In this document: positions 1 to 64,000 of the stretch, in pieces
How positions within the stretch are numbered: position 1 is the stretch's first letter
How the letters are laid out: each line of letters begins with the position of its first letter
Assembly (NCBI GenBank): GCA_023662865.1
Contig: JAMPIK010000008.1
Span: forward strand, 1-64,000
Length of the DNA stretch: 64,000 nucleotides
Direction of reading: 5' to 3'
Origin: Prevotella sp.
GTDB lineage: Bacteria > Bacteroidota > Bacteroidia > Bacteroidales > Muribaculaceae
The notes under the pieces: generated by a model
The model's input: only the letters and a program-made list of their open reading frames with translations
The model's database searches: none
Told to the model about the DNA's origin: nothing
Made by a program: the position numbers and the translations under genes

Positions 1-2
1 GA

Positions 3-260
3 GAAAAGGTATCGCTCGACCCAATTCTGTCAAGACTAATGATGGAGGGACGTGTCGTAATTTCCGATTTCATCTACAACATCGACAGACGTGGCAATCG
101 ATATGGATGGGGTGTCGCCAAATATGCCACTCCCGGAAGTTTGTATGGGAACATAACGACAGACCGCACACCGCAAGAAAGTTACGAAAGAATGTTTTCT
201 CATCTCAAAAAGGCAGTTCCGGTGGCAACAGACGCTCAGATAAAAAAGCTGCTTGGATAA
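3..260 (+). CDS. C-terminal part of an unrecognised protein (5' end outside window)
   Basis: The reading frame is open from the window edge to a TAA at 258-260, so this is the last 85 codons of a longer gene; the ATG at 39 is probably internal. The visible tail is basic and soluble, with a hydrophobic strand (RVVISDFIY), a GWGVAKYATP stretch, and an amphipathic helix with conserved-looking ERMFSHLKKAV followed by QIKKLLG. The helix-rich end could be a small domain packed on a larger enzyme or DNA-binding protein, but I do not recognise the family. It is followed by a hairpin terminator at 301-327, so it is not in the next operon. Confidence 0.55.
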   Translation, partial: EKVSLDPILSRLMMEGRVVISDFIYNIDRRGNRYGWGVAKYATPGSLYGNITTDRTPQESYERMFSHLKKAVPVATDAQIKKLLG

Positions 261-300
261 CATACTCTATAATAGTTCTTTTTTGATGGTACGCTTACCC

Positions 301-327
301 TTGCCGCCTCTGGCGGCAAAAATTTTT
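301..327 (+). terminator. Intrinsic terminator after the first gene
   Basis: An 8-bp GC-rich stem (TTGCCGCC, loop TCT, GGCGGCAA) is followed by AAATTTTT. It lies 40 nt after the stop at 260. A second imperfect hairpin follows at 349-390 (AATAGAGCG arms), just after a run of eight A; on the minus strand this would also read as a terminator. Confidence 0.7.
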
Positions 328-453
328 GGGATTTTGAGCAAGAAAAAAAATAGAGCGCTGAGTCGGGTTTCCGTTTCTCATCGCTCTATTCACGACTATG
401 GTATCTTTAAACGAATGCCATGTTTAAAAAAGGTGGAGTAGCGGATCGGGTTG

Positions 454-484
454 TTGGCCGTTTGCGAAAAATGTTGTAATTTTG
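454..484 (+). promoter_or_regulatory. Bacteroidota promoter of the U32 gene, leaderless arrangement
   Basis: TTG at 454-456, a 20-bp spacer and TAATTTTG at 477-484 match the -33/-7 consensus. The -7 box ends only 5 nt before the ATG at 490, so transcription should begin at or next to the start codon. Confidence 0.65.
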
Positions 485-489
485 CGAAT

Positions 490-1752
490 ATGAATCGCAG
501 CGATTTTGAAATAATGGCGCCCGTGGGGTGTCGCGAAAGCCTCGCGGCTGCCTTGCATGCCGGCGCTGATGCCGTGTATTTCGGTGTCGAAGGCCTGAAT
601 ATGCGCTCACGCTCAAGTGCTAACTTTACACTCGCTGACTTGCGCGAGATTGCTTCCATATGCTCCGACCGCGGTGTGAAAACTTACTTGACGGTGAACA
701 CCGTGATGTACGATTCCGACTTGGAGCTCATGCGCAAAATCATCGATACGGCAAAGCAAAGCGGAATTACGGCAATTATCGCTTCCGACATTGCCGCAAT
801 CATGTATGCGCACTCAATAGGGCAAGAGGTGCACATCTCAACTCAGGTTAACATATCAAACATCGAGGCCGTGCAATTCTATGCGCAATGGGCTGATGTC
901 ATGGTACTTGCTCGCGAGCTTAACATGGAGCGAGTAGCCGAGATATCCGCACAAATTCGCGAGCGAGACATTCGAGGCCCGAAAGGAGAGCCTGTCGGCA
1001 TCGAGATGTTCTGCCACGGCGCTCTGTGCATGGCCGTCTCCGGCAAGTGCTACATTAGTCTGCACGAGATGAACTCCTCGGCCAACCGCGGAGCTTGCGG
1101 TCAGATTTGCCGCCGTTCGTATCGCCTCACCGACATGGAAACCGGAGCGGAAATCGAGGTTGACAACAAGTACCTCATGTCACCGAAAGACTTGAAAACC
1201 ATTCATTTTCTTAACAAAATGGTTGATGCCGGAGTGAGTGTCTTCAAGATTGAAGGCCGTGCCAGAGGTCCGGAGTATGTGCACGAAGTAGTGAGCTGCT
1301 ACGATGAAGCACTCCGCAGCATATGCGCCGGCACATATACCCCGGAAAAGATTGCCGAGTGGGACACTCGTCTTGCCAAAGTATTCAACCGCGGATTTTG
1401 GGACGGCTACTACATGGGGCAACGCCTCGGCGAATGGAGCGCGAAATACGGCTCATCGGCCACTCGCGTGAAGAGGTATGCGGCTCGCGCAATCCGCTAT
1501 TTCTCCAAAATAGGAGTGGCCGAATTCAAGCTTGAAGCCGGAGAACTCAGGCCGGGCTCGGAGCTGATTATCACCGGCCCGACCACCGGAGCACTTATCA
1601 TTACTCCGCAGGAGATACGTGTTGACCTCAAGCCGGTGGAGAGAGTTCACAAAGGAGAACATTTTTCAATAGCCGTGCCGACAAAAGTTCGGCCCTCGGA
1701 TCGCCTGTACATTTGGGACGAAACGGCTGTCAATAAAGAAACAAACAAATAA
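490..1752 (+). CDS. Peptidase U32 family protein (TrhP/YegQ-like)
   Basis: The product is about 420 residues and belongs to the U32 collagenase-like family. Several members of this family act in tRNA wobble-uridine hydroxylation (TrhP) rather than proteolysis. The N-terminus EIMAPVGCRESLAAAL is the usual start of the TIM-barrel domain. The family signature IEMFCHGALCMAVSGKC lies near residues 171-187, followed by the Cys-rich NRGACGQICRRSY at 199-211, which could hold an Fe-S cluster. The C-terminal part (after about 310) looks like the small beta domain of U32 proteins. I start it at ATG 490: a TTG 39 nt upstream is in frame but lies in the -33 promoter element. A carboxynorspermidine dehydrogenase gene follows after 4 nt, so the two are probably co-transcribed. 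Protease and tRNA-modification roles cannot be told apart from sequence alone. Confidence 0.85.
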   Translation: MNRSDFEIMAPVGCRESLAAALHAGADAVYFGVEGLNMRSRSSANFTLADLREIASICSDRGVKTYLTVNTVMYDSDLELMRKIIDTAKQSGITAIIASDIAAIMYAHSIGQEVHISTQVNISNIEAVQFYAQWADVMVLARELNMERVAEISAQIRERDIRGPKGEPVGIEMFCHGALCMAVSGKCYISLHEMNSSANRGACGQICRRSYRLTDMETGAEIEVDNKYLMSPKDLKTIHFLNKMVDAGVSVFKIEGRARGPEYVHEVVSCYDEALRSICAGTYTPEKIAEWDTRLAKVFNRGFWDGYYMGQRLGEWSAKYGSSATRVKRYAARAIRYFSKIGVAEFKLEAGELRPGSELIITGPTTGALIITPQEIRVDLKPVERVHKGEHFSIAVPTKVRPSDRLYIWDETAVNKETNK

Positions 1753-1756
1753 AGAT

Positions 1757-2953
1757 ATGAATAAAGTTGTAATTATCGGAGCCGGAGGTGTAGGCACCGT
1801 TGTGGCTCACAAATGTGCGCAACACCCGGAGGTGTTCAATGAAGTGGTAATCGCCTCTCGCACGTTGAGCAAATGTCAGGCTCTCGTAGACAAAATCGGC
1901 GCGAAGAATTTCAGTGCCGAGCGCGTGGACGCCGACTCTGTCGAGGAGTTGTGCGAACTCTTCAAGAAGCACAAACCGGTGCTTTGCATCAATGTGGCAT
2001 TGCCATATCAGGATCTGACAATCATGGAGGCCTGCCTGGCTTGCGGTGTAAACTATCTTGACACGGCCAACTATGAGCCCAAAGACGAGGCTCACTTCGA
2101 GTACTCATGGCAATGGGCATACCGCGACCGCTTCGAGAAGGCCGGACTCACTGCCATTCTCGGCTGCGGCTTCGACCCCGGTGTCAGCGCAATCTTCGTG
2201 GCATACGCAGCCAAGCATCATTTCTCTGAAATGCAATATCTTGACATCGTAGATTGCAACGCCGGAAACCACGGCAAGGCTTTCGCCACTAATTTCAACC
2301 CCGAAATCAACATACGCGAGATTACCCAAAAGGGCAAATACTGGCAAGACGGCAAGTGGGTGGAAACCGAAAACCTTGAAATCCACAAGCCCCTTACATA
2401 TCCCAACATCGGCGAGCGCGAAAGCTATTTGCTTTACCATGAGGAGCTTGAAAGCCTTGTGCAGAATTTCCCGACAATTCGCCGCGCCCGTTTCTGGATG
2501 ACATTCGGACAGGAATATCTCACCCATCTGCGTGTGATTCAAGACATTGGCATGGCGCGTATTGACCCCGTGATGTACGAAGGTCGCGAAATCGTGCCCA
2601 TTCAATTCCTGAAAGCCGTGCTTCCCGACCCCGGTTCGCTCGGAGAAAACTACACCGGCGAGACATCAATCGGCTGCCGTATATCCGGCCTTGGCAAAGA
2701 TGGCAAGCCCACCACCTACTACATATACAACAATTGCTCGCATCAGGCGGCATACAAGGAAACCGGCGCACAAGCCGTGAGCTACACCACCGGCGTTCCG
2801 GCCATGGTAGGCGCCATGATGTTCCTCACCGGCAAATGGGTAATGCCCGGTGTGCGCAACGTTGAGGAATTTGACCCCGATCCCTTCCTCGAGCAGCTCG
2901 CCAAAGACGGCCTCCCCTGGCACGTGCTCACCGACATCGACCTCGAACTCTAA
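1757..2953 (+). CDS. Carboxynorspermidine/carboxyspermidine dehydrogenase (saccharopine dehydrogenase family)
   Basis: A 398-residue enzyme with an N-terminal Rossmann motif (VVIIGAGGVGTVVAHKCA, residues 4-21) and the VIASRTLSKC stretch typical of saccharopine-dehydrogenase-like proteins. The FDPGVSAIFVAYA and CNAGNHG segments match the Bacteroidales CANSDH/CASDH branch. That enzyme reductively condenses aspartate semialdehyde with a diamine to give carboxy(nor)spermidine, the first step of the alternative spermidine route. The decarboxylase (nspC) is not in this window. Saccharopine dehydrogenase itself is less likely, because lysine in Bacteroidales is made by the diaminopimelate route. It sits 4 nt after the U32 gene. 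Its stop is only 7 nt from the stop of the convergent truncated terminase gene. Confidence 0.85.
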   Translation: MNKVVIIGAGGVGTVVAHKCAQHPEVFNEVVIASRTLSKCQALVDKIGAKNFSAERVDADSVEELCELFKKHKPVLCINVALPYQDLTIMEACLACGVNYLDTANYEPKDEAHFEYSWQWAYRDRFEKAGLTAILGCGFDPGVSAIFVAYAAKHHFSEMQYLDIVDCNAGNHGKAFATNFNPEINIREITQKGKYWQDGKWVETENLEIHKPLTYPNIGERESYLLYHEELESLVQNFPTIRRARFWMTFGQEYLTHLRVIQDIGMARIDPVMYEGREIVPIQFLKAVLPDPGSLGENYTGETSIGCRISGLGKDGKPTTYYIYNNCSHQAAYKETGAQAVSYTTGVPAMVGAMMFLTGKWVMPGVRNVEEFDPDPFLEQLAKDGLPWHVLTDIDLEL

Positions 2954-2960
2954 CCCCCCA

Positions 2961-3926
2961 TCAGAAGAACCAGACGGGGTTTAGGGGCGGGGTGGCGGCT
3001 GCTGTGAAGGCTTCTTCGGGGGTGGAGGGGTATTCGGCCATCATTTGTTCGTGAGTGGGGTATTCTCGGCGCTTTTGGTGGTACCAGTGCACGGCTTTGA
3101 TGTCTACGCCTTCGAGGGAGAGGAGGGAGCGTTCGTAGTCATCGAGTTCGGCGGCGAGGGCTTTTCTCTCGGCTTCGTCTTTGAAGGGCTTGCGGTAGAT
3201 TTCGATTTCGTGCCACGGGACGAAGACGGGCGTCTTGTCGCTTTTGCCGGCTACGGCGCGTTGCCATTCATCGTGGAAGAAATTGTCTTCGCCGTCGGCG
3301 GTGCTTTCCATCACAACGAGCGTCTCCGGCTCAAGGGCCACGGAGGCTGCTATGGAGCGCACCGTGCGAGCGGCCACTTCCGGGTCTCCGTCTCCCCAGA
3401 AGGCCACCTCGCTGAGGTGTGCCATTTGATAGTTGCCACCGCGCACCGAGTTGGCGGCGATTGCCGAGGCGAGAGTTACGCGGCAATCGCGCGCTGCAAT
3501 ATAGTTGATGTTGCGGCTACCCTCAAAGGGGGAGAATGAGAAGTCCTTGGGCTTTTCACCTTTGAGAGCATCGGGGTAGTTGCGCAGGAGCATTGAGTAC
3601 ATACCGCGAATGTTGGCCGAAGCATCTTTTACGTGGCCGCATATCAGGGAGTTCCAGCCGTTGTGGCGAATGAGCTGCAACCAAGCCATGTATATTTGCA
3701 CCAGAGTACTGCCTCCCCATTGGCGAGCTTTGAGCAAAATCATGCGAATCGGCTGCTCGTTGCGGCGTTGGTCTTCGAGAATGGCGGCGACGCGGCGTTG
3801 GGGGCGGTTGAGGATGAACGGCACCGTTGCGCCGGTGATTTTGTCGGTGACACAGACACATTCGCGACACCATAATTCGAAGTTGTCCGTGTAACGCAGT
3901 TCGGGGTGTTGATTGAGGGTATTCAT
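2961..3926 (-). CDS. Phage terminase large subunit, ATPase domain only (C-terminal nuclease missing)
   Basis: The 321-residue product resembles the ATPase half of a large terminase, the motor that pumps DNA into a capsid through the portal. Visible parts are a Walker A-like loop LLKARQWGGST (64-74), an acidic AHLSEVAFW strand (169-177, Walker B region), the coupling motif VVMEST (205-209) and the linker MMAEYPSTPEEAF (295-307). In full-length relatives this linker leads into an RNase H-like nuclease of roughly 150-200 residues. Here the frame instead ends 14 residues later in TPPLNPVWFF. I place the start at 3926: it overlaps the preceding gene's TGA as ATGA, implying translational coupling; the frame is open further upstream only as an overlap. 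The missing nuclease suggests truncation of the cassette end, or adaptation to a function without cleavage. Confidence 0.8.
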   Translation of the reverse strand: MNTLNQHPELRYTDNFELWCRECVCVTDKITGATVPFILNRPQRRVAAILEDQRRNEQPIRMILLKARQWGGSTLVQIYMAWLQLIRHNGWNSLICGHVKDASANIRGMYSMLLRNYPDALKGEKPKDFSFSPFEGSRNINYIAARDCRVTLASAIAANSVRGGNYQMAHLSEVAFWGDGDPEVAARTVRSIAASVALEPETLVVMESTADGEDNFFHDEWQRAVAGKSDKTPVFVPWHEIEIYRKPFKDEAERKALAAELDDYERSLLSLEGVDIKAVHWYHQKRREYPTHEQMMAEYPSTPEEAFTAAATPPLNPVWFF

Positions 3927-5896
3927 GAGAGCGTGATTAGCTTTTTGAGATAAGTGACAGCCCCGGAGATTGTGAGGGTGATATTTTCGGCACCCGGCAG
4001 AACCTTTTTTGTGGTATGCGGCAGAGCCGTGATGATACTGAATCGCCGCTCCATCGGGGAGCAAAACCGGCCGATTGTGAAGTCGCGGCCGCTTTCGCTT
4101 GTGAGTTTGAAATCCAGCACACCCGAGGTTTTGGCATTGATGCACAGGCGTTGGCGCCAGCGATTGTCGGCCAAATTCACCCTCATGGAATATTGTGCCC
4201 GATTGTTGTCGGGAGGAGTTTCCGAGTCAAGCGAGCGGACATCGACAATTCCGTCCTCCTGTATGAAGAAAACGAGAGAAGACGAGAGCAGCCCCGGGAG
4301 AGGGAAGAATGTTTCATCGCGAGTGAACGCCTTGTTTCCTTTTTTCGGCAAAACAACCAGAGTTTTCTGCTCGCCACAAATCCAAAGCTCCTGAAACTTG
4401 TCGCTCCAAAGCAGAGAAAGAGTGTCGTCGAGGCCATCGAGAATAAACGAAGTTTTCGCATCTTTTATGAGCAGGAGCGTTCCGATGTCCGAGAGGGCGA
4501 AGATGCCTTTGGAAGTGGGAGTCCACAATTCGCGAGTGGAGAGCGTTTCGCGGCAGACGGGTCGGGAATTTGTATGCACGCCCTTGGGATCGTGGGTGAG
4601 AGCCACAATGCCGCGGTCGGTGCTCAAATAGATGTATTGGCGAGTGAAAGCGCCGCCGCCGGTGATTTGCGGAATTATGGAACGAATATGCGAGCCGACA
4701 CCGGCGGTAGAAGATTTGAGAACGAGCGGGTTGCCACGCTCGGAAGTGTACAGGTCGTTGCCCGAACCGATGTGCAGGAAGCCGCCATATCCGAGAATGC
4801 AGTCGGCTTGCCCGATGAAAGCCGGCATGGCAAGCATCGCATCATTGACAGCCGAGTCAAAGACCGTTTGCGCATCAAAGAAAAGAGAGCCGGACGTTTT
4901 CTCCAAGGGCCAGAAGTCGGTCAGCCCGTAATAAAGATGAGGAATAATCGCGTTGAGCAGCGAGTCCGGGTGGAGAGACGGCATGAAAGAGAGAGAGTTG
5001 CCGTTGTTACCGGCAAAGAAAGCCATAGCCGGTACATTCGAGTCATTGAGGGGAGAGGGCTCTTTCGAGACCCATATCTCGACCCCTTTGATAATATGCT
5101 CCCATTGGGAGGGGATTGAATTGTCGATAGAAACAGAGAAAGAGTAGCCGGAGGCTGAGATTGTAGCAGAGTCGGTACCGGTGAAGACCTTTTTGGCGGA
5201 GTCATAGATAAGACCGACTGAAAATCTGTCGGCACCGGGACGTTTGGGAGGGGAAATACGAATAGGGTCGCTGACGTGCAGGAGGGTGTCGTCCCACAAA
5301 CGCAGGGCGATTTTTACATTGACGGGTTCGCACCACTTGCCGGCGTTGTGAATTTGCGAGCGGAGTGCGTAGAAAGCGTTGAGCCAAGCTGCCCACACTT
5401 TGTCGGCGATTTGTTCCGATACGGGGTTTTCCGGGACAGACAGTGGCTTTGGGAAGGTGACCGGCTCTACACGTTGCGAGAAGGCGACACCTTGTTCAAT
5501 AGAGATAGAGAAAGTGGGAAGCTTGGGCATTTCGCCGAGCCATTGGTAAGAATTGAGCGCGGCATTACGAGCGATGTAAATGAGTTTGCCATTTTTCAGA
5601 CGAAGGATTACGAAGTCTCCGACAGAGGCTCCTTCCACAATTTTCTCTTCGACTCTGCCGAGAGTGAGAGGAACGAGAGAATTGAGGGGAACGGCGATTA
5701 CGGAGCCGTCGTCTTCTTGGGCGAAGAACCATTTTTCAGCGTTGAGCACATCGCTGAAAACGGGGGTATGACCGAGTTGGGCGGTAAGTGCCGGGGCGCC
5801 GACACCGAATAAGTCGCCACGGACAGGCCGGAGGTTGTGGCAAATGTAGGTGTCGGAGGGTTCGAGGGGGTTCAGGGGGTTGAGGGGGTGTTGCAT
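3923..5896 (-). CDS. Putative phage neck/tail protein with beta-propeller-like repeats (P22 gp10-like role inferred)
   Basis: A 657-residue protein between the portal and terminase genes. It has no signal peptide and is strand-rich throughout. The second half contains recurring segments such as YIYLSTDRGIVALTHD, LWTPTSKGIFALSD and LWICGEQKTLVVLP, which look like beta-propeller blades. In P22-like podoviruses the packaged-DNA stabilisation protein (gp10) or tail nozzle has a propeller fold and sits near the portal gene, so this role is inferred from fold and position; no family motif confirms it. The first codons carry a short tandem repeat (HPLNPLNPLEP) encoded by CCCCTnnAAC-like units. The start overlaps the portal gene by 25 nt. 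The open frame of 657 codons argues against recent decay. Confidence 0.55.
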   Translation of the reverse strand: MQHPLNPLNPLEPSDTYICHNLRPVRGDLFGVGAPALTAQLGHTPVFSDVLNAEKWFFAQEDDGSVIAVPLNSLVPLTLGRVEEKIVEGASVGDFVILRLKNGKLIYIARNAALNSYQWLGEMPKLPTFSISIEQGVAFSQRVEPVTFPKPLSVPENPVSEQIADKVWAAWLNAFYALRSQIHNAGKWCEPVNVKIALRLWDDTLLHVSDPIRISPPKRPGADRFSVGLIYDSAKKVFTGTDSATISASGYSFSVSIDNSIPSQWEHIIKGVEIWVSKEPSPLNDSNVPAMAFFAGNNGNSLSFMPSLHPDSLLNAIIPHLYYGLTDFWPLEKTSGSLFFDAQTVFDSAVNDAMLAMPAFIGQADCILGYGGFLHIGSGNDLYTSERGNPLVLKSSTAGVGSHIRSIIPQITGGGAFTRQYIYLSTDRGIVALTHDPKGVHTNSRPVCRETLSTRELWTPTSKGIFALSDIGTLLLIKDAKTSFILDGLDDTLSLLWSDKFQELWICGEQKTLVVLPKKGNKAFTRDETFFPLPGLLSSSLVFFIQEDGIVDVRSLDSETPPDNNRAQYSMRVNLADNRWRQRLCINAKTSGVLDFKLTSESGRDFTIGRFCSPMERRFSIITALPHTTKKVLPGAENITLTISGAVTYLKKLITLS

Positions 5897-7245
5897 TTTG
5901 CATATTTTTTTAGTGTTCTGTCTCTTCTGATTATGAAAGCACGGAAAGAAGAGAGGATGTCAAGCATGGAAATGAGGGCGTTTTCGAGTTCGGTTTTGAG
6001 CATACCTTCGCCCTGTGCAGAGGAGGATTTCCCGGTGAGTGCTCCGGTGGCACCGGAGATTTCGTCGAAGAGGGAAAGTTGGAGTTGGAGCATGCGAGTG
6101 GCCTCGTTACCGGCGGCGCCGGAAGAGGTTACCTGTTGAGGGACCATGCTCTTTGCAGTACGTTTGAAAGGGAGAATGCCGTTGGGATTAGCCCAGATGC
6201 GACGAATGTCTTTCCAAGAGAACCCTTCGGGGAGTTGGTCAGCGGGATATAAGAGGACGCCTTTGGCGGAGCTTGAGATTATGTGGTCGAGCAGGGAGAT
6301 GAGGCGGTTGATGTATTTTTGCTGGTCGATGACGTCTTCCACCAGCGAGTGTACTTCACCGTCAATCAGGGGATAGAAGCAAATTGCAAAGGGGGGCAAA
6401 GAGCCTTCGGGACAAATACGGGAATTAATTATTTCGCCGGCGGGGGTGAGCCAGGAGTTTATCCAGCGTTCACAGACGCGGTGTTTCACAATGAGTGGGT
6501 CGGAGCCGATTTCGGCTCGGGCTTTATTGAGGCCTTCCAGGCGAGGGAGTGCGTCAATACTGTCAGTAAAGGAGCGAGCGGCTACGGGGTCCGTGACATC
6601 GAGGTATTCGCAAGAAGAGAGCGACCACAGCTCGATGATACGGTATGTGCCCGGGACAGCCGGGGTAGCGAATTCAGAGATAGCCGCAACGGGCCAAGGG
6701 GCGGCTTGCGAAGCGCCGCGTTTGAGCATCTGCTTGAGCGTGCTTACTTGCCGGGGGTTGTCGGTGCCGAACCGATTAATTACATCAGCGAGGCTCATGT
6801 CGTGAAGCATTCCCATGAGGCGACAGTCGGAGGCATCGGAGCGGAAGAAGGGAGTGTAAAAGAAAGAGTCGGGACTGACGTTAACGGGGGAGTCCGGGTT
6901 GAGGCGTTGCACAGCGCGACCGCTAATCAGGAATTCCTCAAGAGCGCGGGCGTCCGTTTCGGAGACGGCCGGTTCGTTTCGGACGAACGAAGTGTCGGGT
7001 GAGCGAGCGCACATGTGTCTGTATCTGCCGATTACAGCTTTTATCATACGGCGAATGATGTTGTTTGTAACGGGGAGTCGGCCTTCCTCGACCATGCGTT
7101 GCTCTTCGGAGAGGATACGACCGTCGGAAGAGCGGCAAGAGTCGCCCCATTGTCGGCCATAAGTAAATGCTTTCAGACGAGCGCGTTGACGGCGCATCGG
7201 GGCTAATGCAAGCCATGCGTTTTGTGCTTGTTGGAGGGTGTTCAT
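5872..7245 (-). CDS. Phage portal protein (P22-like type)
   Basis: A 457-residue portal-like protein, the ring through which DNA enters the head. Early residues include the RRQRARLKAFTYGRQWGD and LPVTNNIIRRMIKAVIGRYR helices common at portal N-termini. Next come NVSPDSFFYTPFFRSDASDC and LMGMLHDMSLADVINRFG, then the wing/stem segment with VIDQQKYINRLISLLDHI, SSAKGVLLYP and the helix DEISGATGALTGK. The protein ends shortly after the long helix LLDILSSFRAFIIRRDRTL, so the C-terminal barrel may be short or trimmed. The ATG at 7245 (MNTLQQAQ) is preferred; an in-frame ATG at 7284 lies at the edge of a repeat. Capsid and terminase genes in the same cassette support the call. Confidence 0.75.
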   Translation of the reverse strand: MNTLQQAQNAWLALAPMRRQRARLKAFTYGRQWGDSCRSSDGRILSEEQRMVEEGRLPVTNNIIRRMIKAVIGRYRHMCARSPDTSFVRNEPAVSETDARALEEFLISGRAVQRLNPDSPVNVSPDSFFYTPFFRSDASDCRLMGMLHDMSLADVINRFGTDNPRQVSTLKQMLKRGASQAAPWPVAAISEFATPAVPGTYRIIELWSLSSCEYLDVTDPVAARSFTDSIDALPRLEGLNKARAEIGSDPLIVKHRVCERWINSWLTPAGEIINSRICPEGSLPPFAICFYPLIDGEVHSLVEDVIDQQKYINRLISLLDHIISSSAKGVLLYPADQLPEGFSWKDIRRIWANPNGILPFKRTAKSMVPQQVTSSGAAGNEATRMLQLQLSLFDEISGATGALTGKSSSAQGEGMLKTELENALISMLDILSSFRAFIIRRDRTLKKYAKCNTPSTP

Positions 7246-7268
7246 TTTCGTAAGAATAATAGATTCAC

Positions 7269-7350
7269 ATTTTTTATTAAACAAGCTCTAAATCGGTGTC
7301 TTACAGACACCTTTACAGGGGCTGCGAATAATCGGTGTGCTTCGCACACT
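7269..7350. repeat. Twin-hairpin extragenic repeat, copy A, with flanking 20-mer
   Basis: Two perfect hairpins lie in the spacer between the putative adaptor and portal genes: GGTGTCT-TAC-AGACACC at 7295-7311 and GTGTGC-TTC-GCACAC at 7335-7349. The segment 7318-7342 matches 17960-17984 at about 22 of 25 positions, and the first hairpin recurs at 17893-17907. The flank ending at about 7289 (TTTTATTAAACAAGCTCT) recurs at about 14621-14638. It is non-coding. Confidence 0.7.
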
Positions 7351-7413
7351 ACCAAAATTTATAAATATCAATGTAATGTAAGTGTCTGTTCAATTTAACT
7401 TGCGAAACTTGAA

Positions 7414-7965
7414 TTACGGGTCTAAGGAAAAGGTTGGGTAGTCTTGGTGGTCGAAAGAGTATGAGCCGTCGGAGGGCCATGCGGTCATCAACAGGCGTTC
7501 GAGCCTTGCGGCGGGGTTCGCGGCTACTTTTTGGAGAGCTGTGGCCAGGCCGTAAATGAATATTGTGTCCTTGTCTAGAATTACCGTGGGATTATCCGGG
7601 GTGCTCCTAAGCCATGAGTCGGACTGTCGGTGATGAGCCGGCGAGCCGAGGGGGAAGAATTGCCGTACCGGTACGCCCCATTCGTACAGCTTGACTTCTA
7701 CGAGCTGATAGCCCGAATCGGGAAGCCTGAGCATCAGGCAGTTGTCCGAGAGGAGTTCGCCTTGCGAGACATTCGTGGCGAGGTTACGCTGCGGGAGGCG
7801 ATCCGGAGGAGCGGAACGCAAGAGGTGTGCATACCATGCTTGGAGATGCTGCCTGATTGCAGCATCTATGTGCTGCTCGGAGGGAGAGTAGAGGTCGTCG
7901 TAACCGGGCATTAGGCCGTGTGTGGTTCGGTAGTTTGTGATTAATTGGGATTCTGTCAGGGTCAT
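7414..7965 (-). CDS. Putative phage head-tail adaptor/connector protein
   Basis: A 183-residue soluble protein between the major capsid and portal genes. It begins with a helix-rich segment (ESQLITNYRTTHG and HIDAAIRQHLQAWYAHLL) and continues with strands (LVEVKLYEWGVPVRQFFPLG, TVILDKDTIFIYGLATALQKVA). Size and position between capsid and portal suit a connector such as P22 gp4 or an HK97 gp6-like adaptor. No diagnostic motif is visible, so the role rests on context. It has its own ATG at 7965, 90 nt after the capsid gene, with a REP-type palindrome in that gap. Confidence 0.45.
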   Translation of the reverse strand: MTLTESQLITNYRTTHGLMPGYDDLYSPSEQHIDAAIRQHLQAWYAHLLRSAPPDRLPQRNLATNVSQGELLSDNCLMLRLPDSGYQLVEVKLYEWGVPVRQFFPLGSPAHHRQSDSWLRSTPDNPTVILDKDTIFIYGLATALQKVAANPAARLERLLMTAWPSDGSYSFDHQDYPTFSLDP

Positions 7966-8002
7966 GGCGTGGGGGTATTATGGGTGGATTGGGGTTGTAT
8001 GG

Positions 8003-8022
8003 GGGCGCGATATATGGCGCCC
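8003..8022. repeat. GC-rich extragenic palindrome (variant REP unit)
   Basis: GGGCGC, an 8-nt loop GATATATG and GCGCCC form a hairpin between the capsid and adaptor genes. It is a diverged relative of the palindromes at 9434-9463, 16278-16299 and 17624-17645. Confidence 0.6.
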
Positions 8023-8056
8023 GTATAAGGGGAAGCGGGGCATGGTGTGTGTGGGG

Positions 8057-9268
8057 TTAGACGCCGATTATTCGGGCGTGGGCTTCGGGGTAGCGGAGGG
8101 TCAGGCAGCTGGCTTCGGTCATTACGAGGGCTTCGCAGTTTCGCTGGCCGCTTCCTCGGAGGTCGAGGGTTTCGGCGTTGAATGGTATGAAGACGTGTTT
8201 CTGAATGTATTCGGGGTCGATGATTATGCCGTTGCCGGGCATTCCCATGAGGTCGAAGATGTCGGAGTAGACTACGAAGAGTTTGCCGAATTTGCTTTGG
8301 AGCTCGGAGAAGTCTATTCCCCAGGCTGTTACCTGATCTCTTGCGGTGATTACGTGGGTGTGTTCAATTTTGTTGAGCGCGGAGATGAGGTTGCTGCCGG
8401 CCATAAGCACTTTTCGTCTGGAGCCGGAGTTTTCGGCAAAAGTGGAGCGGAGCATATCAATAAGGGCAGAAGAATCGAATTCGTTGAGGTCAACGAGTAT
8501 TTCACGACCCGCTTGTTTCCAGATACCGCCGGTCATAGTTACCGTTTCGCCCTTGATGGGGTCGTAGATTTTGCTTTTGATACCGAAGAGGAACTGCTTC
8601 TCCATGCCGAGGCGCATATCGTAGACCGCCGCTTCTTGCTGGTCGTTGAAATCCCAGCCGATTTCTTTGTGAGAGAGCTTCATGACGACGCTCTGCTCGA
8701 TTTGCATTTTGAAAATTTGGCAGAAGTTTGTGCTCTTTGTGGGGAGAGCGGCGAATTGCGGGGTCTGCACATCGAGCTGTGTTGCAGCGCGTCCCATACG
8801 GATTATTTGTGTGCCCGGGGTGAGCACTTCTTCTGCGTTTGTGCCTACGATGAGAGTTCCGTCGGCGCGTTTCTCCATGATGTAGAAGAGATTTTCGCCG
8901 GGCATATCAAGCGAAGTGAACGTGTCGGAAGTTTCGAAGCGAGAAGGGTGTTGTACTGACATCGAGTAGACTTTACATTGAGCGCCTTCAACATCGCGGG
9001 CTTCGCTGAATGTAACGATTTCATCGCGATCAGCGCGAGTGTCTACGGAGTAATAGTCCACCTCCATAGAGTCAACGGGGCGCGTGTTTCCCATGCGAGA
9101 GATTTGGTCGAGAGGGGTTGCCATGGGTCTTACTTTGACGATAGCTTGGTCGATTGCGTTAACGAGGAGAGAGGGAGTTGCCTCGGCAGCGTTTTCGGTA
9201 GTGAGGGGAGTGCCTGAGATGTGGTTTCCGCCGTTCAGGCCGTCGACGATGTTGTTGTTTGTTTCCAT
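8057..9268 (-). CDS. Phage major capsid protein, SU10-like (DUF5309) type
   Basis: A 403-residue capsid-like protein. The N-terminal arm is flexible (METNNN, then LLVNAIDQAIVKVRPMATPLDQISR). It is followed by strand-rich segments including VDYYSVDTRADRDEIVTFSEA, a central helix EIGWDFNDQQEAAVYDMRLGMEKQFLFG, and GGIWKQAGREILVDLNEF. This order is typical of the HK97-fold DUF5309/SU10 major capsid family: E-loop, spine helix, then A domain with LMAGSNLISALNKIE. The C-terminus EALVMTEASCLTLRYPEAHARIIG ends in a P-domain-like strand. Usual length for this family is about 300-400 residues, so it appears complete. It is the first gene of the minus-strand cassette and has a host-type -7 box at 9297-9304. 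Some Bacteroidales phages carry similar proteins, so origin from a podovirus-like phage is likely. Confidence 0.75.
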   Translation of the reverse strand: METNNNIVDGLNGGNHISGTPLTTENAAEATPSLLVNAIDQAIVKVRPMATPLDQISRMGNTRPVDSMEVDYYSVDTRADRDEIVTFSEARDVEGAQCKVYSMSVQHPSRFETSDTFTSLDMPGENLFYIMEKRADGTLIVGTNAEEVLTPGTQIIRMGRAATQLDVQTPQFAALPTKSTNFCQIFKMQIEQSVVMKLSHKEIGWDFNDQQEAAVYDMRLGMEKQFLFGIKSKIYDPIKGETVTMTGGIWKQAGREILVDLNEFDSSALIDMLRSTFAENSGSRRKVLMAGSNLISALNKIEHTHVITARDQVTAWGIDFSELQSKFGKLFVVYSDIFDLMGMPGNGIIIDPEYIQKHVFIPFNAETLDLRGSGQRNCEALVMTEASCLTLRYPEAHARIIGV

Positions 9269-9296
9269 TATAATAATTGTTTGTTTGTTTGTATTG

Positions 9297-9304
9297 CAAA
9301 TATA
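9297..9304 (-). promoter_or_regulatory. -7 box of the capsid cassette
   Basis: On the minus strand the bases read TATATTTG, 28 nt before the capsid ATG at 9268, and a short (TTTG)n-type tract lies between them. No clear -33 element is seen at the usual distance, so strength is uncertain. Confidence 0.4.
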
Positions 9305-9433
9305 ATACTTGAATATGCTTGGTTGGTGGAGGAAATGATTATTTATTTGTAATAGTTTGGTTGATAGGTGGTTTCCGGTTTTGTTTTAACATATATTAAC
9401 ATCGTTGACGGGCGTTGCAGACCTTGAAATGAC

Positions 9434-9463
9434 AGTAGGGGCGCGATATATCGCGCCCCTACT
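9434..9463. repeat. Perfect 30-bp extragenic palindrome (REP-like)
   Basis: All 30 bases form a perfect palindrome centred at 9448/9449, with arms AGTAGGGGCGCGATA. It lies between the capsid gene and the second endonuclease gene. Related units occur at 8003, 16278 and 17624, all in non-coding DNA. Confidence 0.8.
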
Positions 9464-9492
9464 GAGGGGGGGTACACAACTTTGGTGGGTGG

Positions 9493-11184
9493 TTAGCGGA
9501 CGAGGACGGTGACGGGGCGTTGGCTTTGGTCGGTGGTCAGGAAGTAGACTCCGGGGGGGAGGAGGAGTTGGGTTTCACCGGCGATGGAGGGTTGATGATG
9601 GACGCATACTCCGGCGGTGTTTACAATGCGCAGGTTGGTTTGCTCGGAGTGCAGAAGTATGCGCAAGCCTCCCGGGATATATGCCGCGAGCAGGGGCTCG
9701 TTCATCTCTACTCCGGCCAATGCACCGGCAGCTACCATTATCATATTGCTTTCGGGGCTTTCGTAGCCGAGTCGCACGCTCTGCACGGTGTAGCTCTCCG
9801 CCACATCGCTCTGTCGCTCGTCTATCTCAAGACGGTTTTCTTCGGCTGCGAGGCGTGTGGTTACGGCACCGGAGCTGAGATAGCGTGTGCGATTCACCAT
9901 GTAATAGTCCACCACTTCGCCGTCGGGTGGGAGATTCCAGTTGGCTATATAGCCTGTTGCGGAAATGTCGGTTGCCGGCAGGGCTTCAAGAGCGGTAAGT
10001 GTGGGTGTGGGGAATGCTTCGCCGTGTATGCTGACGTTGAAGTTGGTGCCGTCGGGGAAGCCGCCGTCGTAGAGTGTGATTGCGGCGGTATGGTTGCCCA
10101 CGCTTGTGGGGGTGTAGCGTAGGGAGAGTTTGTAACCGGTATCAGAATTGATTGAGGAGGCCGGGATCTGATTGTTACTGATTCCTTGGATTGAGAACAT
10201 CCGGCGGTCAGTGCCGGTAACGCGCACTGACAGGGCGGAGGTCAGGTTAACGCCGTTTATGAGCAAGTCTACTGTCTGACTTTTGCCGACGGCCACCTGA
10301 CCGAAGTCGAGCGAGCTGCCGTCAATGGGTGCGAACAGTTCCGGATCGCCGGTGATTGGGGGGGTCACGGAGCCTTGCTGGTCCTTGATGTAGAACGTTT
10401 CGTTGGTGCGAGTTCCCCAAATGTATTCGGCAAGTTCGGGAAAGTCAATAAATGGGTTTCGGTTGCCTTGAATTTGGTATACGGCCTCGTTGCGGTCAAT
10501 CTCCTTTTGGCTCACCGGGTCGCGGCGCGCCCAGTCGAGAAGCAGCTCGTATGCCCAGGGTTTGAGGGTTGGATATGTGCCGTTTTGCACCATATATGTG
10601 TACTTCCATGTGTAATCCTGATAGCAGGTGGCTATATAGAAGTACGTGCGCGCGAAGTCGCCTTTGTACTCATCTGCCGGCTCGAATACCTGCCCGGCAC
10701 CGCCGCCTTGACCGGCGTAAGCATAGCCTACGGTAGTCACACCATTGTTGAAAGTGGAGCGCTGCACCTCGCCGAGAGGATAGTTGCTTTTTGCCATGTT
10801 GGCTTCTGACTCGCTGGGGTACAGATGGTTAAGGTCTGTATACGCTTCGTTTTGCGCACCGCCCCACCATGATTTGGGGAACGAGTGTTCGCGGTTCATA
10901 CCACTCCAACCGTTGCGCACAAGGAAAATCATGTCGGAGTACATTTCCCACCAACGTTGCTGTCCGTTGTACAATTCGGGATATACATCGGTCTTAGGAA
11001 ATTGCTGCGGGAACAAAGAGTTGTAAGTCACAACCGTATGAGGGCGTATTACCTCAAAGGCGGCTGTTTTCAGTTCTTCCTTTTTCTTGCCGTCCATGCG
11101 GAGATAGTAAGAAGCCGGGGGAGCTGCCTGAATGAGCAGCAGTGTGCCGCTCAATGCTAAAATTAAGGAGAATATGCGTTTCAT
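9493..11184 (-). CDS. Secreted endonuclease I family nuclease with T9SS sorting domain (paralogue 2)
   Basis: A 563-residue exported protein with signal peptide MKRIFSLILALSGTLLLIQA. The EndA/NucM-type domain spans roughly residues 30-260. Its catalytic beta-beta-alpha/metal segment MNREHSFPKSWWGG (96-109) holds the expected His, and the conserved RNPFIDFPELAEYIWG supplies the metal-binding Asn. An Ig-like segment around 280-395 (LDFGQVAVGKSQTVDL) and an FN3-like segment follow. The C-terminus (RIVNTAGVCVHHQP to GVYFLTT and VTVLVR) matches the type A T9SS sorting domain, so the enzyme is probably displayed or released extracellularly to degrade DNA or RNA. It starts 4 nt after its upstream paralogue's stop, so the pair forms an operon. 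Confidence 0.85.
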   Translation of the reverse strand: MKRIFSLILALSGTLLLIQAAPPASYYLRMDGKKKEELKTAAFEVIRPHTVVTYNSLFPQQFPKTDVYPELYNGQQRWWEMYSDMIFLVRNGWSGMNREHSFPKSWWGGAQNEAYTDLNHLYPSESEANMAKSNYPLGEVQRSTFNNGVTTVGYAYAGQGGGAGQVFEPADEYKGDFARTYFYIATCYQDYTWKYTYMVQNGTYPTLKPWAYELLLDWARRDPVSQKEIDRNEAVYQIQGNRNPFIDFPELAEYIWGTRTNETFYIKDQQGSVTPPITGDPELFAPIDGSSLDFGQVAVGKSQTVDLLINGVNLTSALSVRVTGTDRRMFSIQGISNNQIPASSINSDTGYKLSLRYTPTSVGNHTAAITLYDGGFPDGTNFNVSIHGEAFPTPTLTALEALPATDISATGYIANWNLPPDGEVVDYYMVNRTRYLSSGAVTTRLAAEENRLEIDERQSDVAESYTVQSVRLGYESPESNMIMVAAGALAGVEMNEPLLAAYIPGGLRILLHSEQTNLRIVNTAGVCVHHQPSIAGETQLLLPPGVYFLTTDQSQRPVTVLVR

Positions 11185-11188
11185 AGTA

Positions 11189-12865
11189 TTACTTGATTAT
11201 AACGGTTTTGGTTGTTGTATTGCCGATGCGAACCATGTACACACCCGGAGCATCGGGGCGAGAGGGGAGCTCAATGCCGGAAGCATCGAAGTAGCGCGGT
11301 GTGCCCTGCTCGATATTGATTGAAGAGAGAGCGGCCGAGGCGTTGACAATCACCTCATTGCCGGCCGGACTTTCGGTGTCTCCCAAAGTAGCGGTAACGC
11401 TAAGCACCTCCTTCTTGGAGGGGTCGCGGTCGTCAATTCTCAAAGAAGTTTTCTCGCCGTCTACCTCGTATGTAAGTATTTCGGGGGTATCGTCTTCATC
11501 ATAAATTTTGCGTGTCACGGTGTAGAAATCCGGTTCAAGGGCAGAGGGAAGCCAATGCAGAGTGTAGCCGGACTCTTCCTCATCTTCTACGGGGAGAGTG
11601 GTTATGGCAGTAAGTTCCACTGAAGCAACGCATTGCCCTTGCAGATTGGCCGTAACCGGGGCTGCGAGGTCTTGACATGTAATAGTAATGGTAGCCTCAT
11701 CGTTAGCATCCTGCGGAGTGGCGGTTAGGGGTTTGTATTCCACTTTGAGGGTATAACCCTCTGTGGAGGCCACATCTGCGGCGTTTATACTGATTGCTTG
11801 CAGGGAGAGTGTACCCACTTTAAATGAATACAAAGCAGCGGCGTCACCACCGATACGGGCAGTGAGGTTATGGGTAAAGCCGGAGCCTACAACGGGGATT
11901 TCCATCAGCACGGACTCTCCGGGGTTGGTGGTGGAGAACGTGTACCAGTCACCGTTAATCGGAGCTGTGAGCTTTGCATCGGTCACGGGTTCGGGATTGG
12001 GGTCGGGATCCGGGTCCGGGTCAACTATCGTGCCGCCTCCACCGGAGGAAGACCAAGCTTCGCCCATTTTGTCGCCCCAAATGTACTCGGCCATTTCCGG
12101 GTGGTCGATAAAGGGGTTGCGGTTGTGCTGATGCTTATATACGGCCTCGTTGCGGTCAAGCTCCTTTTGACTCACCGGGTCATTGCGGTGCCAGCGCAGC
12201 AGCATATCAATAGCCCAAGGCTGCAAGGTGGGATATGTTCCCTGAGCAGCTGTGTACAAACCGTTTTCCTTCCATGTCAAGTCTTGATAACAGGTCACCA
12301 TATAAAAATATGTACGCGCGAGGTCTCCCTTGAACTCATCGTCCGGCTCGAAGACATGATTGCTCCCGCCTCCTTGACCGCTCACGGGCGAGCCATGCTT
12401 GAAGCGAGGGTTGGGGCATTTGTTGCTTATGCTTTGTTCGGAAGCCACTTCGCCGTATGGCCAATTGCTGCGTGTGGAGTTGGCCACGGAGTTTGTCGGC
12501 ATAAGGTGCATCACATCGCAATAGGCGTTGTTCTTGTTTCCTCCCCACCATGATTTCGGGAATGTGTGTTCCTTGTTCATGGTATTGTTGTCAGGTGCAC
12601 CGGAACCGACTTTTACCTGATTGGTAGTGTAAATATCCCACCAATAACCATCGGGGTGTACATCGGAGTCGAAAAACACTCCCCATGTCTGGTTGTTACC
12701 GTTGCCATACGATATTTTGGTATGGTTCTTCACAATAGTGTAGAGCTGATTTTTGAGCGCGGCCTTTGTTTTACCCTCACAGTCAGCGTAGTATCCGTCA
12801 GGTATCTCGGCGTAGGAAAGCATCGGGCACAATGCCGCGGCAATCAATAGTATTTTTGATTTCAT
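11189..12865 (-). CDS. Secreted endonuclease I family nuclease with T9SS sorting domain (paralogue 1)
   Basis: A 558-residue exported nuclease starting at MKSKILLIAAALCPMLSYA; an in-frame ATG 63 nt upstream would destroy the signal peptide. The endonuclease I core (about 25-265) carries MNKEHTFPKSWWGG (96-109, catalytic His at 100), HLMPTNSVANSTRSNWPYGEV, GQGGGSNHVFEP and RNPFIDHPEMAEYIWG. A DPDPDPDPNPEP linker near 280 joins an Ig-like domain and an FN3-like segment. The C-terminus GVYMVRIGNTTTKTVIIK is a T9SS sorting tail. It is first in a two-gene operon; a -7 box TAACTTTG lies at 12933-12940 on the minus strand. The two paralogues share domain order but differ strongly in linkers, so the duplication is old. 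Confidence 0.87.
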   Translation of the reverse strand: MKSKILLIAAALCPMLSYAEIPDGYYADCEGKTKAALKNQLYTIVKNHTKISYGNGNNQTWGVFFDSDVHPDGYWWDIYTTNQVKVGSGAPDNNTMNKEHTFPKSWWGGNKNNAYCDVMHLMPTNSVANSTRSNWPYGEVASEQSISNKCPNPRFKHGSPVSGQGGGSNHVFEPDDEFKGDLARTYFYMVTCYQDLTWKENGLYTAAQGTYPTLQPWAIDMLLRWHRNDPVSQKELDRNEAVYKHQHNRNPFIDHPEMAEYIWGDKMGEAWSSSGGGGTIVDPDPDPDPNPEPVTDAKLTAPINGDWYTFSTTNPGESVLMEIPVVGSGFTHNLTARIGGDAAALYSFKVGTLSLQAISINAADVASTEGYTLKVEYKPLTATPQDANDEATITITCQDLAAPVTANLQGQCVASVELTAITTLPVEDEEESGYTLHWLPSALEPDFYTVTRKIYDEDDTPEILTYEVDGEKTSLRIDDRDPSKKEVLSVTATLGDTESPAGNEVIVNASAALSSINIEQGTPRYFDASGIELPSRPDAPGVYMVRIGNTTTKTVIIK

Positions 12866-12932
12866 GTTTATAAATCGGAGTTTGTTGTTATTTGTTGAGG
12901 TTGCGAAGGCGCAAAACCGTCTCTGCAACTTG

Positions 12933-12940
12933 CAAAGTTA
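12933..12940 (-). promoter_or_regulatory. -7 box of the endonuclease operon
   Basis: TAACTTTG on the minus strand, about 67 nt before the chosen ATG at 12865. It falls in the intergenic gap between the DUF805 gene and the nuclease genes. Confidence 0.5.
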
Positions 12941-12972
12941 CAAAAAATTCCGAAATCAGCCGAAATCAATTT

Positions 12973-13422
12973 TCAATATTTGGCACCTGTATTTGGCACC
13001 GGGCCATATTGATTTTCGGCCGGCACACTTGGCTTGCACAGGGCCACAAGGATAATAATCCACCCGATGAGAGGGAGAAGAGTCCAAAGCCACCACCAGC
13101 CGCTGTGTCCGGCATCGTGCATACGCCGCCAGAACAAGCCCAGGCCGGGCAGCAGTGTGACAAGGCTCCATATGTAACTGATTGTAGAGTAGGTGCCACC
13201 ATACTCGACATTTACATCACCGCCGCGACTCATGGCCACATCCCATGCGTGTGCCAACACATGCGTGCCGCCGCAAATAAAGAATATGACGCAGCTTGCA
13301 ATGACATTAAACAGATAGAACCACCAGTACTCGGAGCGCGAGGCGCGTCCGGTAAACTTGCAGTACTGAGAGAACGCCCTCTTTACGGCATCTCCAAACG
13401 AAACTTGGTATTGATTCATCAT
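12973..13422 (-). CDS. DUF805 inner-membrane protein
   Basis: A 149-residue DUF805 protein. The family opening is clear: SFGDAVKRAFSQYCKFTGRASRSEYWWFYLF near residues 8-38. Hydrophobic segments follow at about 35-57 (FNVIASCVIFFICGG), 80-97 (ISYIWSLVTLLPGLGL) and 110-128 (WWWLWTLLPLIGWIIILVAL), with the conserved RRMHDAGHSGWW between the last two. The extra loop with DVAMSRGGDVNVEYGG lies between the first and second segments. Function of the family is unknown. Two adjacent ATG codons (13422 and 13419) are equally plausible. It stands alone, 108 nt upstream of the nuclease operon. Confidence 0.88.
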   Translation of the reverse strand: MMNQYQVSFGDAVKRAFSQYCKFTGRASRSEYWWFYLFNVIASCVIFFICGGTHVLAHAWDVAMSRGGDVNVEYGGTYSTISYIWSLVTLLPGLGLFWRRMHDAGHSGWWWLWTLLPLIGWIIILVALCKPSVPAENQYGPVPNTGAKY

Positions 13423-13570
13423 AGCATTAAGGTATTAAGATTTTTCTGTTAAAACGCGCTGCCGCTCGTTTTGGTTCATCTCATAAAATTTTGTGGTTCA
13501 GGTGCCTAATTGTAAACAAACTCTAATTCAGCTGCGGCGATAAACTTTCGGGGCTTTGAAGCGTATTAAT

Positions 13571-13591
13571 AATTGGCACAAGTTGCCAATT
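13571..13591. promoter_or_regulatory. Inverted repeat upstream of the esterase lipoprotein gene
   Basis: AATTGGCA, a 5-nt spacer CAAGT and TGCCAATT lie 16 nt before the ATG at 13607. Symmetry and position suit an operator or a leader hairpin; no cognate regulator is nearby. Confidence 0.4.
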
Positions 13592-13606
13592 AACGTAAAA
13601 TAAGGA

Positions 13607-14617
13607 ATGAAAATTAACAGATTAATTTGCGCGATTGCGGCTATTGGCGTAATCCTTGGCGGCACACTGACCGCCTCCTCTTGCACCGGCAAGAATCAGA
13701 GTTCGGAACAGAAAAAAGAGATGACGGGCAAAGACCCGGGCGGGCCTCAGCTTGGCAAACCCGCCGTAGGCGGATCTGTCATTGACAAATCAGGCGATTC
13801 TACGCTTCAAGCGATGATAAAGGAGGTTGTGCCCCGGTTCAAACAGTTTGAGTACACTGATGCCAAGACCGGCAAGACTATGAAATACAACCTTTTTTCA
13901 CCGAAAGATACAGATGCTTCAAAGAAGTATCCGCTGGTGCTTTTTATTGCTGATGCAAGCACTCCCGGCGATGATGTTACAAAGCCTTTGACACAAGGTT
14001 ATGGCGCATTGGTATGGGCAACGGCAGAATCACAGGTTAAGAACCCCTGCTATGTGCTTGTACCGCAGTTCTCCGGCGTCGCCGTCAACGATGCTTATGA
14101 GAAGACAGATGAGGTGGATATAGTAATACGTATGCTCAACAGTCTTGTCGCGGAGAAGAATATTGACAGTAACCGACTTTACGCTACCGGTCAGTCAATG
14201 GGCGGAATGATTTCCATGTACTACAATGTTGCCTATCCCGATGAGTTTGCCGCTTCGATTTTTGTTGACTGTCATTGGGACAATGCGACCTTTGATTCAC
14301 TCGTAAAGCACAGGTTCGTGTATTTCATCGCCGGCAATGAAGGGAAAGCCTACAAATGCCTTGAACCACTGGAAGAAGCAGCGCGGAGAGAGGATGTTCA
14401 ATATACATTTGCTGAGTGGAGCGCGAAACTGCCTGAAGCTCGTCAGAGCGAATTGGCCGCTGCCATGCTTGACAAAGGTGCGCCGGTAAACATCTTTGAG
14501 TTTGAACCAAAGACTGTCCTCCCGGCAGACGGCAAAGGGAGCGAACACATGTATTCCTTTGACTATGCTTATAAAGTGACCGCAGTCCGTGATTGGCTTT
14601 TCAAGCAATCAAAGTAA
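13607..14617 (+). CDS. Putative alpha/beta-hydrolase lipoprotein (esterase/peptidase-like)
   Basis: A 336-residue protein with an N-terminal hydrophobic signal and a possible lipobox TASSC (Cys near residue 26; the -3 Ala is less usual than Leu), then a Lys/Gly-rich linker. The catalytic domain resembles the PHB-depolymerase/predicted-peptidase branch of alpha/beta hydrolases. It has KYPLVLFIADAS (first strand and oxyanion region), the nucleophile elbow GQSMGG with Ser197, and a candidate catalytic His314 in SEHMYSF. The acid residue is probably Asp in the IFVDCHWD region or the following loop. It is likely anchored to a membrane and acts on small esters or peptides; substrate is unknown. It stands alone, followed by a repeat and a gene remnant. 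Confidence 0.72.
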   Translation: MKINRLICAIAAIGVILGGTLTASSCTGKNQSSEQKKEMTGKDPGGPQLGKPAVGGSVIDKSGDSTLQAMIKEVVPRFKQFEYTDAKTGKTMKYNLFSPKDTDASKKYPLVLFIADASTPGDDVTKPLTQGYGALVWATAESQVKNPCYVLVPQFSGVAVNDAYEKTDEVDIVIRMLNSLVAEKNIDSNRLYATGQSMGGMISMYYNVAYPDEFAASIFVDCHWDNATFDSLVKHRFVYFIAGNEGKAYKCLEPLEEAARREDVQYTFAEWSAKLPEARQSELAAAMLDKGAPVNIFEFEPKTVLPADGKGSEHMYSFDYAYKVTAVRDWLFKQSK

Positions 14618-14638
14618 TTTTTTATTAAACAAGCTCTT
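14618..14638. repeat. Second copy of an AT-rich 20-mer
   Basis: TTTTATTAAACAAGCTCT and flanking T residues directly follow the esterase stop and match the flank of the repeat at about 7271-7289. A looser relative (TTTTAACAAGCTATT) occurs near 18022-18036. Confidence 0.55.
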
Positions 14639-14921
14639 AGATGTCGGGAGCCCATTGGGCGTACAGGTGAACGTTGGTTGAGATGTTCATGATGTCGCCG
14701 TTGGAGTAGGATTTTCCGTTGCCCGTTTTGCGTGTGTTCCAGCCGGTGAGTTTGAGACCGGTTCGGGAGAATTTGGGAGCGTTCAGGGTACTGTTGTTTG
14801 AGGTAATGAAGTTCCGGGTTCTTGTCTCATCGGCAGCGTTGGGGTTGTTGATATGGAATGTAACAACGTTGTGGGTAACGTTGCCGCCATTGAGAGCCTT
14901 GATTTTAGAGCGGAAAGTTAG
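14637..14921 (-). pseudogene. Remnant of an InlB B-repeat (Listeria-Bacteroides repeat) surface protein
   Basis: On the minus strand 94 codons are open between stops. They translate to VTFHINNPNAADETRTRNF, LNAPKFSRTGLKLTGWNT, KTGNGKSYSNGDIMNIS and NVHLYAQWAPDI. This is one recognisable Listeria-Bacteroides repeat, with its F.RTGY.F.GWNT...G.G..Y..G and LYAQW signatures. No plausible start codon or signal peptide is present: the only ATG is near the end. I therefore call it the 3' end of a lost adhesin-like gene rather than a small gene. It lies next to the 20-mer repeat at 14618-14638, which may mark the deletion or insertion point. Confidence 0.75.
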
Positions 14922-14969
14922 TTATCTTTTTTAATCGGCAAAATTTTTCGGATGTTTTTCAGCAATTTT

Positions 14970-15743
14970 TTAGCAAACCGGAGGCTCGCATTCCTTGAGC
15001 CAGGTTATTTCTTTGAAGGCGTAGCGGCGGAGTTGGGCATCGGGGGTGCGGAGGACCAGATGGCCGAGGGGCTCTACGGCGTAAATGGTTGCGTTGAAGC
15101 GTTGGCCGGTGAGGACATCGTAGAAGGGGTGAGGGGCGCCGTCGGCTCTCCATAGGGTGGACATGTATTCGGAGTGTATGGCGGCGGTGTCGGCTTGCTT
15201 TAGGCGATTGATGTAGGTTTGTAAATTGGAAATCAGTTCGTTGAGGAATGTGTCGCGATTCGTTTGGCGGCCGTTGAGTTGTATTGCGGAGACCGGGTTG
15301 GGTGCATCGGAGAGGAATTCGGTTTGGTTGAGGTTTATGCCGGCACTGAGCACGGAGTGGGCGATGTGTGCTTCTCCTCCCGGGCGAGCCGCTTCCACGG
15401 AGTGAGAGATGAGTATTCCGCAGATTTTGCGGTCGGAGGTGTATATGTCGTTTGGCCATTTCACTTTACATTCCAGAGCGCAGACATCGCGGAGAGTCTT
15501 GACTATTGCCAAACTCATTGCTTCGGAGATTAGGAATTGAGAGCGCACGGGGAAGTCGGTCATTCTCAGGAGCATTGCAAAGAGGAGATTCTTTCCGGCT
15601 TGTGACTCCCATGTGTTGCCACGCTGGCCTCGACCGGCGGTTTGATAGTCAGCCGTTACGACAGTGCCGGAAGCCATGTTGGCGGCGTTTTCGGCTATAT
15701 AGGTGTATGTTGAGGGTAGCGTGTTGAAATGGAGGACGTTCAT
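14970..15743 (-). CDS. birA: Biotin-[acetyl-CoA-carboxylase] ligase, short form
   Basis: A 257-residue biotin protein ligase that activates biotin as biotinyl-AMP and transfers it to the carboxyl-carrier protein. The biotin/ATP loop GRGQRGNTW is at residues 37-45, and the conserved KWPNDIY follows around 90-100. GILISHSVEA and SAGINLNQTEF complete the core, and a small C-terminal domain (TGQRFNATIYAVEPLGHLVLR) ends it. There is no N-terminal helix-turn-helix, so it is a class I ligase without repressor function. The start at 15743 overlaps the tsaE stop as ATGA; the longer in-frame start at 15836 lies inside tsaE. Coupled translation with tsaE is likely. Confidence 0.9.
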   Translation of the reverse strand: MNVLHFNTLPSTYTYIAENAANMASGTVVTADYQTAGRGQRGNTWESQAGKNLLFAMLLRMTDFPVRSQFLISEAMSLAIVKTLRDVCALECKVKWPNDIYTSDRKICGILISHSVEAARPGGEAHIAHSVLSAGINLNQTEFLSDAPNPVSAIQLNGRQTNRDTFLNELISNLQTYINRLKQADTAAIHSEYMSTLWRADGAPHPFYDVLTGQRFNATIYAVEPLGHLVLRTPDAQLRRYAFKEITWLKECEPPVC

Positions 15744-16156
15744 GGGATTGAAATTTTGCGTGCGCCGCCGGGGAGTTCTTCCATATATATATGTATGGTG
15801 TTGTCGGGGAGAATGTCGGGGGTGTTTTCCGGCCATTCAATCATGCACCAGTTGCCGGAGTTGAGGTAGTCCGGAGCCCCGATGTCAAAAGCTTGCTCGG
15901 CGGAGTCAAGGCGGTACATATCGAAGTGGTAAATGTCGCCTTGTGTGCCGGAGTAGTGGTTAATAATTGCGAATGTGGGGGAGTTGACTTGGTCGGGGTC
16001 AACACCGAGTTGCTCGGTGAGGCAGGCTATGAGGGTTGTCTTTCCGGCACCCATGGGAGCGTGGAATGCGAGAACCTGCGGGCCGGAAGGCAGGGCATTG
16101 AGTATATCGACAGCTGCTTGTGGCAGTTGGTTTATGTCGGTGACTGTTATATCCAT
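15740..16156 (-). CDS. tsaE: tRNA threonylcarbamoyladenosine biosynthesis ATPase TsaE
   Basis: A 138-residue P-loop protein that stimulates the TsaB/TsaD complex in t6A formation at tRNA position 37. The Walker A loop FHAPMGAGKTTLI is at about residues 31-42, with the family segments VNSPTFAIINHYSG and YHFDMYRL, and the WPE motif in CMIEWPENTPD. Length is normal. A TAACTTTG -7 box lies only 4 nt before its ATG, so the transcript may be leaderless. It is the first gene of a tsaE-birA operon. Confidence 0.93.
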   Translation of the reverse strand: MDITVTDINQLPQAAVDILNALPSGPQVLAFHAPMGAGKTTLIACLTEQLGVDPDQVNSPTFAIINHYSGTQGDIYHFDMYRLDSAEQAFDIGAPDYLNSGNWCMIEWPENTPDILPDNTIHIYMEELPGGARKISIP

Positions 16157-16160
16157 GCTG

Positions 16161-16168
16161 CAAAGTTA
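16161..16168 (-). promoter_or_regulatory. -7 box of tsaE-birA, leaderless arrangement
   Basis: TAACTTTG on the minus strand, followed by CAGC and the ATG. A TTG lies at 16192-16194 (minus strand), 23 bp upstream, slightly longer than the usual 19-21 bp spacing. Confidence 0.55.
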
Positions 16169-16277
16169 GTGTTTTTTTTTGAGAGAGGGCGCAATGTTGT
16201 CGCTGCCGGAGAGCTATTTAGTTGATTATAAGCACGCAAACCTGTCGGCTTGTGGTAAAAAATGTTGTTTATTTTTT

Positions 16278-16299
16278 GGGGCGCGATGTATCGCGCCCC
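16278..16299. repeat. Extragenic palindrome (REP-like)
   Basis: GGGGCGCGAT, centre GT, ATCGCGCCCC: a 10-bp stem in the gap between an orphan gene and tsaE. It is identical over 22 nt to the unit at 17624-17645. Confidence 0.8.
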
Positions 16300-16325
16300 T
16301 ACGTGGGTTAATGTTGTCTTTGGGG

Positions 16326-16778
16326 TCAGAGTGCGTTCAAAAGGTCGAGTGCTTTGAAGTAGCAGTCGGTGCAAGTGAGCCATTGCTGTACCGAGCCTTG
16401 GGTCGTGTATCCCCGGCCTTCGTTGGGAATGCCGATGGTGCGAGTAGCTTGGTCTTCGGTGAGAGTTACGGCACAGGGTTTTGTTTGTACTCCTCTTTTG
16501 TAGTAGTTTTCAACGCCGATTGGTGCGCCCGGACCAATCAAGTAGAGTGTTTCGTCTACGCGATACATGCCGTGAATTGTCCAGGCATCTGATTTGCCAT
16601 CGGAGTTTGTAACTGTTACTTCCGGGGGGAAGTGGAAGCCGCATTGTTCATTATCCCAAAGGATAGCACCGATGTCGCGAGCTTTCATGTCGAGCAGGAG
16701 GTCTTCCTTGGCTTGCTCAAAGAGAGCTTTTGCTTCTATTTCGTTGCGAGTGGCTGAGTTATTGACTGTTGTTTCCAT
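16326..16778 (-). CDS. Conserved-looking hypothetical protein
   Basis: A 150-residue soluble protein that I do not recognise. The N-terminus is a charged helix (ATRNEIEAKALFEQAKEDLLLDM), followed by strands around LWDNEQCGFHFPPEVTV, TIHGMYRVDETLYLIG and KPCAVTLTEDQATRTIGIP. Its C-terminus has a close Cys pair, LTCTDCYFKALDLL. There is no signal peptide or membrane segment. It has its own 5' region and is separated from tsaE by a REP-type palindrome. The start METTVNNS resembles that of the capsid protein (METNNN), which is too little to claim a phage origin. Confidence 0.6.
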   Translation of the reverse strand: METTVNNSATRNEIEAKALFEQAKEDLLLDMKARDIGAILWDNEQCGFHFPPEVTVTNSDGKSDAWTIHGMYRVDETLYLIGPGAPIGVENYYKRGVQTKPCAVTLTEDQATRTIGIPNEGRGYTTQGSVQQWLTCTDCYFKALDLLNAL

Positions 16779-16873
16779 AGTAGTTTAGTTTTAAGTAATA
16801 ACCCGTCAGGGGCGAAAAAAGTTGAGGAAATAAGTGTGTGAGAATGTGAAAAAATAAAAAAGTTTGAAAAAAT

Positions 16874-16904
16874 TTTGTCAGTTTAAAAAATAGCACTAAC
16901 TTTG
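16874..16904 (+). promoter_or_regulatory. Promoter of the tRNA-Glu/rpsT/tRNA-Glu unit
   Basis: TTTG at 16874-16877, a 19-bp spacer and TAACTTTG at 16897-16904. The first tRNA begins 45 nt downstream. Confidence 0.75.
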
Positions 16905-16948
16905 CGCCTGCAAAATGCACCCAAAAGAGGAGCAGTTGCATGAACGAT

Positions 16949-17023
16949 GGCCCATTCGTCTATCGGTTAGGACGAGAGATTTTCATTCTCTAAAGAGCAG
17001 TTCGACTCTGCTATGGGCTACCA
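16949..17023 (+). tRNA. tRNA-Glu (UUC), copy 1
   Basis: The acceptor GGCCCAT pairs with ATGGGCT (first pair G-U). The anticodon stem AGAGA/TCTCT holds the loop TTTTCAT with anticodon TTC, and the T arm AGCAG-TTCGACT-CTGCT is complete. The bases after the discriminator read CCA, possibly by chance, since copy 2 has CCT. It lies 37 nt upstream of rpsT. Confidence 0.95.
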
Positions 17024-17060
17024 ATATTAATAACTTCAAAAAGAAAGTAATCACACAAAG

Positions 17061-17312
17061 ATGGCAAATCATAAATCATCTGAGAAGCGAATCCGTCAGA
17101 CTGAGAAAAGAAGACTTGAGAACCGCTATTGGGCCAAGACTTCACGCACTATGGTGCGTCGCATCAGAAAAATGACAGACAAAGCTGAGGCTCAGGCTGC
17201 ACTTCCGAAAGTAGAACAGCTTCTTGACCGTCTAGGACGTAAGAATATCATTTCGAAGAATAAGGCACGCAATTTAAAGAGCAAGCTTGCAAAGCACGTA
17301 AACGCGCTTTAA
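17061..17312 (+). CDS. rpsT: 30S ribosomal protein bS20
   Basis: An 83-residue basic helical protein, [21 protein letters not shown] at the start and [16 protein letters not shown] at the end, which is the full-length bS20 pattern. It binds 16S rRNA early in 30S assembly. It is flanked by two identical tRNA-Glu genes and shares their promoter at 16874-16904, so the primary transcript should be tRNA-mRNA-tRNA and need processing to release the tRNAs. Confidence 0.96.
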
Positions 17313-17358
17313 ATTAAGGAATTACGCGTTAGCCTATGAGGGTTGCGCGCATTATGAT

Positions 17359-17432
17359 GGCCCATTCGTCTATCGGTTAGGACGAGAGATTTTCATTCTC
17401 TAAAGAGCAGTTCGACTCTGCTATGGGCTACC
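17359..17432 (+). tRNA. tRNA-Glu (UUC), copy 2
   Basis: Identical to copy 1 through the acceptor stem; the downstream bases are CCT, so the final A must be added enzymatically. It lies 46 nt after the rpsT stop. A weak hairpin followed by CCTTTTTTT (to about 17467) could end the transcript. Confidence 0.95.
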
Positions 17433-17623
17433 TTGAAAGGGATTTCCCGGTTGGGGAGTCCTTTTTTTGTTTTTTCGGGGGGAGTGCTACTCGTAAGGAC
17501 TCGTGTGGTTGTTGCCGGGACATCGTCCCTTCGGGACTTAGCTGTGTGAGTGTCGGGTGGCCGTAATTCGCGTCCGGTGGTAGCATTATTGCGTCCCTTC
17601 GGGGTGGTGGCGGTTGTTGTTGG

Positions 17624-17645
17624 GGGGCGCGATGTATCGCGCCCC
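17624..17645. repeat. Extragenic palindrome (REP-like)
   Basis: GGGGCGCGATGTATCGCGCC followed by CC; the same 22 nt as at 16278-16299. It lies in the intergenic region after the second tRNA-Glu. Confidence 0.8.
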
Positions 17646-17781
17646 TACAGGGTTGTGTTGTGGGGGTGAACCGGGGGTAATCCACTACAGACGTTATCAT
17701 GGTGCGTCCCTACAAATCAATAACTTGGTGTAGATGGGTTGTTATTACGTTTGCTCGGGTATTTGTTAAAAAGGTTTAAAA

Positions 17782-17814
17782 TTTGGGTGAGGTTTGGGTA
17801 ATTTGTTAATTTTG
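17782..17814 (+). promoter_or_regulatory. Probable nadB promoter
   Basis: TTTG at 17782-17785, a 21-bp spacer and TAATTTTG at 17807-17814. It implies a roughly 275-nt leader containing the twin-hairpin repeat. Confidence 0.55.
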
Positions 17815-17888
17815 CAGGTTAAATATAGTAAGGGGTTTAATAGACTCATGTTTCGTGATGTTCTATTTAAATTGGGGAATTCCAGTAG

Positions 17889-17990
17889 ATAGGTGTCTTT
17901 CAGACACTTTTACTGACCATTCTCTTACCCGAACACCCACGGCTGCGCCGCTTGTGTTTGGGGCTATGGATAATCGGTGTGCTTTTGGAT
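17889..17990. repeat. Twin-hairpin extragenic repeat, copy B (degenerate)
   Basis: GTGTCT-TTC-AGACAC at 17893-17907 is the first hairpin. The segment 17960-17984 matches 7318-7342 of copy A at about 22 of 25 bases, but the second hairpin has lost its 3' arm (CTTTTGGATAC). The spacing between the two conserved parts is about 30 nt longer than in copy A. Confidence 0.6.
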
Positions 17991-18095
17991 ACTATCGGTT
18001 AACTGACTCTTTTACAGATATTTTAACAAGCTATTGAATAGGGCTCATGTTGGACTCTTTAATAGGCTTTATTATAGACATTTTATAGACTCTTT

Positions 18096-19664
18096 ATGGT
18101 ACGAGAATATGATTATCTTGTGATAGGGTCCGGGATTGCGGGTATGAGTTTTGCACTCAAGGTAGCCGGGCCGGGTGTTCGTGTTGCGCTCGTGTGTAAG
18201 ACTGAGCTTGAGGAGGCTAATACTTTTCTTGCTCAGGGGGGCGTTGCATCGGTCACTAATCTTGCGGTGGATAATTTTGAGAAGCATATCGAGGATACGA
18301 TGGTTGCCGGCGATTGGCTTTCGGACCGCGAGGCCGTGGAGATGGTTGTGAAAGGAGCACCGGAGCAGATTAAGTTTCTGATAGACCATGGTGTGAATTT
18401 CGACAAGCGTGAGGACGGCGCTTTTGACCTTCACCGCGAGGGAGGCCATTCCGAGTTCAGGATATTGCATCATGCCGACAACACCGGGGCGGAGATACAG
18501 ACATCGCTTGTAGATGAGGTAAAGAATAATCCGCATATAGATGTATATGAAAATCATCTTGCAGTGGAGATAATCACTCAGCATCATTTGGGTAAGATTG
18601 TGACTCGCCGCAGTCCGGACATTACCTGCTATGGGGCGTATATCCTTGATGAGTCAACCGGAGAGGTAGATACCTTCCTTGCAAGAGTGACGCTTATGGC
18701 TACCGGCGGAGTGGGGGCGGTGTATACTACCACCACTAATCCTTTGATAGCCACGGGCGATGGCATTGCGATGGTGTATCGTGCCAAGGGAACTGTTGAA
18801 GATATGGAGTTTATCCAGTTTCACCCGACGGCCTTATATCACCCCGGCGACCGTCCGTCATTCTTGATTACCGAGGCTATGCGCGGCTATGGGGCAGTGC
18901 TCCGCGACATCAACGGCAATGAGTTCATGCAGAAATATGACGAGCGGTTGTCGCTTGCGCCGCGCGACATTGTGGCGCGAGCTATTGACTCCGAGATGAA
19001 AGCTGCCGGGAGCGACCATGTGTATCTGGATGTGACGCATAAAGATGCCGAAGAGACGAAGAAGCATTTCCCGAACATATATGAGAAATGCTTGTCCTTG
19101 GGGATTGATATAACCAAGGATTATATTCCGGTAGCCCCGGCGGCGCATTATCTGTGCGGCGGTATCAAGGTAGACAAGCATGGAGAGAGTACCATCAAGA
19201 GGTTGTATGCCGTAGGGGAGTGCAGCTGTACGGGCCTTCACGGCGGCAACCGTTTGGCATCAAACTCACTGATAGAGGCAGTAGTGTATGCCGATGCGGC
19301 GGCGCGTCACGCTTCCGAGCATATCGGGGATTACGAGATACGACAAGATGTGCCTCAATGGAATGATGAAGGCACGGCGCACCCTGAAGAGATGGTGCTC
19401 ATAACCCAGAGTATGAAAGAGGTGAACCAGATAATGGGTTATTATGTTGGAATAGTGCGGAGTGACTTGCGCCTGGCAAGGGCGTGGAGCCGACTTGATA
19501 TACTCAATCAGGAGACCGAACGGCTGTTTAAGGTGAGCAAGCCGAGCCGGGAGCTTTGCGAGCTGCGGAATATGATAAACGTAGCGTATCTGATAATGCG
19601 TCAGGCAATGGCGCGGAAAGAGAGTCGCGGGCTTCATTTTACAGTGGATTATCCGCATAAATGA
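18096..19664 (+). CDS. nadB: L-aspartate oxidase
   Basis: A 522-residue flavoenzyme that oxidises L-aspartate to iminoaspartate, the first step of de novo NAD synthesis. It carries the FAD-binding YLVIGSGIAGMSFALK (residues 6-21), the NTFLAQGGVA loop, the fumarate-reductase-family EFIQFHPTALYHPG segment, HYLCGGIKVD, and the second FAD motif GECSCTGLHGGNRLASNSLIEAVVY. The C-terminal helical domain is complete, so length is normal. nadA and nadC are not in this window. The next gene, an S41 protease, begins 7 nt after its stop, suggesting co-transcription. Confidence 0.95.
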   Translation: MVREYDYLVIGSGIAGMSFALKVAGPGVRVALVCKTELEEANTFLAQGGVASVTNLAVDNFEKHIEDTMVAGDWLSDREAVEMVVKGAPEQIKFLIDHGVNFDKREDGAFDLHREGGHSEFRILHHADNTGAEIQTSLVDEVKNNPHIDVYENHLAVEIITQHHLGKIVTRRSPDITCYGAYILDESTGEVDTFLARVTLMATGGVGAVYTTTTNPLIATGDGIAMVYRAKGTVEDMEFIQFHPTALYHPGDRPSFLITEAMRGYGAVLRDINGNEFMQKYDERLSLAPRDIVARAIDSEMKAAGSDHVYLDVTHKDAEETKKHFPNIYEKCLSLGIDITKDYIPVAPAAHYLCGGIKVDKHGESTIKRLYAVGECSCTGLHGGNRLASNSLIEAVVYADAAARHASEHIGDYEIRQDVPQWNDEGTAHPEEMVLITQSMKEVNQIMGYYVGIVRSDLRLARAWSRLDILNQETERLFKVSKPSRELCELRNMINVAYLIMRQAMARKESRGLHFTVDYPHK

Positions 19665-19671
19665 TAATACT

Positions 19672-21360
19672 ATGAAGATAAGAAATATAAAGGCGTGTGT
19701 GTTTGTGGCTGCCGGGTTGTTGCTCGGGGGGCAGATGCTTGTCGGCGCAGGGAAGAAGAGTCATGAGTCGGAGCTTTATCGGCAGTTGAATACATTCAAC
19801 AGCATAGTGCGCGAGTTGGAGAATAATTATGTGGACTCCATACCGGCTGAGCGCGTTATGAACCGCGCCATACGGAGTATGTTGTCAGAGATAGACCCGT
19901 ATACCGAGTTTTTTACGGCCGAAGATGTCAAAGCCTTTCGAACAGAAACCACGGGCGAGTATGCCGGAATCGGGTCATATATAATGCAGAGAGACAGCAT
20001 GGTATACTTCTCCGGCCCGTATGAAGGAAGCCCGGCGGCACTTGCCGGGTTGAAGAGTGGCGACCGAATAATGCGCATAGATACCGCCGATGTGAGCAAA
20101 AGCACATCGGAGAGGGTGAGCAAGCTGCTGCGAGGCAATCCCGACACCCAGGTAAGGGTAAGAATTTCAAGGCCGTATGCCGGGCCGGATTCCATACTTG
20201 ATTTTACCATAACAAGGAAGAAACTGCAATTGCCCTCCGTACCGTATTACGGAGTGGAGCGTGGGAATGTGGGGTATATCAAGTTGAACTCCTTTATGGA
20301 GACCAGTGCCGATGAGGTAAAAAAAGCACTTGAAGAATTTAAGGGCAACCCGGCAGTGAAAGGGGTTGTGCTTGACCTTCGCGGGAACGGAGGAGGGCTG
20401 GTGCAGAGTGCGGTAGAGATAGCCGGGTTCTTCTTGCCGAAAGGAACCGAAATCCTTCGCACCAAAGGGAAGAACGCGTCAGAGACGCGCATATACCGCA
20501 CTACGCATAAACCGATAATGGAAGATATGCCGCTTGCGGTGTTGATAGACGGTGGGTCTGCGTCCGCCTCCGAAATAGTAGCCGGAGCCATGCAAGACCT
20601 TGATCGCGGGGTGCTGATAGGGTCGCGTTCGTTCGGTAAAGGGCTGGTGCAAGGCACACGCCAATTGCCGTATAATCAAATGATTAAGATAACCACCGCG
20701 AAATATTACATGCCCTCCGGACGCCTTATTCAGGCACTTGACTACTCACGGCGCAACGCCGACGGCACAGTAGCCCACACGCCCGACTCTCTGTGCAACA
20801 CCTATAAGACGAAGAACGGGCGCGAAGTGAAAGACGGGGGAGGCCTGAAGCCAGAAGTAGAGATAGATTGGGGGAACGTGTCGCTGCTGACCTTCAACCT
20901 TGTACGCGATAATTGGATATTCGATTACGCCACGAAATTCGCAGCCGCCAATCCGAGTATACCCTCGCCGCGAGAGTTTGAGATTACCGACTCCATATAC
21001 GCTGACTTCAAAGCGGGCATAGACCCGGCGAAACTTAAATATGACAAGGTATGCGACGGGATGCTTGACGAGCTTGAGAAGGTGGCCGAGCGCGAAGGAT
21101 ATATGAACGACTCCACGAAAGCCGAGTTTGGAGTGATACGCAAGTTGCTGACACATAACCTTGATGAAGACCTTGACGCCAAACGCAAGGATATTTCCGA
21201 GTATTTGGGGCAGGAGATTGTCAGCCGGTATTATTACAACCGGGGTGAGAGCATATATACAGTGAAAGATGATGAGGCGCTTGACAAGGCCGCCGAGCTG
21301 CTGTCCGACCCCAAGGCACTGAAAGACCTCGGTATTGTTGTGACAGAGCGGAAAGAATGA
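19672..21360 (+). CDS. S41 C-terminal processing peptidase (CtpA-like)
   Basis: A 562-residue exported serine protease. An N-terminal hydrophobic segment (ACVFVAAGLLLGGQMLVGAG) serves as signal or anchor. A PDZ domain follows at about 80-170 (GIGSYIMQRD, AGLKSGDRIMRIDTADV), and the S41 core includes GVVLDLRGNGGGLVQSAV and the catalytic GGSASASEIV (about 294-303) with Lys323 in SFGKGLVQG. The C-terminal 150 residues are helical and highly charged, as in Bacteroidales CtpA-like proteases. It probably trims periplasmic or outer-membrane proteins near their C-termini. It sits between nadB and mfd with short gaps (7 and 35 nt). Confidence 0.93.
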   Translation: MKIRNIKACVFVAAGLLLGGQMLVGAGKKSHESELYRQLNTFNSIVRELENNYVDSIPAERVMNRAIRSMLSEIDPYTEFFTAEDVKAFRTETTGEYAGIGSYIMQRDSMVYFSGPYEGSPAALAGLKSGDRIMRIDTADVSKSTSERVSKLLRGNPDTQVRVRISRPYAGPDSILDFTITRKKLQLPSVPYYGVERGNVGYIKLNSFMETSADEVKKALEEFKGNPAVKGVVLDLRGNGGGLVQSAVEIAGFFLPKGTEILRTKGKNASETRIYRTTHKPIMEDMPLAVLIDGGSASASEIVAGAMQDLDRGVLIGSRSFGKGLVQGTRQLPYNQMIKITTAKYYMPSGRLIQALDYSRRNADGTVAHTPDSLCNTYKTKNGREVKDGGGLKPEVEIDWGNVSLLTFNLVRDNWIFDYATKFAAANPSIPSPREFEITDSIYADFKAGIDPAKLKYDKVCDGMLDELEKVAEREGYMNDSTKAEFGVIRKLLTHNLDEDLDAKRKDISEYLGQEIVSRYYYNRGESIYTVKDDEALDKAAELLSDPKALKDLGIVVTERKE

Positions 21361-21395
21361 GAATAGGAGCATAAGATAAGAAGGAGGTTATAAAG

Positions 21396-24300
21396 TTGGA
21401 AATAAGGGAATTATGTTCGCTTTTTCTTACCGGGGCACGGCGAGAAGCACTTGAAAGCCTGCTGAAGGATAAGAAAGTGCGGGGCATGGTGTTGAGCGGA
21501 CTTCCGGCATCGGCTCCGGCATTGCTGTTGGCCTCGGTAAAACCCTTCAAAGGGCCGGCATTGGTGGTTGCAGACGACCCCGAGAGTGCCGGGTATCTAT
21601 ACAATGACCTTGTCCAAATATTGGGGCAAGAGGCAGTGCAGATACTCCCTTCCGGGTATAAGCGCGACATAAAATACGGCCAACCCGACCCTCCGGCGCA
21701 GATATTGCGTACCGAAGCGATAGCCGCCTGCGGAGTGAAAGGGACACGGTATATAGTGAGCTGTCCGGAAGGACTTGCCGAAATGGTACCATCGCCCGGA
21801 CAGCTTGAAGCCGCGTCCGTCACCTTTACCAAAGGGGCAACCATGCTGATGAGTGAGGCCACGGACAAACTATTGGCGTTGGGTTTCAATAAAGTGGACT
21901 ACGTTTATGAGCCGGGACAATTTGCCCGAAGAGGGTCCATACTCGACATATTCTCCTATTCACACGAACTGCCTTACCGTGTGGACTTTTTTGATGACGA
22001 GATAGACTCCGTGCGCACCTTTGACGTTGAGACACAGCTCAGTAGGGAACAAGTGAACTCGATAGCGGTAGTCGGCGCGTTGGAAAAAGGAGGAGCAGAA
22101 GGAAAAGCCTCAATATTGGCATATTTAGACAAGAATGTACCGGTGTTTTGCAGCTCGCGGCAATTCTTGCTTGAGCGGATGCACGCCATAGCCGAAGGGG
22201 GAATTTCGCAAGCCGTGCTTGAAAGCGGCGAAGGGGATGCGGAAGCGATGGAAGCCGTTATAGACCCGGACAAATTCGAGGCGGAACTTGATGAGCGGTG
22301 CATGGTGCTGTTCGGAGTAAACCCGAGTGCGCCGGAGAGTGCGCCGAGGCTTGACTTCGGGTGTTCGCCGCAAGCCCTTTATCATAAGAACTTTGACCTT
22401 ATCAGCGAGTCTTTCAAACGTTTAATCGGCGAGGGGTACAAGCTGTACATACTTTCCGACTCCCCGGCGCAGTGCGACAGATTGAAAGCAATCTTCTCCG
22501 AAAGGGGCGATGATATACCCTTCACGCCGGTGCTTCGCACATTGCATGAAGGGTTTACCGACCCGCAAGCCAAGGCCTGCTTCTTCACCGACCACCAGAT
22601 ATTCGACCGCTTCCATAAATACAACCTGCGGAGCGAGCGGGCGCGAGGGGGCAAATTGGCCATGTCCCTCAAAGAGTTAGGGCAGATTGAGGTGGGCGAT
22701 TACATAGTGCATATAGACCACGGAGTAGGGCGTTTCGGCGGTTTGGTGAAGACTGATGTGGCCGGCAAGCCACAAGAAATGATTAAGCTGATTTATGCCG
22801 GGGACGACATTATTTTCTGCTCAATTCACGCCCTGCACAAACTGTCCAAATACCGAGGCAAGGAAGGTATTCCACCGAAAATAAACAAATTGGGCACCGG
22901 AGCGTGGAATAAGATAAAAGAGCGTACCAAGTCGAAGATGAAGGATATAGCTCGCGACTTGATACGCCTGTATGCCGCGCGGCGCGACCAAAAAGGGTTT
23001 GCATACTCCCCCGACTCCTACCTGCAGCACGAACTGGAGGCATCGTTCATATACGAAGACACTCCCGACCAGCTCACCGCCACCGCCGCCGTGAAAGCCG
23101 ACATGGAGAGCAGCCGCCCCATGGACAGGCTGATTTGCGGCGATGTGGGGTTCGGCAAAACCGAGATAGCCATACGCGCCGCCTTTAAGGCCGCCGTAGA
23201 CGGCAAGCAGACAGCAGTGCTTGTGCCCACAACCGTGCTTGCAATGCAGCATTACCATACATTCAGCGACCGACTGCGAGACCTTCCCGTGAGGGTTGAC
23301 TATATCTCCAGAGCGCGTAAACCGAAAGAGGTTAAGCAGATATTGGCCGACCTTGAGGTCGGGAAAATTGACATACTTATAGGCACTCATAAGATTATCG
23401 GCAAAGGAGTAAAATTCAAAGACTTGGGGCTATTGGTGGTAGATGAAGAGCAGAAATTCGGAGTTGCCGTAAAAGAGAAGCTCAAGCAGATGAAGGTGAA
23501 TGTTGACACCCTGACGATGTCGGCCACTCCGATACCGCGTACCCTGCAATTCTCACTGATGGGCGCCAGAGATTTGAGCAATTTGAACACTCCGCCGGCC
23601 AACCGTCAGCCGATACTCACCACCGTATCCGTAATGGACGATGACCTTGTAAAAGAAGCGGTCAGCTTTGAGATAAGCCGCGGCGGGCAGGTGTTTTTTA
23701 TCTGCAACCGTATTGAGCAGCTCGCTACAATGGAGAATATGCTGAGGCGGTTGGTGCCGGGGGTACGCGTGGTGACGGCTCATGGGCAGATGCCACCCGA
23801 AAAGCTTGAAAAAGCAATAGTTGACTTTGCGTCAGGGGATTACGATGTGCTTCTTTCAACCACCATAGTGGAGAGCGGCATTGATATGCCCGGCGTTAAC
23901 ACCATAATAATCAGCGATGCGCAGAACTTCGGCCTCTCCGAGCTTCACCAATTGCGCGGCAGGGTAGGGCGCTCCTCTCGCAAAGCCTTCGCGTACCTGC
24001 TCACACCCCCCGGCAAAGAACTTACCACCGTGGCACGCAGACGTTTACAAGCTATTGAGTCATTCTCCGATTTGGGGAGTGGCATACATATCGCCATGCA
24101 AGACCTAGACATACGCGGCGCCGGGAATTTACTCGGAGCAGAGCAAAGCGGGTTTATCGCCGACTTGGGATATGAGACTTACCAGAAGATACTTAAAGAG
24201 TCGGTGATGGAATTGAAGACGGAGGAATTCGGTGACACCTTTACCGATGAAAACGCCGGGAAAGAGGAAGAATTTGTGGCTGACTGCGCTGTGGAGAGCG

Positions 24301-24740
24301 ACCTTGAATTGCGACTGCCACCCGAATATGTGCCGCAAGAAGGGGAGCGAATCGCTCTGTATCAGGAGCTTGACAACATGGAAGGGCAGGAGAGCGTTAA
24401 CGCCTTCCGCGAGCGGCTGATAGACCGCTTCGGCCCGCTGCCCGCCGTCTCCGAAGAGCTTATACGCATCGTGCCGCTGCGCACAGTGGCCAAACAGCTT
24501 GGTATAGAGCGGCTACTGCTCAAACAAGGGAAGATGTATCTCTATTTTACCGGCGATGAGAACAAGGCTTATTATCAAAGCCCCGCCTTCGGCCGAGTTC
24601 TTGCTTATATGCAGCTGCATACGCGCCGGTGCACCCTGCGCGAGAAGGCCGGCAAACGCTCCATGGTGATATCCGGTGTGCCCGATGTGCTGACCGCCCT
24701 CGATACCATTACCGCCGTCAGGGCTCTTCAGCCCGTGTAA
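21396..24740 (+). CDS. mfd: Transcription-repair coupling factor
   Basis: A 1114-residue translocase that removes stalled RNA polymerase and recruits UvrA. The N-terminal UvrB-like modules span about 1-350. The RNA-polymerase-interacting domain begins at GDYIVHIDHGVGRFGG (about 430-500). The motor contains Walker A ICGDVGFGKTE (about 579-589), VVDEEQKFG (about 682), SATPIPRTLQ and STTIVESGIDMPG. A C-terminal regulatory domain with RFGPLPAVSEELI ends the protein. The start is TTG at 21396: a strong Shine-Dalgarno AAGGAGG (21381-21387) lies 8 nt upstream, unusual for this phylum, and no better ATG exists. A clear terminator follows. Confidence 0.95.
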   Translation: MEIRELCSLFLTGARREALESLLKDKKVRGMVLSGLPASAPALLLASVKPFKGPALVVADDPESAGYLYNDLVQILGQEAVQILPSGYKRDIKYGQPDPPAQILRTEAIAACGVKGTRYIVSCPEGLAEMVPSPGQLEAASVTFTKGATMLMSEATDKLLALGFNKVDYVYEPGQFARRGSILDIFSYSHELPYRVDFFDDEIDSVRTFDVETQLSREQVNSIAVVGALEKGGAEGKASILAYLDKNVPVFCSSRQFLLERMHAIAEGGISQAVLESGEGDAEAMEAVIDPDKFEAELDERCMVLFGVNPSAPESAPRLDFGCSPQALYHKNFDLISESFKRLIGEGYKLYILSDSPAQCDRLKAIFSERGDDIPFTPVLRTLHEGFTDPQAKACFFTDHQIFDRFHKYNLRSERARGGKLAMSLKELGQIEVGDYIVHIDHGVGRFGGLVKTDVAGKPQEMIKLIYAGDDIIFCSIHALHKLSKYRGKEGIPPKINKLGTGAWNKIKERTKSKMKDIARDLIRLYAARRDQKGFAYSPDSYLQHELEASFIYEDTPDQLTATAAVKADMESSRPMDRLICGDVGFGKTEIAIRAAFKAAVDGKQTAVLVPTTVLAMQHYHTFSDRLRDLPVRVDYISRARKPKEVKQILADLEVGKIDILIGTHKIIGKGVKFKDLGLLVVDEEQKFGVAVKEKLKQMKVNVDTLTMSATPIPRTLQFSLMGARDLSNLNTPPANRQPILTTVSVMDDDLVKEAVSFEISRGGQVFFICNRIEQLATMENMLRRLVPGVRVVTAHGQMPPEKLEKAIVDFASGDYDVLLSTTIVESGIDMPGVNTIIISDAQNFGLSELHQLRGRVGRSSRKAFAYLLTPPGKELTTVARRRLQAIESFSDLGSGIHIAMQDLDIRGAGNLLGAEQSGFIADLGYETYQKILKESVMELKTEEFGDTFTDENAGKEEEFVADCAVESDLELRLPPEYVPQEGERIALYQELDNMEGQESVNAFRERLIDRFGPLPAVSEELIRIVPLRTVAKQLGIERLLLKQGKMYLYFTGDENKAYYQSPAFGRVLAYMQLHTRRCTLREKAGKRSMVISGVPDVLTALDTITAVRALQPV

Positions 24741-24767
24741 AAAATGCTCTCTCCAAAGAGCATTTTT
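24739..24767 (+). terminator. Intrinsic terminator after mfd
   Basis: The 10-bp stem AAAATGCTCT / AGAGCATTTT with loop CTCCAA begins at the stop codon of mfd and ends in a T run. Confidence 0.85.
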
Positions 24768-24855
24768 GCTTAAAAATGTTGTTTGTAAAGAGAAATTTCG
24801 TAAGACGGTATTAAAAAATTAACGTGTAAAACTTTTAATAAACGAAAATTGTTGT

Positions 24856-24863
24856 TAAATTTG
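24856..24863 (+). promoter_or_regulatory. -7 box and leader hairpin before the T9SS cargo gene
   Basis: TAAATTTG is the -7 box; a -33 element is not clear. The leader contains a hairpin with arms AAGGTAGG and CCTTACCTT (about 24871-24901), 44 nt before the ATG at 24945. Confidence 0.45.
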
Positions 24864-24944
24864 CACGTTGAAAGGTAGGACTTGGTTTGAGACCTTACCT
24901 TAATTCTTGTAAAATACTATATATTAACAATTTAAACAAAAAGC

Positions 24945-26393
24945 ATGAAGAAACTTTTACTCTCAATGGCTGCCGTAGCGCTCTCTTTCACAGCCGCCAA
25001 CGCCGACGAAATTGAACTGAATGCCAACAATGCCACAGACATTATTGGTACTGATGTACCCGAAAAGCCCGCTGAAGGCGAAAGTAATGGTGAAGCTCGC
25101 CATATACAACCCCTGACAAGCCTCTCTCTTGGTGACTACAGCTTTACCTTTGACAAAGGCAATGCCTCCACAGAACCCGCGTATTATTACGCTATGTCAA
25201 CTAATGAAAATGGCCAGTGCTCAATTCGTGTTTATAAAAACAGCTCGATGACAATCACTGCTCCGGCCGGTGTTGAAATTACTCAAATCGTATTCGCCGG
25301 CTCAAAGGGACAGAAAGATGCAAATCCCACGGTAAGTACCGGTACTGCTACCGCCACCTCTGCGTCTGCAATGACATGGAACGGTAATGCCTCAACCATT
25401 ACTTTCACTTATACAAACAATTACCGTATCCAAAAGATGACCATCACTTATGGTGCTTCTGACAAGGAGACAGTAGCCATGCCTACTTTCGACCCCGCTT
25501 CAGGCGCTTCGTTCACTGACCAACTTGCAGTGACAATCAACGCCGCTGAAGGTGCTTCTGTTTATTACACTCTCGACGGCACCAACCCCACTGCCGAGTC
25601 AACAAAATATGAAGCTCCCATCGTGCTTACCGCCACTACAACAATCAAGGCTTTCGCTGCCAAAGAGGGTATGAACGACTCCGGCATCGCTACTGCAACT
25701 TTCACCAAAGATGAGTCTGTTGAAACACTTGCCGACATCATTGCAGCCGGTCTCGACGGCGACGAAACTACCGAGTTTACTTACAGTGGCGAAGCTGTTG
25801 TAACTTACGTGAACGGCAGCAATATGTATGTAGAAGACAGCTCTGCAGCTCTGCTCGTTTATGGCAAGCTCAACACTACCTATACTCAGGGCGATGTACT
25901 CACAGGCTTCAAAGGCACATTCAAAAACTACAATGGCACATACGAACTGATGGCTACAGCCTCCTCTTTCGGCGAACCCGTCAAGACTCAAGACGTCACT
26001 CCTCAAGAATTCACAATAGGCACAATCAATGCAACTACTGACCAGAACAAGTACATCGTACTTCGCGATGTGACTGTTGACGGTGAAAACCTCACCCTCA
26101 CCGAGGGTACAGACGAAATCGCCATGTATAATAAATTCAAAGTTGAAATCCCCGCCGGCACACCCAAGAAAGATGTTGTAGGTATTATCTCTTACTTCGG
26201 TACTAAGGATCCGGTAGTTCAAATCTACCCCATCCAGTTCAACGAGCCTACCGGCATTGAGACTGTTGCCGCTGACAGCGCTTCTGTTGAGGTTTACAGC
26301 ATCAACGGTATCCGCATGAATGCCGACAACCTTCCCGCCGGCATCTATGTAGTACGCCAGGGCGAGAAAGTAAGCAAAGTTGTGGTAAAATAA
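24945..26393 (+). CDS. Secreted T9SS cargo protein with chitobiase-type and OB-fold-like domains
   Basis: A 482-residue exported protein with signal peptide MKKLLLSMAAVALSFTAANA. Residues about 20-165 are a beta-rich domain (ITAPAGVEITQIVFAG, NYRIQKMTITYG) of unknown function. A CHB_HEX_C-type module follows at about 175-250, with the signature ASVYYTLDGTNPT and IKAFAAKEGMNDSG. Residues about 255-415 (YVNGSNMYVEDSSAALLVYG, FKGTFKNYNGTYEL) resemble the OB-fold domain found in many Bacteroidota surface proteins. The C-terminus (SINGIRMNADNLPAGIYVV...KVSKVVVK) is a T9SS sorting domain. A specific substrate cannot be named. It is monocistronic, between two terminators. Confidence 0.8.
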   Translation: MKKLLLSMAAVALSFTAANADEIELNANNATDIIGTDVPEKPAEGESNGEARHIQPLTSLSLGDYSFTFDKGNASTEPAYYYAMSTNENGQCSIRVYKNSSMTITAPAGVEITQIVFAGSKGQKDANPTVSTGTATATSASAMTWNGNASTITFTYTNNYRIQKMTITYGASDKETVAMPTFDPASGASFTDQLAVTINAAEGASVYYTLDGTNPTAESTKYEAPIVLTATTTIKAFAAKEGMNDSGIATATFTKDESVETLADIIAAGLDGDETTEFTYSGEAVVTYVNGSNMYVEDSSAALLVYGKLNTTYTQGDVLTGFKGTFKNYNGTYELMATASSFGEPVKTQDVTPQEFTIGTINATTDQNKYIVLRDVTVDGENLTLTEGTDEIAMYNKFKVEIPAGTPKKDVVGIISYFGTKDPVVQIYPIQFNEPTGIETVAADSASVEVYSINGIRMNADNLPAGIYVVRQGEKVSKVVVK

Positions 26394-26412
26394 GCAACAT
26401 ACACAGACAGAC

Positions 26413-26448
26413 AAAAGAGGGCGCAATCGAGAGGTTGCGCCTTTTTTT
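26413..26448 (+). terminator. Intrinsic terminator after the cargo gene
   Basis: The stem GGCGCAA / TTGCGCC with loop TCGAGAGG is followed by seven T. The T run also provides the TTTG of the next promoter. Confidence 0.85.
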
Positions 26449-26476
26449 GCTGAAATATATATTTTTTGTAATTTTG
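26446..26476 (+). promoter_or_regulatory. Promoter of the GH3-family gene, leaderless arrangement
   Basis: TTTG at 26446-26449 (inside the terminator T tract), a 19-bp spacer and TAATTTTG at 26469-26476. Only GGGT separates the -7 box from the ATG at 26481. Confidence 0.65.
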
Positions 26477-26480
26477 GGGT

Positions 26481-28037
26481 ATGATTGACTTTACCCCGAT
26501 AGTGCGACACCGATTTATACGTCAGGCCGGGCGTATGGAGGCTTGGCGGACGAATGCCCGGCAAGTGCAGATACAGACGATGCGCTCGCTGTTGCAGAGA
26601 GCGTCAGACACTGAGATTGGCCGCAAATACCGCTTTGCAGCTTTGGCCGTTTTGCCCGATGAAGAGTTGGAAACAGCGTATCGTACAACCGTACCCATAG
26701 TGGAATATGAGGAAATACGGGAGCAGACCCTGCGCATGGTGCACGGCGAAAGAGATGTGTTGTGGCCGGGCGTGTGCCGGAATTTCGCACAATCGAGCGG
26801 CACGAGCGGCGGTAAATCCAAATACATACCGATTACCTCTGATTCACTTAGACATAACCATATCCCCGGAGCATCGGACGTGGTAGCTTCATACTTGCGC
26901 CTAAATCCGCAGTCACGCATATTCTCGGGTAAAGCATTGATTTTGGGGGGCTCTTTCGCTAACGAACTTGGCGCGGAGGTGCCGAAAGAGGTGAAAGTAG
27001 GCGACTTGAGCGCAACGCTGATTGACCGCACGCCGGCGTTGGCCAATTTGTTTCGTATTCCGAATAAGCACACGGCACTCATGGCCGATTGGGAAGAGAA
27101 ACTGCCGGCAATAATCAAGGCTGCATCAAAGGCAAATGTCACCAACCTGAGCGGAGTGCCGTCATGGTTTCTTATATTGTTGCGGCGAATGATGCAGGAA
27201 AAAGGAGTGGATAATCTGCATGACATTTGGCCCGGCCTGGAAGTGTTTTTTCACGGCGGCATTTCGTTCAAGCCTTACCGCGCACAGTATGAATCATTTA
27301 CGGATATGCGCAAGATGCACTTCCTTGAAACATACAACGCTTCGGAGGGATTTTTCGCAACGCAAACTGATTTTGCTGACCCGGCAATGCAGCTGCTCCT
27401 TGACCGAGGAGTTTACTTTGAGTTGTGCGAGCCTTCCGCCGAAGGTGATTATGCCGACCGGCGAGCTAACCCGCGAGGAATATGCGAGGTAGAGCCGGGA
27501 CGTACATATGCGTTGATAATCAGTGCGTGCAACGGCCTGTGGCGCTACTCGCTCGGCGACACGGTGAAAGTGTCAACTTCCGGTGTCGGACGCATTACGA
27601 TAGCCGGGCGCACCAAGAGCTTTATCAATGCCTTTGGCGAGGAACTCATGGAGCATAATGCCGACAGTGCCATGGCAGCGGCATGTGCTGCTACCGGCGC
27701 TGCCGTAGCCAACTATTCCGCCGCCCCGGTGTATGCCGCCGGCGGCAAGCGCGGACGACACCGCTGGCTGATTGAATGGACAAAAGAGCCGACAGACACA
27801 GAAGTGTTCGCCGATATTCTTGACCGCGAGTTGCAGCGAGTAAATTCCGACTATCAAGCCAAACGAAGCGGCGGTATCTTCCTCGACCGCCTTGAACTGA
27901 TTACCGCACCCGCCGGCCTGTTCGACCGCTGGCTCGCTGCCAACGGCACCGGCAAGCTCGGCGGCCAGCGCAAAGTGCCCCGCCTATCACCCACCCCCGC
28001 CCTAATGAACTCCCTGCTCAAGCTTTTTAAGTCGTGA
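26481..28037 (+). CDS. GH3 auxin-responsive-promoter family protein (acyl-adenylating enzyme fold)
   Basis: A 518-residue cytosolic protein of the bacterial GH3 branch of the ANL adenylation superfamily. The phosphate-binding loop FAQSSGTSGGKSKYIPIT lies near residues 105-122. Further family motifs are YNASEGFFATQTDF, YALIISACNGLWRYSLGDTV and AGRTKSFINAFGEELMEHNAD, the hinge and C-terminal domain. In plants GH3 enzymes join amino acids to carboxylates such as auxin or jasmonate; in Bacteroidales the substrate is unknown. It stands alone, with a predicted leaderless start. Confidence 0.88.
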   Translation: MIDFTPIVRHRFIRQAGRMEAWRTNARQVQIQTMRSLLQRASDTEIGRKYRFAALAVLPDEELETAYRTTVPIVEYEEIREQTLRMVHGERDVLWPGVCRNFAQSSGTSGGKSKYIPITSDSLRHNHIPGASDVVASYLRLNPQSRIFSGKALILGGSFANELGAEVPKEVKVGDLSATLIDRTPALANLFRIPNKHTALMADWEEKLPAIIKAASKANVTNLSGVPSWFLILLRRMMQEKGVDNLHDIWPGLEVFFHGGISFKPYRAQYESFTDMRKMHFLETYNASEGFFATQTDFADPAMQLLLDRGVYFELCEPSAEGDYADRRANPRGICEVEPGRTYALIISACNGLWRYSLGDTVKVSTSGVGRITIAGRTKSFINAFGEELMEHNADSAMAAACAATGAAVANYSAAPVYAAGGKRGRHRWLIEWTKEPTDTEVFADILDRELQRVNSDYQAKRSGGIFLDRLELITAPAGLFDRWLAANGTGKLGGQRKVPRLSPTPALMNSLLKLFKS

Positions 28038-28115
28038 TACAATTTTTTGCCTGTCGCTACGTTAATATGTAAGGAGCGTTGAGCTTTCACTCACAAACTG
28101 CAATTAGAGATTTTT

Positions 28116-30608
28116 TTGATGAAGAAATTTTTAGCGACGATTTTGGCGGCATTTTTCTGTCTGACCGGTATGCTCCGGGCGGAAGTGGCGGTGACCGGCC
28201 AGTGGCGCATACACAATACCTTTGACTATTATTTCAGCGAGACCATTGATACCCCGGAGCGAGTGTACTTGCTCGCTATGGGGCAACAGAAACGCGCCGA
28301 AGGGATATGGGCTGCCGCTTCCGGACAGCTCTTTGTGCTGGACAAGAAGTCCGGCGAAATGACCGGATACAATGCCGGCAATTACCTCACCGGCAACGTG
28401 ATAAGCGACATTGCATACAATGCCGCCGGAGGGTATCTGCTCATTGTTTACGATAATTATAACATTGATATTCTGACCGATGACGACAAGCTGTACACAA
28501 TCCCCGGCTTGGCATCGGCCACATTGAGTACATCAAAAAACATCAATTCCATAAACTTTGACCGCGAAAGGAACAAGGCTTATTTGGCCACAGACTTCGG
28601 GTATATCGTGATTGATGACAAGAAGAAGATAATCAGCGAATCAAGAGTGTATAACACAAAGCTGAATGCAGTGGCGCGTGTCGGTGACACATTGCTGATT
28701 GGCAAAGAAGACGGTCTGTTTGCCGCTTCGGCTGAAGATCGCAATAGCTCTCTGTCTGACTTCAAACGTGTAGGCGGATATTCAAAAGACGTTACCTCTC
28801 TGTTGCCCTTGGACGACACGAAGTTCGGAATGGTAGGCAGCGAAGGTCTGTTTATTGCTACTCTTAACGACAACGCGGCGGCTGATTTTAACAAGATTGA
28901 CGAGCAGGTGCCGGAATATTATTCCGAAAATCGTGATGGATATTTCGCTCGTTATTACGGCTGTCTGTATCAGCTTTTGCGCGACGGCACATATAAGCGA
29001 ATATATATATATAACACGGACTTTCCCTCTGACCGGTGCGGCACATGGGATTGGAAAACATTCTATATACCGCGTTCGCGCGAGGGTCTGTTGGCGCTTG
29101 TGTACACCGACAAATTTTCAGACTCCGGGAAGATGTATTATCCGAACGCGCCGGAGCCATACGGTGCGTTCGGCTTCGCATGGAGCGATAATGCCGGTAT
29201 GCTTGTCTCCAATGCCGCTTACAACCGCTTCTACTCATATGAGGGAGCCAACTATCCGAGCCTGATTTCAAGCTATGACAGAGGCGAATGGACTACTCGC
29301 GGACGCACGGCAAGCAAGAGTGCGGTAGTAAGCAGTCTTACCGAAAGCACCCCGGTGGTGGCGGATCCCATAGATCCGAACTATTATTGGGTAGGCTCAC
29401 GTCAGCACGGTTTGGCCCGCTTTGACTTACGCGATGGCAGTGCCGAGCTGTATTCACAGCCCAACCACGACAAGAAGGGCGAGCCGGGCTTCCATGCCGT
29501 CTTTCCTTTTTCCGAGGGTTGGACAAAGCTGTGTACAGTCTCTTCCCCTTCGTTTGACTCGCAGGGTAATCTGTGGTGTGTGTTCAACCCCTCTCATGCA
29601 GATGCTTTCGGCCCTCAGCCCGTATTCTGTTGGAAAGCTTCCGACCGCCGCGCCGGCAACGTGTCAGCGTTCAAGAATGTTCCGGTGAAAGGATATGCCA
29701 AGCATTACGACAACTTGATATGCACGGCTACCAAAACCGACATGAGTCGCAACTTTCTGGTGTTCGGACCTTCGTTTGCCTATCACTCACCGTTGTATCT
29801 GTTTTATCATGCCGGTACAATAGATGATACATCAGACGACAAGTTGCTGTCGTACAGCAACTTCGTGGACCAAGACGGCAACGGTGTGCCATATATTTAT
29901 TTCAATGCCTTTTACGAAGACCCCTCTACCGGATATATCTGGGTATGCACCGATGCCGGGGTGTTCTACTTCAACCCCAACGATGCGTTGCGCAATGATG
30001 CCGGCGGCGGCACGCTGCATGTGCGCCGAGTAAAAGTGGCGCGTAACGACGGCACAAACCTTGCCGACTACCTGCTTGACGGTTACGATGTGACCTGTGT
30101 GGCGGCCGACGGTGCTTCTCGCAAATGGTTCGGCACTATGGGCGGAGGTGTGCTTGTGACCTCGGCCGACGGCTCAAAAGTGCTTGAAAGGTTTACCGCC
30201 TCCAACAGCGAGCTGCCCTCTGACAATATATACGGTATCGGTTTCGACCCCACCGGCAATGCCGTATGGATAGGCACCTCAAAGCAGATTACCACTTACT
30301 TCTGTGATGCCACACCCGCCGAGCCGGACTATTCAAATGTACTTGCATTTCCCAACCCGGTGCGGCCCGAGCACCCTGGCCCGGTAACAATCAAGGGCTT
30401 GATGGATAACTCATTGGTAAAGATTGCCGATGCCTCCGGGTCAGTAATCAAAGAACTCGGATTTTCCAACGGCGGCATGGCGATATGGGATCTTACCGAT
30501 ATGCAAGGCCGGCAGGTAGGGGCCGGAGTCTATTACATTCTAAGCTCCACCACTTCCGAATCCGACGAAGCAAAAGGCAATACCACTAAAATTTTGGTAA
30601 TACGCTGA
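28116..30608 (+). CDS. PorZ-like T9SS surface protein (paralogue 1)
   Basis: An 830-residue exported protein (signal MMKKFLATILAAFFCLTGMLRA). Repeated segments such as VISDIAYNAAGGYLLIVYDNYNIDILTDD, NKAYLATDFGYIVIDD, PNYYWVGSRQHGLARFD and YIWVCTDAGVFYFNP are blades of two-component-regulator-type beta-propellers. The C-terminal beta domain begins at VLAFPNPVRPEHPGPVTIKGL. It continues with KIADASGSVIKEL, GGMAIWDLTDMQGRQVGAGVYYI and KILVIR, as in PorZ. PorZ is a T9SS component on the cell surface that helps attach the anchor to cargo. Its paralogue starts 46 nt downstream. Whether this copy is a true PorZ or a cargo paralogue is not clear. Confidence 0.78.
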   Translation: MMKKFLATILAAFFCLTGMLRAEVAVTGQWRIHNTFDYYFSETIDTPERVYLLAMGQQKRAEGIWAAASGQLFVLDKKSGEMTGYNAGNYLTGNVISDIAYNAAGGYLLIVYDNYNIDILTDDDKLYTIPGLASATLSTSKNINSINFDRERNKAYLATDFGYIVIDDKKKIISESRVYNTKLNAVARVGDTLLIGKEDGLFAASAEDRNSSLSDFKRVGGYSKDVTSLLPLDDTKFGMVGSEGLFIATLNDNAAADFNKIDEQVPEYYSENRDGYFARYYGCLYQLLRDGTYKRIYIYNTDFPSDRCGTWDWKTFYIPRSREGLLALVYTDKFSDSGKMYYPNAPEPYGAFGFAWSDNAGMLVSNAAYNRFYSYEGANYPSLISSYDRGEWTTRGRTASKSAVVSSLTESTPVVADPIDPNYYWVGSRQHGLARFDLRDGSAELYSQPNHDKKGEPGFHAVFPFSEGWTKLCTVSSPSFDSQGNLWCVFNPSHADAFGPQPVFCWKASDRRAGNVSAFKNVPVKGYAKHYDNLICTATKTDMSRNFLVFGPSFAYHSPLYLFYHAGTIDDTSDDKLLSYSNFVDQDGNGVPYIYFNAFYEDPSTGYIWVCTDAGVFYFNPNDALRNDAGGGTLHVRRVKVARNDGTNLADYLLDGYDVTCVAADGASRKWFGTMGGGVLVTSADGSKVLERFTASNSELPSDNIYGIGFDPTGNAVWIGTSKQITTYFCDATPAEPDYSNVLAFPNPVRPEHPGPVTIKGLMDNSLVKIADASGSVIKELGFSNGGMAIWDLTDMQGRQVGAGVYYILSSTTSESDEAKGNTTKILVIR

Positions 30609-30654
30609 TTACTATCAACGTATTACCGCAAAAGCAACCCCAAATTTAACACTG

Positions 30655-33117
30655 ATGAAGAAATATATATTGTCGTTACTGCCAGCCTTAATCATAACTG
30701 CTCCGTTTTGTCAGGCCGATGAGAAGTTCCTCAACGGCCAATGGGAGATTTTCAACACTTTTGATCAATATTTCCATGAGATAATACCGGCTCAGGACAG
30801 AACATACATACTTAATCTCGGCCAGCTGGAGTACAACGATTTGGCGTGGGGATACTGGAATGGCCGCCGCGGTCAGCTGTTTGTAATTAACAAGGACTCC
30901 GACAAGCTTGAAGCCTACAACGGCACAAACAAGCTCAACGGCAATGTGATTTTAGATATTGCCTATAACCGCGATAAAGGGTATCTGCTGATTGTTTACA
31001 ATGATTATAACATCGACATTCTCAATGATGATGACACTGTTGTCTCCGTGCACGGATTGGAAACGGCTACCGTGGGCAGCTCCAAGACAATAAATTCCGT
31101 TAACTTCGATTCGGCGAACAATAAAATTTACCTCGCTACCGATTTCGGCTATCTGGTGATTGACGATGAAATGGGGGTAATAGCCGAAACGCACTTGTTT
31201 AACAAGAAGTTGAATGCTGTGGCTCGCGTGGGCGAGAATATTGTTGCCGCCACTTCCGAGGGTTTGTATTATTCTCCGGCAGGCAATCGTCAACCCACAT
31301 TCGACTCGTTTATCAAGATTCCCTCCGTGAGCAAAGGGGTGGACTATATACTCCCCTTACAGGACAATCTGTTCGGATATGCCAATGCCGATGGCCTCTT
31401 TGCCGGCACAATGTCAGCCACCGGCCAACTGAATGTGTCAAATAAGACGGGCAACACCGTAAACTATTACTCCGAAAATCGCAACGGCTATTTCCTGCGC
31501 GGAAAGAATGTCGCGCTTCAGCTCGACCGTCAGGGGAAGGTCCTCTCTTGCCCGATAAATATCATTGCTGATGTGAACCCCGAATGTGGCTCTTGGGATA
31601 TGAAGACTTTTTATTTCCCGGTGATACGAAAGGGAATTCAGAAAATGGCATACGATGCCGGGGGGTGGACTAATCAAATGATGTACACTCCTAACCAGCC
31701 GCGCCCGTACGGAGCTTTCGGATTTGATTATTCAAACACCGCCGGGATGGTTGTCTCCAACAACGTATACAACCGCTTTTATTGTGCCGAATGGATGCAA
31801 TATTGGGATTTGATATCGGCATACAAGAACGGAACATGGACTCATTACGGAATGTCTGACACCCCCTCGGTGATTGCCGCTTCTCTTCGTGAAACATATG
31901 CCGCCGTTGTGGATCCCACAGATAATAATTACTGTTGGGTAGGCTCGCTGCGCAACGGGCTTGTCCGTTACGATTTGCGAGACCACACCGCAACCATGTA
32001 TGCCAATCCCGGCAACGGCCAGAAGAATCAGGCGGGATTCAATGCCGTATTCCCCAACTCCCCATACTGGTCCATACGCTGCAATGTATCGTCACCCTCG
32101 TTTGACGGTGACGGCAACCTTTGGTGTGTGTTCAATCCCTCTCACGCCTATGAGCCGCAACCGGTGTACTGCTGGAGTGCCGAGGACCGTGCCGCCGGCA
32201 ACGTCTCCGGCTTCAAGAATGTGGCTGTGCAGGGATATGAGAATCACTATGAGACACTTATATGTACCGCTACCAAAACAGAGGCAAGTCGCGGATTTGT
32301 AGTGTTCGGTCCTAATACACGCTCATTCAACACCTTCCACCTGTTTTATCATGCCGGAACACCATTCGACACTTCCGATGACCAATTCTACTCATACGGC
32401 TCATTTGTTGATCAAGACAACAATGTGGTACCGGCAACTTTCTACAACAACTTCTTCGAGGATCCGCTAAACGGCAACATATGGGTGCTCACCGACACCG
32501 GGGCTTTCTTCTTTAACCCCAATGAGGCAATCGCCGCCGGTGACACCAAGGGCAAGCTGAAAGTGACTCGTGTGAAGGCAGACGGTGAATACCTGTTTAA
32601 TCGTTACGATGTGATGTGTATGGCCGTCGACGGACATGGTCGCAAATGGTTCGGTACCAACGACTCCGGCTTGTATGTTACCAACCCCGACTGCACACAG
32701 ATCCTCAAAGTGTTTGATATGACAAACTCCGCGCTCCCCTCAAACCAGATATTCGGTTTGGGCTATGAGGCCGCCACCAACACCATGTGGATAGGTTCAT
32801 CAGAGCAGATATGCAAATTCAGCATTGATGCCGAGCTCCTTGAGCCGGACTATGCTTCGGTATTGGCATTCCCCAACCCGGTACGCCCGGAGTATCAGGG
32901 TCATGTATCAATTCAGGGCTTGATATCCACCGCCCCGGTGAAAATTACCGATGCCGCCGGCAAAATGGTGCGCGAACTTTCCGCTCCCGTAAACGGCACC
33001 TGTGTCTGGGATCTGAAAGACAACTTCGGCGACGAAGTGACTACCGGAGTCTACTACATTCACAACTCCCCGAATTCAGCCTCCGCCCCCGGCACCCAAA
33101 TCCACGTAATCCGCTGA
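30655..33117 (+). CDS. PorZ-like T9SS surface protein (paralogue 2)
   Basis: An 820-residue paralogue of the preceding protein, with signal MKKYILSLLPALIITAPFCQA. It keeps the opening NGQWEIFNTFDQYFHEIIPAQDRTYILNLGQ, the propeller blades GYLLIVYNDYNIDILNDDDT, NNYCWVGSLRNGLVRYD and NIWVLTDTGAFFFNP, and the C-terminal domain VLAFPNPVRPEYQGHVSIQGL to GVYYI. The two proteins align along their length with many changes, so the duplication is not recent. Location and mechanism are as for PorZ-type proteins. No promoter is seen between the pair. Confidence 0.78.
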   Translation: MKKYILSLLPALIITAPFCQADEKFLNGQWEIFNTFDQYFHEIIPAQDRTYILNLGQLEYNDLAWGYWNGRRGQLFVINKDSDKLEAYNGTNKLNGNVILDIAYNRDKGYLLIVYNDYNIDILNDDDTVVSVHGLETATVGSSKTINSVNFDSANNKIYLATDFGYLVIDDEMGVIAETHLFNKKLNAVARVGENIVAATSEGLYYSPAGNRQPTFDSFIKIPSVSKGVDYILPLQDNLFGYANADGLFAGTMSATGQLNVSNKTGNTVNYYSENRNGYFLRGKNVALQLDRQGKVLSCPINIIADVNPECGSWDMKTFYFPVIRKGIQKMAYDAGGWTNQMMYTPNQPRPYGAFGFDYSNTAGMVVSNNVYNRFYCAEWMQYWDLISAYKNGTWTHYGMSDTPSVIAASLRETYAAVVDPTDNNYCWVGSLRNGLVRYDLRDHTATMYANPGNGQKNQAGFNAVFPNSPYWSIRCNVSSPSFDGDGNLWCVFNPSHAYEPQPVYCWSAEDRAAGNVSGFKNVAVQGYENHYETLICTATKTEASRGFVVFGPNTRSFNTFHLFYHAGTPFDTSDDQFYSYGSFVDQDNNVVPATFYNNFFEDPLNGNIWVLTDTGAFFFNPNEAIAAGDTKGKLKVTRVKADGEYLFNRYDVMCMAVDGHGRKWFGTNDSGLYVTNPDCTQILKVFDMTNSALPSNQIFGLGYEAATNTMWIGSSEQICKFSIDAELLEPDYASVLAFPNPVRPEYQGHVSIQGLISTAPVKITDAAGKMVRELSAPVNGTCVWDLKDNFGDEVTTGVYYIHNSPNSASAPGTQIHVIR

Positions 33118-33231
33118 CAAGCGAAGCATTCAAAGATTCAAAAAAATACCGGTCACCAGTAAAAGGTGTTTGAGTGAGGTAAACATTTTGTCGGGGTGGG
33201 GCGTTATCTCGGTAACCAATCTTTTTATACT

Positions 33232-33561
33232 ATGTTAAAGACAGATATTAAATTTGCCGAGGTGTTTGATGTCAAGGCCTTGGCTGCTTGCAATCGCGAG
33301 AAAGTTCAGTTTAAGGAAGTTTTTGGAAGCGAGAACGGTGGCGTTGTGCTGCTGGGCTTCTGCGCCGGTCAGGCACTTGCCGAACATCAGGCTCCGGCTG
33401 AGGTGATGATAAATGTATTGGAGGGCGAAATTGAGTTTACAATGCTCGGTACACCGCATCTCTTAAAGGCCGGACAGGCCATGCTCATGGGAGCAGCAGT
33501 GCCTCACAGCGTCAAGGCTCTGAAAGACTCCAAAGTGATGTTAATCAAGGTAAAACCGTAA
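33232..33561 (+). CDS. Small cupin-domain protein
   Basis: A 109-residue single-domain cupin. The conserved metal-site motif 1 is reduced to [22 protein letters not shown], with His in AEHQ and Glu in PAEVM. Motif 2 is [18 protein letters not shown], with the usual His. I start at ATG 33232 (MLKTDIKF); a GTG 36 nt upstream is possible but lies in a promoter-like stretch. hcp follows 16 nt downstream, suggesting co-transcription. In anaerobes such cupin-hcp pairs respond to nitrosative or oxidative stress, which is an inference here. Confidence 0.85.
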
Positions 33562-33577
33562 GACATACTCATATATT

Positions 33578-35233
33578 ATGGGAAACAGCCCGGCAATGTT
33601 TTGTTACCAGTGTCAGGAGACGGCACGCGGCAAAGGTTGTGAGCTGCAAGGCGTGTGCGGTAAGAGAGCCGAGACTTCGGCGCGTATGGACTTGCTCTTG
33701 TATGTTGTGAGGGGTATATCTCTGATAAACCGCGAATTGCGAAAGAAGGGAGAACCCGACCGCGAAGCGAGCGAGTTTGTGATTGATGCTCTGTTTGCAA
33801 CTATCACCAATGCGAATTTCGACAATGACGCGCTTGATGAATTTATTCATCGCGGTTTCAAACTGAAAAATCTGCTTGCCGGCACGGCCAAGAAGCAGGG
33901 TATCGCTCTGCCTGACCTGCCCGAAGTGGAATTTTTTACTACTCCGGACAAGGCCGCTGAGTGTGAGAAATTCACCGGCGTACTTGCCGAGCCGAACGAG
34001 GATATTCGCGGCCTGAAGCAGCTTGCAATTTATGGCTGCAAGGGAATGGCGGCCTATGCGCGTCATGCGGCCAATTCAGGCTATGAGAGCGAAGACGTAT
34101 ACGCCGTGATTGAAGATGCGATGGCCGAAACCGCCGGCTGTGACAAAGATGTGGAGACACTCTTCAACCTTGTGCTCGGTGTAGGTGAGGGAGGCGTGAA
34201 AGCAATGGCATTGCTCGACAAAGCCAATACCGAAACCTACGGCAACCCGGAGATTACGAAAGTGGACATTGGCGTACGCAACCGCCCCGGCATCCTGATT
34301 AGTGGCCATGACCTCAAAGACCTTGAAGAGCTTCTGGAGCAAACTGCCGGGAAAGGGGTAGACGTGTACACTCACTCCGAAATGCTCCCCGGCCAGTATT
34401 ATCCGTTCTTCAAAAAATATCCGCATTTTGCCGGCAACTACGGCAATGCGTGGTGGAAGCAAGTAGATGAGTTCGAGAAGTTTAACGGAGTGTTCCTGTT
34501 TACTTCAAATTGCATAGTGCCGCCAAGGAGAAACTGCACATATCTTGACCGCGTGTACACCACCGGAGTAGTGGGAATGCCCGGCACACACCATATTCCC
34601 GAAGGGAAGGACGGCAAACCGAAAGACTTTTCCGAGCTTATAGCCCGGGCTCAGAAATGTCCGCCGCCCACGGAGATTGAACACGGAGAGATTGTGGGCG
34701 GCTTCGCTCATCACCGGGTAGTGGAAATGGCACCGAAAATTCTTGACCTCATAAAACGCGGCAAGATACGCAAATTTGTGGTAATGGCCGGGTGCGACGG
34801 TCGTTTCCCCTCGAGAGACTATTATACAAAATTCGCCGAAGCATTGCCGCAAGACTGTGTGATACTTACCGCCGGGTGCGCAAAATATCGCTATAACAAA
34901 CTGCCGCTCGGCGACATTGAAGGAGTGCCGCGTGTGCTTGATGCCGGACAGTGCAACGACTCATATTCGTTGGTACGCATAGCCCTTGCCCTCAAAGACG
35001 CGCTCGGAGTGAAGAGTGTCAACGACTTGCCGATTGTCTACAACATTGCATGGTATGAGCAGAAGGCCGTCATTGTGCTGTTGGCTCTGTTGGCCTTGGG
35101 CGTTAAGAATATCCATACCGGCCCCACACTGCCGGCATTCTTTACTCCCGATATCCTGAAAGTGCTTCAAGAAAAATTCGGCATAGCCACAATCACGACC
35201 GTAGATGAAGATATAAAATTGCTTATCAACTGA
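33578..35233 (+). CDS. hcp: Hydroxylamine reductase / hybrid-cluster protein
   Basis: A 551-residue Fe-S protein that reduces hydroxylamine or NO in anaerobes. The N-terminal [21 protein letters not shown] gives the CX2CX8CX5C pattern for the [4Fe-4S] cluster. The hybrid-cluster ligands are in [49 protein letters not shown] and [10 protein letters not shown]. Length is normal for the class. It follows a cupin gene after 16 nt. No regulator gene (HcpR-like) is visible in this window and I saw no convincing FNR/Crp-type palindrome upstream. Confidence 0.96.
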
Positions 35234-35278
35234 TTTGCAAACATACAATAAAAGCGGACACATCGGCGTTAGTTAGTT

Positions 35279-38248
35279 ATGCGCAGTTGTGTTCGCTTTG
35301 TTTATGTGAAAGTGGCGGCGGCACTGGTTCTCTCAGTGCTGATGCTCGGCTTGTGGTCTTGTTCCACCAACAAGAACACGGCTTCCTCGCGCCGTTGGCA
35401 AGCCTTCACCACACGTTACAACGTGTACTTCAACGGCTCGGAGCATTACAACGAGCAGCTGAAAGCCATGGAGAAAGGGTATCAGGACGACTATTCGCGC
35501 CGAGTGCCCATGCACCCGGCTGAGGCAAAGTCCGACCCCAAAATGCCGCAACCCACCGGCGACTTCAAGCGTACTATCGAGAAGATGCAGAAGGCTATTC
35601 AGCTGCATTCCATTACCAAGAAGCCGAAGAAACGCACATCTTCGGCCAAGGACAAGGCATTCCGCGCTCGCGAGGAATTCAACCCCTTTCTGCACAATGC
35701 ATGGCTCATGATGGGGCGTGCGCAGTATTATAACGGTGACTTTCTCGGTGCGGCTTCCACTTTTTACTATATCTCCAAGCATTTCAAATGGTTGCCGGAT
35801 GTGGTGGACGAGGCGAAATTGTGGCAGGTGCGCTCATATTTGGCCATGGACTGGCTGTATGAGGCAGAGAATATTCTGGTGCATATACACCGCGACAAGT
35901 TGAACACCAAGTCCAACCAAGAGCTTTATGATTTTGATCAGGCTGACTATTTGGTGCGCTCCGGCAAGGGTGAGGAGGCTGTTCCATTCCTGACACGCGC
36001 AGCTCAGGCAGCGTCCGGCACACAGAAGAATCGTTTGTATTTCTTATTGGGACAGGTGCAGCGCGACCTTGGCAACAAGCAGCAGGCATATCTCGCGTTC
36101 TCAAAGGCCGGCAAAGGTGCCTCTACTGATTACCGCACGAAATTCAACGCCCGCATAGCACAGAGTGAAGTGTTTACCGGTTCGAATATCAAAAGCGAGG
36201 TAAATGCACTCAAGAGCATGGCTCGCTATCAGCGCAATAAGGAATATCTCGACCAGATTTTTTACGCGATAGGCAATCTCTACCTCTCGCGGCAAGACTC
36301 TGTGCAGGCAGAGAAGAGCTATGCCGAAGCAATCGAGAAATCACAAAACGGAGGTATAAACAAGGCACTGCCACAGTTGGCTCTCGGTGCAATTTATTTT
36401 GCAAAACATGATTATGTCAAGGCACAGCCCCTGTATTCGGAAGCAGTGCCCTCTCTGCCCGAAACATATCCGAATTATAAGACAATTAAAAAGCGTTCCG
36501 ACGTGCTTGATGAGCTTGCTACTTATAGCGGCAATGTGCAGCTGCAAGACTCCTTGCTAACACTCTCCAACATGACGGAAGAGGAGCAGATGAAGGTGTG
36601 TCAACGCCTTGCCGATGAGTATGTGAAGAAGCAGAAAGAGGCCGAGGAAGAGGCACGTCGGCAAGAAGCCATAGCTCAAGCTAACGCACAAGGAAATGCC
36701 GCCGCAGCCGGAAAGGACTCGCCTACGCAGTTCACCATGAACACCGACAAATCGTGGTACTTCTACAACACGCAGACCAAGAATGCCGGCAAAACCGAGT
36801 TCCAACGCCGTTGGGGTGCGCGCAAGAATGAAGATGACTGGCGCCGGCGCAACAAGAATACGTTCTCTTTTGATGACGACACCGACTCCGAAGATGATGA
36901 CTCACTCACCGACGGCACCGACGGACTCCCCACAGACTCAATCTCAGATGAGGAGAAGAAGAGGCTTGACGCGCAGCAGGACCCTACCAAACCGGAATAT
37001 TACTTCAAGGATATTCCCAAGACAGAGCAGGAAAAAATCAATGCAAACGATATTATCCAAGAAGGATTGTATAACATCGGCCTGATACTCAAAGACAAAC
37101 TGGAAGATTTTGCCGAGGCGCGCCGCACTTTTGAAGAGCTCGATACTCGCTACCCGGATAATATATATCGCCTTGATGCATATTATAATATGTACCTCAT
37201 GGATGTGCGTCAGAACCGTACGGCTCAGGCAGAGAAATATCGGCAGCTCATTATCAGCGACTTCCCGGACAGCCCATATGGGCAGGCCATGAAGGATCCG
37301 GCTTACTTTGACAATCTGCGCCGCATGGATCAGGTGCAGGAGCAGATGTATGAACGTGCATATCAGGCATATCTGAACAATAATAACGCCGAGGTTCACT
37401 CGCTGACCGCCGAAATGGAGCGCGACTATCCGTTGTCAAAGGTGCTTCCGAAATTTGTGTTTATCGATGCACTCTCTTACGTCACCGACAAGGACAACGA
37501 GAAATTCAAAGAACGCCTCACGGAGCTGTTGCAGAAGTGGCCGGATACTGATATGACCTCAATGGCCTCCGATATGCTCGGCTATCTCAAGGCCGGACGT
37601 ACCCTCAATTCCGGTGGCGGCAACACGCGCGGTATGCTGTGGGAGACACGCCTCACCACCGACTCCGTTGCTTCGCTCAACCCCGACGGCACTCCGGCGA
37701 ATTTTGACCTCGACCCCAACAAGCCGCAGCTCCTTGTACTTGCTTTCCCGCTTGATTCGGTAAGCCCGAATCAGTTGCTGTTTGATGTGGCAAGGCATAA
37801 TTTCTCCACATTCACAGTGAAGGACTTTGACCTCGAACAGATGAATTTTGGTAATGTAGGATTGCTAATTATCAAAGGGTTTGCCAATATGAAAGAATTG
37901 GAGCACTATCGTTCCGTGTTGGCACGCGATGACAATTTCTCATTGCCCTCGGATGTGCGTCCGATTATGATAAGTGTGGCCAACTTTGACCTCCTCCTCC
38001 GCGAAGGACGCTCATTTGAAGAGTATTTCCGCTTTGAGCAAGATGCGGCAATCCGCGAAAAGGAGAAGATCGAAAACCCGGAAGGTGAGCAGGAAACACC
38101 GAGTGTTGATAAGCCGGAAGAGTCAGACCCGTCCGATCTTTCGGCAGAGCCTGAAGAAGCTGCTGAACCGGAGGAGACAGAGGAGGTTCAAAAGTCGGGC
38201 GCCACTGAAGAGTCGGAAACTACCGACAGCCCTATTTCTCCTTTTTGA
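35279..38248 (+). CDS. T9SS TPR lipoprotein PorW/SprE-like
   Basis: A 989-residue lipoprotein with a signal ending in LGLWSC (Cys28). The mature start SCSTNKNTASSRRWQAFTTRYNVYFNG is the hallmark of PorW/SprE, a T9SS component at the outer membrane, where it links core complexes. TPR-like repeats cover about 125-430 and 600-700 (NAWLMMGRAQYYNGDFLGA, LYFLLGQVQRDLGNKQQAYL, NIYRLDAYYNMYLMDV). A long Glu/Lys-rich segment near 440-475 and an acidic one near 535-565 separate the halves. A lipocalin-like or barrel-like part (residues about 790-910) and an acidic Glu/Pro-rich tail end the protein. Its last 17 bp overlap the end of the convergent kinase gene. Confidence 0.88.
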   Translation: MRSCVRFVYVKVAAALVLSVLMLGLWSCSTNKNTASSRRWQAFTTRYNVYFNGSEHYNEQLKAMEKGYQDDYSRRVPMHPAEAKSDPKMPQPTGDFKRTIEKMQKAIQLHSITKKPKKRTSSAKDKAFRAREEFNPFLHNAWLMMGRAQYYNGDFLGAASTFYYISKHFKWLPDVVDEAKLWQVRSYLAMDWLYEAENILVHIHRDKLNTKSNQELYDFDQADYLVRSGKGEEAVPFLTRAAQAASGTQKNRLYFLLGQVQRDLGNKQQAYLAFSKAGKGASTDYRTKFNARIAQSEVFTGSNIKSEVNALKSMARYQRNKEYLDQIFYAIGNLYLSRQDSVQAEKSYAEAIEKSQNGGINKALPQLALGAIYFAKHDYVKAQPLYSEAVPSLPETYPNYKTIKKRSDVLDELATYSGNVQLQDSLLTLSNMTEEEQMKVCQRLADEYVKKQKEAEEEARRQEAIAQANAQGNAAAAGKDSPTQFTMNTDKSWYFYNTQTKNAGKTEFQRRWGARKNEDDWRRRNKNTFSFDDDTDSEDDDSLTDGTDGLPTDSISDEEKKRLDAQQDPTKPEYYFKDIPKTEQEKINANDIIQEGLYNIGLILKDKLEDFAEARRTFEELDTRYPDNIYRLDAYYNMYLMDVRQNRTAQAEKYRQLIISDFPDSPYGQAMKDPAYFDNLRRMDQVQEQMYERAYQAYLNNNNAEVHSLTAEMERDYPLSKVLPKFVFIDALSYVTDKDNEKFKERLTELLQKWPDTDMTSMASDMLGYLKAGRTLNSGGGNTRGMLWETRLTTDSVASLNPDGTPANFDLDPNKPQLLVLAFPLDSVSPNQLLFDVARHNFSTFTVKDFDLEQMNFGNVGLLIIKGFANMKELEHYRSVLARDDNFSLPSDVRPIMISVANFDLLLREGRSFEEYFRFEQDAAIREKEKIENPEGEQETPSVDKPEESDPSDLSAEPEEAAEPEETEEVQKSGATEESETTDSPISPF

Positions 38249-39020
38249 ATTTCTTTTTGAGTGCTTGCTTGCGAGCTTGTTTTGCCCAAAATTTACGGTA
38301 TTCCAAGCGTGCGATGCTCTCTACTGCGTCCGGGTTGATTCCTTCCGGAATTTGCCGGCCGGCGGCAATGTCGCTTCGCAGTTTGTCGGCGTAAGCCCGT
38401 GCAAGTGCGGCCACCGACTTCTCATCGTCATGCAGTCTGCCGAACATACGTAGAAGTGATGCCGGTTTATGTACGCCGAACTGCATTCGGTTCAAGTCTA
38501 TATAATAAAATGTATAGCCGATGTCGGCATTGCCTCCCACAAGAATATTGCCCGGCGAGAAGTCTTTATGCCACACGCCGAGCCGGTGCAGCCGCAACAT
38601 ATCGGCGGCAAAAGCCGGTATCAACGAGGGTGCATCTTTCCGTTTTTCCCAAAAACGAATCTGCGGCGAGGCTACATCGCGGCAAATATAATAGCTTTCA
38701 TGCAATCTCAGTCCGGAGCGTACTTCCATATATGCCTCCGGTCTCGGAGTGGCAATGCCGAGACTTTCCAGCTTCAATGCGTTCTCGAAGCTGCGCCGTG
38801 CCTTGCTCTTGCGCACAGTGACATATGCTACCGCATTTATCGCATTGGGTCGGCGAAACGCCTTTACTATATAAGGTATCCCATTGAGATACACGCGGAA
38901 GAGTCGGTTGCGTTCATCGTAAATTATTTCGGCATTGTCGGGCATTCCCTCGCGAGCTATTTGCCGGGCGAGCGCGTCCATTTGCGAGTCTTTGTCGCGA
39001 GTCTTTACTATATATCTCAT
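38232..39020 (-). CDS. WaaP/Kdo-kinase-like lipopolysaccharide kinase family protein
   Basis: A 262-residue protein-kinase-like enzyme of the lipopolysaccharide kinase group. The N-lobe has YIVKAFRRPNAINAVAY with the probable ATP-binding Lys. The catalytic loop is WHKDFSPGNILVG and the metal-binding segment is FYYIDLNRM. These enzymes phosphorylate Kdo or heptose of the LPS core; a specific sugar cannot be assigned. The C-terminus is highly basic (KKKFKKEK), fitting the inner membrane surface. Its start overlaps the stop of the glucosaminidase gene as ATGA, so the two are translated together. Confidence 0.85.
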   Translation of the reverse strand: MRYIVKTRDKDSQMDALARQIAREGMPDNAEIIYDERNRLFRVYLNGIPYIVKAFRRPNAINAVAYVTVRKSKARRSFENALKLESLGIATPRPEAYMEVRSGLRLHESYYICRDVASPQIRFWEKRKDAPSLIPAFAADMLRLHRLGVWHKDFSPGNILVGGNADIGYTFYYIDLNRMQFGVHKPASLLRMFGRLHDDEKSVAALARAYADKLRSDIAAGRQIPEGINPDAVESIARLEYRKFWAKQARKQALKKKFKKEK

Positions 39021-39922
39021 TTCAATTTCAGACGTGTGCCGGGTTCATCTTTAAAGCCCGGGTTAAGTTTTTGTATCACAGACATCTTCATGCCATAGCG
39101 TTGCGCAATGGAATGTGCCGACTCATCTTGACCTATCGTGACCTTCGACACATTGTTCGGAGCGGTTTCAAGTTTGGGCTGGAAATAAACCTCTTCCCAC
39201 GCCTTGATTTCCTCTGTGGGCGATGAGGCATCATTATATTCAACAAGCTTAGCCGGGTCTACATTGAACTCTGTGGCCAGACTTGCATAAGTGTCGCCCG
39301 GCACGGCGATTACATAATGCAGACCCCGGCTGCGGCGCACCACATGGTTGTGCTTCAAATGTTCCATTATAAAGAGTGCCGCCGCATCTTCGGTCTCCCC
39401 TCCGGGACGGTCGTATATATATAGTCCGTATTGCTCGATTATGGAAATAAGGCGAGGAGCATAGTTGGGGTCAGTGGCATAGCCGGCCGAGCTGAGTCCT
39501 TGTGCCCAACTGCGGTAGTCTGTCGGCTCCAGATTGAACAGGAAGGCATAACGGCGTCCTTTCGCCAGAAACAGCGAATGGTCCTCAAAGCTCTCCGCGG
39601 CATCGGCATATACCCGGAAACACTCGTCCGGGGCATCGTCATCGCGAAGCATTGAAGGGCCGGTCCATGACGCATGGCATTTTATACCGAAATGGTTGTT
39701 GCCCTGTGTGGCAAGGGTGCTCTGTCCGGCCGCGCTTTCAAGCAGACCTTGCGCCAAGGTCACGGACGCCGGGATGCCGTGCTTGTGTTGCTGCTCCACA
39801 GCCATGGGAGCATACTTCTCAATATAGTCTGTATATCGTTGAGAAATGCGCTTTTGAGCCGGTGCCGACACGGAAAGTATTGACATCAAAGCCAACAATA
39901 TGAGCGTAAACTTTGTTTTCAC
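39017..39922 (-). CDS. Secreted glucosaminidase with two LysM domains
   Basis: A 301-residue exported peptidoglycan hydrolase. I start at GTG 39922, giving the signal peptide VKTKFTLILLALMSILSVSAPAQ; upstream frame lacks a signal and overlaps the divergent promoter. The GH73-type domain spans about 30-165, with the catalytic-region motif ASVTLAQGLLESAAGQSTLA and NNHFGIKCH. LysM-like modules cover about 195-245 (LHYVIAVPGDTYASLATEFN) and 255-301 (VTIGQDESAHSIAQRYGM, LNPGF). It probably cleaves the glycan strand during wall remodelling. It is coupled to the downstream kinase gene by an ATGA overlap. Confidence 0.9.
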   Translation of the reverse strand: MKTKFTLILLALMSILSVSAPAQKRISQRYTDYIEKYAPMAVEQQHKHGIPASVTLAQGLLESAAGQSTLATQGNNHFGIKCHASWTGPSMLRDDDAPDECFRVYADAAESFEDHSLFLAKGRRYAFLFNLEPTDYRSWAQGLSSAGYATDPNYAPRLISIIEQYGLYIYDRPGGETEDAAALFIMEHLKHNHVVRRSRGLHYVIAVPGDTYASLATEFNVDPAKLVEYNDASSPTEEIKAWEEVYFQPKLETAPNNVSKVTIGQDESAHSIAQRYGMKMSVIQKLNPGFKDEPGTRLKLK

Positions 39923-39942
39923 ACAAGAAACTGTTATATTTG
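39912..39942 (+). promoter_or_regulatory. cdd promoter, overlapping the divergent gene start
   Basis: TTTG at 39912-39915, a 19-bp spacer and TATATTTG at 39935-39942. The region includes the GTG start of the divergent glucosaminidase gene. Confidence 0.7.
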
Positions 39943-39948
39943 CATCTG

Positions 39949-39956
39949 CAAAGTTA
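39949..39956 (-). promoter_or_regulatory. -7 box of the glucosaminidase-kinase operon
   Basis: TAACTTTG on the minus strand, 26 nt before the GTG at 39922. It lies only 6 nt from the cdd -7 box on the other strand, so the two promoters cannot easily be bound at once. Confidence 0.6.
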
Positions 39957-39971
39957 ACTAAAAAAACGGAT

Positions 39972-40442
39972 ATGAAACAACTCAATATCACAGTACCCGT
40001 GCAGGTATGCTCATTCGAGGCTCTGGCCGAAACGGATCGCGAACTCGTAACTGCCGCCAAAGACGCCACCACCGGCAGCTATGCTCCGTATTCAAACTTT
40101 CATGTAGGCGCTGCCATACGCCTTGACGACGGTACAATAATAACCGGTGCCAATCAGGAGAATGCCGCCTTCTCGTCCGGCACATGCGCCGAAAGGTCTG
40201 CCTGTTTCGCCGCCGGCGCCAACTATCCGCGCAAGACAATGGTGACAATAGCCATTGCCGCCTGCAACGATGAAGGCTTTCAGCGCAAACCGATTTCCCC
40301 ATGCGGTGCGTGCCGGCAAGTGCTTTTGGAGTATGAACACAAGCAAGGCAGCCCCATGCGGGTTATTCTCTACGGCAGTGATGAATGTTACATTCTCCCC
40401 TCGATAGCCTCGTTGCTCCCCCTGTGCTTCACGGAATTTTAA
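39972..40442 (+). CDS. cdd: Cytidine deaminase
   Basis: A 156-residue zinc enzyme that converts cytidine and deoxycytidine to uridine forms. Core motifs are SYAPYSNFHVGAAI, GANQENAAFSSGTCAERSA (zinc Cys and catalytic Glu) and PCGACRQVLLEY (the other zinc Cys pair). Length is slightly above the homotetrameric type, owing to about 20 N-terminal residues before the core. I start at ATG 39972, which fits the promoter; the frame extends to 39900 but that part overlaps the promoter. It is monocistronic. Confidence 0.94.
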   Translation: MKQLNITVPVQVCSFEALAETDRELVTAAKDATTGSYAPYSNFHVGAAIRLDDGTIITGANQENAAFSSGTCAERSACFAAGANYPRKTMVTIAIAACNDEGFQRKPISPCGACRQVLLEYEHKQGSPMRVILYGSDECYILPSIASLLPLCFTEF

Positions 40443-40483
40443 TTTTATGTTGTAAAACATATTTTGATTTTTGGACTTTACCC

Positions 40484-40516
40484 TTTGAAGGTTGAGAATT
40501 TTTTTGTAATTTTGGG
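40484..40516 (+). promoter_or_regulatory. Alanine dehydrogenase promoter
   Basis: TTTG at 40484-40487, a 21-bp spacer and TAATTTTG at 40509-40516, 41 nt before the ATG at 40558. Confidence 0.65.
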
Positions 40517-40557
40517 CGGTTTAAAAATTGACCTAACTTTTAAAATTCTATACCAAA

Positions 40558-41664
40558 ATGATTATCGGTGTACCCAAAGAAATCAAAAACAATGAAAATC
40601 GCGTGGGCCTGACCCCCGCCGGAGTAAAAGAACTCGTGGCTCATGGCCACAAACTGTATGTGCAGCACACTGCCGGCGAAGGCAGCGGCTTCCCCGATGA
40701 GGAATACAAGGCTGCCGGTGCGGAAATTCTCCCTACTATTGCAGACGTTTACGGCATTGCCGAAATGATTATCAAGGTAAAAGAACCCATTGAACCCGAA
40801 TACAAGCTCGTACGCAAGGGTCAAGTGCTCTTCACTTATTTCCACTTCGCCTGCGACCGTCCCTTGCTCGATGCAATGATGGCTTCCGGCGCTACTTGTA
40901 TCGCTTACGAAACAGTACGCGACCGCATGGGTACACTTCCCCTGCTTATCCCCATGAGCGAGGTGGCCGGCCGTATGTCCATTCAGGAAGGTGCTCGCTT
41001 CCTTGAAAAGCCCCAAGGCGGCAAAGGCATTCTGCTTGGCGGTGTGCCGGGCGTGAAACCCGCACGTGTACTCGTACTAGGTGCCGGCGTGGTAGGTCGC
41101 GGTGCTGCCCTTATGGCTGCCGGCCTCGGTGCGGAAGTTACCATCACAGACATATCTTTGCCCACTCTGCGCCACTGCGCCGAAGTTATGCCCAAGAATG
41201 TGAAGACTCTCTACTCTTCACGCCACAACATCGAGCAGGAACTTCCTACAACAGACCTCGTGGTAGGTTCAGTGCTTATCCCCGGTGCAAAAGCTCCGCA
41301 CCTCGTTACAGCCGATATGCTCAAGCTCATGAAGCCTGGCACAGTGCTCGTTGACGTTGCCATCGACCAGGGCGGCTGCTTCGAGACTTCTCACGCCACA
41401 ACTCACTCAGAGCCGGTATATGAAGTAGACGGTATTGTACACTACGCAGTAGCCAACATCCCCGGCGCAGTACCCTTCACTTCAACACTCGCACTTACCA
41501 ACGCCACAATGCCTTACGCACTTCGTCTCGCAGACATGGGTTGGAAAGAGGCTTGCAAGGCGGATGCCGGTCTGGCACAGGGCGTAAACGTAGTAGACGG
41601 CAAGCTCTACTGCAAAGGAGTAGCCGAGGCCTTCGACCTCCCCTGCGAAACACTTGCTCTCTAA
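40558..41664 (+). CDS. ald: Alanine dehydrogenase
   Basis: A 368-residue NAD-dependent enzyme interconverting L-alanine and pyruvate plus ammonia. It begins [20 protein letters not shown] (substrate-binding Arg and nearby Lys), continues with [10 protein letters not shown] and the proton-relay His in FTYFHFA, and carries the Rossmann motif [14 protein letters not shown] near residues 168-181. The conserved [13 protein letters not shown] and [11 protein letters not shown] segments complete the active site. Length and order are as in the family. A 20-bp-stem terminator follows. Confidence 0.96.
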
Positions 41665-41680
41665 AAACCTTTACAAAATA

Positions 41681-41726
41681 GCAATGAGAGAAATGAATGG
41701 CAGTCTCCATTCATTTCTCTCATTGC
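41681..41726. terminator. Bidirectional terminator between ald and the outer-membrane barrel gene
   Basis: A perfect 20-bp stem with a 6-nt loop (CAGTCT): arms at 41681-41700 and 41707-41726. The two genes are convergent, so it can serve both. Confidence 0.85.
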
Positions 41727-41743
41727 TTCAATTTAGAGTGTGT

Positions 41744-42322
41744 CTAAAACTCAAGACCAACGCGTACGGCCATGGTGCTTCCCCATGTGTGGCCGAGGCT
41801 GTTGCGCTCCCAGGCCCAGTGATTGAGAGTATAATCATCGTATGCCTTATAGGTGTAATATTCATGCATCCCAATCATAGAGTATCCCAAGCCCACGTTA
41901 ATCCCAAGCTCATTGTAGACCTTCACACTCAGACCGACAGTAGACGAAAAATAGATACCTCCGCCATGCACGGTATTGCCTCCAAGCCTCACATCAAAGT
42001 AAGGCGAGAACAAATGTTTGCCCACATCCAAACGGCAGGCGGCATACACCGGAACCGCATATAGCTGTTGTTCTTTAGGCCACGCGAGCACACCGACACC
42101 GCCGCCAACAAAGAGCCACGGCTTGAATTGATAACCATGTGTAGTCGAGGCTCCGGTGTAGAAAGAGCCATTGCCCCCTTCGCCGTACATCCAGCCCAGA
42201 GGGTCGAAGTTGATTTCGGCATCCCAGTCCACCATGCCGCGATAGCCGGTTTCAGGTTGCCGGCCATAGGCATTAACCACACAAATAAGTACCGCCATTG
42301 CGGCTACAATCTTTTTTCTCAT
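41744..42322 (-). CDS. Outer-membrane beta-barrel protein
   Basis: A 192-residue exported protein starting MRKKIVAAMAVLICVVNAYG; upstream in-frame codons precede the promoter and are excluded. The mature part is made of alternating hydrophobic strands rich in aromatic residues (WLFVGGGVGVLAWP, YAVPVYAACRLDVG, LFSPYFDVRLGG, LSVKVYNELGINVGLGYSM) and ends in TMAVRVGLEF, a typical barrel closing strand with terminal Phe. Small Bacteroidales barrels of this type have unknown roles. A -7 box lies only 4 nt before the ATG. Promoters on both strands share a 70-bp gap with the GH13 gene. Confidence 0.8.
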   Translation of the reverse strand: MRKKIVAAMAVLICVVNAYGRQPETGYRGMVDWDAEINFDPLGWMYGEGGNGSFYTGASTTHGYQFKPWLFVGGGVGVLAWPKEQQLYAVPVYAACRLDVGKHLFSPYFDVRLGGNTVHGGGIYFSSTVGLSVKVYNELGINVGLGYSMIGMHEYYTYKAYDDYTLNHWAWERNSLGHTWGSTMAVRVGLEF

Positions 42323-42326
42323 GACG

Positions 42327-42334
42327 CAAAGATA
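42327..42334 (-). promoter_or_regulatory. -7 box of the barrel gene, leaderless arrangement
   Basis: TATCTTTG on the minus strand, then CGTC and the ATG at 42322. No good -33 element is seen. Confidence 0.5.
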
Positions 42335-42342
42335 GCATTTTT

Positions 42343-42373
42343 TTTGTTGACATAAACATTTTTCGTAAATTTG
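42343..42373 (+). promoter_or_regulatory. Promoter of the GH13 gene
   Basis: TTTGTTG at 42343-42349 and TAAATTTG at 42366-42373 (19 bp from TTTG), 22 nt before the ATG. Confidence 0.7.
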
Positions 42374-42395
42374 CAATATTGAAAATTCACTGACT

Positions 42396-43814
42396 ATGAA
42401 ATATACAAGACAAACCATGGGGGCGGTGATGGCCTCTGCGATGATAGCCGCCGCTTCGGCTTTTGCTCCCGGCGCCGGCGCGCAAGAATTGGGTGATAAA
42501 TCGTTCGATGGTACTCACGTCGATTGGGCTCCTTCTGCTGTGATTTATGAGGCTAATCTGCGTCAGGGCACTCAGGGGCGTACACTGAAGTCATTCAGCG
42601 ATGAGCTGCCTCGCCTCAAAGACCTCGGTGTGGATATTGTATGGCTCATGCCGATACACCCCATCAGCGAACTTAACCGCAAAGGCACACTCGGCTCATA
42701 TTATGCCGTAAAAGACTACAAGGCCGTCAATCCCGAATTCGGTACTTTCGATGATTTGAAAGACTTCGTTGCCCGCGCACACGCATTAGGTATGAAGGTG
42801 ATACTTGATGAAGTGTGCAACCACTCCGGCTGTGACAATGCCTGGGTAAAGACCAACCCCGACTATTATGCCAAAGACAAAGACGGCAAGATGTTCGGAC
42901 CCTTTGACTGGACTGATACATACAAGTTTGATTACTCCAACCCCAAAATGCGTGCTGCAATGATTGACGCGCTGAAATTTTGGGTAAAAGAAGCCGACAT
43001 CGATGGCTACCGCTGCGATGTGGCAATGCAAGTGCCCAACGACTTCTGGGAGGACGCACGCACAGAACTTGAAAAAATCAAACCCGTGTTCATGCTCGCC
43101 GAAGCTTCCACCCCCGAACTGACCGTCAAGGCTTTTGATGCCGATTACGCATGGCCCATGAAGGACGTATTCAACGCAATTGCCTCAACTCAGGGTGTAA
43201 ACAGCTATGCGGCAGCGCATAACGAAAACCGCCCGAAGCTTAACGCACTCGCCATTGACTCCCTGCTTGACGCACAGAAACGCCAATATCCGCAGGACAC
43301 TTATCGTATGCAAATGGTCACCAACCACGACCTCAACTCATGGGAGGGTACCGAGTTCGAGCGTTATGGCCGTGGTCTCGGTGCATTTGCCGTACTCAGC
43401 TACACACTGCCCGGCATGCCGATGATGTATACCGGACAGGAAGTGGGCTTCAACCATGCCTTTGAATTCTTTGAGACAGACAGCGTAACTCCTGACTATA
43501 CCCCCAACGAGTTCACCGCTTTCTATAAAATGCTCAACGGCCTGAAACACACACACCCGGCACTGCGAGCCGGCAAAACGGGCGGTGAGATGCTCCGTTA
43601 TCCCACAACAGACGAAAACGTGTACGTCTTCTCACGCACCCTCCCCGAAGACGAAGTGACTGTATTCGTAAACCTGAGCAATCAGCCCGCCCCGGTACAA
43701 TTCACCGGCAACGCACCCACCCTCATCGGCAAAACCGACTACTTCTCCTCCGCCGATGCACAACAGCCCGCCACTCTCGCCCCCTGGGAATACCGCATAT
43801 ACACCGCAAAGTAA
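42396..43814 (+). CDS. Secreted GH13 alpha-amylase-family glycosidase
   Basis: A 472-residue exported enzyme with a long signal (MKYTRQTMGAVMASAMIAAASAFAPGAGAQ). The GH13 barrel contains GVDIVWLMPIHPISE, KVILDEVCNHSGCDN (region II), DGYRCDVA (region IV-like, nucleophile Asp208), MLAEAS (acid/base Glu236) and VTNHDLNSW (Asp312). A short C-terminal beta domain (residues about 400-472) completes the fold. It probably hydrolyses alpha-glucans or maltodextrins in the periplasm. No lipobox or sorting tail is present, and susC/D-type genes are absent nearby. Confidence 0.92.
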   Translation: MKYTRQTMGAVMASAMIAAASAFAPGAGAQELGDKSFDGTHVDWAPSAVIYEANLRQGTQGRTLKSFSDELPRLKDLGVDIVWLMPIHPISELNRKGTLGSYYAVKDYKAVNPEFGTFDDLKDFVARAHALGMKVILDEVCNHSGCDNAWVKTNPDYYAKDKDGKMFGPFDWTDTYKFDYSNPKMRAAMIDALKFWVKEADIDGYRCDVAMQVPNDFWEDARTELEKIKPVFMLAEASTPELTVKAFDADYAWPMKDVFNAIASTQGVNSYAAAHNENRPKLNALAIDSLLDAQKRQYPQDTYRMQMVTNHDLNSWEGTEFERYGRGLGAFAVLSYTLPGMPMMYTGQEVGFNHAFEFFETDSVTPDYTPNEFTAFYKMLNGLKHTHPALRAGKTGGEMLRYPTTDENVYVFSRTLPEDEVTVFVNLSNQPAPVQFTGNAPTLIGKTDYFSSADAQQPATLAPWEYRIYTAK

Positions 43815-43854
43815 AGGCCGCCATTTTTTTAAATGTTGTTTTTCGTTAAAATAG

Positions 43855-43885
43855 TTGGTTATTTGACGAAAAGTCAGTAACTTTG
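43855..43885 (+). promoter_or_regulatory. Promoter of the yceD-rpmF-fabH operon
   Basis: TTG at 43855-43857, a 20-bp spacer and TAACTTTG at 43878-43885. The leader to the TTG start at 43994 is about 100 nt and contains a GCCGC / GCGGC hairpin. Confidence 0.65.
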
Positions 43886-43993
43886 TGCGCTTTTTCATCG
43901 GCTGTTGCCGCTCTTATACAGGTTGCGGCTGTGGTTGATGTGCAATAAGTTTATATAGTAACAGACTGTAAGTCAAATCTTTATATCCGCGTT

Positions 43994-44485
43994 TTGAACG
44001 TTCTGAAGACATACAAACTGCCGCTTGCCGCGCTCCCGCAGGGGGTGAGCGAGCGTGATTATGTCTTGCTCAAAGACTTTTTTGAGGCTATGGAGCAGGA
44101 CGAGGTGCTTGATGCCGATGTAAAGGTGCATTTGCGCATTGATGCCAAGAACGATGTGTATTATCTTCATTTCATCGGCGAGGGGAGTATTGACATTCCG
44201 TGCGACCGCTGCCTTGACCCGATGGCTCATGAGGTGAGTTTTGATGAATTGCTCACAGTGAAGTACGGTCCGGAGTTTGACGACGGCACCGATGGTGTGC
44301 TCGTAATTCCCGAAACCGATACCGAGCTTGACCTTGCGCCGCTGCTTTGCGACTTCACTCTGCTTACTATCCCCATGCGTCATGTGCATAATGTCGGCGA
44401 GTGTAATGCACAAATGCAGGAGGTACTAAACGAGCATACGGTGTATGGCACCGAAGATGAGGAAGACGATAACGAACAAGATTGA
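43994..44485 (+). CDS. YceD/DUF177 family protein
   Basis: A 163-residue DUF177 protein, a family found next to rpmF and linked to 23S rRNA or ribosome assembly. It has the family Cys pair motif IPCDRCLDPMAHEV near residues 73-86 and ends in an acidic tail (EDEEDDNEQD). The start is TTG at 43994: no ATG or GTG is available after the upstream stop, and MNVLKTYKLPL aligns with the usual N-terminus of Bacteroidales homologues. It is the first gene of the rpmF cluster, 37 nt before rpmF. Confidence 0.88.
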   Translation: MNVLKTYKLPLAALPQGVSERDYVLLKDFFEAMEQDEVLDADVKVHLRIDAKNDVYYLHFIGEGSIDIPCDRCLDPMAHEVSFDELLTVKYGPEFDDGTDGVLVIPETDTELDLAPLLCDFTLLTIPMRHVHNVGECNAQMQEVLNEHTVYGTEDEEDDNEQD

Positions 44486-44522
44486 AATTCATAATAAAAA
44501 TAATTAAAACAGATATAAAACA

Positions 44523-44705
44523 ATGGCACATCCTAAACGAAAACAATCCAAGACCCGTACCGCCAAGCGCCGTACGCACGACAAAGCTGTAGCCCCCACA
44601 TTGGCCGTATGCCCCAACTGCGGTGCATGGCACGTTTACCACACTGTATGTGGCGAATGTGGCTACTACCGTGGCAAAGTGGCCATCGAGAAGGCTGCTG
44701 TCTGA
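44523..44705 (+). CDS. rpmF: 50S ribosomal protein bL32
   Basis: A 60-residue basic protein, MAHPKRKQSKTRTAKRRTHD at the start, with two zinc-type pairs CPNC and CGEC. It is a component of the large subunit. It lies between the DUF177 and fabH genes, a conserved order in many bacteria. Confidence 0.97.
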   Translation: MAHPKRKQSKTRTAKRRTHDKAVAPTLAVCPNCGAWHVYHTVCGECGYYRGKVAIEKAAV

Positions 44706-44842
44706 TTTGAACGAATGTGCAGGGCGGGCCGTGGTTTTTGCCCTACAAGGCAAACGCTTCGGCCACACGCTGCATAATCCGACATTCCCTCCCCACCCGG
44801 TCCGCATACCCCCTCTCTTCAAATACAAAACCCCTGACAACT

Positions 44843-45826
44843 ATGCTGAACGCAAAAATATCGGCCATCGCATCTTATCGGCCGGACGACATACTTGACA
44901 ATGAGATGCTCTCAAAAATGGTGGACACCACCGATGAGTGGATTACCACTCGTGTGGGTGTGAAAGAGCGTCCGATACTCCGCGCCGAGGGCAAAGGCTC
45001 AAGCTACCTCGGAATAAAGGCTGTAAAAAAGCTGCTTGAGGATTATGACATTGACCCTCTTGACATTGATTTGGTGATTTGCGCCACATCAAACCCGGAC
45101 TATCGCTTCCCGAGCACCGCCTCCATAATACAGCACGGCTGTGCGTTGGACAATGCTTATGCCTACGACATTCAGGCCGCTTGTGCCGGATTTATCGTAA
45201 CGGCGCAGGCTGCTCGTGCATATATTATGGCCGGATTGGCAAAGAAAGTTATTGTAGTGGCTGCCGAGAAGATGTCGTCCATGACCGACTATCAGGATCG
45301 TTCTACATGTCCGCTTTTCGGCGATGCCGCCGCCGCAGTGCTTCTTGAGCCTACGGAGGAGCCGATAGGTATAATGGATGCCGAAGTGCATGTTGACGGC
45401 GAGGGCTTGCCTCACCTCCTGTATAAGGCCGGCGGTTCTGCACACCCGGCAAGTCATGAAACGGTTGATGCCCGCGAGCATTACATATATCAGGAAGGTC
45501 GCGCCGTTTACAAACACGCCGTGCGCAATATGCTCTCCTCCACACTGTCAGTGATGAGCCGCAACAATCTCACTGTCAATGATGTGGATTGGCTCGTGCC
45601 TCATCAGGCAAACCTGCGTATAATCGAGGCTGTCAGCGACCGCGCCGGCTTCCCGAAAGAGAAAGTGCTTGTAAACATTCAGCACACCGGCAACACCTCC
45701 GCTGCTTCCATTCCCTTGTGTCTGGACGAATACAAAGGCCGCCTGAAGAAAGGCGACAAGGTGATGATGACTGCCTTCGGTGCCGGTTTCACTTGGGGCG
45801 CAATGTATCTTGTCTGGGCAATCTGA
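44843..45826 (+). CDS. fabH: 3-oxoacyl-[ACP] synthase III
   Basis: A 327-residue KAS III that condenses acetyl-CoA with malonyl-ACP to start fatty-acid synthesis. The catalytic triad is visible: Cys114 (AACAGF), His254 (VPHQANLRI) and Asn284 (GNTSAAS). The start at ATG 44843 (MLNAKISAIASYRPDD) matches the family; the open frame reaches back to 44717 but that part is not protein-like. The C-terminus FGAGFTWGAMYLVW is normal. It is 137 nt after rpmF. Confidence 0.94.
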   Translation: MLNAKISAIASYRPDDILDNEMLSKMVDTTDEWITTRVGVKERPILRAEGKGSSYLGIKAVKKLLEDYDIDPLDIDLVICATSNPDYRFPSTASIIQHGCALDNAYAYDIQAACAGFIVTAQAARAYIMAGLAKKVIVVAAEKMSSMTDYQDRSTCPLFGDAAAAVLLEPTEEPIGIMDAEVHVDGEGLPHLLYKAGGSAHPASHETVDAREHYIYQEGRAVYKHAVRNMLSSTLSVMSRNNLTVNDVDWLVPHQANLRIIEAVSDRAGFPKEKVLVNIQHTGNTSAASIPLCLDEYKGRLKKGDKVMMTAFGAGFTWGAMYLVWAI

Positions 45827-45850
45827 TTGCATAACATTACCAACGCATAC

Positions 45851-45884
45851 AGCCGAACTCGCCGTAATTTCAGTGAGCTCGGCT
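45851..45884 (+). terminator. Possible terminator or hairpin after fabH
   Basis: AGCCGAaCTC and GAGcTCGGCT arms form an imperfect hairpin 24 nt after the fabH stop. A T run is absent. Confidence 0.45.
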
Positions 45885-45978
45885 GAACACTTTAAAGACT
45901 CGTGATGTTTTATTTCTGAACATCTTTCCGCCGGGGGGCGGCGATAGCCTCGTGCGGAGTCTAAATAAAAATAACAAT

Positions 45979-46983
45979 ATGTCACAGGAAAATATTATTA
46001 CATCTCCCCAAGAGGCGGAGCAAACAGCATCACGTGTTTTACCTTCGGAAGTCATTATCGGGCAAGACGCCCTTGAAACGGCGCCCACCGCTACCGATGA
46101 GGGTCACCGCGCCGGATTTGTAAATATAGTAGGCAACCCGAATGTAGGTAAATCCACATTGATGAACGACCTCGTCGGGGAGCGTATCTCCATAATCACC
46201 TCCAAGGCGCAGACTACTCGCCACCGCATCATGGGTATCGTAAACAAGCCCGGTTATCAGATTGTCTTCTCCGACACTCCGGGTGTGCTGAAACCAAAAT
46301 ACAAACTTCAGGAGTCGATGCTCGAATTCAGCGAGGGAGCACTCTCCGATGCCGATGTGCTGCTGTATGTTACAGATGTAGTGGAAGACCCCGTGAAGAA
46401 CTCCGACTTCCTTGCCAAAGTGAGCAAGATGAGCATCCCCGTGTTGCTCGTTATCAACAAGATTGACCTGCTCCCCGGCAACAAAGAGCTGGAAGAACTT
46501 GTTGACAAATGGCATGGCCTGCTCCCCAATGCCGAGATTTTCCCCACTTCGGCTAAGGAGCATTTCGGTGTGCAGAACATTATGCAGCACATTGTGGAGC
46601 TGCTGCCCCCTTCGCCCCCCTTCTTCGGTAAAGACGCACTCACCGACAAGCCGGCACGCTTCTTTGTGACCGAAATAATCCGCGAAAAAATCCTGTTGCA
46701 ATACGACAAGGAGATACCATATTCAGCCGAGGTTCTCGTTGAAAAATTTGAGGAGAAAGAAACCTCGATACATATCATGGCCGTGATATATGTGGAGCGT
46801 GACTCTCAAAAGGGTATCCTCATCGGAAAGGGTGGCGAAAAAATAAAACGTGTGGGCATTGAGGCCCGCAAGGATATTGAAAAATTCTTCGGCAAGCGCG
46901 TATATCTTGAAATCTTCGTGAAGGTGGAGAAGGATTGGCGCAACCGCGAAAACAAGCTGAAAGCTTTCGGCTATATAGAATAA
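45979..46983 (+). CDS. era: GTPase Era
   Basis: A 334-residue ribosome-assembly GTPase that binds the 3' end of 16S rRNA. G1 is GNPNVGKST, switch residues lie in TTRHRIMG, G3 is DTPG and G4 is NKID. The C-terminal KH domain contains [24 protein letters not shown]. The first roughly 40 residues ([14 protein letters not shown]...) are an extension before the usual Era start, acidic and probably disordered. der begins 1 nt after the stop, so the two are co-transcribed. Confidence 0.95.
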
Positions 46984-46984
46984 T

Positions 46985-48298
46985 ATGAGTAAATTAGTAG
47001 CGATAGTAGGACGCCCCAATGTGGGCAAATCAACCCTTTTCAACCGCCTGACACAGACACGTGCGGCTATTGTAGACCCCACTGCCGGCACCACGCGCGA
47101 CCGCCAATACGGCAAGGTGGACTGGTGCGGACAAGAGTTCTCAATTATCGACACCGGCGGATGGGTGGTTAATTCGGAAGATATTTTTGAGGAAGAAATC
47201 AACAAGCAGGTGCATATCGCCATTGAGGAGGCTGACGTAATCCTGTTTGTGGTAGACTCTTCAACCGGTGTAACCGACCTTGACGACCATGTGGCGCAAA
47301 TTCTTCGCCGCTCGAAGAAATCGGTGATTTTGGTTGCCAATAAAACCGACATCGGCGACTCGCGTTTTAACGTACCCGAATTTTACAGCCTCGGCTTGGG
47401 CGACCCGGTAGACCTCTCGGCGGCCTCCGGCTCCGGCACAGGCGAGCTTCTTGACCTTATTATCAAAGACCTCCCTGAGGTCGATGATGAACAGACAGAG
47501 CAACATGTGCCCAGATTTGCAATCGTGGGCAGACCCAATGCCGGAAAATCTTCAATCATAAACGCCTTTATTGGAGAAGAACGTCATATCGTAACCGACA
47601 TTGCCGGCACCACTCGCGATTCAATCTATCACAGATACAACAAATTCGGTTTCGACTTCTACCTCGTGGACACCGCCGGCATACGCAAAAAGCAAAAGGT
47701 GAACGAGGACATCGAGTATTATTCCGTAATCCGTTCCGTACGCGCTATCGAAGCTTCCGATGTCTGCATTCTTCTGATTGATGCTACCCGCGGCATTGAG
47801 GCTCAAGATGCCAACATCTTCTCGCTCATACAGCGCAACAAGAAGGGTCTGGTGGTGTGCGTAAACAAATGGGACATAGCCGAGGACAAGAGCCTTGAAG
47901 GGCAGAAACGCCTTGAAGCGGCAATCCGAGACCGCTTCGCCCCCTTTACAGACTTTCCGATTATTTTCGGCTCGGCTCTCACAAAGCAGCGTATATACCG
48001 TGTGATTGAAGAGGCCGTTAAGGTTTATGAGAACCGAAAGCGTATAATACCCACTTCGCAGCTGAACACATATATGCTTGAGGTTGTGGGCACGACACCT
48101 CCCCCTTCCAACAAAGGCAAATTCGTGAAGATAAAATATGTGACAATGCTCAAAGATGCGATAATCCCCACCTTTATCTTCTTCTGCAACCTGCCCCAAT
48201 GGGTAAAAGAGCCCTACCGCCGCTTCTTGGAAAACAAGATTCGCGAGCACTGGGACTTCCACGGCACCCCCATATCCATCTTCATGCGCGAAAAATAG
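46985..48298 (+). CDS. der: GTPase Der (EngA)
   Basis: A 437-residue protein with two tandem G domains: GRPNVGKST at residues 8-16 and GRPNAGKSS near 180-188, each with DTGG/DTAG and NKTD/NKWD elements. A C-terminal KH-like domain (about 355-437, [19 protein letters not shown]) completes it. It is required for 50S assembly. It follows era after 1 nt and precedes a long-stem terminator. Confidence 0.97.
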
Positions 48299-48365
48299 CT
48301 CCCGCTTATAAAACATATAAGATTTATAAAACTTATATGTCTTATAAATTATATAATCTTATAAT

Positions 48366-48410
48366 AAACAACGAACACTCACGGCCTTAGGCCGTGAGTG
48401 TTCGTTGTTT
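48366..48410. terminator. Bidirectional terminator between der and the minus-strand pair
   Basis: A perfect 21-bp stem with a 3-nt loop TTA: arms 48366-48386 and 48390-48410, ending in T on each strand. It separates two convergent transcription units. The AT-rich stretch at 48301-48360 adds smaller hairpins with ATATAAG / CTTATAT arms. Confidence 0.9.
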
Positions 48411-48432
48411 ATGCTTGGCGCATTATGGTATA

Positions 48433-49731
48433 TCAGCCTACCAGCTTGATTGCGGGCTGCTTGGCGGGTACTTTGCCTTTGCTTGAAGCCGGGCAAAGCA
48501 TCGGGCGTGCCGGGATTGTCCTCTGTGCCGGCAATTTCATCTTCACACCGCTTACAGATGCCGGAGTGCTAAATCTCAACTCAGTAATCTCGCCCCATTC
48601 GCCTTTGGCATTCTTGCCGGCAGCTATCGCTACCAACTTGGTGTTGGGGTTAACCTGATAGTCTGTGGTGACCGGCTCATAGAAGAACCAGTACATTATC
48701 GGCATTTCCGGGTCGGAGCGCAGATCTGTAAGAATAGTCTCCTTGTTGGCATCGTAGATGTCCTCTGTATACAAATCAAATCTGTAACACCAAGTCTGGT
48801 CGTTGGGAGTATAGGTCATAACCTGCGAGGGGAGTTGCTGTCCGTCCCAGTCTGCCAGGATATAGTTGCCGGGAGTGATTGTAATTACAGATGCACCGTC
48901 GCCACCTTGAGATGCTGTGGAGCAGTTGAAAATCTGTACCGGAGCGGCCACACCTTTCATGTCGTATGCCACATAGTATACCTCATACTCTGTGTTGGGG
49001 TTAAGATCCTTGAAAGTATGCGCTTTGTTTGAGGCACCCTCTTCTTCCAGACCCCATGCCTTTACCATATCGGCCATATTGGAGAAACCGAACATCGGAG
49101 CAAACTGCTCATACTGCTTTTCCATAGTGCCTTTCTCGCCAATCACGGCGTAATAGAGCGACACATCGTTGTTGGCGTTGAAGTTGAGCGTGATTGTAGT
49201 TTTGGTGTTCGACACAAAAGTCACGTCTACTTTGGGATTGCCGGTGAGCGGCTTGTCAGTGGTAGTGAAGTTGGCTGTTTCAACATCGCACTCCACACCG
49301 TATTTGTCAATACCGAGAGTAACTACCGAATACTCTGTTCCGGCCTCGAAAGTCAACCCGGAAAGGTCTGCACCTTCAAAGTCTTGGTTGTAAGTAGGTG
49401 CACCGGTAGAGCGCAGATACGAGCCGGCACCGGCCGGGTTGTTTACGAGCTGCTTAGCTATCACTGCCGGGAGCACATTAATCATGAACGAGCTGCAGTC
49501 CGGCGTGCGCTGTACATCAAGGTTTACTCCGGTGTTGGAGAAAGAGTTGATGTGAATCTTTGCGGCTACCGGACCATTGATTTTATCGAAAGTTACCTCC
49601 TCGATACGGTCTATGCCGAAAGCGGAGACACCGCCGGCTGATTGCACCAACATACGGTTGGGGTTGTCCTGCGCACCGGCCATGACGGAAACGGCGGCCA
49701 ATGCAAGAGAAAGAAGTATATTTTTTTTCAT
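48433..49731 (-). CDS. Secreted protein of unknown function, no recognisable T9SS tail
   Basis: A 432-residue exported protein with signal MKKNILLSLALAAVSVMAGA. After it, VQSAGGVSAFGIDRIEEVTFDK matches the short strand-turn-strand motif common after signals of Bacteroidota surface proteins. The middle has FN3-like features (TITLNFNANNDVSLYYAVIGEKG, AHTFKDLNPNTEYEVYYVAYD). The last 35 residues are rich in Pro, Ala, Lys and Arg (PAQRTIPARP, GKVPAKQPAIKLVG) and do not resemble a T9SS sorting domain. Its start overlaps the stop of the upstream gene as ATGA, so the two proteins may act together. I do not recognise a specific family. Confidence 0.7.
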   Translation of the reverse strand: MKKNILLSLALAAVSVMAGAQDNPNRMLVQSAGGVSAFGIDRIEEVTFDKINGPVAAKIHINSFSNTGVNLDVQRTPDCSSFMINVLPAVIAKQLVNNPAGAGSYLRSTGAPTYNQDFEGADLSGLTFEAGTEYSVVTLGIDKYGVECDVETANFTTTDKPLTGNPKVDVTFVSNTKTTITLNFNANNDVSLYYAVIGEKGTMEKQYEQFAPMFGFSNMADMVKAWGLEEEGASNKAHTFKDLNPNTEYEVYYVAYDMKGVAAPVQIFNCSTASQGGDGASVITITPGNYILADWDGQQLPSQVMTYTPNDQTWCYRFDLYTEDIYDANKETILTDLRSDPEMPIMYWFFYEPVTTDYQVNPNTKLVAIAAGKNAKGEWGEITELRFSTPASVSGVKMKLPAQRTIPARPMLCPASSKGKVPAKQPAIKLVG

Positions 49732-50222
49732 AATTTTATCAGTTTGAATATTTGATTGTTAATGCGAAGAATATAAGTGCCGGCGCTCAGATTGGATACA
49801 TTGATGTCATCGCCGGCCCAGCCGTTCAGAGTCATTACTTTGTGGCCGGCTAAGGAGAACATCTCCACGAGGCAGGGAGCATCAGGCGCACCGATAAACG
49901 AAAGAGTGTCATACACCGGGTTCTGCTTTAATGCTAACCCTTGTCCATCGGAGAGGACGGGCGAAATACCCGAGTCATTCAGGCCGAAAACAATCTTTGT
50001 CACATCAGTCAGGTTATAGCCTGCCAGCTTGTTCTGACCGGAGAAAATCTGAAGCTGTCCGCTGTCGAATTTCAAGCGCGACTGCATCGTGATTTCATAT
50101 TTTGTTTGTCCTCCCGGAGTGATTACAGACATTGAAGTCTGCGCCGTGCTCTCGGCAGGAAAACATAGCCCGGCCACCATAGCTGCCGCGACAGTGGTCA
50201 ATATTTTGTTCATAGGCTTCAA
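49728..50222 (-). CDS. Small secreted protein consisting mainly of a T9SS sorting domain
   Basis: A 164-residue exported protein. After a signal ending near AESTAQ there is one short motif (LKFDSGQLQIF, YNLTDVTKIVFGL), then the T9SS C-terminal domain from about residue 90 to the end (LVEMFSLAGHKVMTL, NVSNLSAGTYILRINNQIFKLIKL). Little is left for an independent functional domain, so it may act as a surface anchor or a partner. It is translationally coupled (ATGA) to the following gene, whose product lacks a sorting domain. A promoter lies at 50266-50295 on the minus strand. Confidence 0.75.
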   Translation of the reverse strand: MKPMNKILTTVAAAMVAGLCFPAESTAQTSMSVITPGGQTKYEITMQSRLKFDSGQLQIFSGQNKLAGYNLTDVTKIVFGLNDSGISPVLSDGQGLALKQNPVYDTLSFIGAPDAPCLVEMFSLAGHKVMTLNGWAGDDINVSNLSAGTYILRINNQIFKLIKL

Positions 50223-50265
50223 CTTAAATTTTTTGATTTACGAATAAGTGATAAATTTTAGACTA

Positions 50266-50295
50266 CAAATTTATGAATTTTAATTAAATTTACAA
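50266..50295 (-). promoter_or_regulatory. Promoter of the small cargo and partner genes
   Basis: On the minus strand, TTG at 50293-50295, a 19-bp spacer and TAAATTTG at 50266-50273. The ATG is at 50222. Confidence 0.65.
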
Positions 50296-50363
50296 TGAAT
50301 TTTAACGTTCTTTAACCAAGAATAGTATATAAGCGTTAAAGTGTGTTAAATATCGGGGGGGTG

Positions 50364-50395
50364 TTGGTTTTTTCATTGTAAAAATCGTAACTTTG
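50364..50395 (+). promoter_or_regulatory. Promoter of the Omp28-like gene
   Basis: TTG at 50364-50366, a 21-bp spacer and TAACTTTG at 50388-50395. It gives a leader of about 200 nt containing a hairpin. Confidence 0.6.
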
Positions 50396-50597
50396 GGCAA
50401 TATTTCATAGTTCGCGCATGGAGCAATTGCATATTTTGACGCTCTTTGAACTTTTAGTCAAAATGCAAATTTTATCCGGCATGAACTTATTAATTAATAT
50501 AAAATAACTGCATCTACTAAAAAATAACTTCTCCCCGGTAGTAACACTTAAAAATAAGCATTCACTAATAATATCTACCAAACACAACAACTGCAAG

Positions 50598-52442
50598 ATG
50601 AAAAAAATTCTACTTTCATTGTTAGTAACTTTAAGCGTTTTCTCTGCACGCGCTGCGGTCTATGACTACAGCATGTGCAAGGAAGGCGAGATTTCAGGTG
50701 TGGGCAACTCACAGTCCGGCATCACCTACAGCGCTTCCATCGAAGTGCCCGAGAATGTGGCACAGACTATGATTGGCAGCAAGGTAACCGGCATGAGCGT
50801 GGGTTTTGCACAGGGCAACAACAAGGTGCTCTACCTGTTTCTGACTTACGACCCCAAAGGCGAGCCCTTCTATGAACAAGAGGTACGCGTGAAGGTGAAC
50901 CGATACAACGACTACACTTTTGACACTCCTTATGTGATTGAAGGCAAGAAGTTCTACATCGGTTACCGCTACCGCACCAACACCTCCTCGGGTCGTCCTA
51001 TCGGCTTCGATGGTGACAGAGCTGCCGGTTCTCCGCTCTTCGCTCACCTCGGTGCAAAGTATGACGACGGCGAATACGAATGGATGACAGCCGAAATGTT
51101 CGGTAACTTGTGTATCAAAGCCACTATCGAGGGTGACAATCTGCCGTTTTCCGCAGCTATGCCCGCCGGCATTACTTGCGAGCAGAACTCCGGTCTCAAT
51201 TCCGACTTCCCTTACACATTGCGTTTCCGCAACTTCTCCAATGAACCCATAACCAAGTTGGGTATCCACACGAATGTGCAAGGCGTTGAGGCAGACAAGG
51301 AAGTGACCATCTCCGCTCCCGTACAGCCCGGTGCTTTCGGCGAAGTAGCCCTTACCGCAAGCTTTACCAAGGAGCAGCAAGAAGCTCCTCTCTCTGTGAA
51401 GATTACTTCCGTAAACGGCGGTGAAAACCTCTTTGCAACACAAGCAAGCTCCGCCACAGTGCTCGTTTCCAATTATGTACACCCGCGCGTGTTGGTTATG
51501 GAGAAACTCTCCGGTGTAGACTGCGGTTGGTGTCCGCGAGGCATCGTAGCCATTGAGCAGATGACCGAGGAATATCCCAACACCTTCATCGGAATTTCTT
51601 TCCAGAACTACTCTACAAGCGACCCCATGTACTGCGGCGCATATGACCCCGTGACAAGAGTTTACGCCTTCAACGGTGCACCCTCTGCATGGATGTCTCG
51701 CAACCGCGGCATCGGCAGCTACGATGCTTCTCCCTCTCCCACACACGCTGCTTACAATCAGCTCGCCGGTGTAGTCGGCGTTAACCTCAAGGTTTACGCC
51801 GAGATGGAAGAAGGCTCCAAGACCGAGCTCAAAACTACCACTACCGCCGAGTTCGGCACATCGACCGACAATACCAACTATGGTATAGCCATCGCGCTCA
51901 CCGAAGACGGCCTGGGCCCCTACACTCAGCGTAACACTTACAGCGGCGGTACCTACGGCTCAATGGGTGGCTGGGAAGGCAAAGAAACTCGTGTCTCCAT
52001 GGTTTACGACCACATTGCCCGCACCATTGTAGATTGGGACGGTGCTACCGGTGCAATCCCCGCAAATGTAGAGCTCGGCGAGCGTTACATACATGAACGC
52101 AATGTCACTCTCAAAGATTCATGGAATAAGGATAAGATTTCCGTTATCGCCATGCTTATCGACAAATCCACCGGCGAGATTGTGACAGCTGCCAAATGCC
52201 CCATCGGCACAAGCTTTGATGCATCAGTTGATATGGTGAACGATGCCTCCAACAGCATTGATATTCAGACAGCCGCCGGCAGCATCAGCGTGTATGGCGC
52301 AGACGCCGCTCAGATATTCTCAACCGACGGCAAGCAGGTGGCCTCCTTCCGCAACGGCACAGCTAACGTAACTCCCGGCATCTATGTAGTACGCGCAACA
52401 GCCAAGGGTCAAACCCTGACTCGCAAAGTCGCAGTACGATAA
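50598..52442 (+). CDS. Omp28-related thioredoxin-fold surface protein with T9SS sorting domain
   Basis: A 614-residue exported protein with signal MKKILLSLLVTLSVFSARA. Residues about 20-175 form a beta-rich domain of unknown function. An Ig/FN3-like part (about 180-290) follows. The Omp28-like thioredoxin domain begins near 295 with VLVMEKLSGVDCGWCPRGIVAIEQM, including the redox pair CGWC, and runs to about 530. The C-terminus (SVYGADAAQIFSTDGKQV, GIYVVRATAKG) is a T9SS sorting domain. It may exchange thiols at the cell surface or bind proteins, but the reaction is not known. A 15-bp-stem terminator follows. Confidence 0.82.
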   Translation: MKKILLSLLVTLSVFSARAAVYDYSMCKEGEISGVGNSQSGITYSASIEVPENVAQTMIGSKVTGMSVGFAQGNNKVLYLFLTYDPKGEPFYEQEVRVKVNRYNDYTFDTPYVIEGKKFYIGYRYRTNTSSGRPIGFDGDRAAGSPLFAHLGAKYDDGEYEWMTAEMFGNLCIKATIEGDNLPFSAAMPAGITCEQNSGLNSDFPYTLRFRNFSNEPITKLGIHTNVQGVEADKEVTISAPVQPGAFGEVALTASFTKEQQEAPLSVKITSVNGGENLFATQASSATVLVSNYVHPRVLVMEKLSGVDCGWCPRGIVAIEQMTEEYPNTFIGISFQNYSTSDPMYCGAYDPVTRVYAFNGAPSAWMSRNRGIGSYDASPSPTHAAYNQLAGVVGVNLKVYAEMEEGSKTELKTTTTAEFGTSTDNTNYGIAIALTEDGLGPYTQRNTYSGGTYGSMGGWEGKETRVSMVYDHIARTIVDWDGATGAIPANVELGERYIHERNVTLKDSWNKDKISVIAMLIDKSTGEIVTAAKCPIGTSFDASVDMVNDASNSIDIQTAAGSISVYGADAAQIFSTDGKQVASFRNGTANVTPGIYVVRATAKGQTLTRKVAVR

Positions 52443-52460
52443 TTTACACATATATTATAT

Positions 52461-52498
52461 ATAAGGCTTATAAAACTTATAATTTTTATAAGCCTTAT
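52461..52498 (+). terminator. Hairpin terminator after the Omp28-like gene
   Basis: ATAAGGCTTATAAAA (52461-52475) pairs with TTTTATAAGCCTTAT (52484-52498), a perfect 15-bp stem of mostly A-T pairs. It is followed by A rather than T, so it may act mainly as an mRNA 3' end stabiliser. Confidence 0.6.
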
Positions 52499-52554
52499 AA
52501 AAAACAGCTTGTAAATTGAAATTTCCAAATTGTAAATTAACTAATTAAGCTTCA

Positions 52555-54210
52555 ATGAAATCATTTACATCATTTCTTGCCGTTGCGGCATTCTCCATGA
52601 TGGCTGCCGGTGCACAGGCTGCCGTGCCTGTACCGCAGCAGTCAGTCAAGGACTATCAGCCGGCAAAAAACTCCAAAGCACTTGTAAAAGCCGCCGCGGA
52701 GGAAGAAGAGGAGACCTTTGTGTACAAAGGCAAAGGCACCTACCGTGATAACCTCGTTCACACCTATTGGATGGTAGATTCATACCCGGAATATGAGGTG
52801 GAGATTTACGAGAGCTCAAAAACTCCCGGCCTGTATCGCGTGATGAACCCCTACCTGAACTATCCGAAAGAGCTGATCGGCTCTCCCGGCGCTCTCAAAG
52901 ACAAAGACTATTACATCACTATTGATGCCTCCGACCCCAAGCACGTTCATATTCCGGAGTCTCACACCGGCTTTATAATCGCTACCGGTGAGGAACTCAT
53001 GGTATGGTCAATAGCCAACGACTACTACGATAACAAATACGGCAACTGGATACTGGCCGATCAGGAAGGTTGGTGCGGTACTCTTGAAGACGGCGCAATC
53101 ACTTTCCCCGTACGTTCACTGCCGATTTACTGCCACATTATCGACAGCGATGAGGAGGAAGACAAAGTATGGAAGCTTTCCAACGCCAGCGGTATGTTCC
53201 GCGTGAAACTCCCCGGGGCACCCGAACTTGATGTGAAAATCGAGGCTCCCGGCATCAACACTGATCACACCGAACTCACTTACGAGCTCACCTGGGGCAA
53301 AGACATCGAGACTGTAAAGGCCGCTCTCGTGAAAGGCGAGTACAGCGATGAGACTGCAAAAGCAATCATCGACGGCACTATCGCTTCCGAGACAATGCAA
53401 GGCGACGGCCCATTCACAACCCCCTATACAGGCGATGGCATCTACACTCTTTACACTATTCCCTACTACGAGGGTACTCCTCGTTATCAGGGCACACCCC
53501 GCGAGGTAGCTCACCTTACCTACGACATCGCCTTTGACGAATCCGAATGGCGCAAGTGTGGCACGGCTACATACCACGAGGCTATTGTAGGTTCCACCGA
53601 GTGGACCGGCTCATACTTCCCCTGGCTCGAAGAAGAGCATGATGTCGAAGTTGAAGAGAATGTACAGACTCCCGGTCGTATCCGCCTGGTGAACCCCTAT
53701 GGCCCCGGCTACCGCTATTATGCAGCCGACCAATATGACTCCTCTCGCAACTACTATCTGGTAGTAAACGGCGGCGACTCCGACGGCGTATTCATTGAGA
53801 AAGTAGACCACCTCGGTCTTTCACTCGGCGTAGACGGCTTCATGATCTGGTCAAAGGCCGGTCGCTCACTCGAAGAGGGCAAGACTAAAGATCAAGTTAT
53901 GAAAGAAGGCACTTTCGGTAAGTATGAGAACAACGAGTACACTTTCCCGAAAGATGCTCTGCTCGTAATGTTCCACGCTCACGAAGATGCAATCTACTGG
54001 GGTAACCACAACGGCAGCTTCAGTGTGAAATTCAAACCCGGCCAGATTATCGGCGGCACTGCCGGCGTAGCCGATGTGCTTACCGACTCTGACGCAACCG
54101 AGCAATACTACACAATCAACGGCATTCAGCTCCCCTCACTCGACGGTGCAGCTCCCGGCGTATACATCGTGAAACGCGGTGCCAAAACATCCAAAATCGT
54201 AAAATACTAA
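52555..54210 (+). CDS. T9SS cargo protein with an internal duplication, function unknown
   Basis: A 551-residue exported protein with signal MKSFTSFLAVAAFSMMAAGAQA. It contains two copies of a roughly 150-residue module, at about 60-210 and 325-495. Parallel parts are GKGTYRDNLV and GTATYHEAIV, YEVEIYESSKTPGLYRVMNPY and HDVEVEENVQTPGRIRLVNPY, KDYYITIDA and RNYYLVVNG, and GEELMVWS and VDGFMIWS. A linker with TELTYELTWGKDIETVKAAL separates them. The C-terminus (YYTINGIQLPSLDGAAPGVYIVKRGAKTSKIVKY) is a T9SS sorting domain. I do not recognise the module. It is followed after 19 nt by another cargo gene. Confidence 0.78.
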   Translation: MKSFTSFLAVAAFSMMAAGAQAAVPVPQQSVKDYQPAKNSKALVKAAAEEEEETFVYKGKGTYRDNLVHTYWMVDSYPEYEVEIYESSKTPGLYRVMNPYLNYPKELIGSPGALKDKDYYITIDASDPKHVHIPESHTGFIIATGEELMVWSIANDYYDNKYGNWILADQEGWCGTLEDGAITFPVRSLPIYCHIIDSDEEEDKVWKLSNASGMFRVKLPGAPELDVKIEAPGINTDHTELTYELTWGKDIETVKAALVKGEYSDETAKAIIDGTIASETMQGDGPFTTPYTGDGIYTLYTIPYYEGTPRYQGTPREVAHLTYDIAFDESEWRKCGTATYHEAIVGSTEWTGSYFPWLEEEHDVEVEENVQTPGRIRLVNPYGPGYRYYAADQYDSSRNYYLVVNGGDSDGVFIEKVDHLGLSLGVDGFMIWSKAGRSLEEGKTKDQVMKEGTFGKYENNEYTFPKDALLVMFHAHEDAIYWGNHNGSFSVKFKPGQIIGGTAGVADVLTDSDATEQYYTINGIQLPSLDGAAPGVYIVKRGAKTSKIVKY

Positions 54211-54229
54211 TTAATATCAAATTTCAACA

Positions 54230-57200
54230 ATGAACAAACTATTTAAACCTCTATGCCTTACGGCCACTCTTTCAGCCATGGCTTTCACAGCCTCGGCTCA
54301 GAGTGTGACAGAGTTCCCTCCGGTACTCACAAAACCGATGGCTGTCGCTCCGGCACAGGGAATGCAGCGTGCTCCGCTGAACACTGACCGTGGCCTCGGC
54401 GTGAAGATCTTCGCGGCCACTAACTATGACCGCGACCGCGCTCACCACTTCACTTGGTTCTGGAGCGAAACCCCATCAAAGCTCAACAAAATGGATCCCA
54501 TCTATCAGGTGGGCAACGTTGAAGAGGAAGACTTTCCCGCAATGTTCCGCGTATGCGCCGGAGCATGGCTGGGCGATGCTTACTATGCAATCCGCGTAAA
54601 GGACTACACTTTCGTGACTTACGTTGACGGTTGGTTGAAGGTTGACCCCAAAACCGGTAAATGGGAGAAAGTCAACGACTTGATCGACAATGCAGACAAC
54701 TGGCCGTATATCTATGACTTGGCTTGGAACCCCCAAACAGACAAGGCTTATGGTCTTGCAAACAGCGACAAGGCCGGCTCAAAAGCAAAAAGCCGCTTGA
54801 TGAACATCGACAAAGCTGCCGGTAAATGGACAACAACCGAGAAGTATTTCGATGAATACTATTTCGCAGGCGCGTTCAATTATTCCGGTGACTTCTACGC
54901 AATCCGTTGGACTTACGATGAAGACAACGCTATCACCGGTGCTCAGCTTGATGTCTTCGATGAGAATCTTGAATTTCAAAATGGATTTCCCATCACAGTT
55001 GACGGCCGCGCTTTCAAACCTTACTATCAGCACGGTCTTGAATTCGACTATACTACCGGCGAACTCTGGTGGGCCGCTACCGATGTCGAAGGTGCTCAAA
55101 AGATAGTCAAGATTGACCCCTCAACCGGTCAGACAGTCAACAAGGGTACACCCGGCTTCGCTGAGACACTTGTAGCTCTTTACGTTGACTACACCACAGC
55201 CGAGAGCCTTTCAGCCCCGGCTCAAATCAAGGAGCTCAACTACAATGTGAACTTTGACGGCGCCAACAAGGTGCAGCTCTCATGGACCAACCCCTCCACT
55301 CGTTGGAACCGTTTCTCCCTGAGCAACCTCAGCGACGTACGTATCTATCGTGATGACTACAGCGCTCAGCCCGTAGCCACTCTCGAAGCTGTCGGCAAAG
55401 AGGGTCAGCCCATGACATGGACAGACGAAGCCGCTCCCGCCGGCAAGCACACTTATTATGTAGTGGCTTGCAACGAGAAAGGTCGCGGTGTGCCTGACCA
55501 CATCGATGCCTTCATCGGCAAAGACGCCCCCGGTATGGTTGGCAATCTCGTTGCTTCAACCACCGACGGCAAGAGCGTTCACCTCGCTTGGACAGCTCCC
55601 GCCAAGGGCGATTCCGACGGTTGGTACGACAACAACGGCATGACATACAACATCACTCGTATGCCCGATGGAAAGAAAGTTACCGGCATCACCGAGCTTT
55701 CTTACGATGACATTGACATCCCCGAGGCTCAGTCTTACACTTACCACGTTTCCGCAGTCAATGCTCAGGGCGAGGGTGCCGCTGTTGTATCAAACGCAGT
55801 GCTCGCCGGCAAGAGCGTGCTGATTCCCTACAAGGCTGACTTCTCAGATCAAATTACAGCCGACCGTTTTACCGGCCTCGACAAGAACAGCGACGGTATC
55901 ACATTCAAGTATGATTACAATACCAACACCGGCGGCTATTCCATGACTCTGGTAAACACTTCTTCTCCCCAATATGACGACATCCTCGTTTCTCCCCCGT
56001 TGTCAGTAGAAAAGGGCAAAACTTACCGTGTTATTTACACAATGAGCGCCGGCGGTTACGGTTCTTCCGACCGCTACATGTTCCACGACTTCGTATTTAC
56101 CGGTGGCAAGGCCGCCACTATCGCCGGCCAGAGCGATGAGCTCGGTCGCATCGATGACTTCGAAACTAAGAGCCTCTATCCCAGATTTACAATCGACAAC
56201 TACTTCACAGCTGAAGAAACCGGCGAATACTATGTGGGTCTCAACATCTGCACACAGGATGAGAGCGACATGTGGTATTATGTAGACGGCTTCGAAATCA
56301 GCGAGGCTCCCGACAACGACCTCGCTGCCGAGAAGCTCGAAACTCACCTCCACGTCAGCACCAAGAGCGACAACCAATTCAAAGTGACTCTCTACAACAA
56401 CGGCAAGAACGATCAAAGCAACTATGAAGTGCAGGTGGCAGCCATCAAGCCCACCGGCGAACGTGTTGTAGTTGGTTCAACTACTGATGTTCCGGTTCTC
56501 AAATCTCACACAAGTGCTGTTGTTACCGTTCCCGGTCACGGCGGCCCGCAGGGTACCATCGACTATGTAGGTATCGTTAAGCTTGAAGGCGACGGCAAAG
56601 CCGACAACAACGAGACTCCCGTTGTAACCGTTGAGGCTGAAGAAATGGATCCCTTCAACCATACCGTTTCCGGCAACACCGAAAACACTTCAACTCGCAA
56701 CCCGCTCTGTCACTACACGGCTGCCAGCGCTTCACAGACTATCTACACTTCAAAGATGATTGGTCTCAAAGCCAACGAACCGCTCGTAATCACTCGCATT
56801 GCTTGGGAGTATGAAGGCAAAGACACCTTCGACGGCACCAAGGTGAAACTCTACCTTGAGAATACCGACAAAGAAGGCTTCGGCGATGCCGACGAAGAGA
56901 AGTATATGGTTCCCGTTACTTCCGAACCTTATTTTGACTATGAAGTAAGTGTAGCCAAGGGCATGAACTATATGGTAATCGACCTTGATGAGCCCTTCAA
57001 GTACGACACCAACAAGAACCTGCTGCTCACACTCACCAAGAACGAGACAGCTCACAACGGCTTCCTCACAGTGTTCCGCGCATTTGACGAAGACTGGTAC
57101 CTTGACAAGTTCCACACCCTCAGCTTCCAGGGTACATCAGAATTTGATGTAACCAATGCTCAAAACAAGGGTACACGCTTCCCCGAAGCACCGGTAATCC

Positions 57201-57487
57201 ACCTCTCCGTTGCCAACCTCAGCGCAGCCGGCGAGACCGGGAGCACTGAAATGGTTATCGCCGAAGGCGGTTCCGTTTACTTTGACTCAACCACTTCCAG
57301 CCTCGTAGCCAACGGTCTTGACGTAACTTCCGTATCAGCTTACAGCATGGACGGTCGTTTGGTAAGCACCGTAGCCAACGGCGCCAAGGCTGAACGCATT
57401 GCCATGAACCTGCCCTCCGGTATCTACGTAGTGAGCGCCACTTTGGCCTCCGGACGCACAGTATCCGTAAAAGTACAGGTACTCTAA
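54230..57487 (+). CDS. Large T9SS cargo protein with FN3 and choice-of-anchor domains
   Basis: A 1085-residue exported protein (signal MNKLFKPLCLTATLSAMAFTASA). Residues about 40-330 contain propeller-like repeats (TFVTYVDGWLKVDPKTGKWEKV, AYGLANSD, LDVFDENLEF, TGELWWAATDVEGAQKIVKID). Two FN3-like domains lie near 335-430 and 435-525. A choice-of-anchor J-type (cleaved-adhesin-like) domain covers about 535-690 (DDILVSPPLSVEKGKTYRV, MWYYVDGFEI), and beta domains follow to 1000. The C-terminal T9SS domain ends it (SAYSMDGRLVSTV, GIYVVSATLASG). It is probably an adhesive or ligand-binding surface protein. It starts 19 nt after the previous cargo gene. Confidence 0.8.
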   Translation: MNKLFKPLCLTATLSAMAFTASAQSVTEFPPVLTKPMAVAPAQGMQRAPLNTDRGLGVKIFAATNYDRDRAHHFTWFWSETPSKLNKMDPIYQVGNVEEEDFPAMFRVCAGAWLGDAYYAIRVKDYTFVTYVDGWLKVDPKTGKWEKVNDLIDNADNWPYIYDLAWNPQTDKAYGLANSDKAGSKAKSRLMNIDKAAGKWTTTEKYFDEYYFAGAFNYSGDFYAIRWTYDEDNAITGAQLDVFDENLEFQNGFPITVDGRAFKPYYQHGLEFDYTTGELWWAATDVEGAQKIVKIDPSTGQTVNKGTPGFAETLVALYVDYTTAESLSAPAQIKELNYNVNFDGANKVQLSWTNPSTRWNRFSLSNLSDVRIYRDDYSAQPVATLEAVGKEGQPMTWTDEAAPAGKHTYYVVACNEKGRGVPDHIDAFIGKDAPGMVGNLVASTTDGKSVHLAWTAPAKGDSDGWYDNNGMTYNITRMPDGKKVTGITELSYDDIDIPEAQSYTYHVSAVNAQGEGAAVVSNAVLAGKSVLIPYKADFSDQITADRFTGLDKNSDGITFKYDYNTNTGGYSMTLVNTSSPQYDDILVSPPLSVEKGKTYRVIYTMSAGGYGSSDRYMFHDFVFTGGKAATIAGQSDELGRIDDFETKSLYPRFTIDNYFTAEETGEYYVGLNICTQDESDMWYYVDGFEISEAPDNDLAAEKLETHLHVSTKSDNQFKVTLYNNGKNDQSNYEVQVAAIKPTGERVVVGSTTDVPVLKSHTSAVVTVPGHGGPQGTIDYVGIVKLEGDGKADNNETPVVTVEAEEMDPFNHTVSGNTENTSTRNPLCHYTAASASQTIYTSKMIGLKANEPLVITRIAWEYEGKDTFDGTKVKLYLENTDKEGFGDADEEKYMVPVTSEPYFDYEVSVAKGMNYMVIDLDEPFKYDTNKNLLLTLTKNETAHNGFLTVFRAFDEDWYLDKFHTLSFQGTSEFDVTNAQNKGTRFPEAPVIHLSVANLSAAGETGSTEMVIAEGGSVYFDSTTSSLVANGLDVTSVSAYSMDGRLVSTVANGAKAERIAMNLPSGIYVVSATLASGRTVSVKVQVL

Positions 57488-57503
57488 TCCCGACTAACTG
57501 ACA

Positions 57504-57547
57504 GACCGATAAGCGGCCTTCACGTTTATCCAAGCCGCTTATCGGTC
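57504..57547 (+). terminator. Intrinsic terminator between cargo genes
   Basis: GACCGATAAGCGGC (57504-57517) pairs with GCCGCTTATCGGTC (57534-57547), a 14-bp perfect stem followed by TTATTAT. Confidence 0.8.
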
Positions 57548-57575
57548 TTATTATATTAATTCAACACTATTACTT

Positions 57576-60500
57576 ATGAAAAAGAAACTACTCGCAATGG
57601 CGTTGGCCCTACTCTCCCTGCCAATAGCCGCCCAAGCCCAGAGCAGTTCCGGAGTTGTTACAAGCGACCCGTCCAATGGAACAGACCAGCTTCCCATAAG
57701 GACAGAGTGCGGATATTCATTATCTGAAACACTCTACACTGCTGCTGAAATGGGTACCGCAACTAACAATGCGGATTCATACACCATCAATGAGTTGTTC
57801 TATCCGGCATATACCACAACCATGCCTGCCGGAACATCAGAGGTGAAAGTCTTCCTTAAAAAGGCAGACAACTCTGTTACAGCCTTGGAGTCAAGACCTG
57901 ACATTTCAGAATTTACAGAGGTTCTTAGCGGTACAGTAAGCTTATCAACCGAGCCTGAAAAAGGTTTGCGTCTTGTGTTGGATAAACCCTATGCTATGAG
58001 CAAAGGAGAGGGTTTGTATGTAGCTTTATGGAGCAAAAACGATTATAATGAGTCTAAAGTTAAGTTCCAGAGTTATTCAGCAGATACAAGAAGAACCTAC
58101 TATACTTCGGATTATTTTACGCCAATTGATCTTGCGGATCTCAGTTCAAACTTCTTTGAGCCTGCAAATACCGCAGTCGGTCTGACTATTACTTATACGG
58201 CAGGTGGCGGCGAGCCCGCAGCCGAAACAAAAACCGGAGTTGTTACAAGCGACCCATCCAATGGAACAGACCAGCTTCCCATAAGGACAGAGTGCGGATA
58301 TTCATTATCTGAAACACTCTACACTGCTGCTGAAATGGGTACCGCAACTAACAATGCGGATTCATACACCATCAATGAGTTGTTCTATCCGGCATATACC
58401 ACAACCATGCCTGCCGGAACATCAGAGGTGAAAGTCTTCCTTAAAAAGGCAGACAACTCTGTTACAGCCTTGGAGTCAAGACCTGACATTTCAGAATTTA
58501 CAGAGGTTCTTAGCGGTACAGTAAGCTTATCAACCGAGCCTGAAAAAGGTTTGCGTCTTGTGTTGGATAAACCCTATGCTATGAGCAAAGGAGAGGGTTT
58601 GTATGTAGCTTTATGGAGCAAAAACGATTATAATGAGTCTAAAGTTAAGTTCCAGAGTTATTCAGCAGATACAAGAAGAACCTACTATACTTCGGATTAT
58701 TATACGCTAATTGATCTTGCGGATCTCAGTTCAAACTTCTTTGAGTCTGCAAATACCGCAGTCGGTCTGACTATCACCTACACGGCAGGAGGTGAAGAGC
58801 CTACCCCTGAACCGGATCCGTATGTAGACTTGGCAATCAGCGAGTTCACAGGTTCTACCAAGGTTTCTGTCGGTGCTTCCGGCTCTTATGAAATTGTATT
58901 GAAGAATGAAGGCACGAAGACTGCTTCCGGCTATACTGTTGAAGTTTACAACGTAGACACCAACGCGGCTCTTGCTACCATCACCGATGGTAAGGATATC
59001 TTCCCCGGCTTCTTCAACACTCTTACCACTACTGTTCAGTTTGACACTGAAGGAACATACACTCTCGGCGCTCGCGTAATCGCTGTCGATGATACAGAAG
59101 CGTCCAACAACGTAAGCGCAGAAACAATCAAAGTAACCGTTGTTGACAAAGGCTTCCTCCCCAATGCCTTGACTATGACCCTGCCCAATGCTGACGGCAC
59201 TGCATATAGTGCAAATACTCTGTTTAACCGTGACTGGAATTACAGCGGTTCTCAGGTAATGCTCAAAAACCAATATTTCGCAGGCATGACACAAGATTTG
59301 CAACTGCAAAAACTCGGTCTGCGTGTTGTAAATTACAGTGGTCAAGCTCAAGTTCCTCTCAAGATTTCTTTGGCTCAGGCAGAACCCGGCAGAGAAGCAC
59401 TTGCCGCATTAGCCGATCTTGTTCCGGCTGAAGACTTTACTGAAGTATTTAACGGTAATATGGAGATTGTTGTTGACCCCACAAGCGAATATACCGTATG
59501 CTGGGTAGAGTTTGATACTCCGTATGTACTTGAAAAAGACAAAGACTTGTTTATCAATGTTTCAACTACCGGATATGACGGTTGTCCCAACCCGGGATTC
59601 CGCGCTGCAACCCTTGATTACAAATCAATGATTTACTATCGCGGTTCTGAGGAATGTGACGTTTACTCCTCATCAGCAAAACGTTATACCCAAGCTACAA
59701 TTCCTTTGTTTGAGTTCCAATATGCTCTTGTTCCGCTGCCTGATGTAGTCGACCTGCAGGCTTCTGCTCTAACTCTGCCTGAGGCTGTAACTGCTAATGA
59801 AGCTGCTACTTATAAGGTTGAGGTGAAGAATGCAGGTACTGTTCCCGTTGAAGAGTTCTCTGTTGAACTTCTTGATATGACAGACGAGGCCAATCCGGAA
59901 GTACTCGTATCCAAGGACTTCGAGCGTCAGCTTCCCGTCGATGCTACTACTATCGCCAATGTTTCTTACACATTTGAAAAAGAAGGTACTTACAAGATTG
60001 CCGCTCGCGTAACAATGACCGGCGACCGGATAGCCGACAACAATACTACCGCCGTTGCTGAAGTAACAGTAGCCGAGGCAGCCACAGTCGACCTCCAAGC
60101 TGCCGCTCTTACTCTGCCCGAAGCCGCCAAGGCTCAGGAAGCCGCTACATTCTCCGTTGAGGTTAAGAATGTGGGCAACACAGCTGTTGAAAGCTACACA
60201 GTAGAACTTCTCAATATGGCCGACGAAGCCGCTCCCGCAGTGCTCGCAACAAAAGAGGTGACCGAAGCACTCGCTGCCGAAACCTCCGCAACTGTTGAAC
60301 TCAGCTACACCTTCGCCGAAGCCGGTGAATACAAACTCGCCGCTCGCGTAAATGCCGAGGGTGACGCCGTAGCCGACAACAACGCTACCGCAACAGCCAC
60401 TCTCAACGTAGCCGCCGCCGACGTAACCGACCTTCAGGCTATAGCTCTCATTCTCCCCGCTGATGTGAAAGCTACTGAAGAAGCAGCATACAAAGTTGAC

Positions 60501-60980
60501 GTGAAGAACGTCGGCAATATGCCGGTTGCCAAGTACACAGTAGAACTTCTTGATATGACCGACGAAGCCGCTCCCAAGGCTCTCGCATCAAAAGAAGTAA
60601 CCGAAGCACTTGCAGCCGATGCTACCGCAACCGTTGAATTCGGCTATGCTTTCGCCGAAGCCGGCACTTACAAGCTCGCCGCTCGCGTTACAGCCGCAGG
60701 TGATGCCGATGCCGACAACGACACTACCGCTGTTGCCACTATGACAATCGGTGAAAAAGACGGTATCAGCTACATCACTGTTGACGGTATGAACATGGGT
60801 TACAACGCAGGTAAGCTCACCGTAACCGGCGCTACTTCAATCGCCGTTTATGATCTGTCAGGCCGTGTAATTGCCTCCGCTCAGGGCGACACCGTAAATG
60901 CAAGCCTCGCCAACGGTATCTACATCATCGTGGCTACCACTCCCGAAGGCGTACTCTCAACAAAATTTAATGTAAAATAA
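57576..60980 (+). CDS. T9SS cargo protein with a recent 195-residue tandem duplication and CARDB-like repeats
   Basis: A 1134-residue exported protein (signal MKKKLLAMALALLSLPIAAQA). Two nearly identical beta domains occupy about 25-212 and 220-407 (GVVTSDPSNGTDQLPIRTEC ... AVGLTITYTAGG). Four CARDB-like domains lie at about 415-525 and 725-1060 (VDLAISEFTGSTKVSVGASG, VDLQASALTLPEA, ELLDMTDEA, YKLAARV), with a non-CARDB beta domain between the first and second. The C-terminus (AVYDLSGRVIASAQ, GIYIIVATTPEGVLSTKFNVK) is a T9SS sorting domain. The duplicated DNA has a lower G+C than the CARDB part. CARDB domains usually bind proteins or sugars on surfaces, so an adhesin-like role is inferred. 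Confidence 0.82.
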   Translation: MKKKLLAMALALLSLPIAAQAQSSSGVVTSDPSNGTDQLPIRTECGYSLSETLYTAAEMGTATNNADSYTINELFYPAYTTTMPAGTSEVKVFLKKADNSVTALESRPDISEFTEVLSGTVSLSTEPEKGLRLVLDKPYAMSKGEGLYVALWSKNDYNESKVKFQSYSADTRRTYYTSDYFTPIDLADLSSNFFEPANTAVGLTITYTAGGGEPAAETKTGVVTSDPSNGTDQLPIRTECGYSLSETLYTAAEMGTATNNADSYTINELFYPAYTTTMPAGTSEVKVFLKKADNSVTALESRPDISEFTEVLSGTVSLSTEPEKGLRLVLDKPYAMSKGEGLYVALWSKNDYNESKVKFQSYSADTRRTYYTSDYYTLIDLADLSSNFFESANTAVGLTITYTAGGEEPTPEPDPYVDLAISEFTGSTKVSVGASGSYEIVLKNEGTKTASGYTVEVYNVDTNAALATITDGKDIFPGFFNTLTTTVQFDTEGTYTLGARVIAVDDTEASNNVSAETIKVTVVDKGFLPNALTMTLPNADGTAYSANTLFNRDWNYSGSQVMLKNQYFAGMTQDLQLQKLGLRVVNYSGQAQVPLKISLAQAEPGREALAALADLVPAEDFTEVFNGNMEIVVDPTSEYTVCWVEFDTPYVLEKDKDLFINVSTTGYDGCPNPGFRAATLDYKSMIYYRGSEECDVYSSSAKRYTQATIPLFEFQYALVPLPDVVDLQASALTLPEAVTANEAATYKVEVKNAGTVPVEEFSVELLDMTDEANPEVLVSKDFERQLPVDATTIANVSYTFEKEGTYKIAARVTMTGDRIADNNTTAVAEVTVAEAATVDLQAAALTLPEAAKAQEAATFSVEVKNVGNTAVESYTVELLNMADEAAPAVLATKEVTEALAAETSATVELSYTFAEAGEYKLAARVNAEGDAVADNNATATATLNVAAADVTDLQAIALILPADVKATEEAAYKVDVKNVGNMPVAKYTVELLDMTDEAAPKALASKEVTEALAADATATVEFGYAFAEAGTYKLAARVTAAGDADADNDTTAVATMTIGEKDGISYITVDGMNMGYNAGKLTVTGATSIAVYDLSGRVIASAQGDTVNASLANGIYIIVATTPEGVLSTKFNVK
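57651..58793 (+). repeat. 585-bp direct tandem repeat within the cargo gene
   Basis: Copy 1 is about 57651-58208 and copy 2 about 58236-58793, a period of 585 bp (195 codons, in frame). I count about seven base changes in roughly 558. Most lie near the 3' ends of the copies, and three alter residues (F to Y, P to L, P to S). Confidence 0.9.
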
Positions 60981-60988
60981 CAATCCTC

Positions 60989-61016
60989 GTGGGTGTTGGC
61001 TCGGGTCAACACCCAC
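60989..61016 (+). terminator. Hairpin after the CARDB cargo gene
   Basis: GTGGGTGTTG / CAACACCCAC, 10-bp perfect stem with loop GCTCGGGT. It is followed by CCTTAACTTAAC rather than a T run, so termination efficiency is uncertain. Confidence 0.55.
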
Positions 61017-61041
61017 CCTTAACTTAACTAATTTATCGTAT

Positions 61042-63219
61042 ATGAAATTATTGTCTATTGGCCTTATGGCAGCCTGCCTGCCGGCCATGGCCTTTAACAT
61101 CAACCACACATTCAGCGTATCAGAGCCGACTGTTGCCTCCGATGCCATGCATGGCCACGGCGCCGTGAGCAAGCAGATGAGTATCTCTCGCAAAGCACCC
61201 GCAAAGCGTTCAAGCTGGGCTTTCGGCAAAGATATCGTCTACTATGAGCAGTACGGCACACTCAAAGAAATCCTCTCCGAGGACTTCTCAAAGCTCACCA
61301 TGGGTACAGAAGAGTTGCCCGACCTCAAAACAAAACTCACAATTGCCGAAGACTCACCGGAGTTCACTTACCCCTGGTGGAACTTCAAGCCCGAATACAC
61401 TCATGAACCCAACTGGGGCGTAGGTTGCGCTTACGGCGCCGGCGGTACTCTCTATTGGAGACTCGACGCCGACACTCCGCAAGCTCACTTCAACACTTGC
61501 CTTGTTGACGTATCCAAAGGCGACGGCGTCTTCATTATCGAATTCAAAGCCCGCGCATCCGAAAACTCTGACCAGGGCTATGTGCAGGTGGAAGCCGGCG
61601 AGACTCACAACATGGGGCCCTCTTGGGACACTTGCGATGACCCCATAGTGATTCAGGTGACTGATACCGAGTGGACTACTTACCGCGTAATGTTCCGCGG
61701 CGGCGGCCCCACCACTCTCATCAACGTGGTTGGTATGCTTTACAGCGACAACCCCTACGAGCGACCCACTGACATTCAGGAGATTTGGCTTGACGATGTA
61801 AAGGTATATCAGCTCGAAACATTCGTTGGCCTTCCCACTACACTCCCCGTGACCGACTACAAAGGCACATCTTTCACCGCCAACTGGAATACCGTTGCCG
61901 GTGCAGAGAAGTATCTGCTCTCCGTATATTCTCACGATGAAGAAGGCGCAAAGAAGTTCCTGCTCGAAGATCAGGAAGTTACCGGCACATCTTACAATGT
62001 GACCAACGCTGTTTCCGGCGAGACCTACTACTATGAGGTTAAGTCCGTAGGCAACGGCCACACTTCATTGAGCAGCTTCCCCGAGCGCGTTTATATGCTT
62101 GAAACTCCCGTACTGAATCAGGCCTCCAAAACCGGCGACTATGAGTACAAAGCTACATGGAACGATGTGCCCGGCGCATCTGTTTACAACTACACCGCTT
62201 ACGACAAGCGTGTGGCTAAGGAAGACGGCCCCTTCGTTGTAACCAACGAAGACTTCACCGGCATTCTCGATGCCGATGGCTATCCCACCGGCTGGACTAA
62301 GGAAGACCCTGAAGGCCTCAGCTACGACCAGTTCTACTGCAACGAGCTCAAACAGCAGCGTTGGGAAGTGCAGCACGGCGCTCCCTACGATGGCTATATG
62401 GCTCTCGATGCTTTCTGGTATGAGTCCGGACAAGGTCAGGCTGCCTTCATCTCACCCGAATTCGACATGAGCAAAGACGGCGGTAAATTCATTTTGTCCG
62501 CAGACCTCGCCGGTGATGTTTGGAATACTTGGGACGAAAATGAAAAGCCCATCACCCTCATCACACAATGCTGTGTGGCTCTCTTCAACTGGAACGATGA
62601 GAAGGGCGACTACGACCAGGTGGAACTCATCTATCCCGAAGATGAAATCACCAACGATTGGGAACACCACGAATTCACATTCACCAAGGGTTCCACTCGT
62701 TCAAAGGTAGGTATCTTCGCAATCGGCAGCTACCTCAACCTCTATATAGACAACCTGCTCATCACTCAGAACTATAAGAAAGACGAGTACCTCATGGAGC
62801 CCTACCTTTACCGCCGTTACCACGGTTCAAAAGAGGGTGAAGTGCCCACAGAAATCACAGTAAGCGTACCGGCTTACGCGTCCGGCTATGAGCTTTACCA
62901 CTCTGTAAGCGCATTCGGTCGTCAGGCTGACGCTTACGGCCAATCATACGATGACCGCGAAAGCCCCGAATCAGCCCTTGAATACGTTATGTCTACCACA
63001 GTAGGCATTGACGATGTTGTGGCTCTCGGTGCAGCCCAAATCGTAAAGAAAGGCAACGTGATTACCGTAACCAACCCCAACGCCGAAGCAATCCGTATCG
63101 TTACAGCCGATGGCAAGACCGTAGCTGCAAGCAGCGAGGAAGAGTTCACATACACTCTGACCGATGGCGGTGTATACGTAATCGCAGTAGGCAAGAAGGC
63201 TCTCAAAGCAGTTCTCTAA
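61042..63219 (+). CDS. T9SS cargo protein with choice-of-anchor and FN3 domains
   Basis: A 725-residue exported protein (signal MKLLSIGLMAACLPAMA). A beta-sandwich of the carbohydrate-binding/choice-of-anchor type spans about 75-260 (YWRLDADTPQAHFNTCLVDVS, IIEFKARASENSDQGYVQVEA, IWLDDVKVYQLE). An FN3 domain follows at about 262-350 (YKGTSFTANWNTVAGAEKYLLSVY). A second FN3-like segment and a second choice-of-anchor domain lie near 355-590 (AAFISPEFDMSKDGGKFILS, IDNLLITQNY). The tail (ITVTNPNAEAIRIVTADGKTVAASS, GVYVIAVGKKALKAVL) resembles a T9SS sorting domain. Ligand is unknown. It is the last gene of the secretome island. Confidence 0.78.
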   Translation: MKLLSIGLMAACLPAMAFNINHTFSVSEPTVASDAMHGHGAVSKQMSISRKAPAKRSSWAFGKDIVYYEQYGTLKEILSEDFSKLTMGTEELPDLKTKLTIAEDSPEFTYPWWNFKPEYTHEPNWGVGCAYGAGGTLYWRLDADTPQAHFNTCLVDVSKGDGVFIIEFKARASENSDQGYVQVEAGETHNMGPSWDTCDDPIVIQVTDTEWTTYRVMFRGGGPTTLINVVGMLYSDNPYERPTDIQEIWLDDVKVYQLETFVGLPTTLPVTDYKGTSFTANWNTVAGAEKYLLSVYSHDEEGAKKFLLEDQEVTGTSYNVTNAVSGETYYYEVKSVGNGHTSLSSFPERVYMLETPVLNQASKTGDYEYKATWNDVPGASVYNYTAYDKRVAKEDGPFVVTNEDFTGILDADGYPTGWTKEDPEGLSYDQFYCNELKQQRWEVQHGAPYDGYMALDAFWYESGQGQAAFISPEFDMSKDGGKFILSADLAGDVWNTWDENEKPITLITQCCVALFNWNDEKGDYDQVELIYPEDEITNDWEHHEFTFTKGSTRSKVGIFAIGSYLNLYIDNLLITQNYKKDEYLMEPYLYRRYHGSKEGEVPTEITVSVPAYASGYELYHSVSAFGRQADAYGQSYDDRESPESALEYVMSTTVGIDDVVALGAAQIVKKGNVITVTNPNAEAIRIVTADGKTVAASSEEEFTYTLTDGGVYVIAVGKKALKAVL

Positions 63220-63236
63220 TATATTCCTGAATACAA

Positions 63237-63269
63237 AAAAAGCCCGGCTTTTTGGCCGGGCTTTTTTTG
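63237..63269. terminator. Bidirectional terminator between the last cargo gene and queA
   Basis: AGCCCGGC and GCCGGGCT form the core stem with loop TTTTTG, preceded by seven A and followed by seven T, so it works for both convergent genes. Confidence 0.92.
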
Positions 63270-63311
63270 CTCTATATACCAATAGCAGTAGGTCAGCGAT
63301 CTACGCGCGCC

Positions 63312-64000
63312 TCATTTGCCGGTGGAAAACTGCCGGTGAGGATTAGGGGTTAGGAGGAGCATGGCATCCCCATAGGAGAGGAAGCGGTAGTCGCGTTGGA
63401 GGGCGGCTTCGTAGCAGGTTTGCCATGCCTTGGGGGTGTCGCCGTTGGCTTGCAGCCATGAGTCTACGAGGAGCAGAAGGGTGCTCTGCGGTTGATGAAA
63501 GTTTGTGAGTATGTTTTCTACAATGCGCCATTTAAAGCCGGGAGCTATCATTATGGCGGTGCTTGCGGTCAAGGTTTGGAGGTTGTGTTGCTCCATGTAA
63601 TCATCAAGGGCGCGGAGGGCTGAAAGTGTGTCGAAAGTTTCGGAGTAAGCTTCCCATTGTGTGATGTGCAGGGTCTGCAGGTTGTGAGCGAGGTACGGGA
63701 GGCTTTCAAGAGTGCGCACGGTTGTAGTGCCGACCGCAGTGATCGGCGTGTTTTGCTCTTTTGCTTGTATAAGGGTTTTGAGCAGAGAACGCTGAATAGT
63801 GAAAGTCTCGGTGTGCATCGGGTGGCCACCGATAGTGGAAGACTTGATAGGTTGGAATGTTCCGGCACCTACATGGAGAGTGAGCTCGTGTCGGCTTATG
63901 TTGCGCCGGTCAATCTCTTTCAGCACCTTGTCTGTGAAATGCAACCCGGCTGTGGGGGCTGCTACCGAGCCTTTTATTTTTGAGTAAACGGTTTGATAGT
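63312..64000 (-). CDS. queA: S-adenosylmethionine:tRNA ribosyltransferase-isomerase (5' end outside window)
   Basis: The C-terminal 228 or so residues of QueA, which transfers and isomerises the ribosyl moiety of SAM onto 7-aminomethyl-7-deazaguanine in tRNA to make epoxyqueuosine. The frame is open to the edge and reads TVYSKIKGSVAAPTAGLHFT at its visible start, the conserved substrate-binding region. ELTLHVGAGTFQPIKS, HTETFTI, VGTTTVRTLESL, MIAPGFKWRIVENILTNFH and QPQSTLLLLVDSW are further family motifs. The protein continues beyond position 64000. Confidence 0.95.
   Translation of the reverse strand, partial: YQTVYSKIKGSVAAPTAGLHFTDKVLKEIDRRNISRHELTLHVGAGTFQPIKSSTIGGHPMHTETFTIQRSLLKTLIQAKEQNTPITAVGTTTVRTLESLPYLAHNLQTLHITQWEAYSETFDTLSALRALDDYMEQHNLQTLTASTAIMIAPGFKWRIVENILTNFHQPQSTLLLLVDSWLQANGDTPKAWQTCYEAALQRDYRFLSYGDAMLLLTPNPHRQFSTGK

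Follow-up and report, generated by a model that had tools for sequence, protein, structure and literature searches.

At positions 2961–9268 of the window, a 64,000-nucleotide stretch of a Prevotella sp. genome (2.03 Mb in 41 contigs, the window being contig C40, and 99.8% complete), there are five minus-strand open reading frames (ORFs), all in frame, abutting or overlapping one another, and with ordinary host genes on both sides (Table 1). The genome contains one capsid, one portal, and one terminase gene. A sequence-only reading of the locus had proposed a minus-strand cassette of five genes between host genes, encoding an SU10-like capsid, a putative adaptor, a portal, a putative propeller-type neck protein, and a terminase ATPase, with no integrase, replication, repressor, lysis, or fibre genes on either side. 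This description holds: all five frames are as it gave them, the capsid, portal, and terminase ATPase assignments are supported by Pfam, PHROG, and the T4 gp17 profile, and neither the gene list nor Pfam searches of the flanks identified integrase, replication, regulator, lysis, or fibre genes near the cassette. The terminase coordinates are refined, as translation probably starts at ATG 3926, overlapping the nozzle stop codon, rather than at the listed GTG 4145, which is too far upstream.

Table 1. Coordinates of the cassette genes, the probable promoter, and flanking host genes in the window
Feature	Coordinates	Strand	Notes
Host peptidase U32 gene	451..1752	+	Flank; Pfam
Host saccharopine dehydrogenase gene	1757..2953	+	Flank; Pfam
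Terminase large subunit, ATPase domain only	2961..3926	-	321 aa; PHROG terminase and T4 gp17 profile match
Nozzle (beta-propeller tail) protein, by predicted fold	3923..5896	-	657 aa; 25-nt overlap with portal gene; AlphaFold pLDDT 87
Portal	5872..7245	-	457 aa from ATG 7245 (470 aa from TTG 7284); Pfam P22_portal
Head-tail adaptor, by predicted fold	7414..7965	-	183 aa; AlphaFold pLDDT 91; Foldseek and VIA matches
Major capsid protein, SU10/HK97-type	8057..9268	-	403 aa; Pfam SU10_MCP (PF17236) E 1.5e-47
Probable operon promoter	9293..9330	-	tattataTTTGC, about 40 nt before capsid ATG; sequence reading only
Two tandem host Endonuclease I genes	9493..12928	-	Flank, capsid side; Pfam Endonuclease_1

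The capsid protein scores well above the curated cut-off for PF17236 (163 bits versus 24.1) and is 64–77% identical to five copies from the same genus. The portal matches both Pfam P22_portal (E 9.8e-16) and PHROG 156 (E 7.6e-26), and alignment and comparison of lengths show that it is C-terminally short relative to the 620–700 aa portals of phages and other families. The terminase has only a sub-threshold Pfam match, to Terminase_6N, and is identified by the PHROG terminase large subunit (E 2.4e-13) and, when used as a profile against the PDB, by T4 gp17 (E 1.4e-11); the Walker A (ARQWGGST), acidic SE, and ESTADG motifs are all kept, and the nuclease domain is absent.

The host flanks also include DUF805, esterase, biotin ligase, and TsaE genes, as assigned by Pfam. 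The peptidase U32 gene adjoins or sits inside the module in several relatives (L018–L021, and L176 in another genus), and the U32–saccharopine dehydrogenase pair is also near the module in L018. In genus g45, an Endonuclease I homologue with 50% identity lies next to U32 and the capsid cluster (L176, 6162–7817). Two copies of a GGGGCGCGATATATCGCGCCCC-like palindrome occupy the gaps before the adaptor and capsid genes (8002–8025 and 9433–9464, respectively), and these have the appearance of a dispersed intergenic repeat.

Predicted folds of the adaptor and nozzle

The adaptor and nozzle proteins lack any informative family match, yet both are predicted to fold with confidence (Table 1). With Foldseek the adaptor model matches those of phicrAss001 (7qoj_D, E 1.5e-4) and SU10 (7z47_A), and with VIA it matches several podovirus adaptors at Z 6–7, LME-1 being among the matches. 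The nozzle model gives VIA matches at Z 16–22 to P22 gp10, Pam1/Pan3, SU10, T7 gp12, and the crAss001 muzzle, including Z 20 over 381 residues (rmsd 4.2) to P22 gp10 and Z 18 to the SU10 nozzle. As modelled, the protein meets the criterion for a podovirus nozzle, i.e. the P22 gp10/T7 gp12 fold over most of its length, and both assignments that had been given only as putative are confirmed at the level of predicted fold, the propeller being of the nozzle type. Profile comparisons place the window propeller, an 830-aa gene product encoded beside sister-genus terminases, and an 880-aa gene product of other families in a single family (probabilities 99.7–99.9), which profiles also find in phages.

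The window's capsid does not have the N-terminal hydrophobic segment found in phage and other-family capsids (L169–L175, L213, L214), and this membrane-type N-terminus is lacking in the window's family. The phage head module contains a rhomboid-protease-like gene (L213, 18031–18498; L214, 17978–18496), and it is conceivable that this gene and the membrane-type capsid start reflect a membrane-linked step in head assembly or maturation.

Distribution and arrangement of the module in relatives

A capsid profile identified homologues in 87 of 111 same-genus genomes and in 43 of the 46 that are near-complete, usually as a single copy with an open frame. Portal and terminase genes are present in 45 and 43 of the 46 near-complete genomes, respectively, and are almost always single and open. 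These counts pool two kinds, the type I of the window, which is present in 14 genomes of the genus including the window's, and a divergent type II, found in most of the others. Across a sample of 392 Bacteroidales genomes spread evenly over families, each of the seven genera sampled from the window's family has a window-type capsid, as do repeated species of families f22, f28, f58, f65, f84, and f103; such capsids were not found in most of the other families of the sample. Among 19 such capsid-bearing genomes, all have one portal and 18 have one terminase, and a nozzle was found in 12 of the 14 genomes tested; G383 has capsid and portal genes with no detectable terminase or nozzle. A search for plasmid carriage of the cassette gave no match.

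In a tree of 95 capsid sequences all 69 type I copies that reside in hosts group as a single clade (SH-aLRT 98), the phage copies fall in a separate clade (99), and the copies from the window's genus form a subclade (100). A branch with support of 100 in the terminase tree has phages and type II together on one side.

The compact organization of the window is not typical of the module, as outside this form tens to hundreds of kilobases separate the genes. In the complete genome G365, for example, the capsid is at 1,395 kb, the terminase at 1,427 kb, the portal at 1,149 kb, and the nozzle at 1,132 kb; in G337 all four are within about 52 kb. The scaffold–capsid–adaptor cluster adjoins the same host gene, a class I fumarase, in families f28, f58, f65, f84, and f103, and the capsid cluster adjoins an Xaa-Pro aminopeptidase gene in f22. 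Other genera of the window's family have adjacent capsid, adaptor, and portal genes, with a nozzle-type gene adjoining the terminase in several. In the window's own subclade the capsid, adaptor, portal, and nozzle genes form one cluster, and the terminase is joined to the end of it in the window, G028, and G118, is nearby with peptidase U32 in between in G034, G030, and G004, and is elsewhere in the other genomes. Because the parts are arranged differently across genera and families and the nozzle is one family throughout, we regard the cassette as a local arrangement of a wider set with at least six parts: a scaffold or small upstream ORF, capsid, adaptor, portal, nozzle, and terminase.

A second set, type II, in the same genus

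Type II terminases group with BS-TP4-like phages in the terminase tree. The type II genes are scattered and are single copy in most species, with portals of 438–570 aa, an intact terminase nuclease, and a capsid only about 17% identical to that of the window (L026–L029, L257–L276); no integrases were seen with these sets. Type II is likely to represent a second domestication that is apparently replacing the first, and no genome was seen with both types in apparently working form. We do not treat type II as one clade, which an AU test rejects and within which two IMG/VR contigs (L211, L212) nest. Phage-like sets with long portals are also present in some genomes (G057, G101, and G107).

Loss of the terminase nuclease

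Alignment of 31 terminases shows that the ATPase motifs are kept in every one. Intact nuclease motifs (ESN, HDD) occur in phage and type II terminases, as well as in those of six other families and of five further genera within the family. In the window's subclade the nuclease is degenerate in eight copies and, in six, is missing together with most or all of the domain; the terminase ends in this subclade are precise and shared. One of the eight genomes with a degenerate nuclease, G103, has no detected capsid.

A stand-alone homologous nuclease domain was not found in the window genome with a nuclease-domain profile. We considered a split terminase with the nuclease supplied in trans, and rejected it as, by the same profile, such a domain is absent from the window genome and from 11 of the 13 relatives. 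The only match in G018 is a 161-aa nuclease fragment, with motif II as KSN instead of ESN, and this terminase fragment is type II-like in a type I genome; the G107 nuclease copy is part of a phage-like set. The adjacent Endonuclease I pair was likewise rejected as the missing cutter, being supported by proximity alone, and its position beside a packaging operon that lacks a nuclease is likely to be a coincidence.

Selection on the module

The module is under strong purifying selection in the scattered families. In comparisons of G365 with G420 and of G087 with G322, dN/dS is 0.03–0.04 for the capsid, 0.046 for the portal, and about 0.10 for the terminase, with values of 0.03–0.06 for the scaffold, 0.06 for the nozzle, and 0.16–0.20 for the adaptor; most host genes at these loci are at 0.01–0.09. 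Values are higher in the window's clade, at 0.12–0.42 for the capsid, 0.13–0.50 for the portal, and 0.11–0.31 for the terminase, and the adaptor and nozzle reach about 0.75–0.8 with dS near saturation. All of these values are approximate, since dS is near saturation in most pairs, and for the portal it is saturated between G365 and G420. No stop codon interrupts any copy used in the dN/dS comparisons.

Promoters and co-regulation

The Bacteroidetes -7 consensus is TAnnTTTG, and it is matched by tattataTTTGC upstream of the window's capsid gene. In family f103, pairwise comparison of upstream regions in G365 and G420 revealed a shared box, TGCCAYAAA-N(14-26)-TTTGC. It has exactly three matches in the whole 3.08 Mb genome of G365, all with a 22-nt gap, and these are 18–36 nt before the starts of the scaffold (heading the capsid operon), portal, and terminase genes. 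In three genomes not used in its derivation (G466, G213, and G298), every match with a 22-nt gap precedes a scaffold, portal, terminase, or spike-like gene, and matches with other gaps precede unrelated genes. In G420, besides the scaffold and the terminase, the only genes to which 22-nt-gap matches lead are a spike-like gene and five paralogous coiled-coil genes, the fifth of which (L293) was assigned by reading frame. No lysis gene is present among the f103 box targets, which are structural, spike-like, or coiled-coil genes of unknown function. The f103 box was also sought before the window's capsid gene and is absent there.

The spike-like genes that carry the capsid/terminase box in f103 genomes encode beta-helix proteins (L286, 2867–5305; L292, 2832–5207) with a weak, sub-threshold pectate-lyase-like match. 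Their N-terminal part is 33–34% identical over 58 residues to the product of a gene directly after the adaptor in viral contig L195. The five coiled-coil paralogues carrying the box in f103 (L288–L291, L293) are 145–155 aa long and of unknown role.

Similarity between promoters of separate module loci was evaluated against real host promoter pairs from the same loci, which replaced first-pass shuffles; in some genomes only 15–36 such pairs were available. The capsid–terminase promoter match exceeds every compared host pair in G466, G087, G483, G151, G321, G239, G437, G116, and G150, as does the scaffold–portal match in G365; families f1, f28, and f103 are represented, and G116 and G150 both belong to the window's subclade. 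By this control G337, G115, and G018 have a weak shared box or none, the apparent support that shuffles gave for G337 having been lost. The box sequence differs among genera, a pattern that would fit the box and its regulator changing together. The scattered loci thus share promoters in relatives and are likely to be co-regulated, although this is inferred from sequence alone.

Comparison with known systems

The closest free relatives are the Bacteroides phages BF1-TP2, BS-TP4, and BKO1-TP3, whose capsids are 33–35% identical to the window's. BF1-TP2 and BS-TP4 (PQ571263, PQ571277) have homologous capsid (34%), portal, terminase, scaffold, adaptor, and nozzle genes, in the order portal, terminase, rhomboid-like gene, and small gene, and divergently scaffold, capsid, small gene, and adaptor. 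They differ from the window in having 64–68 kb genomes in which lysis and further genes belong to a single block, terminases with a complete nuclease, and portals of 644–657 aa. The terminases of these two phages (L213, L214; PQ571263.1, PQ571277.1) are deposited as 'tail spike protein' and their capsids as DUF5309/DUF2951 proteins. The virion parts of SU10 (Kuravirus) and of P22/T7 share the folds of the module's capsid, adaptor, portal, and nozzle, but these are free phages and sequence identity is low, at about 10%.

Two gene transfer agents (GTAs) offer the nearest parallels. FpGTA of Faecalibacterium (PMC12946183) also resides in a gut commensal, has podovirus-like heads and no replication or integration genes, is near-ubiquitous in its genus with respect to capsid, portal, and terminase, and has a second operon elsewhere. 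It belongs to another phylum, however, and particles and packaged DNA have been shown for FpGTA but not for the Bacteroidales module; the module, in contrast, has more loci in relatives, is spread over many genera and several families, and in the window has a terminase with no nuclease. The RcGTA-like GTAs of Alphaproteobacteria (PMC7947584) are, like the module, of single origin and vertically inherited, with dispersed particle genes; phage derivation, host control, and purifying selection are further shared features. RcGTA is siphovirus-like with a headful TerL containing both ATPase and nuclease, whereas the Bacteroidales module is short-tailed and SU10/P22-like, and the TerL of the window's clade is ATPase-only.

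Compared with the features of a GTA, the system has head, portal, and terminase genes of phage origin in the chromosome of its host and is vertically inherited, near-fixed in its clade, and under purifying selection. No integration or replication genes were seen in the loci read, and the genes occupy several host-controlled loci, scattered in relatives and combined into one operon in the window. A further feature, a terminase with ATPase and nuclease for headful cutting, was tested and is lacking in the window, and because the nuclease is absent we do not classify the window's copy as a GTA; on paper, the system in relatives operates in the manner of a GTA. The features of a prophage (mobility, replication, and lysis genes, and variable presence) are lacking. 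The open-access literature searched, which excludes preprints and subscription papers, contained no report of a GTA or of a domesticated capsid system from Bacteroidales. We regard the module as ancient and as GTA-like in anatomy, with particles and transfer being inferred.

Interpretation and alternative explanations

The conserved content, single copy number, absence of mobility genes from the loci read, purifying selection, and common promoters in relatives are shown directly; particles, DNA packaging, and delivery are inferred, without any observation so far of a particle, of packaged DNA, or of transfer. We interpret the cassette as domesticated rather than as a decaying prophage because of its distribution, the grouping of its host-resident capsids in one clade, its host neighbours, the purifying selection, and the shared promoters, and we are highly confident that it is a functional module derived from a short-tailed phage, although particle function is an inference. 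Overall, the best explanation is probably a vertically inherited, particle-making remnant of a phage related to BF1-TP2 and BS-TP4. The lack of any lysis gene tied to the system, and of the other families' box at the window's promoter, count against this reading, as do the nuclease loss in the window's subclade, the fast evolution of nozzle and adaptor there, the weak or absent shared box in G337, G115, and G018, and the missing terminase and nozzle of G383.

In this view the proteins would assemble into a capsid that has a portal vertex and a short nozzle, and in most lineages the complete terminase, with ATPase and nuclease, would load host DNA headful by headful as in GTAs; that relatives with the full terminase have such a DNA-packaging system is likely and is the simplest reading for them, packaging being inferred. 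In the window's lineage the genes make up a single operon, and its terminase consists of the ATPase alone. A TerL usually cuts the DNA, pumps it, and then makes a second cut (PMC7947584). The window's motor may still pump DNA and would be able neither to cut in nor to cut off, and a motor that cannot cut would therefore need ends made by another nuclease, or else would package little or no DNA. We lean slightly against the window's own subclade still packaging DNA, which would in any case be inferred; loading of pre-cut DNA and a particle without DNA both remain possible there, with simple decay less so. A bolder reading, for which we judge the balance to be somewhat unfavourable, is that gut Bacteroidales families share an ancient and functional gene-transfer system of short-tailed phage origin with scattered genes and one promoter code, replaced by the independently domesticated type II in most species of the window's genus and, in the species of that genus that kept it, turned into a particle free of the nuclease, with new or no DNA loading.

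The strongest alternative, which remains possible, is that the module is domesticated but is not a DNA carrier in the window's lineage, forming an empty or differently loaded particle (a killing particle, a decoy, or a protein cage) in which the ATPase is retained to serve in assembly or in some other role. The nuclease loss common to 14 genomes with invariant ATPase motifs, the constraint on capsid, portal, and ATPase, the shortened portal, and the retention of capsid and portal without a detectable terminase in G383 favour it. On the other hand, it is not evident what use a packaging ATPase, portal, and adaptor would have if no DNA were translocated, there is no attached toxin, cargo, or fibre gene, and the nozzle, a conduit for DNA ejection, is retained.

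A second alternative is late decay confined to the window's subclade, with type I being lost as type II takes over. This agrees with the presence of type I in only 14 genomes of the genus, the others having type II, and with the lost nuclease, the absence of a scaffold-like ORF ahead of the capsid gene in the window, and the fast evolution of adaptor and nozzle in the window's group. It is unlikely, however, given that the copies read contain no stops despite near-saturated synonymous change, that the terminase ends are precise and shared, and that promoters are matched between separated parts in G116 and G150. A recently inserted ordinary prophage remnant or satellite is all but excluded: the genes have homologues in phages, among them temperate Bacteroides phages, and phage-like long-portal sets are found in G057, G101, and G107, but no integrase, replication, regulator, lysis, or fibre gene is nearby, and the distribution as a near-universal single copy, the single clade of host-resident copies in the tree, and the conserved host neighbours and promoters rule it out.

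Returning to the preferred reading of a domesticated module, the sequence-only reading had suggested a domesticated particle-forming module (GTA-like or other), and this is supported by position, selection, single-copy presence, and shared promoters; its satellite and prophage-remnant options are not. Its expectation of a fixed position between the same host genes holds in part of the family only, and that of dN/dS well below 1 holds for capsid, portal, and terminase, with adaptor and nozzle rising to about 0.8 in the window's clade. Neither of the observations it gave as refuting domestication was made: no integrase, lysis, or tail genes were seen adjacent in 14 same-clade loci, and the five frames are open, without stops, in every copy read. 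It missed that the system spans several Bacteroidales families, usually in scattered form, and that the terminase here has no nuclease domain.

Bacteroidales are among the commonest bacteria of animal guts and have high rates of gene exchange, and an inherited, co-regulated, and selected particle system would, if confirmed, be a hidden route of gut gene flow or bacterial competition. Some of the hosts are represented by complete or near-complete genomes and are perhaps culturable, and one subclade, having lost the nuclease naturally, offers a way to test what cutting and pumping each contribute to such particles.

Virus callers can list such domesticated loci as viral contigs. Gene content and position in the terminase tree indicate that the IMG/VR viral contig L178 (IMGVR_UViG_2681813420) is probably such a locus in a host.
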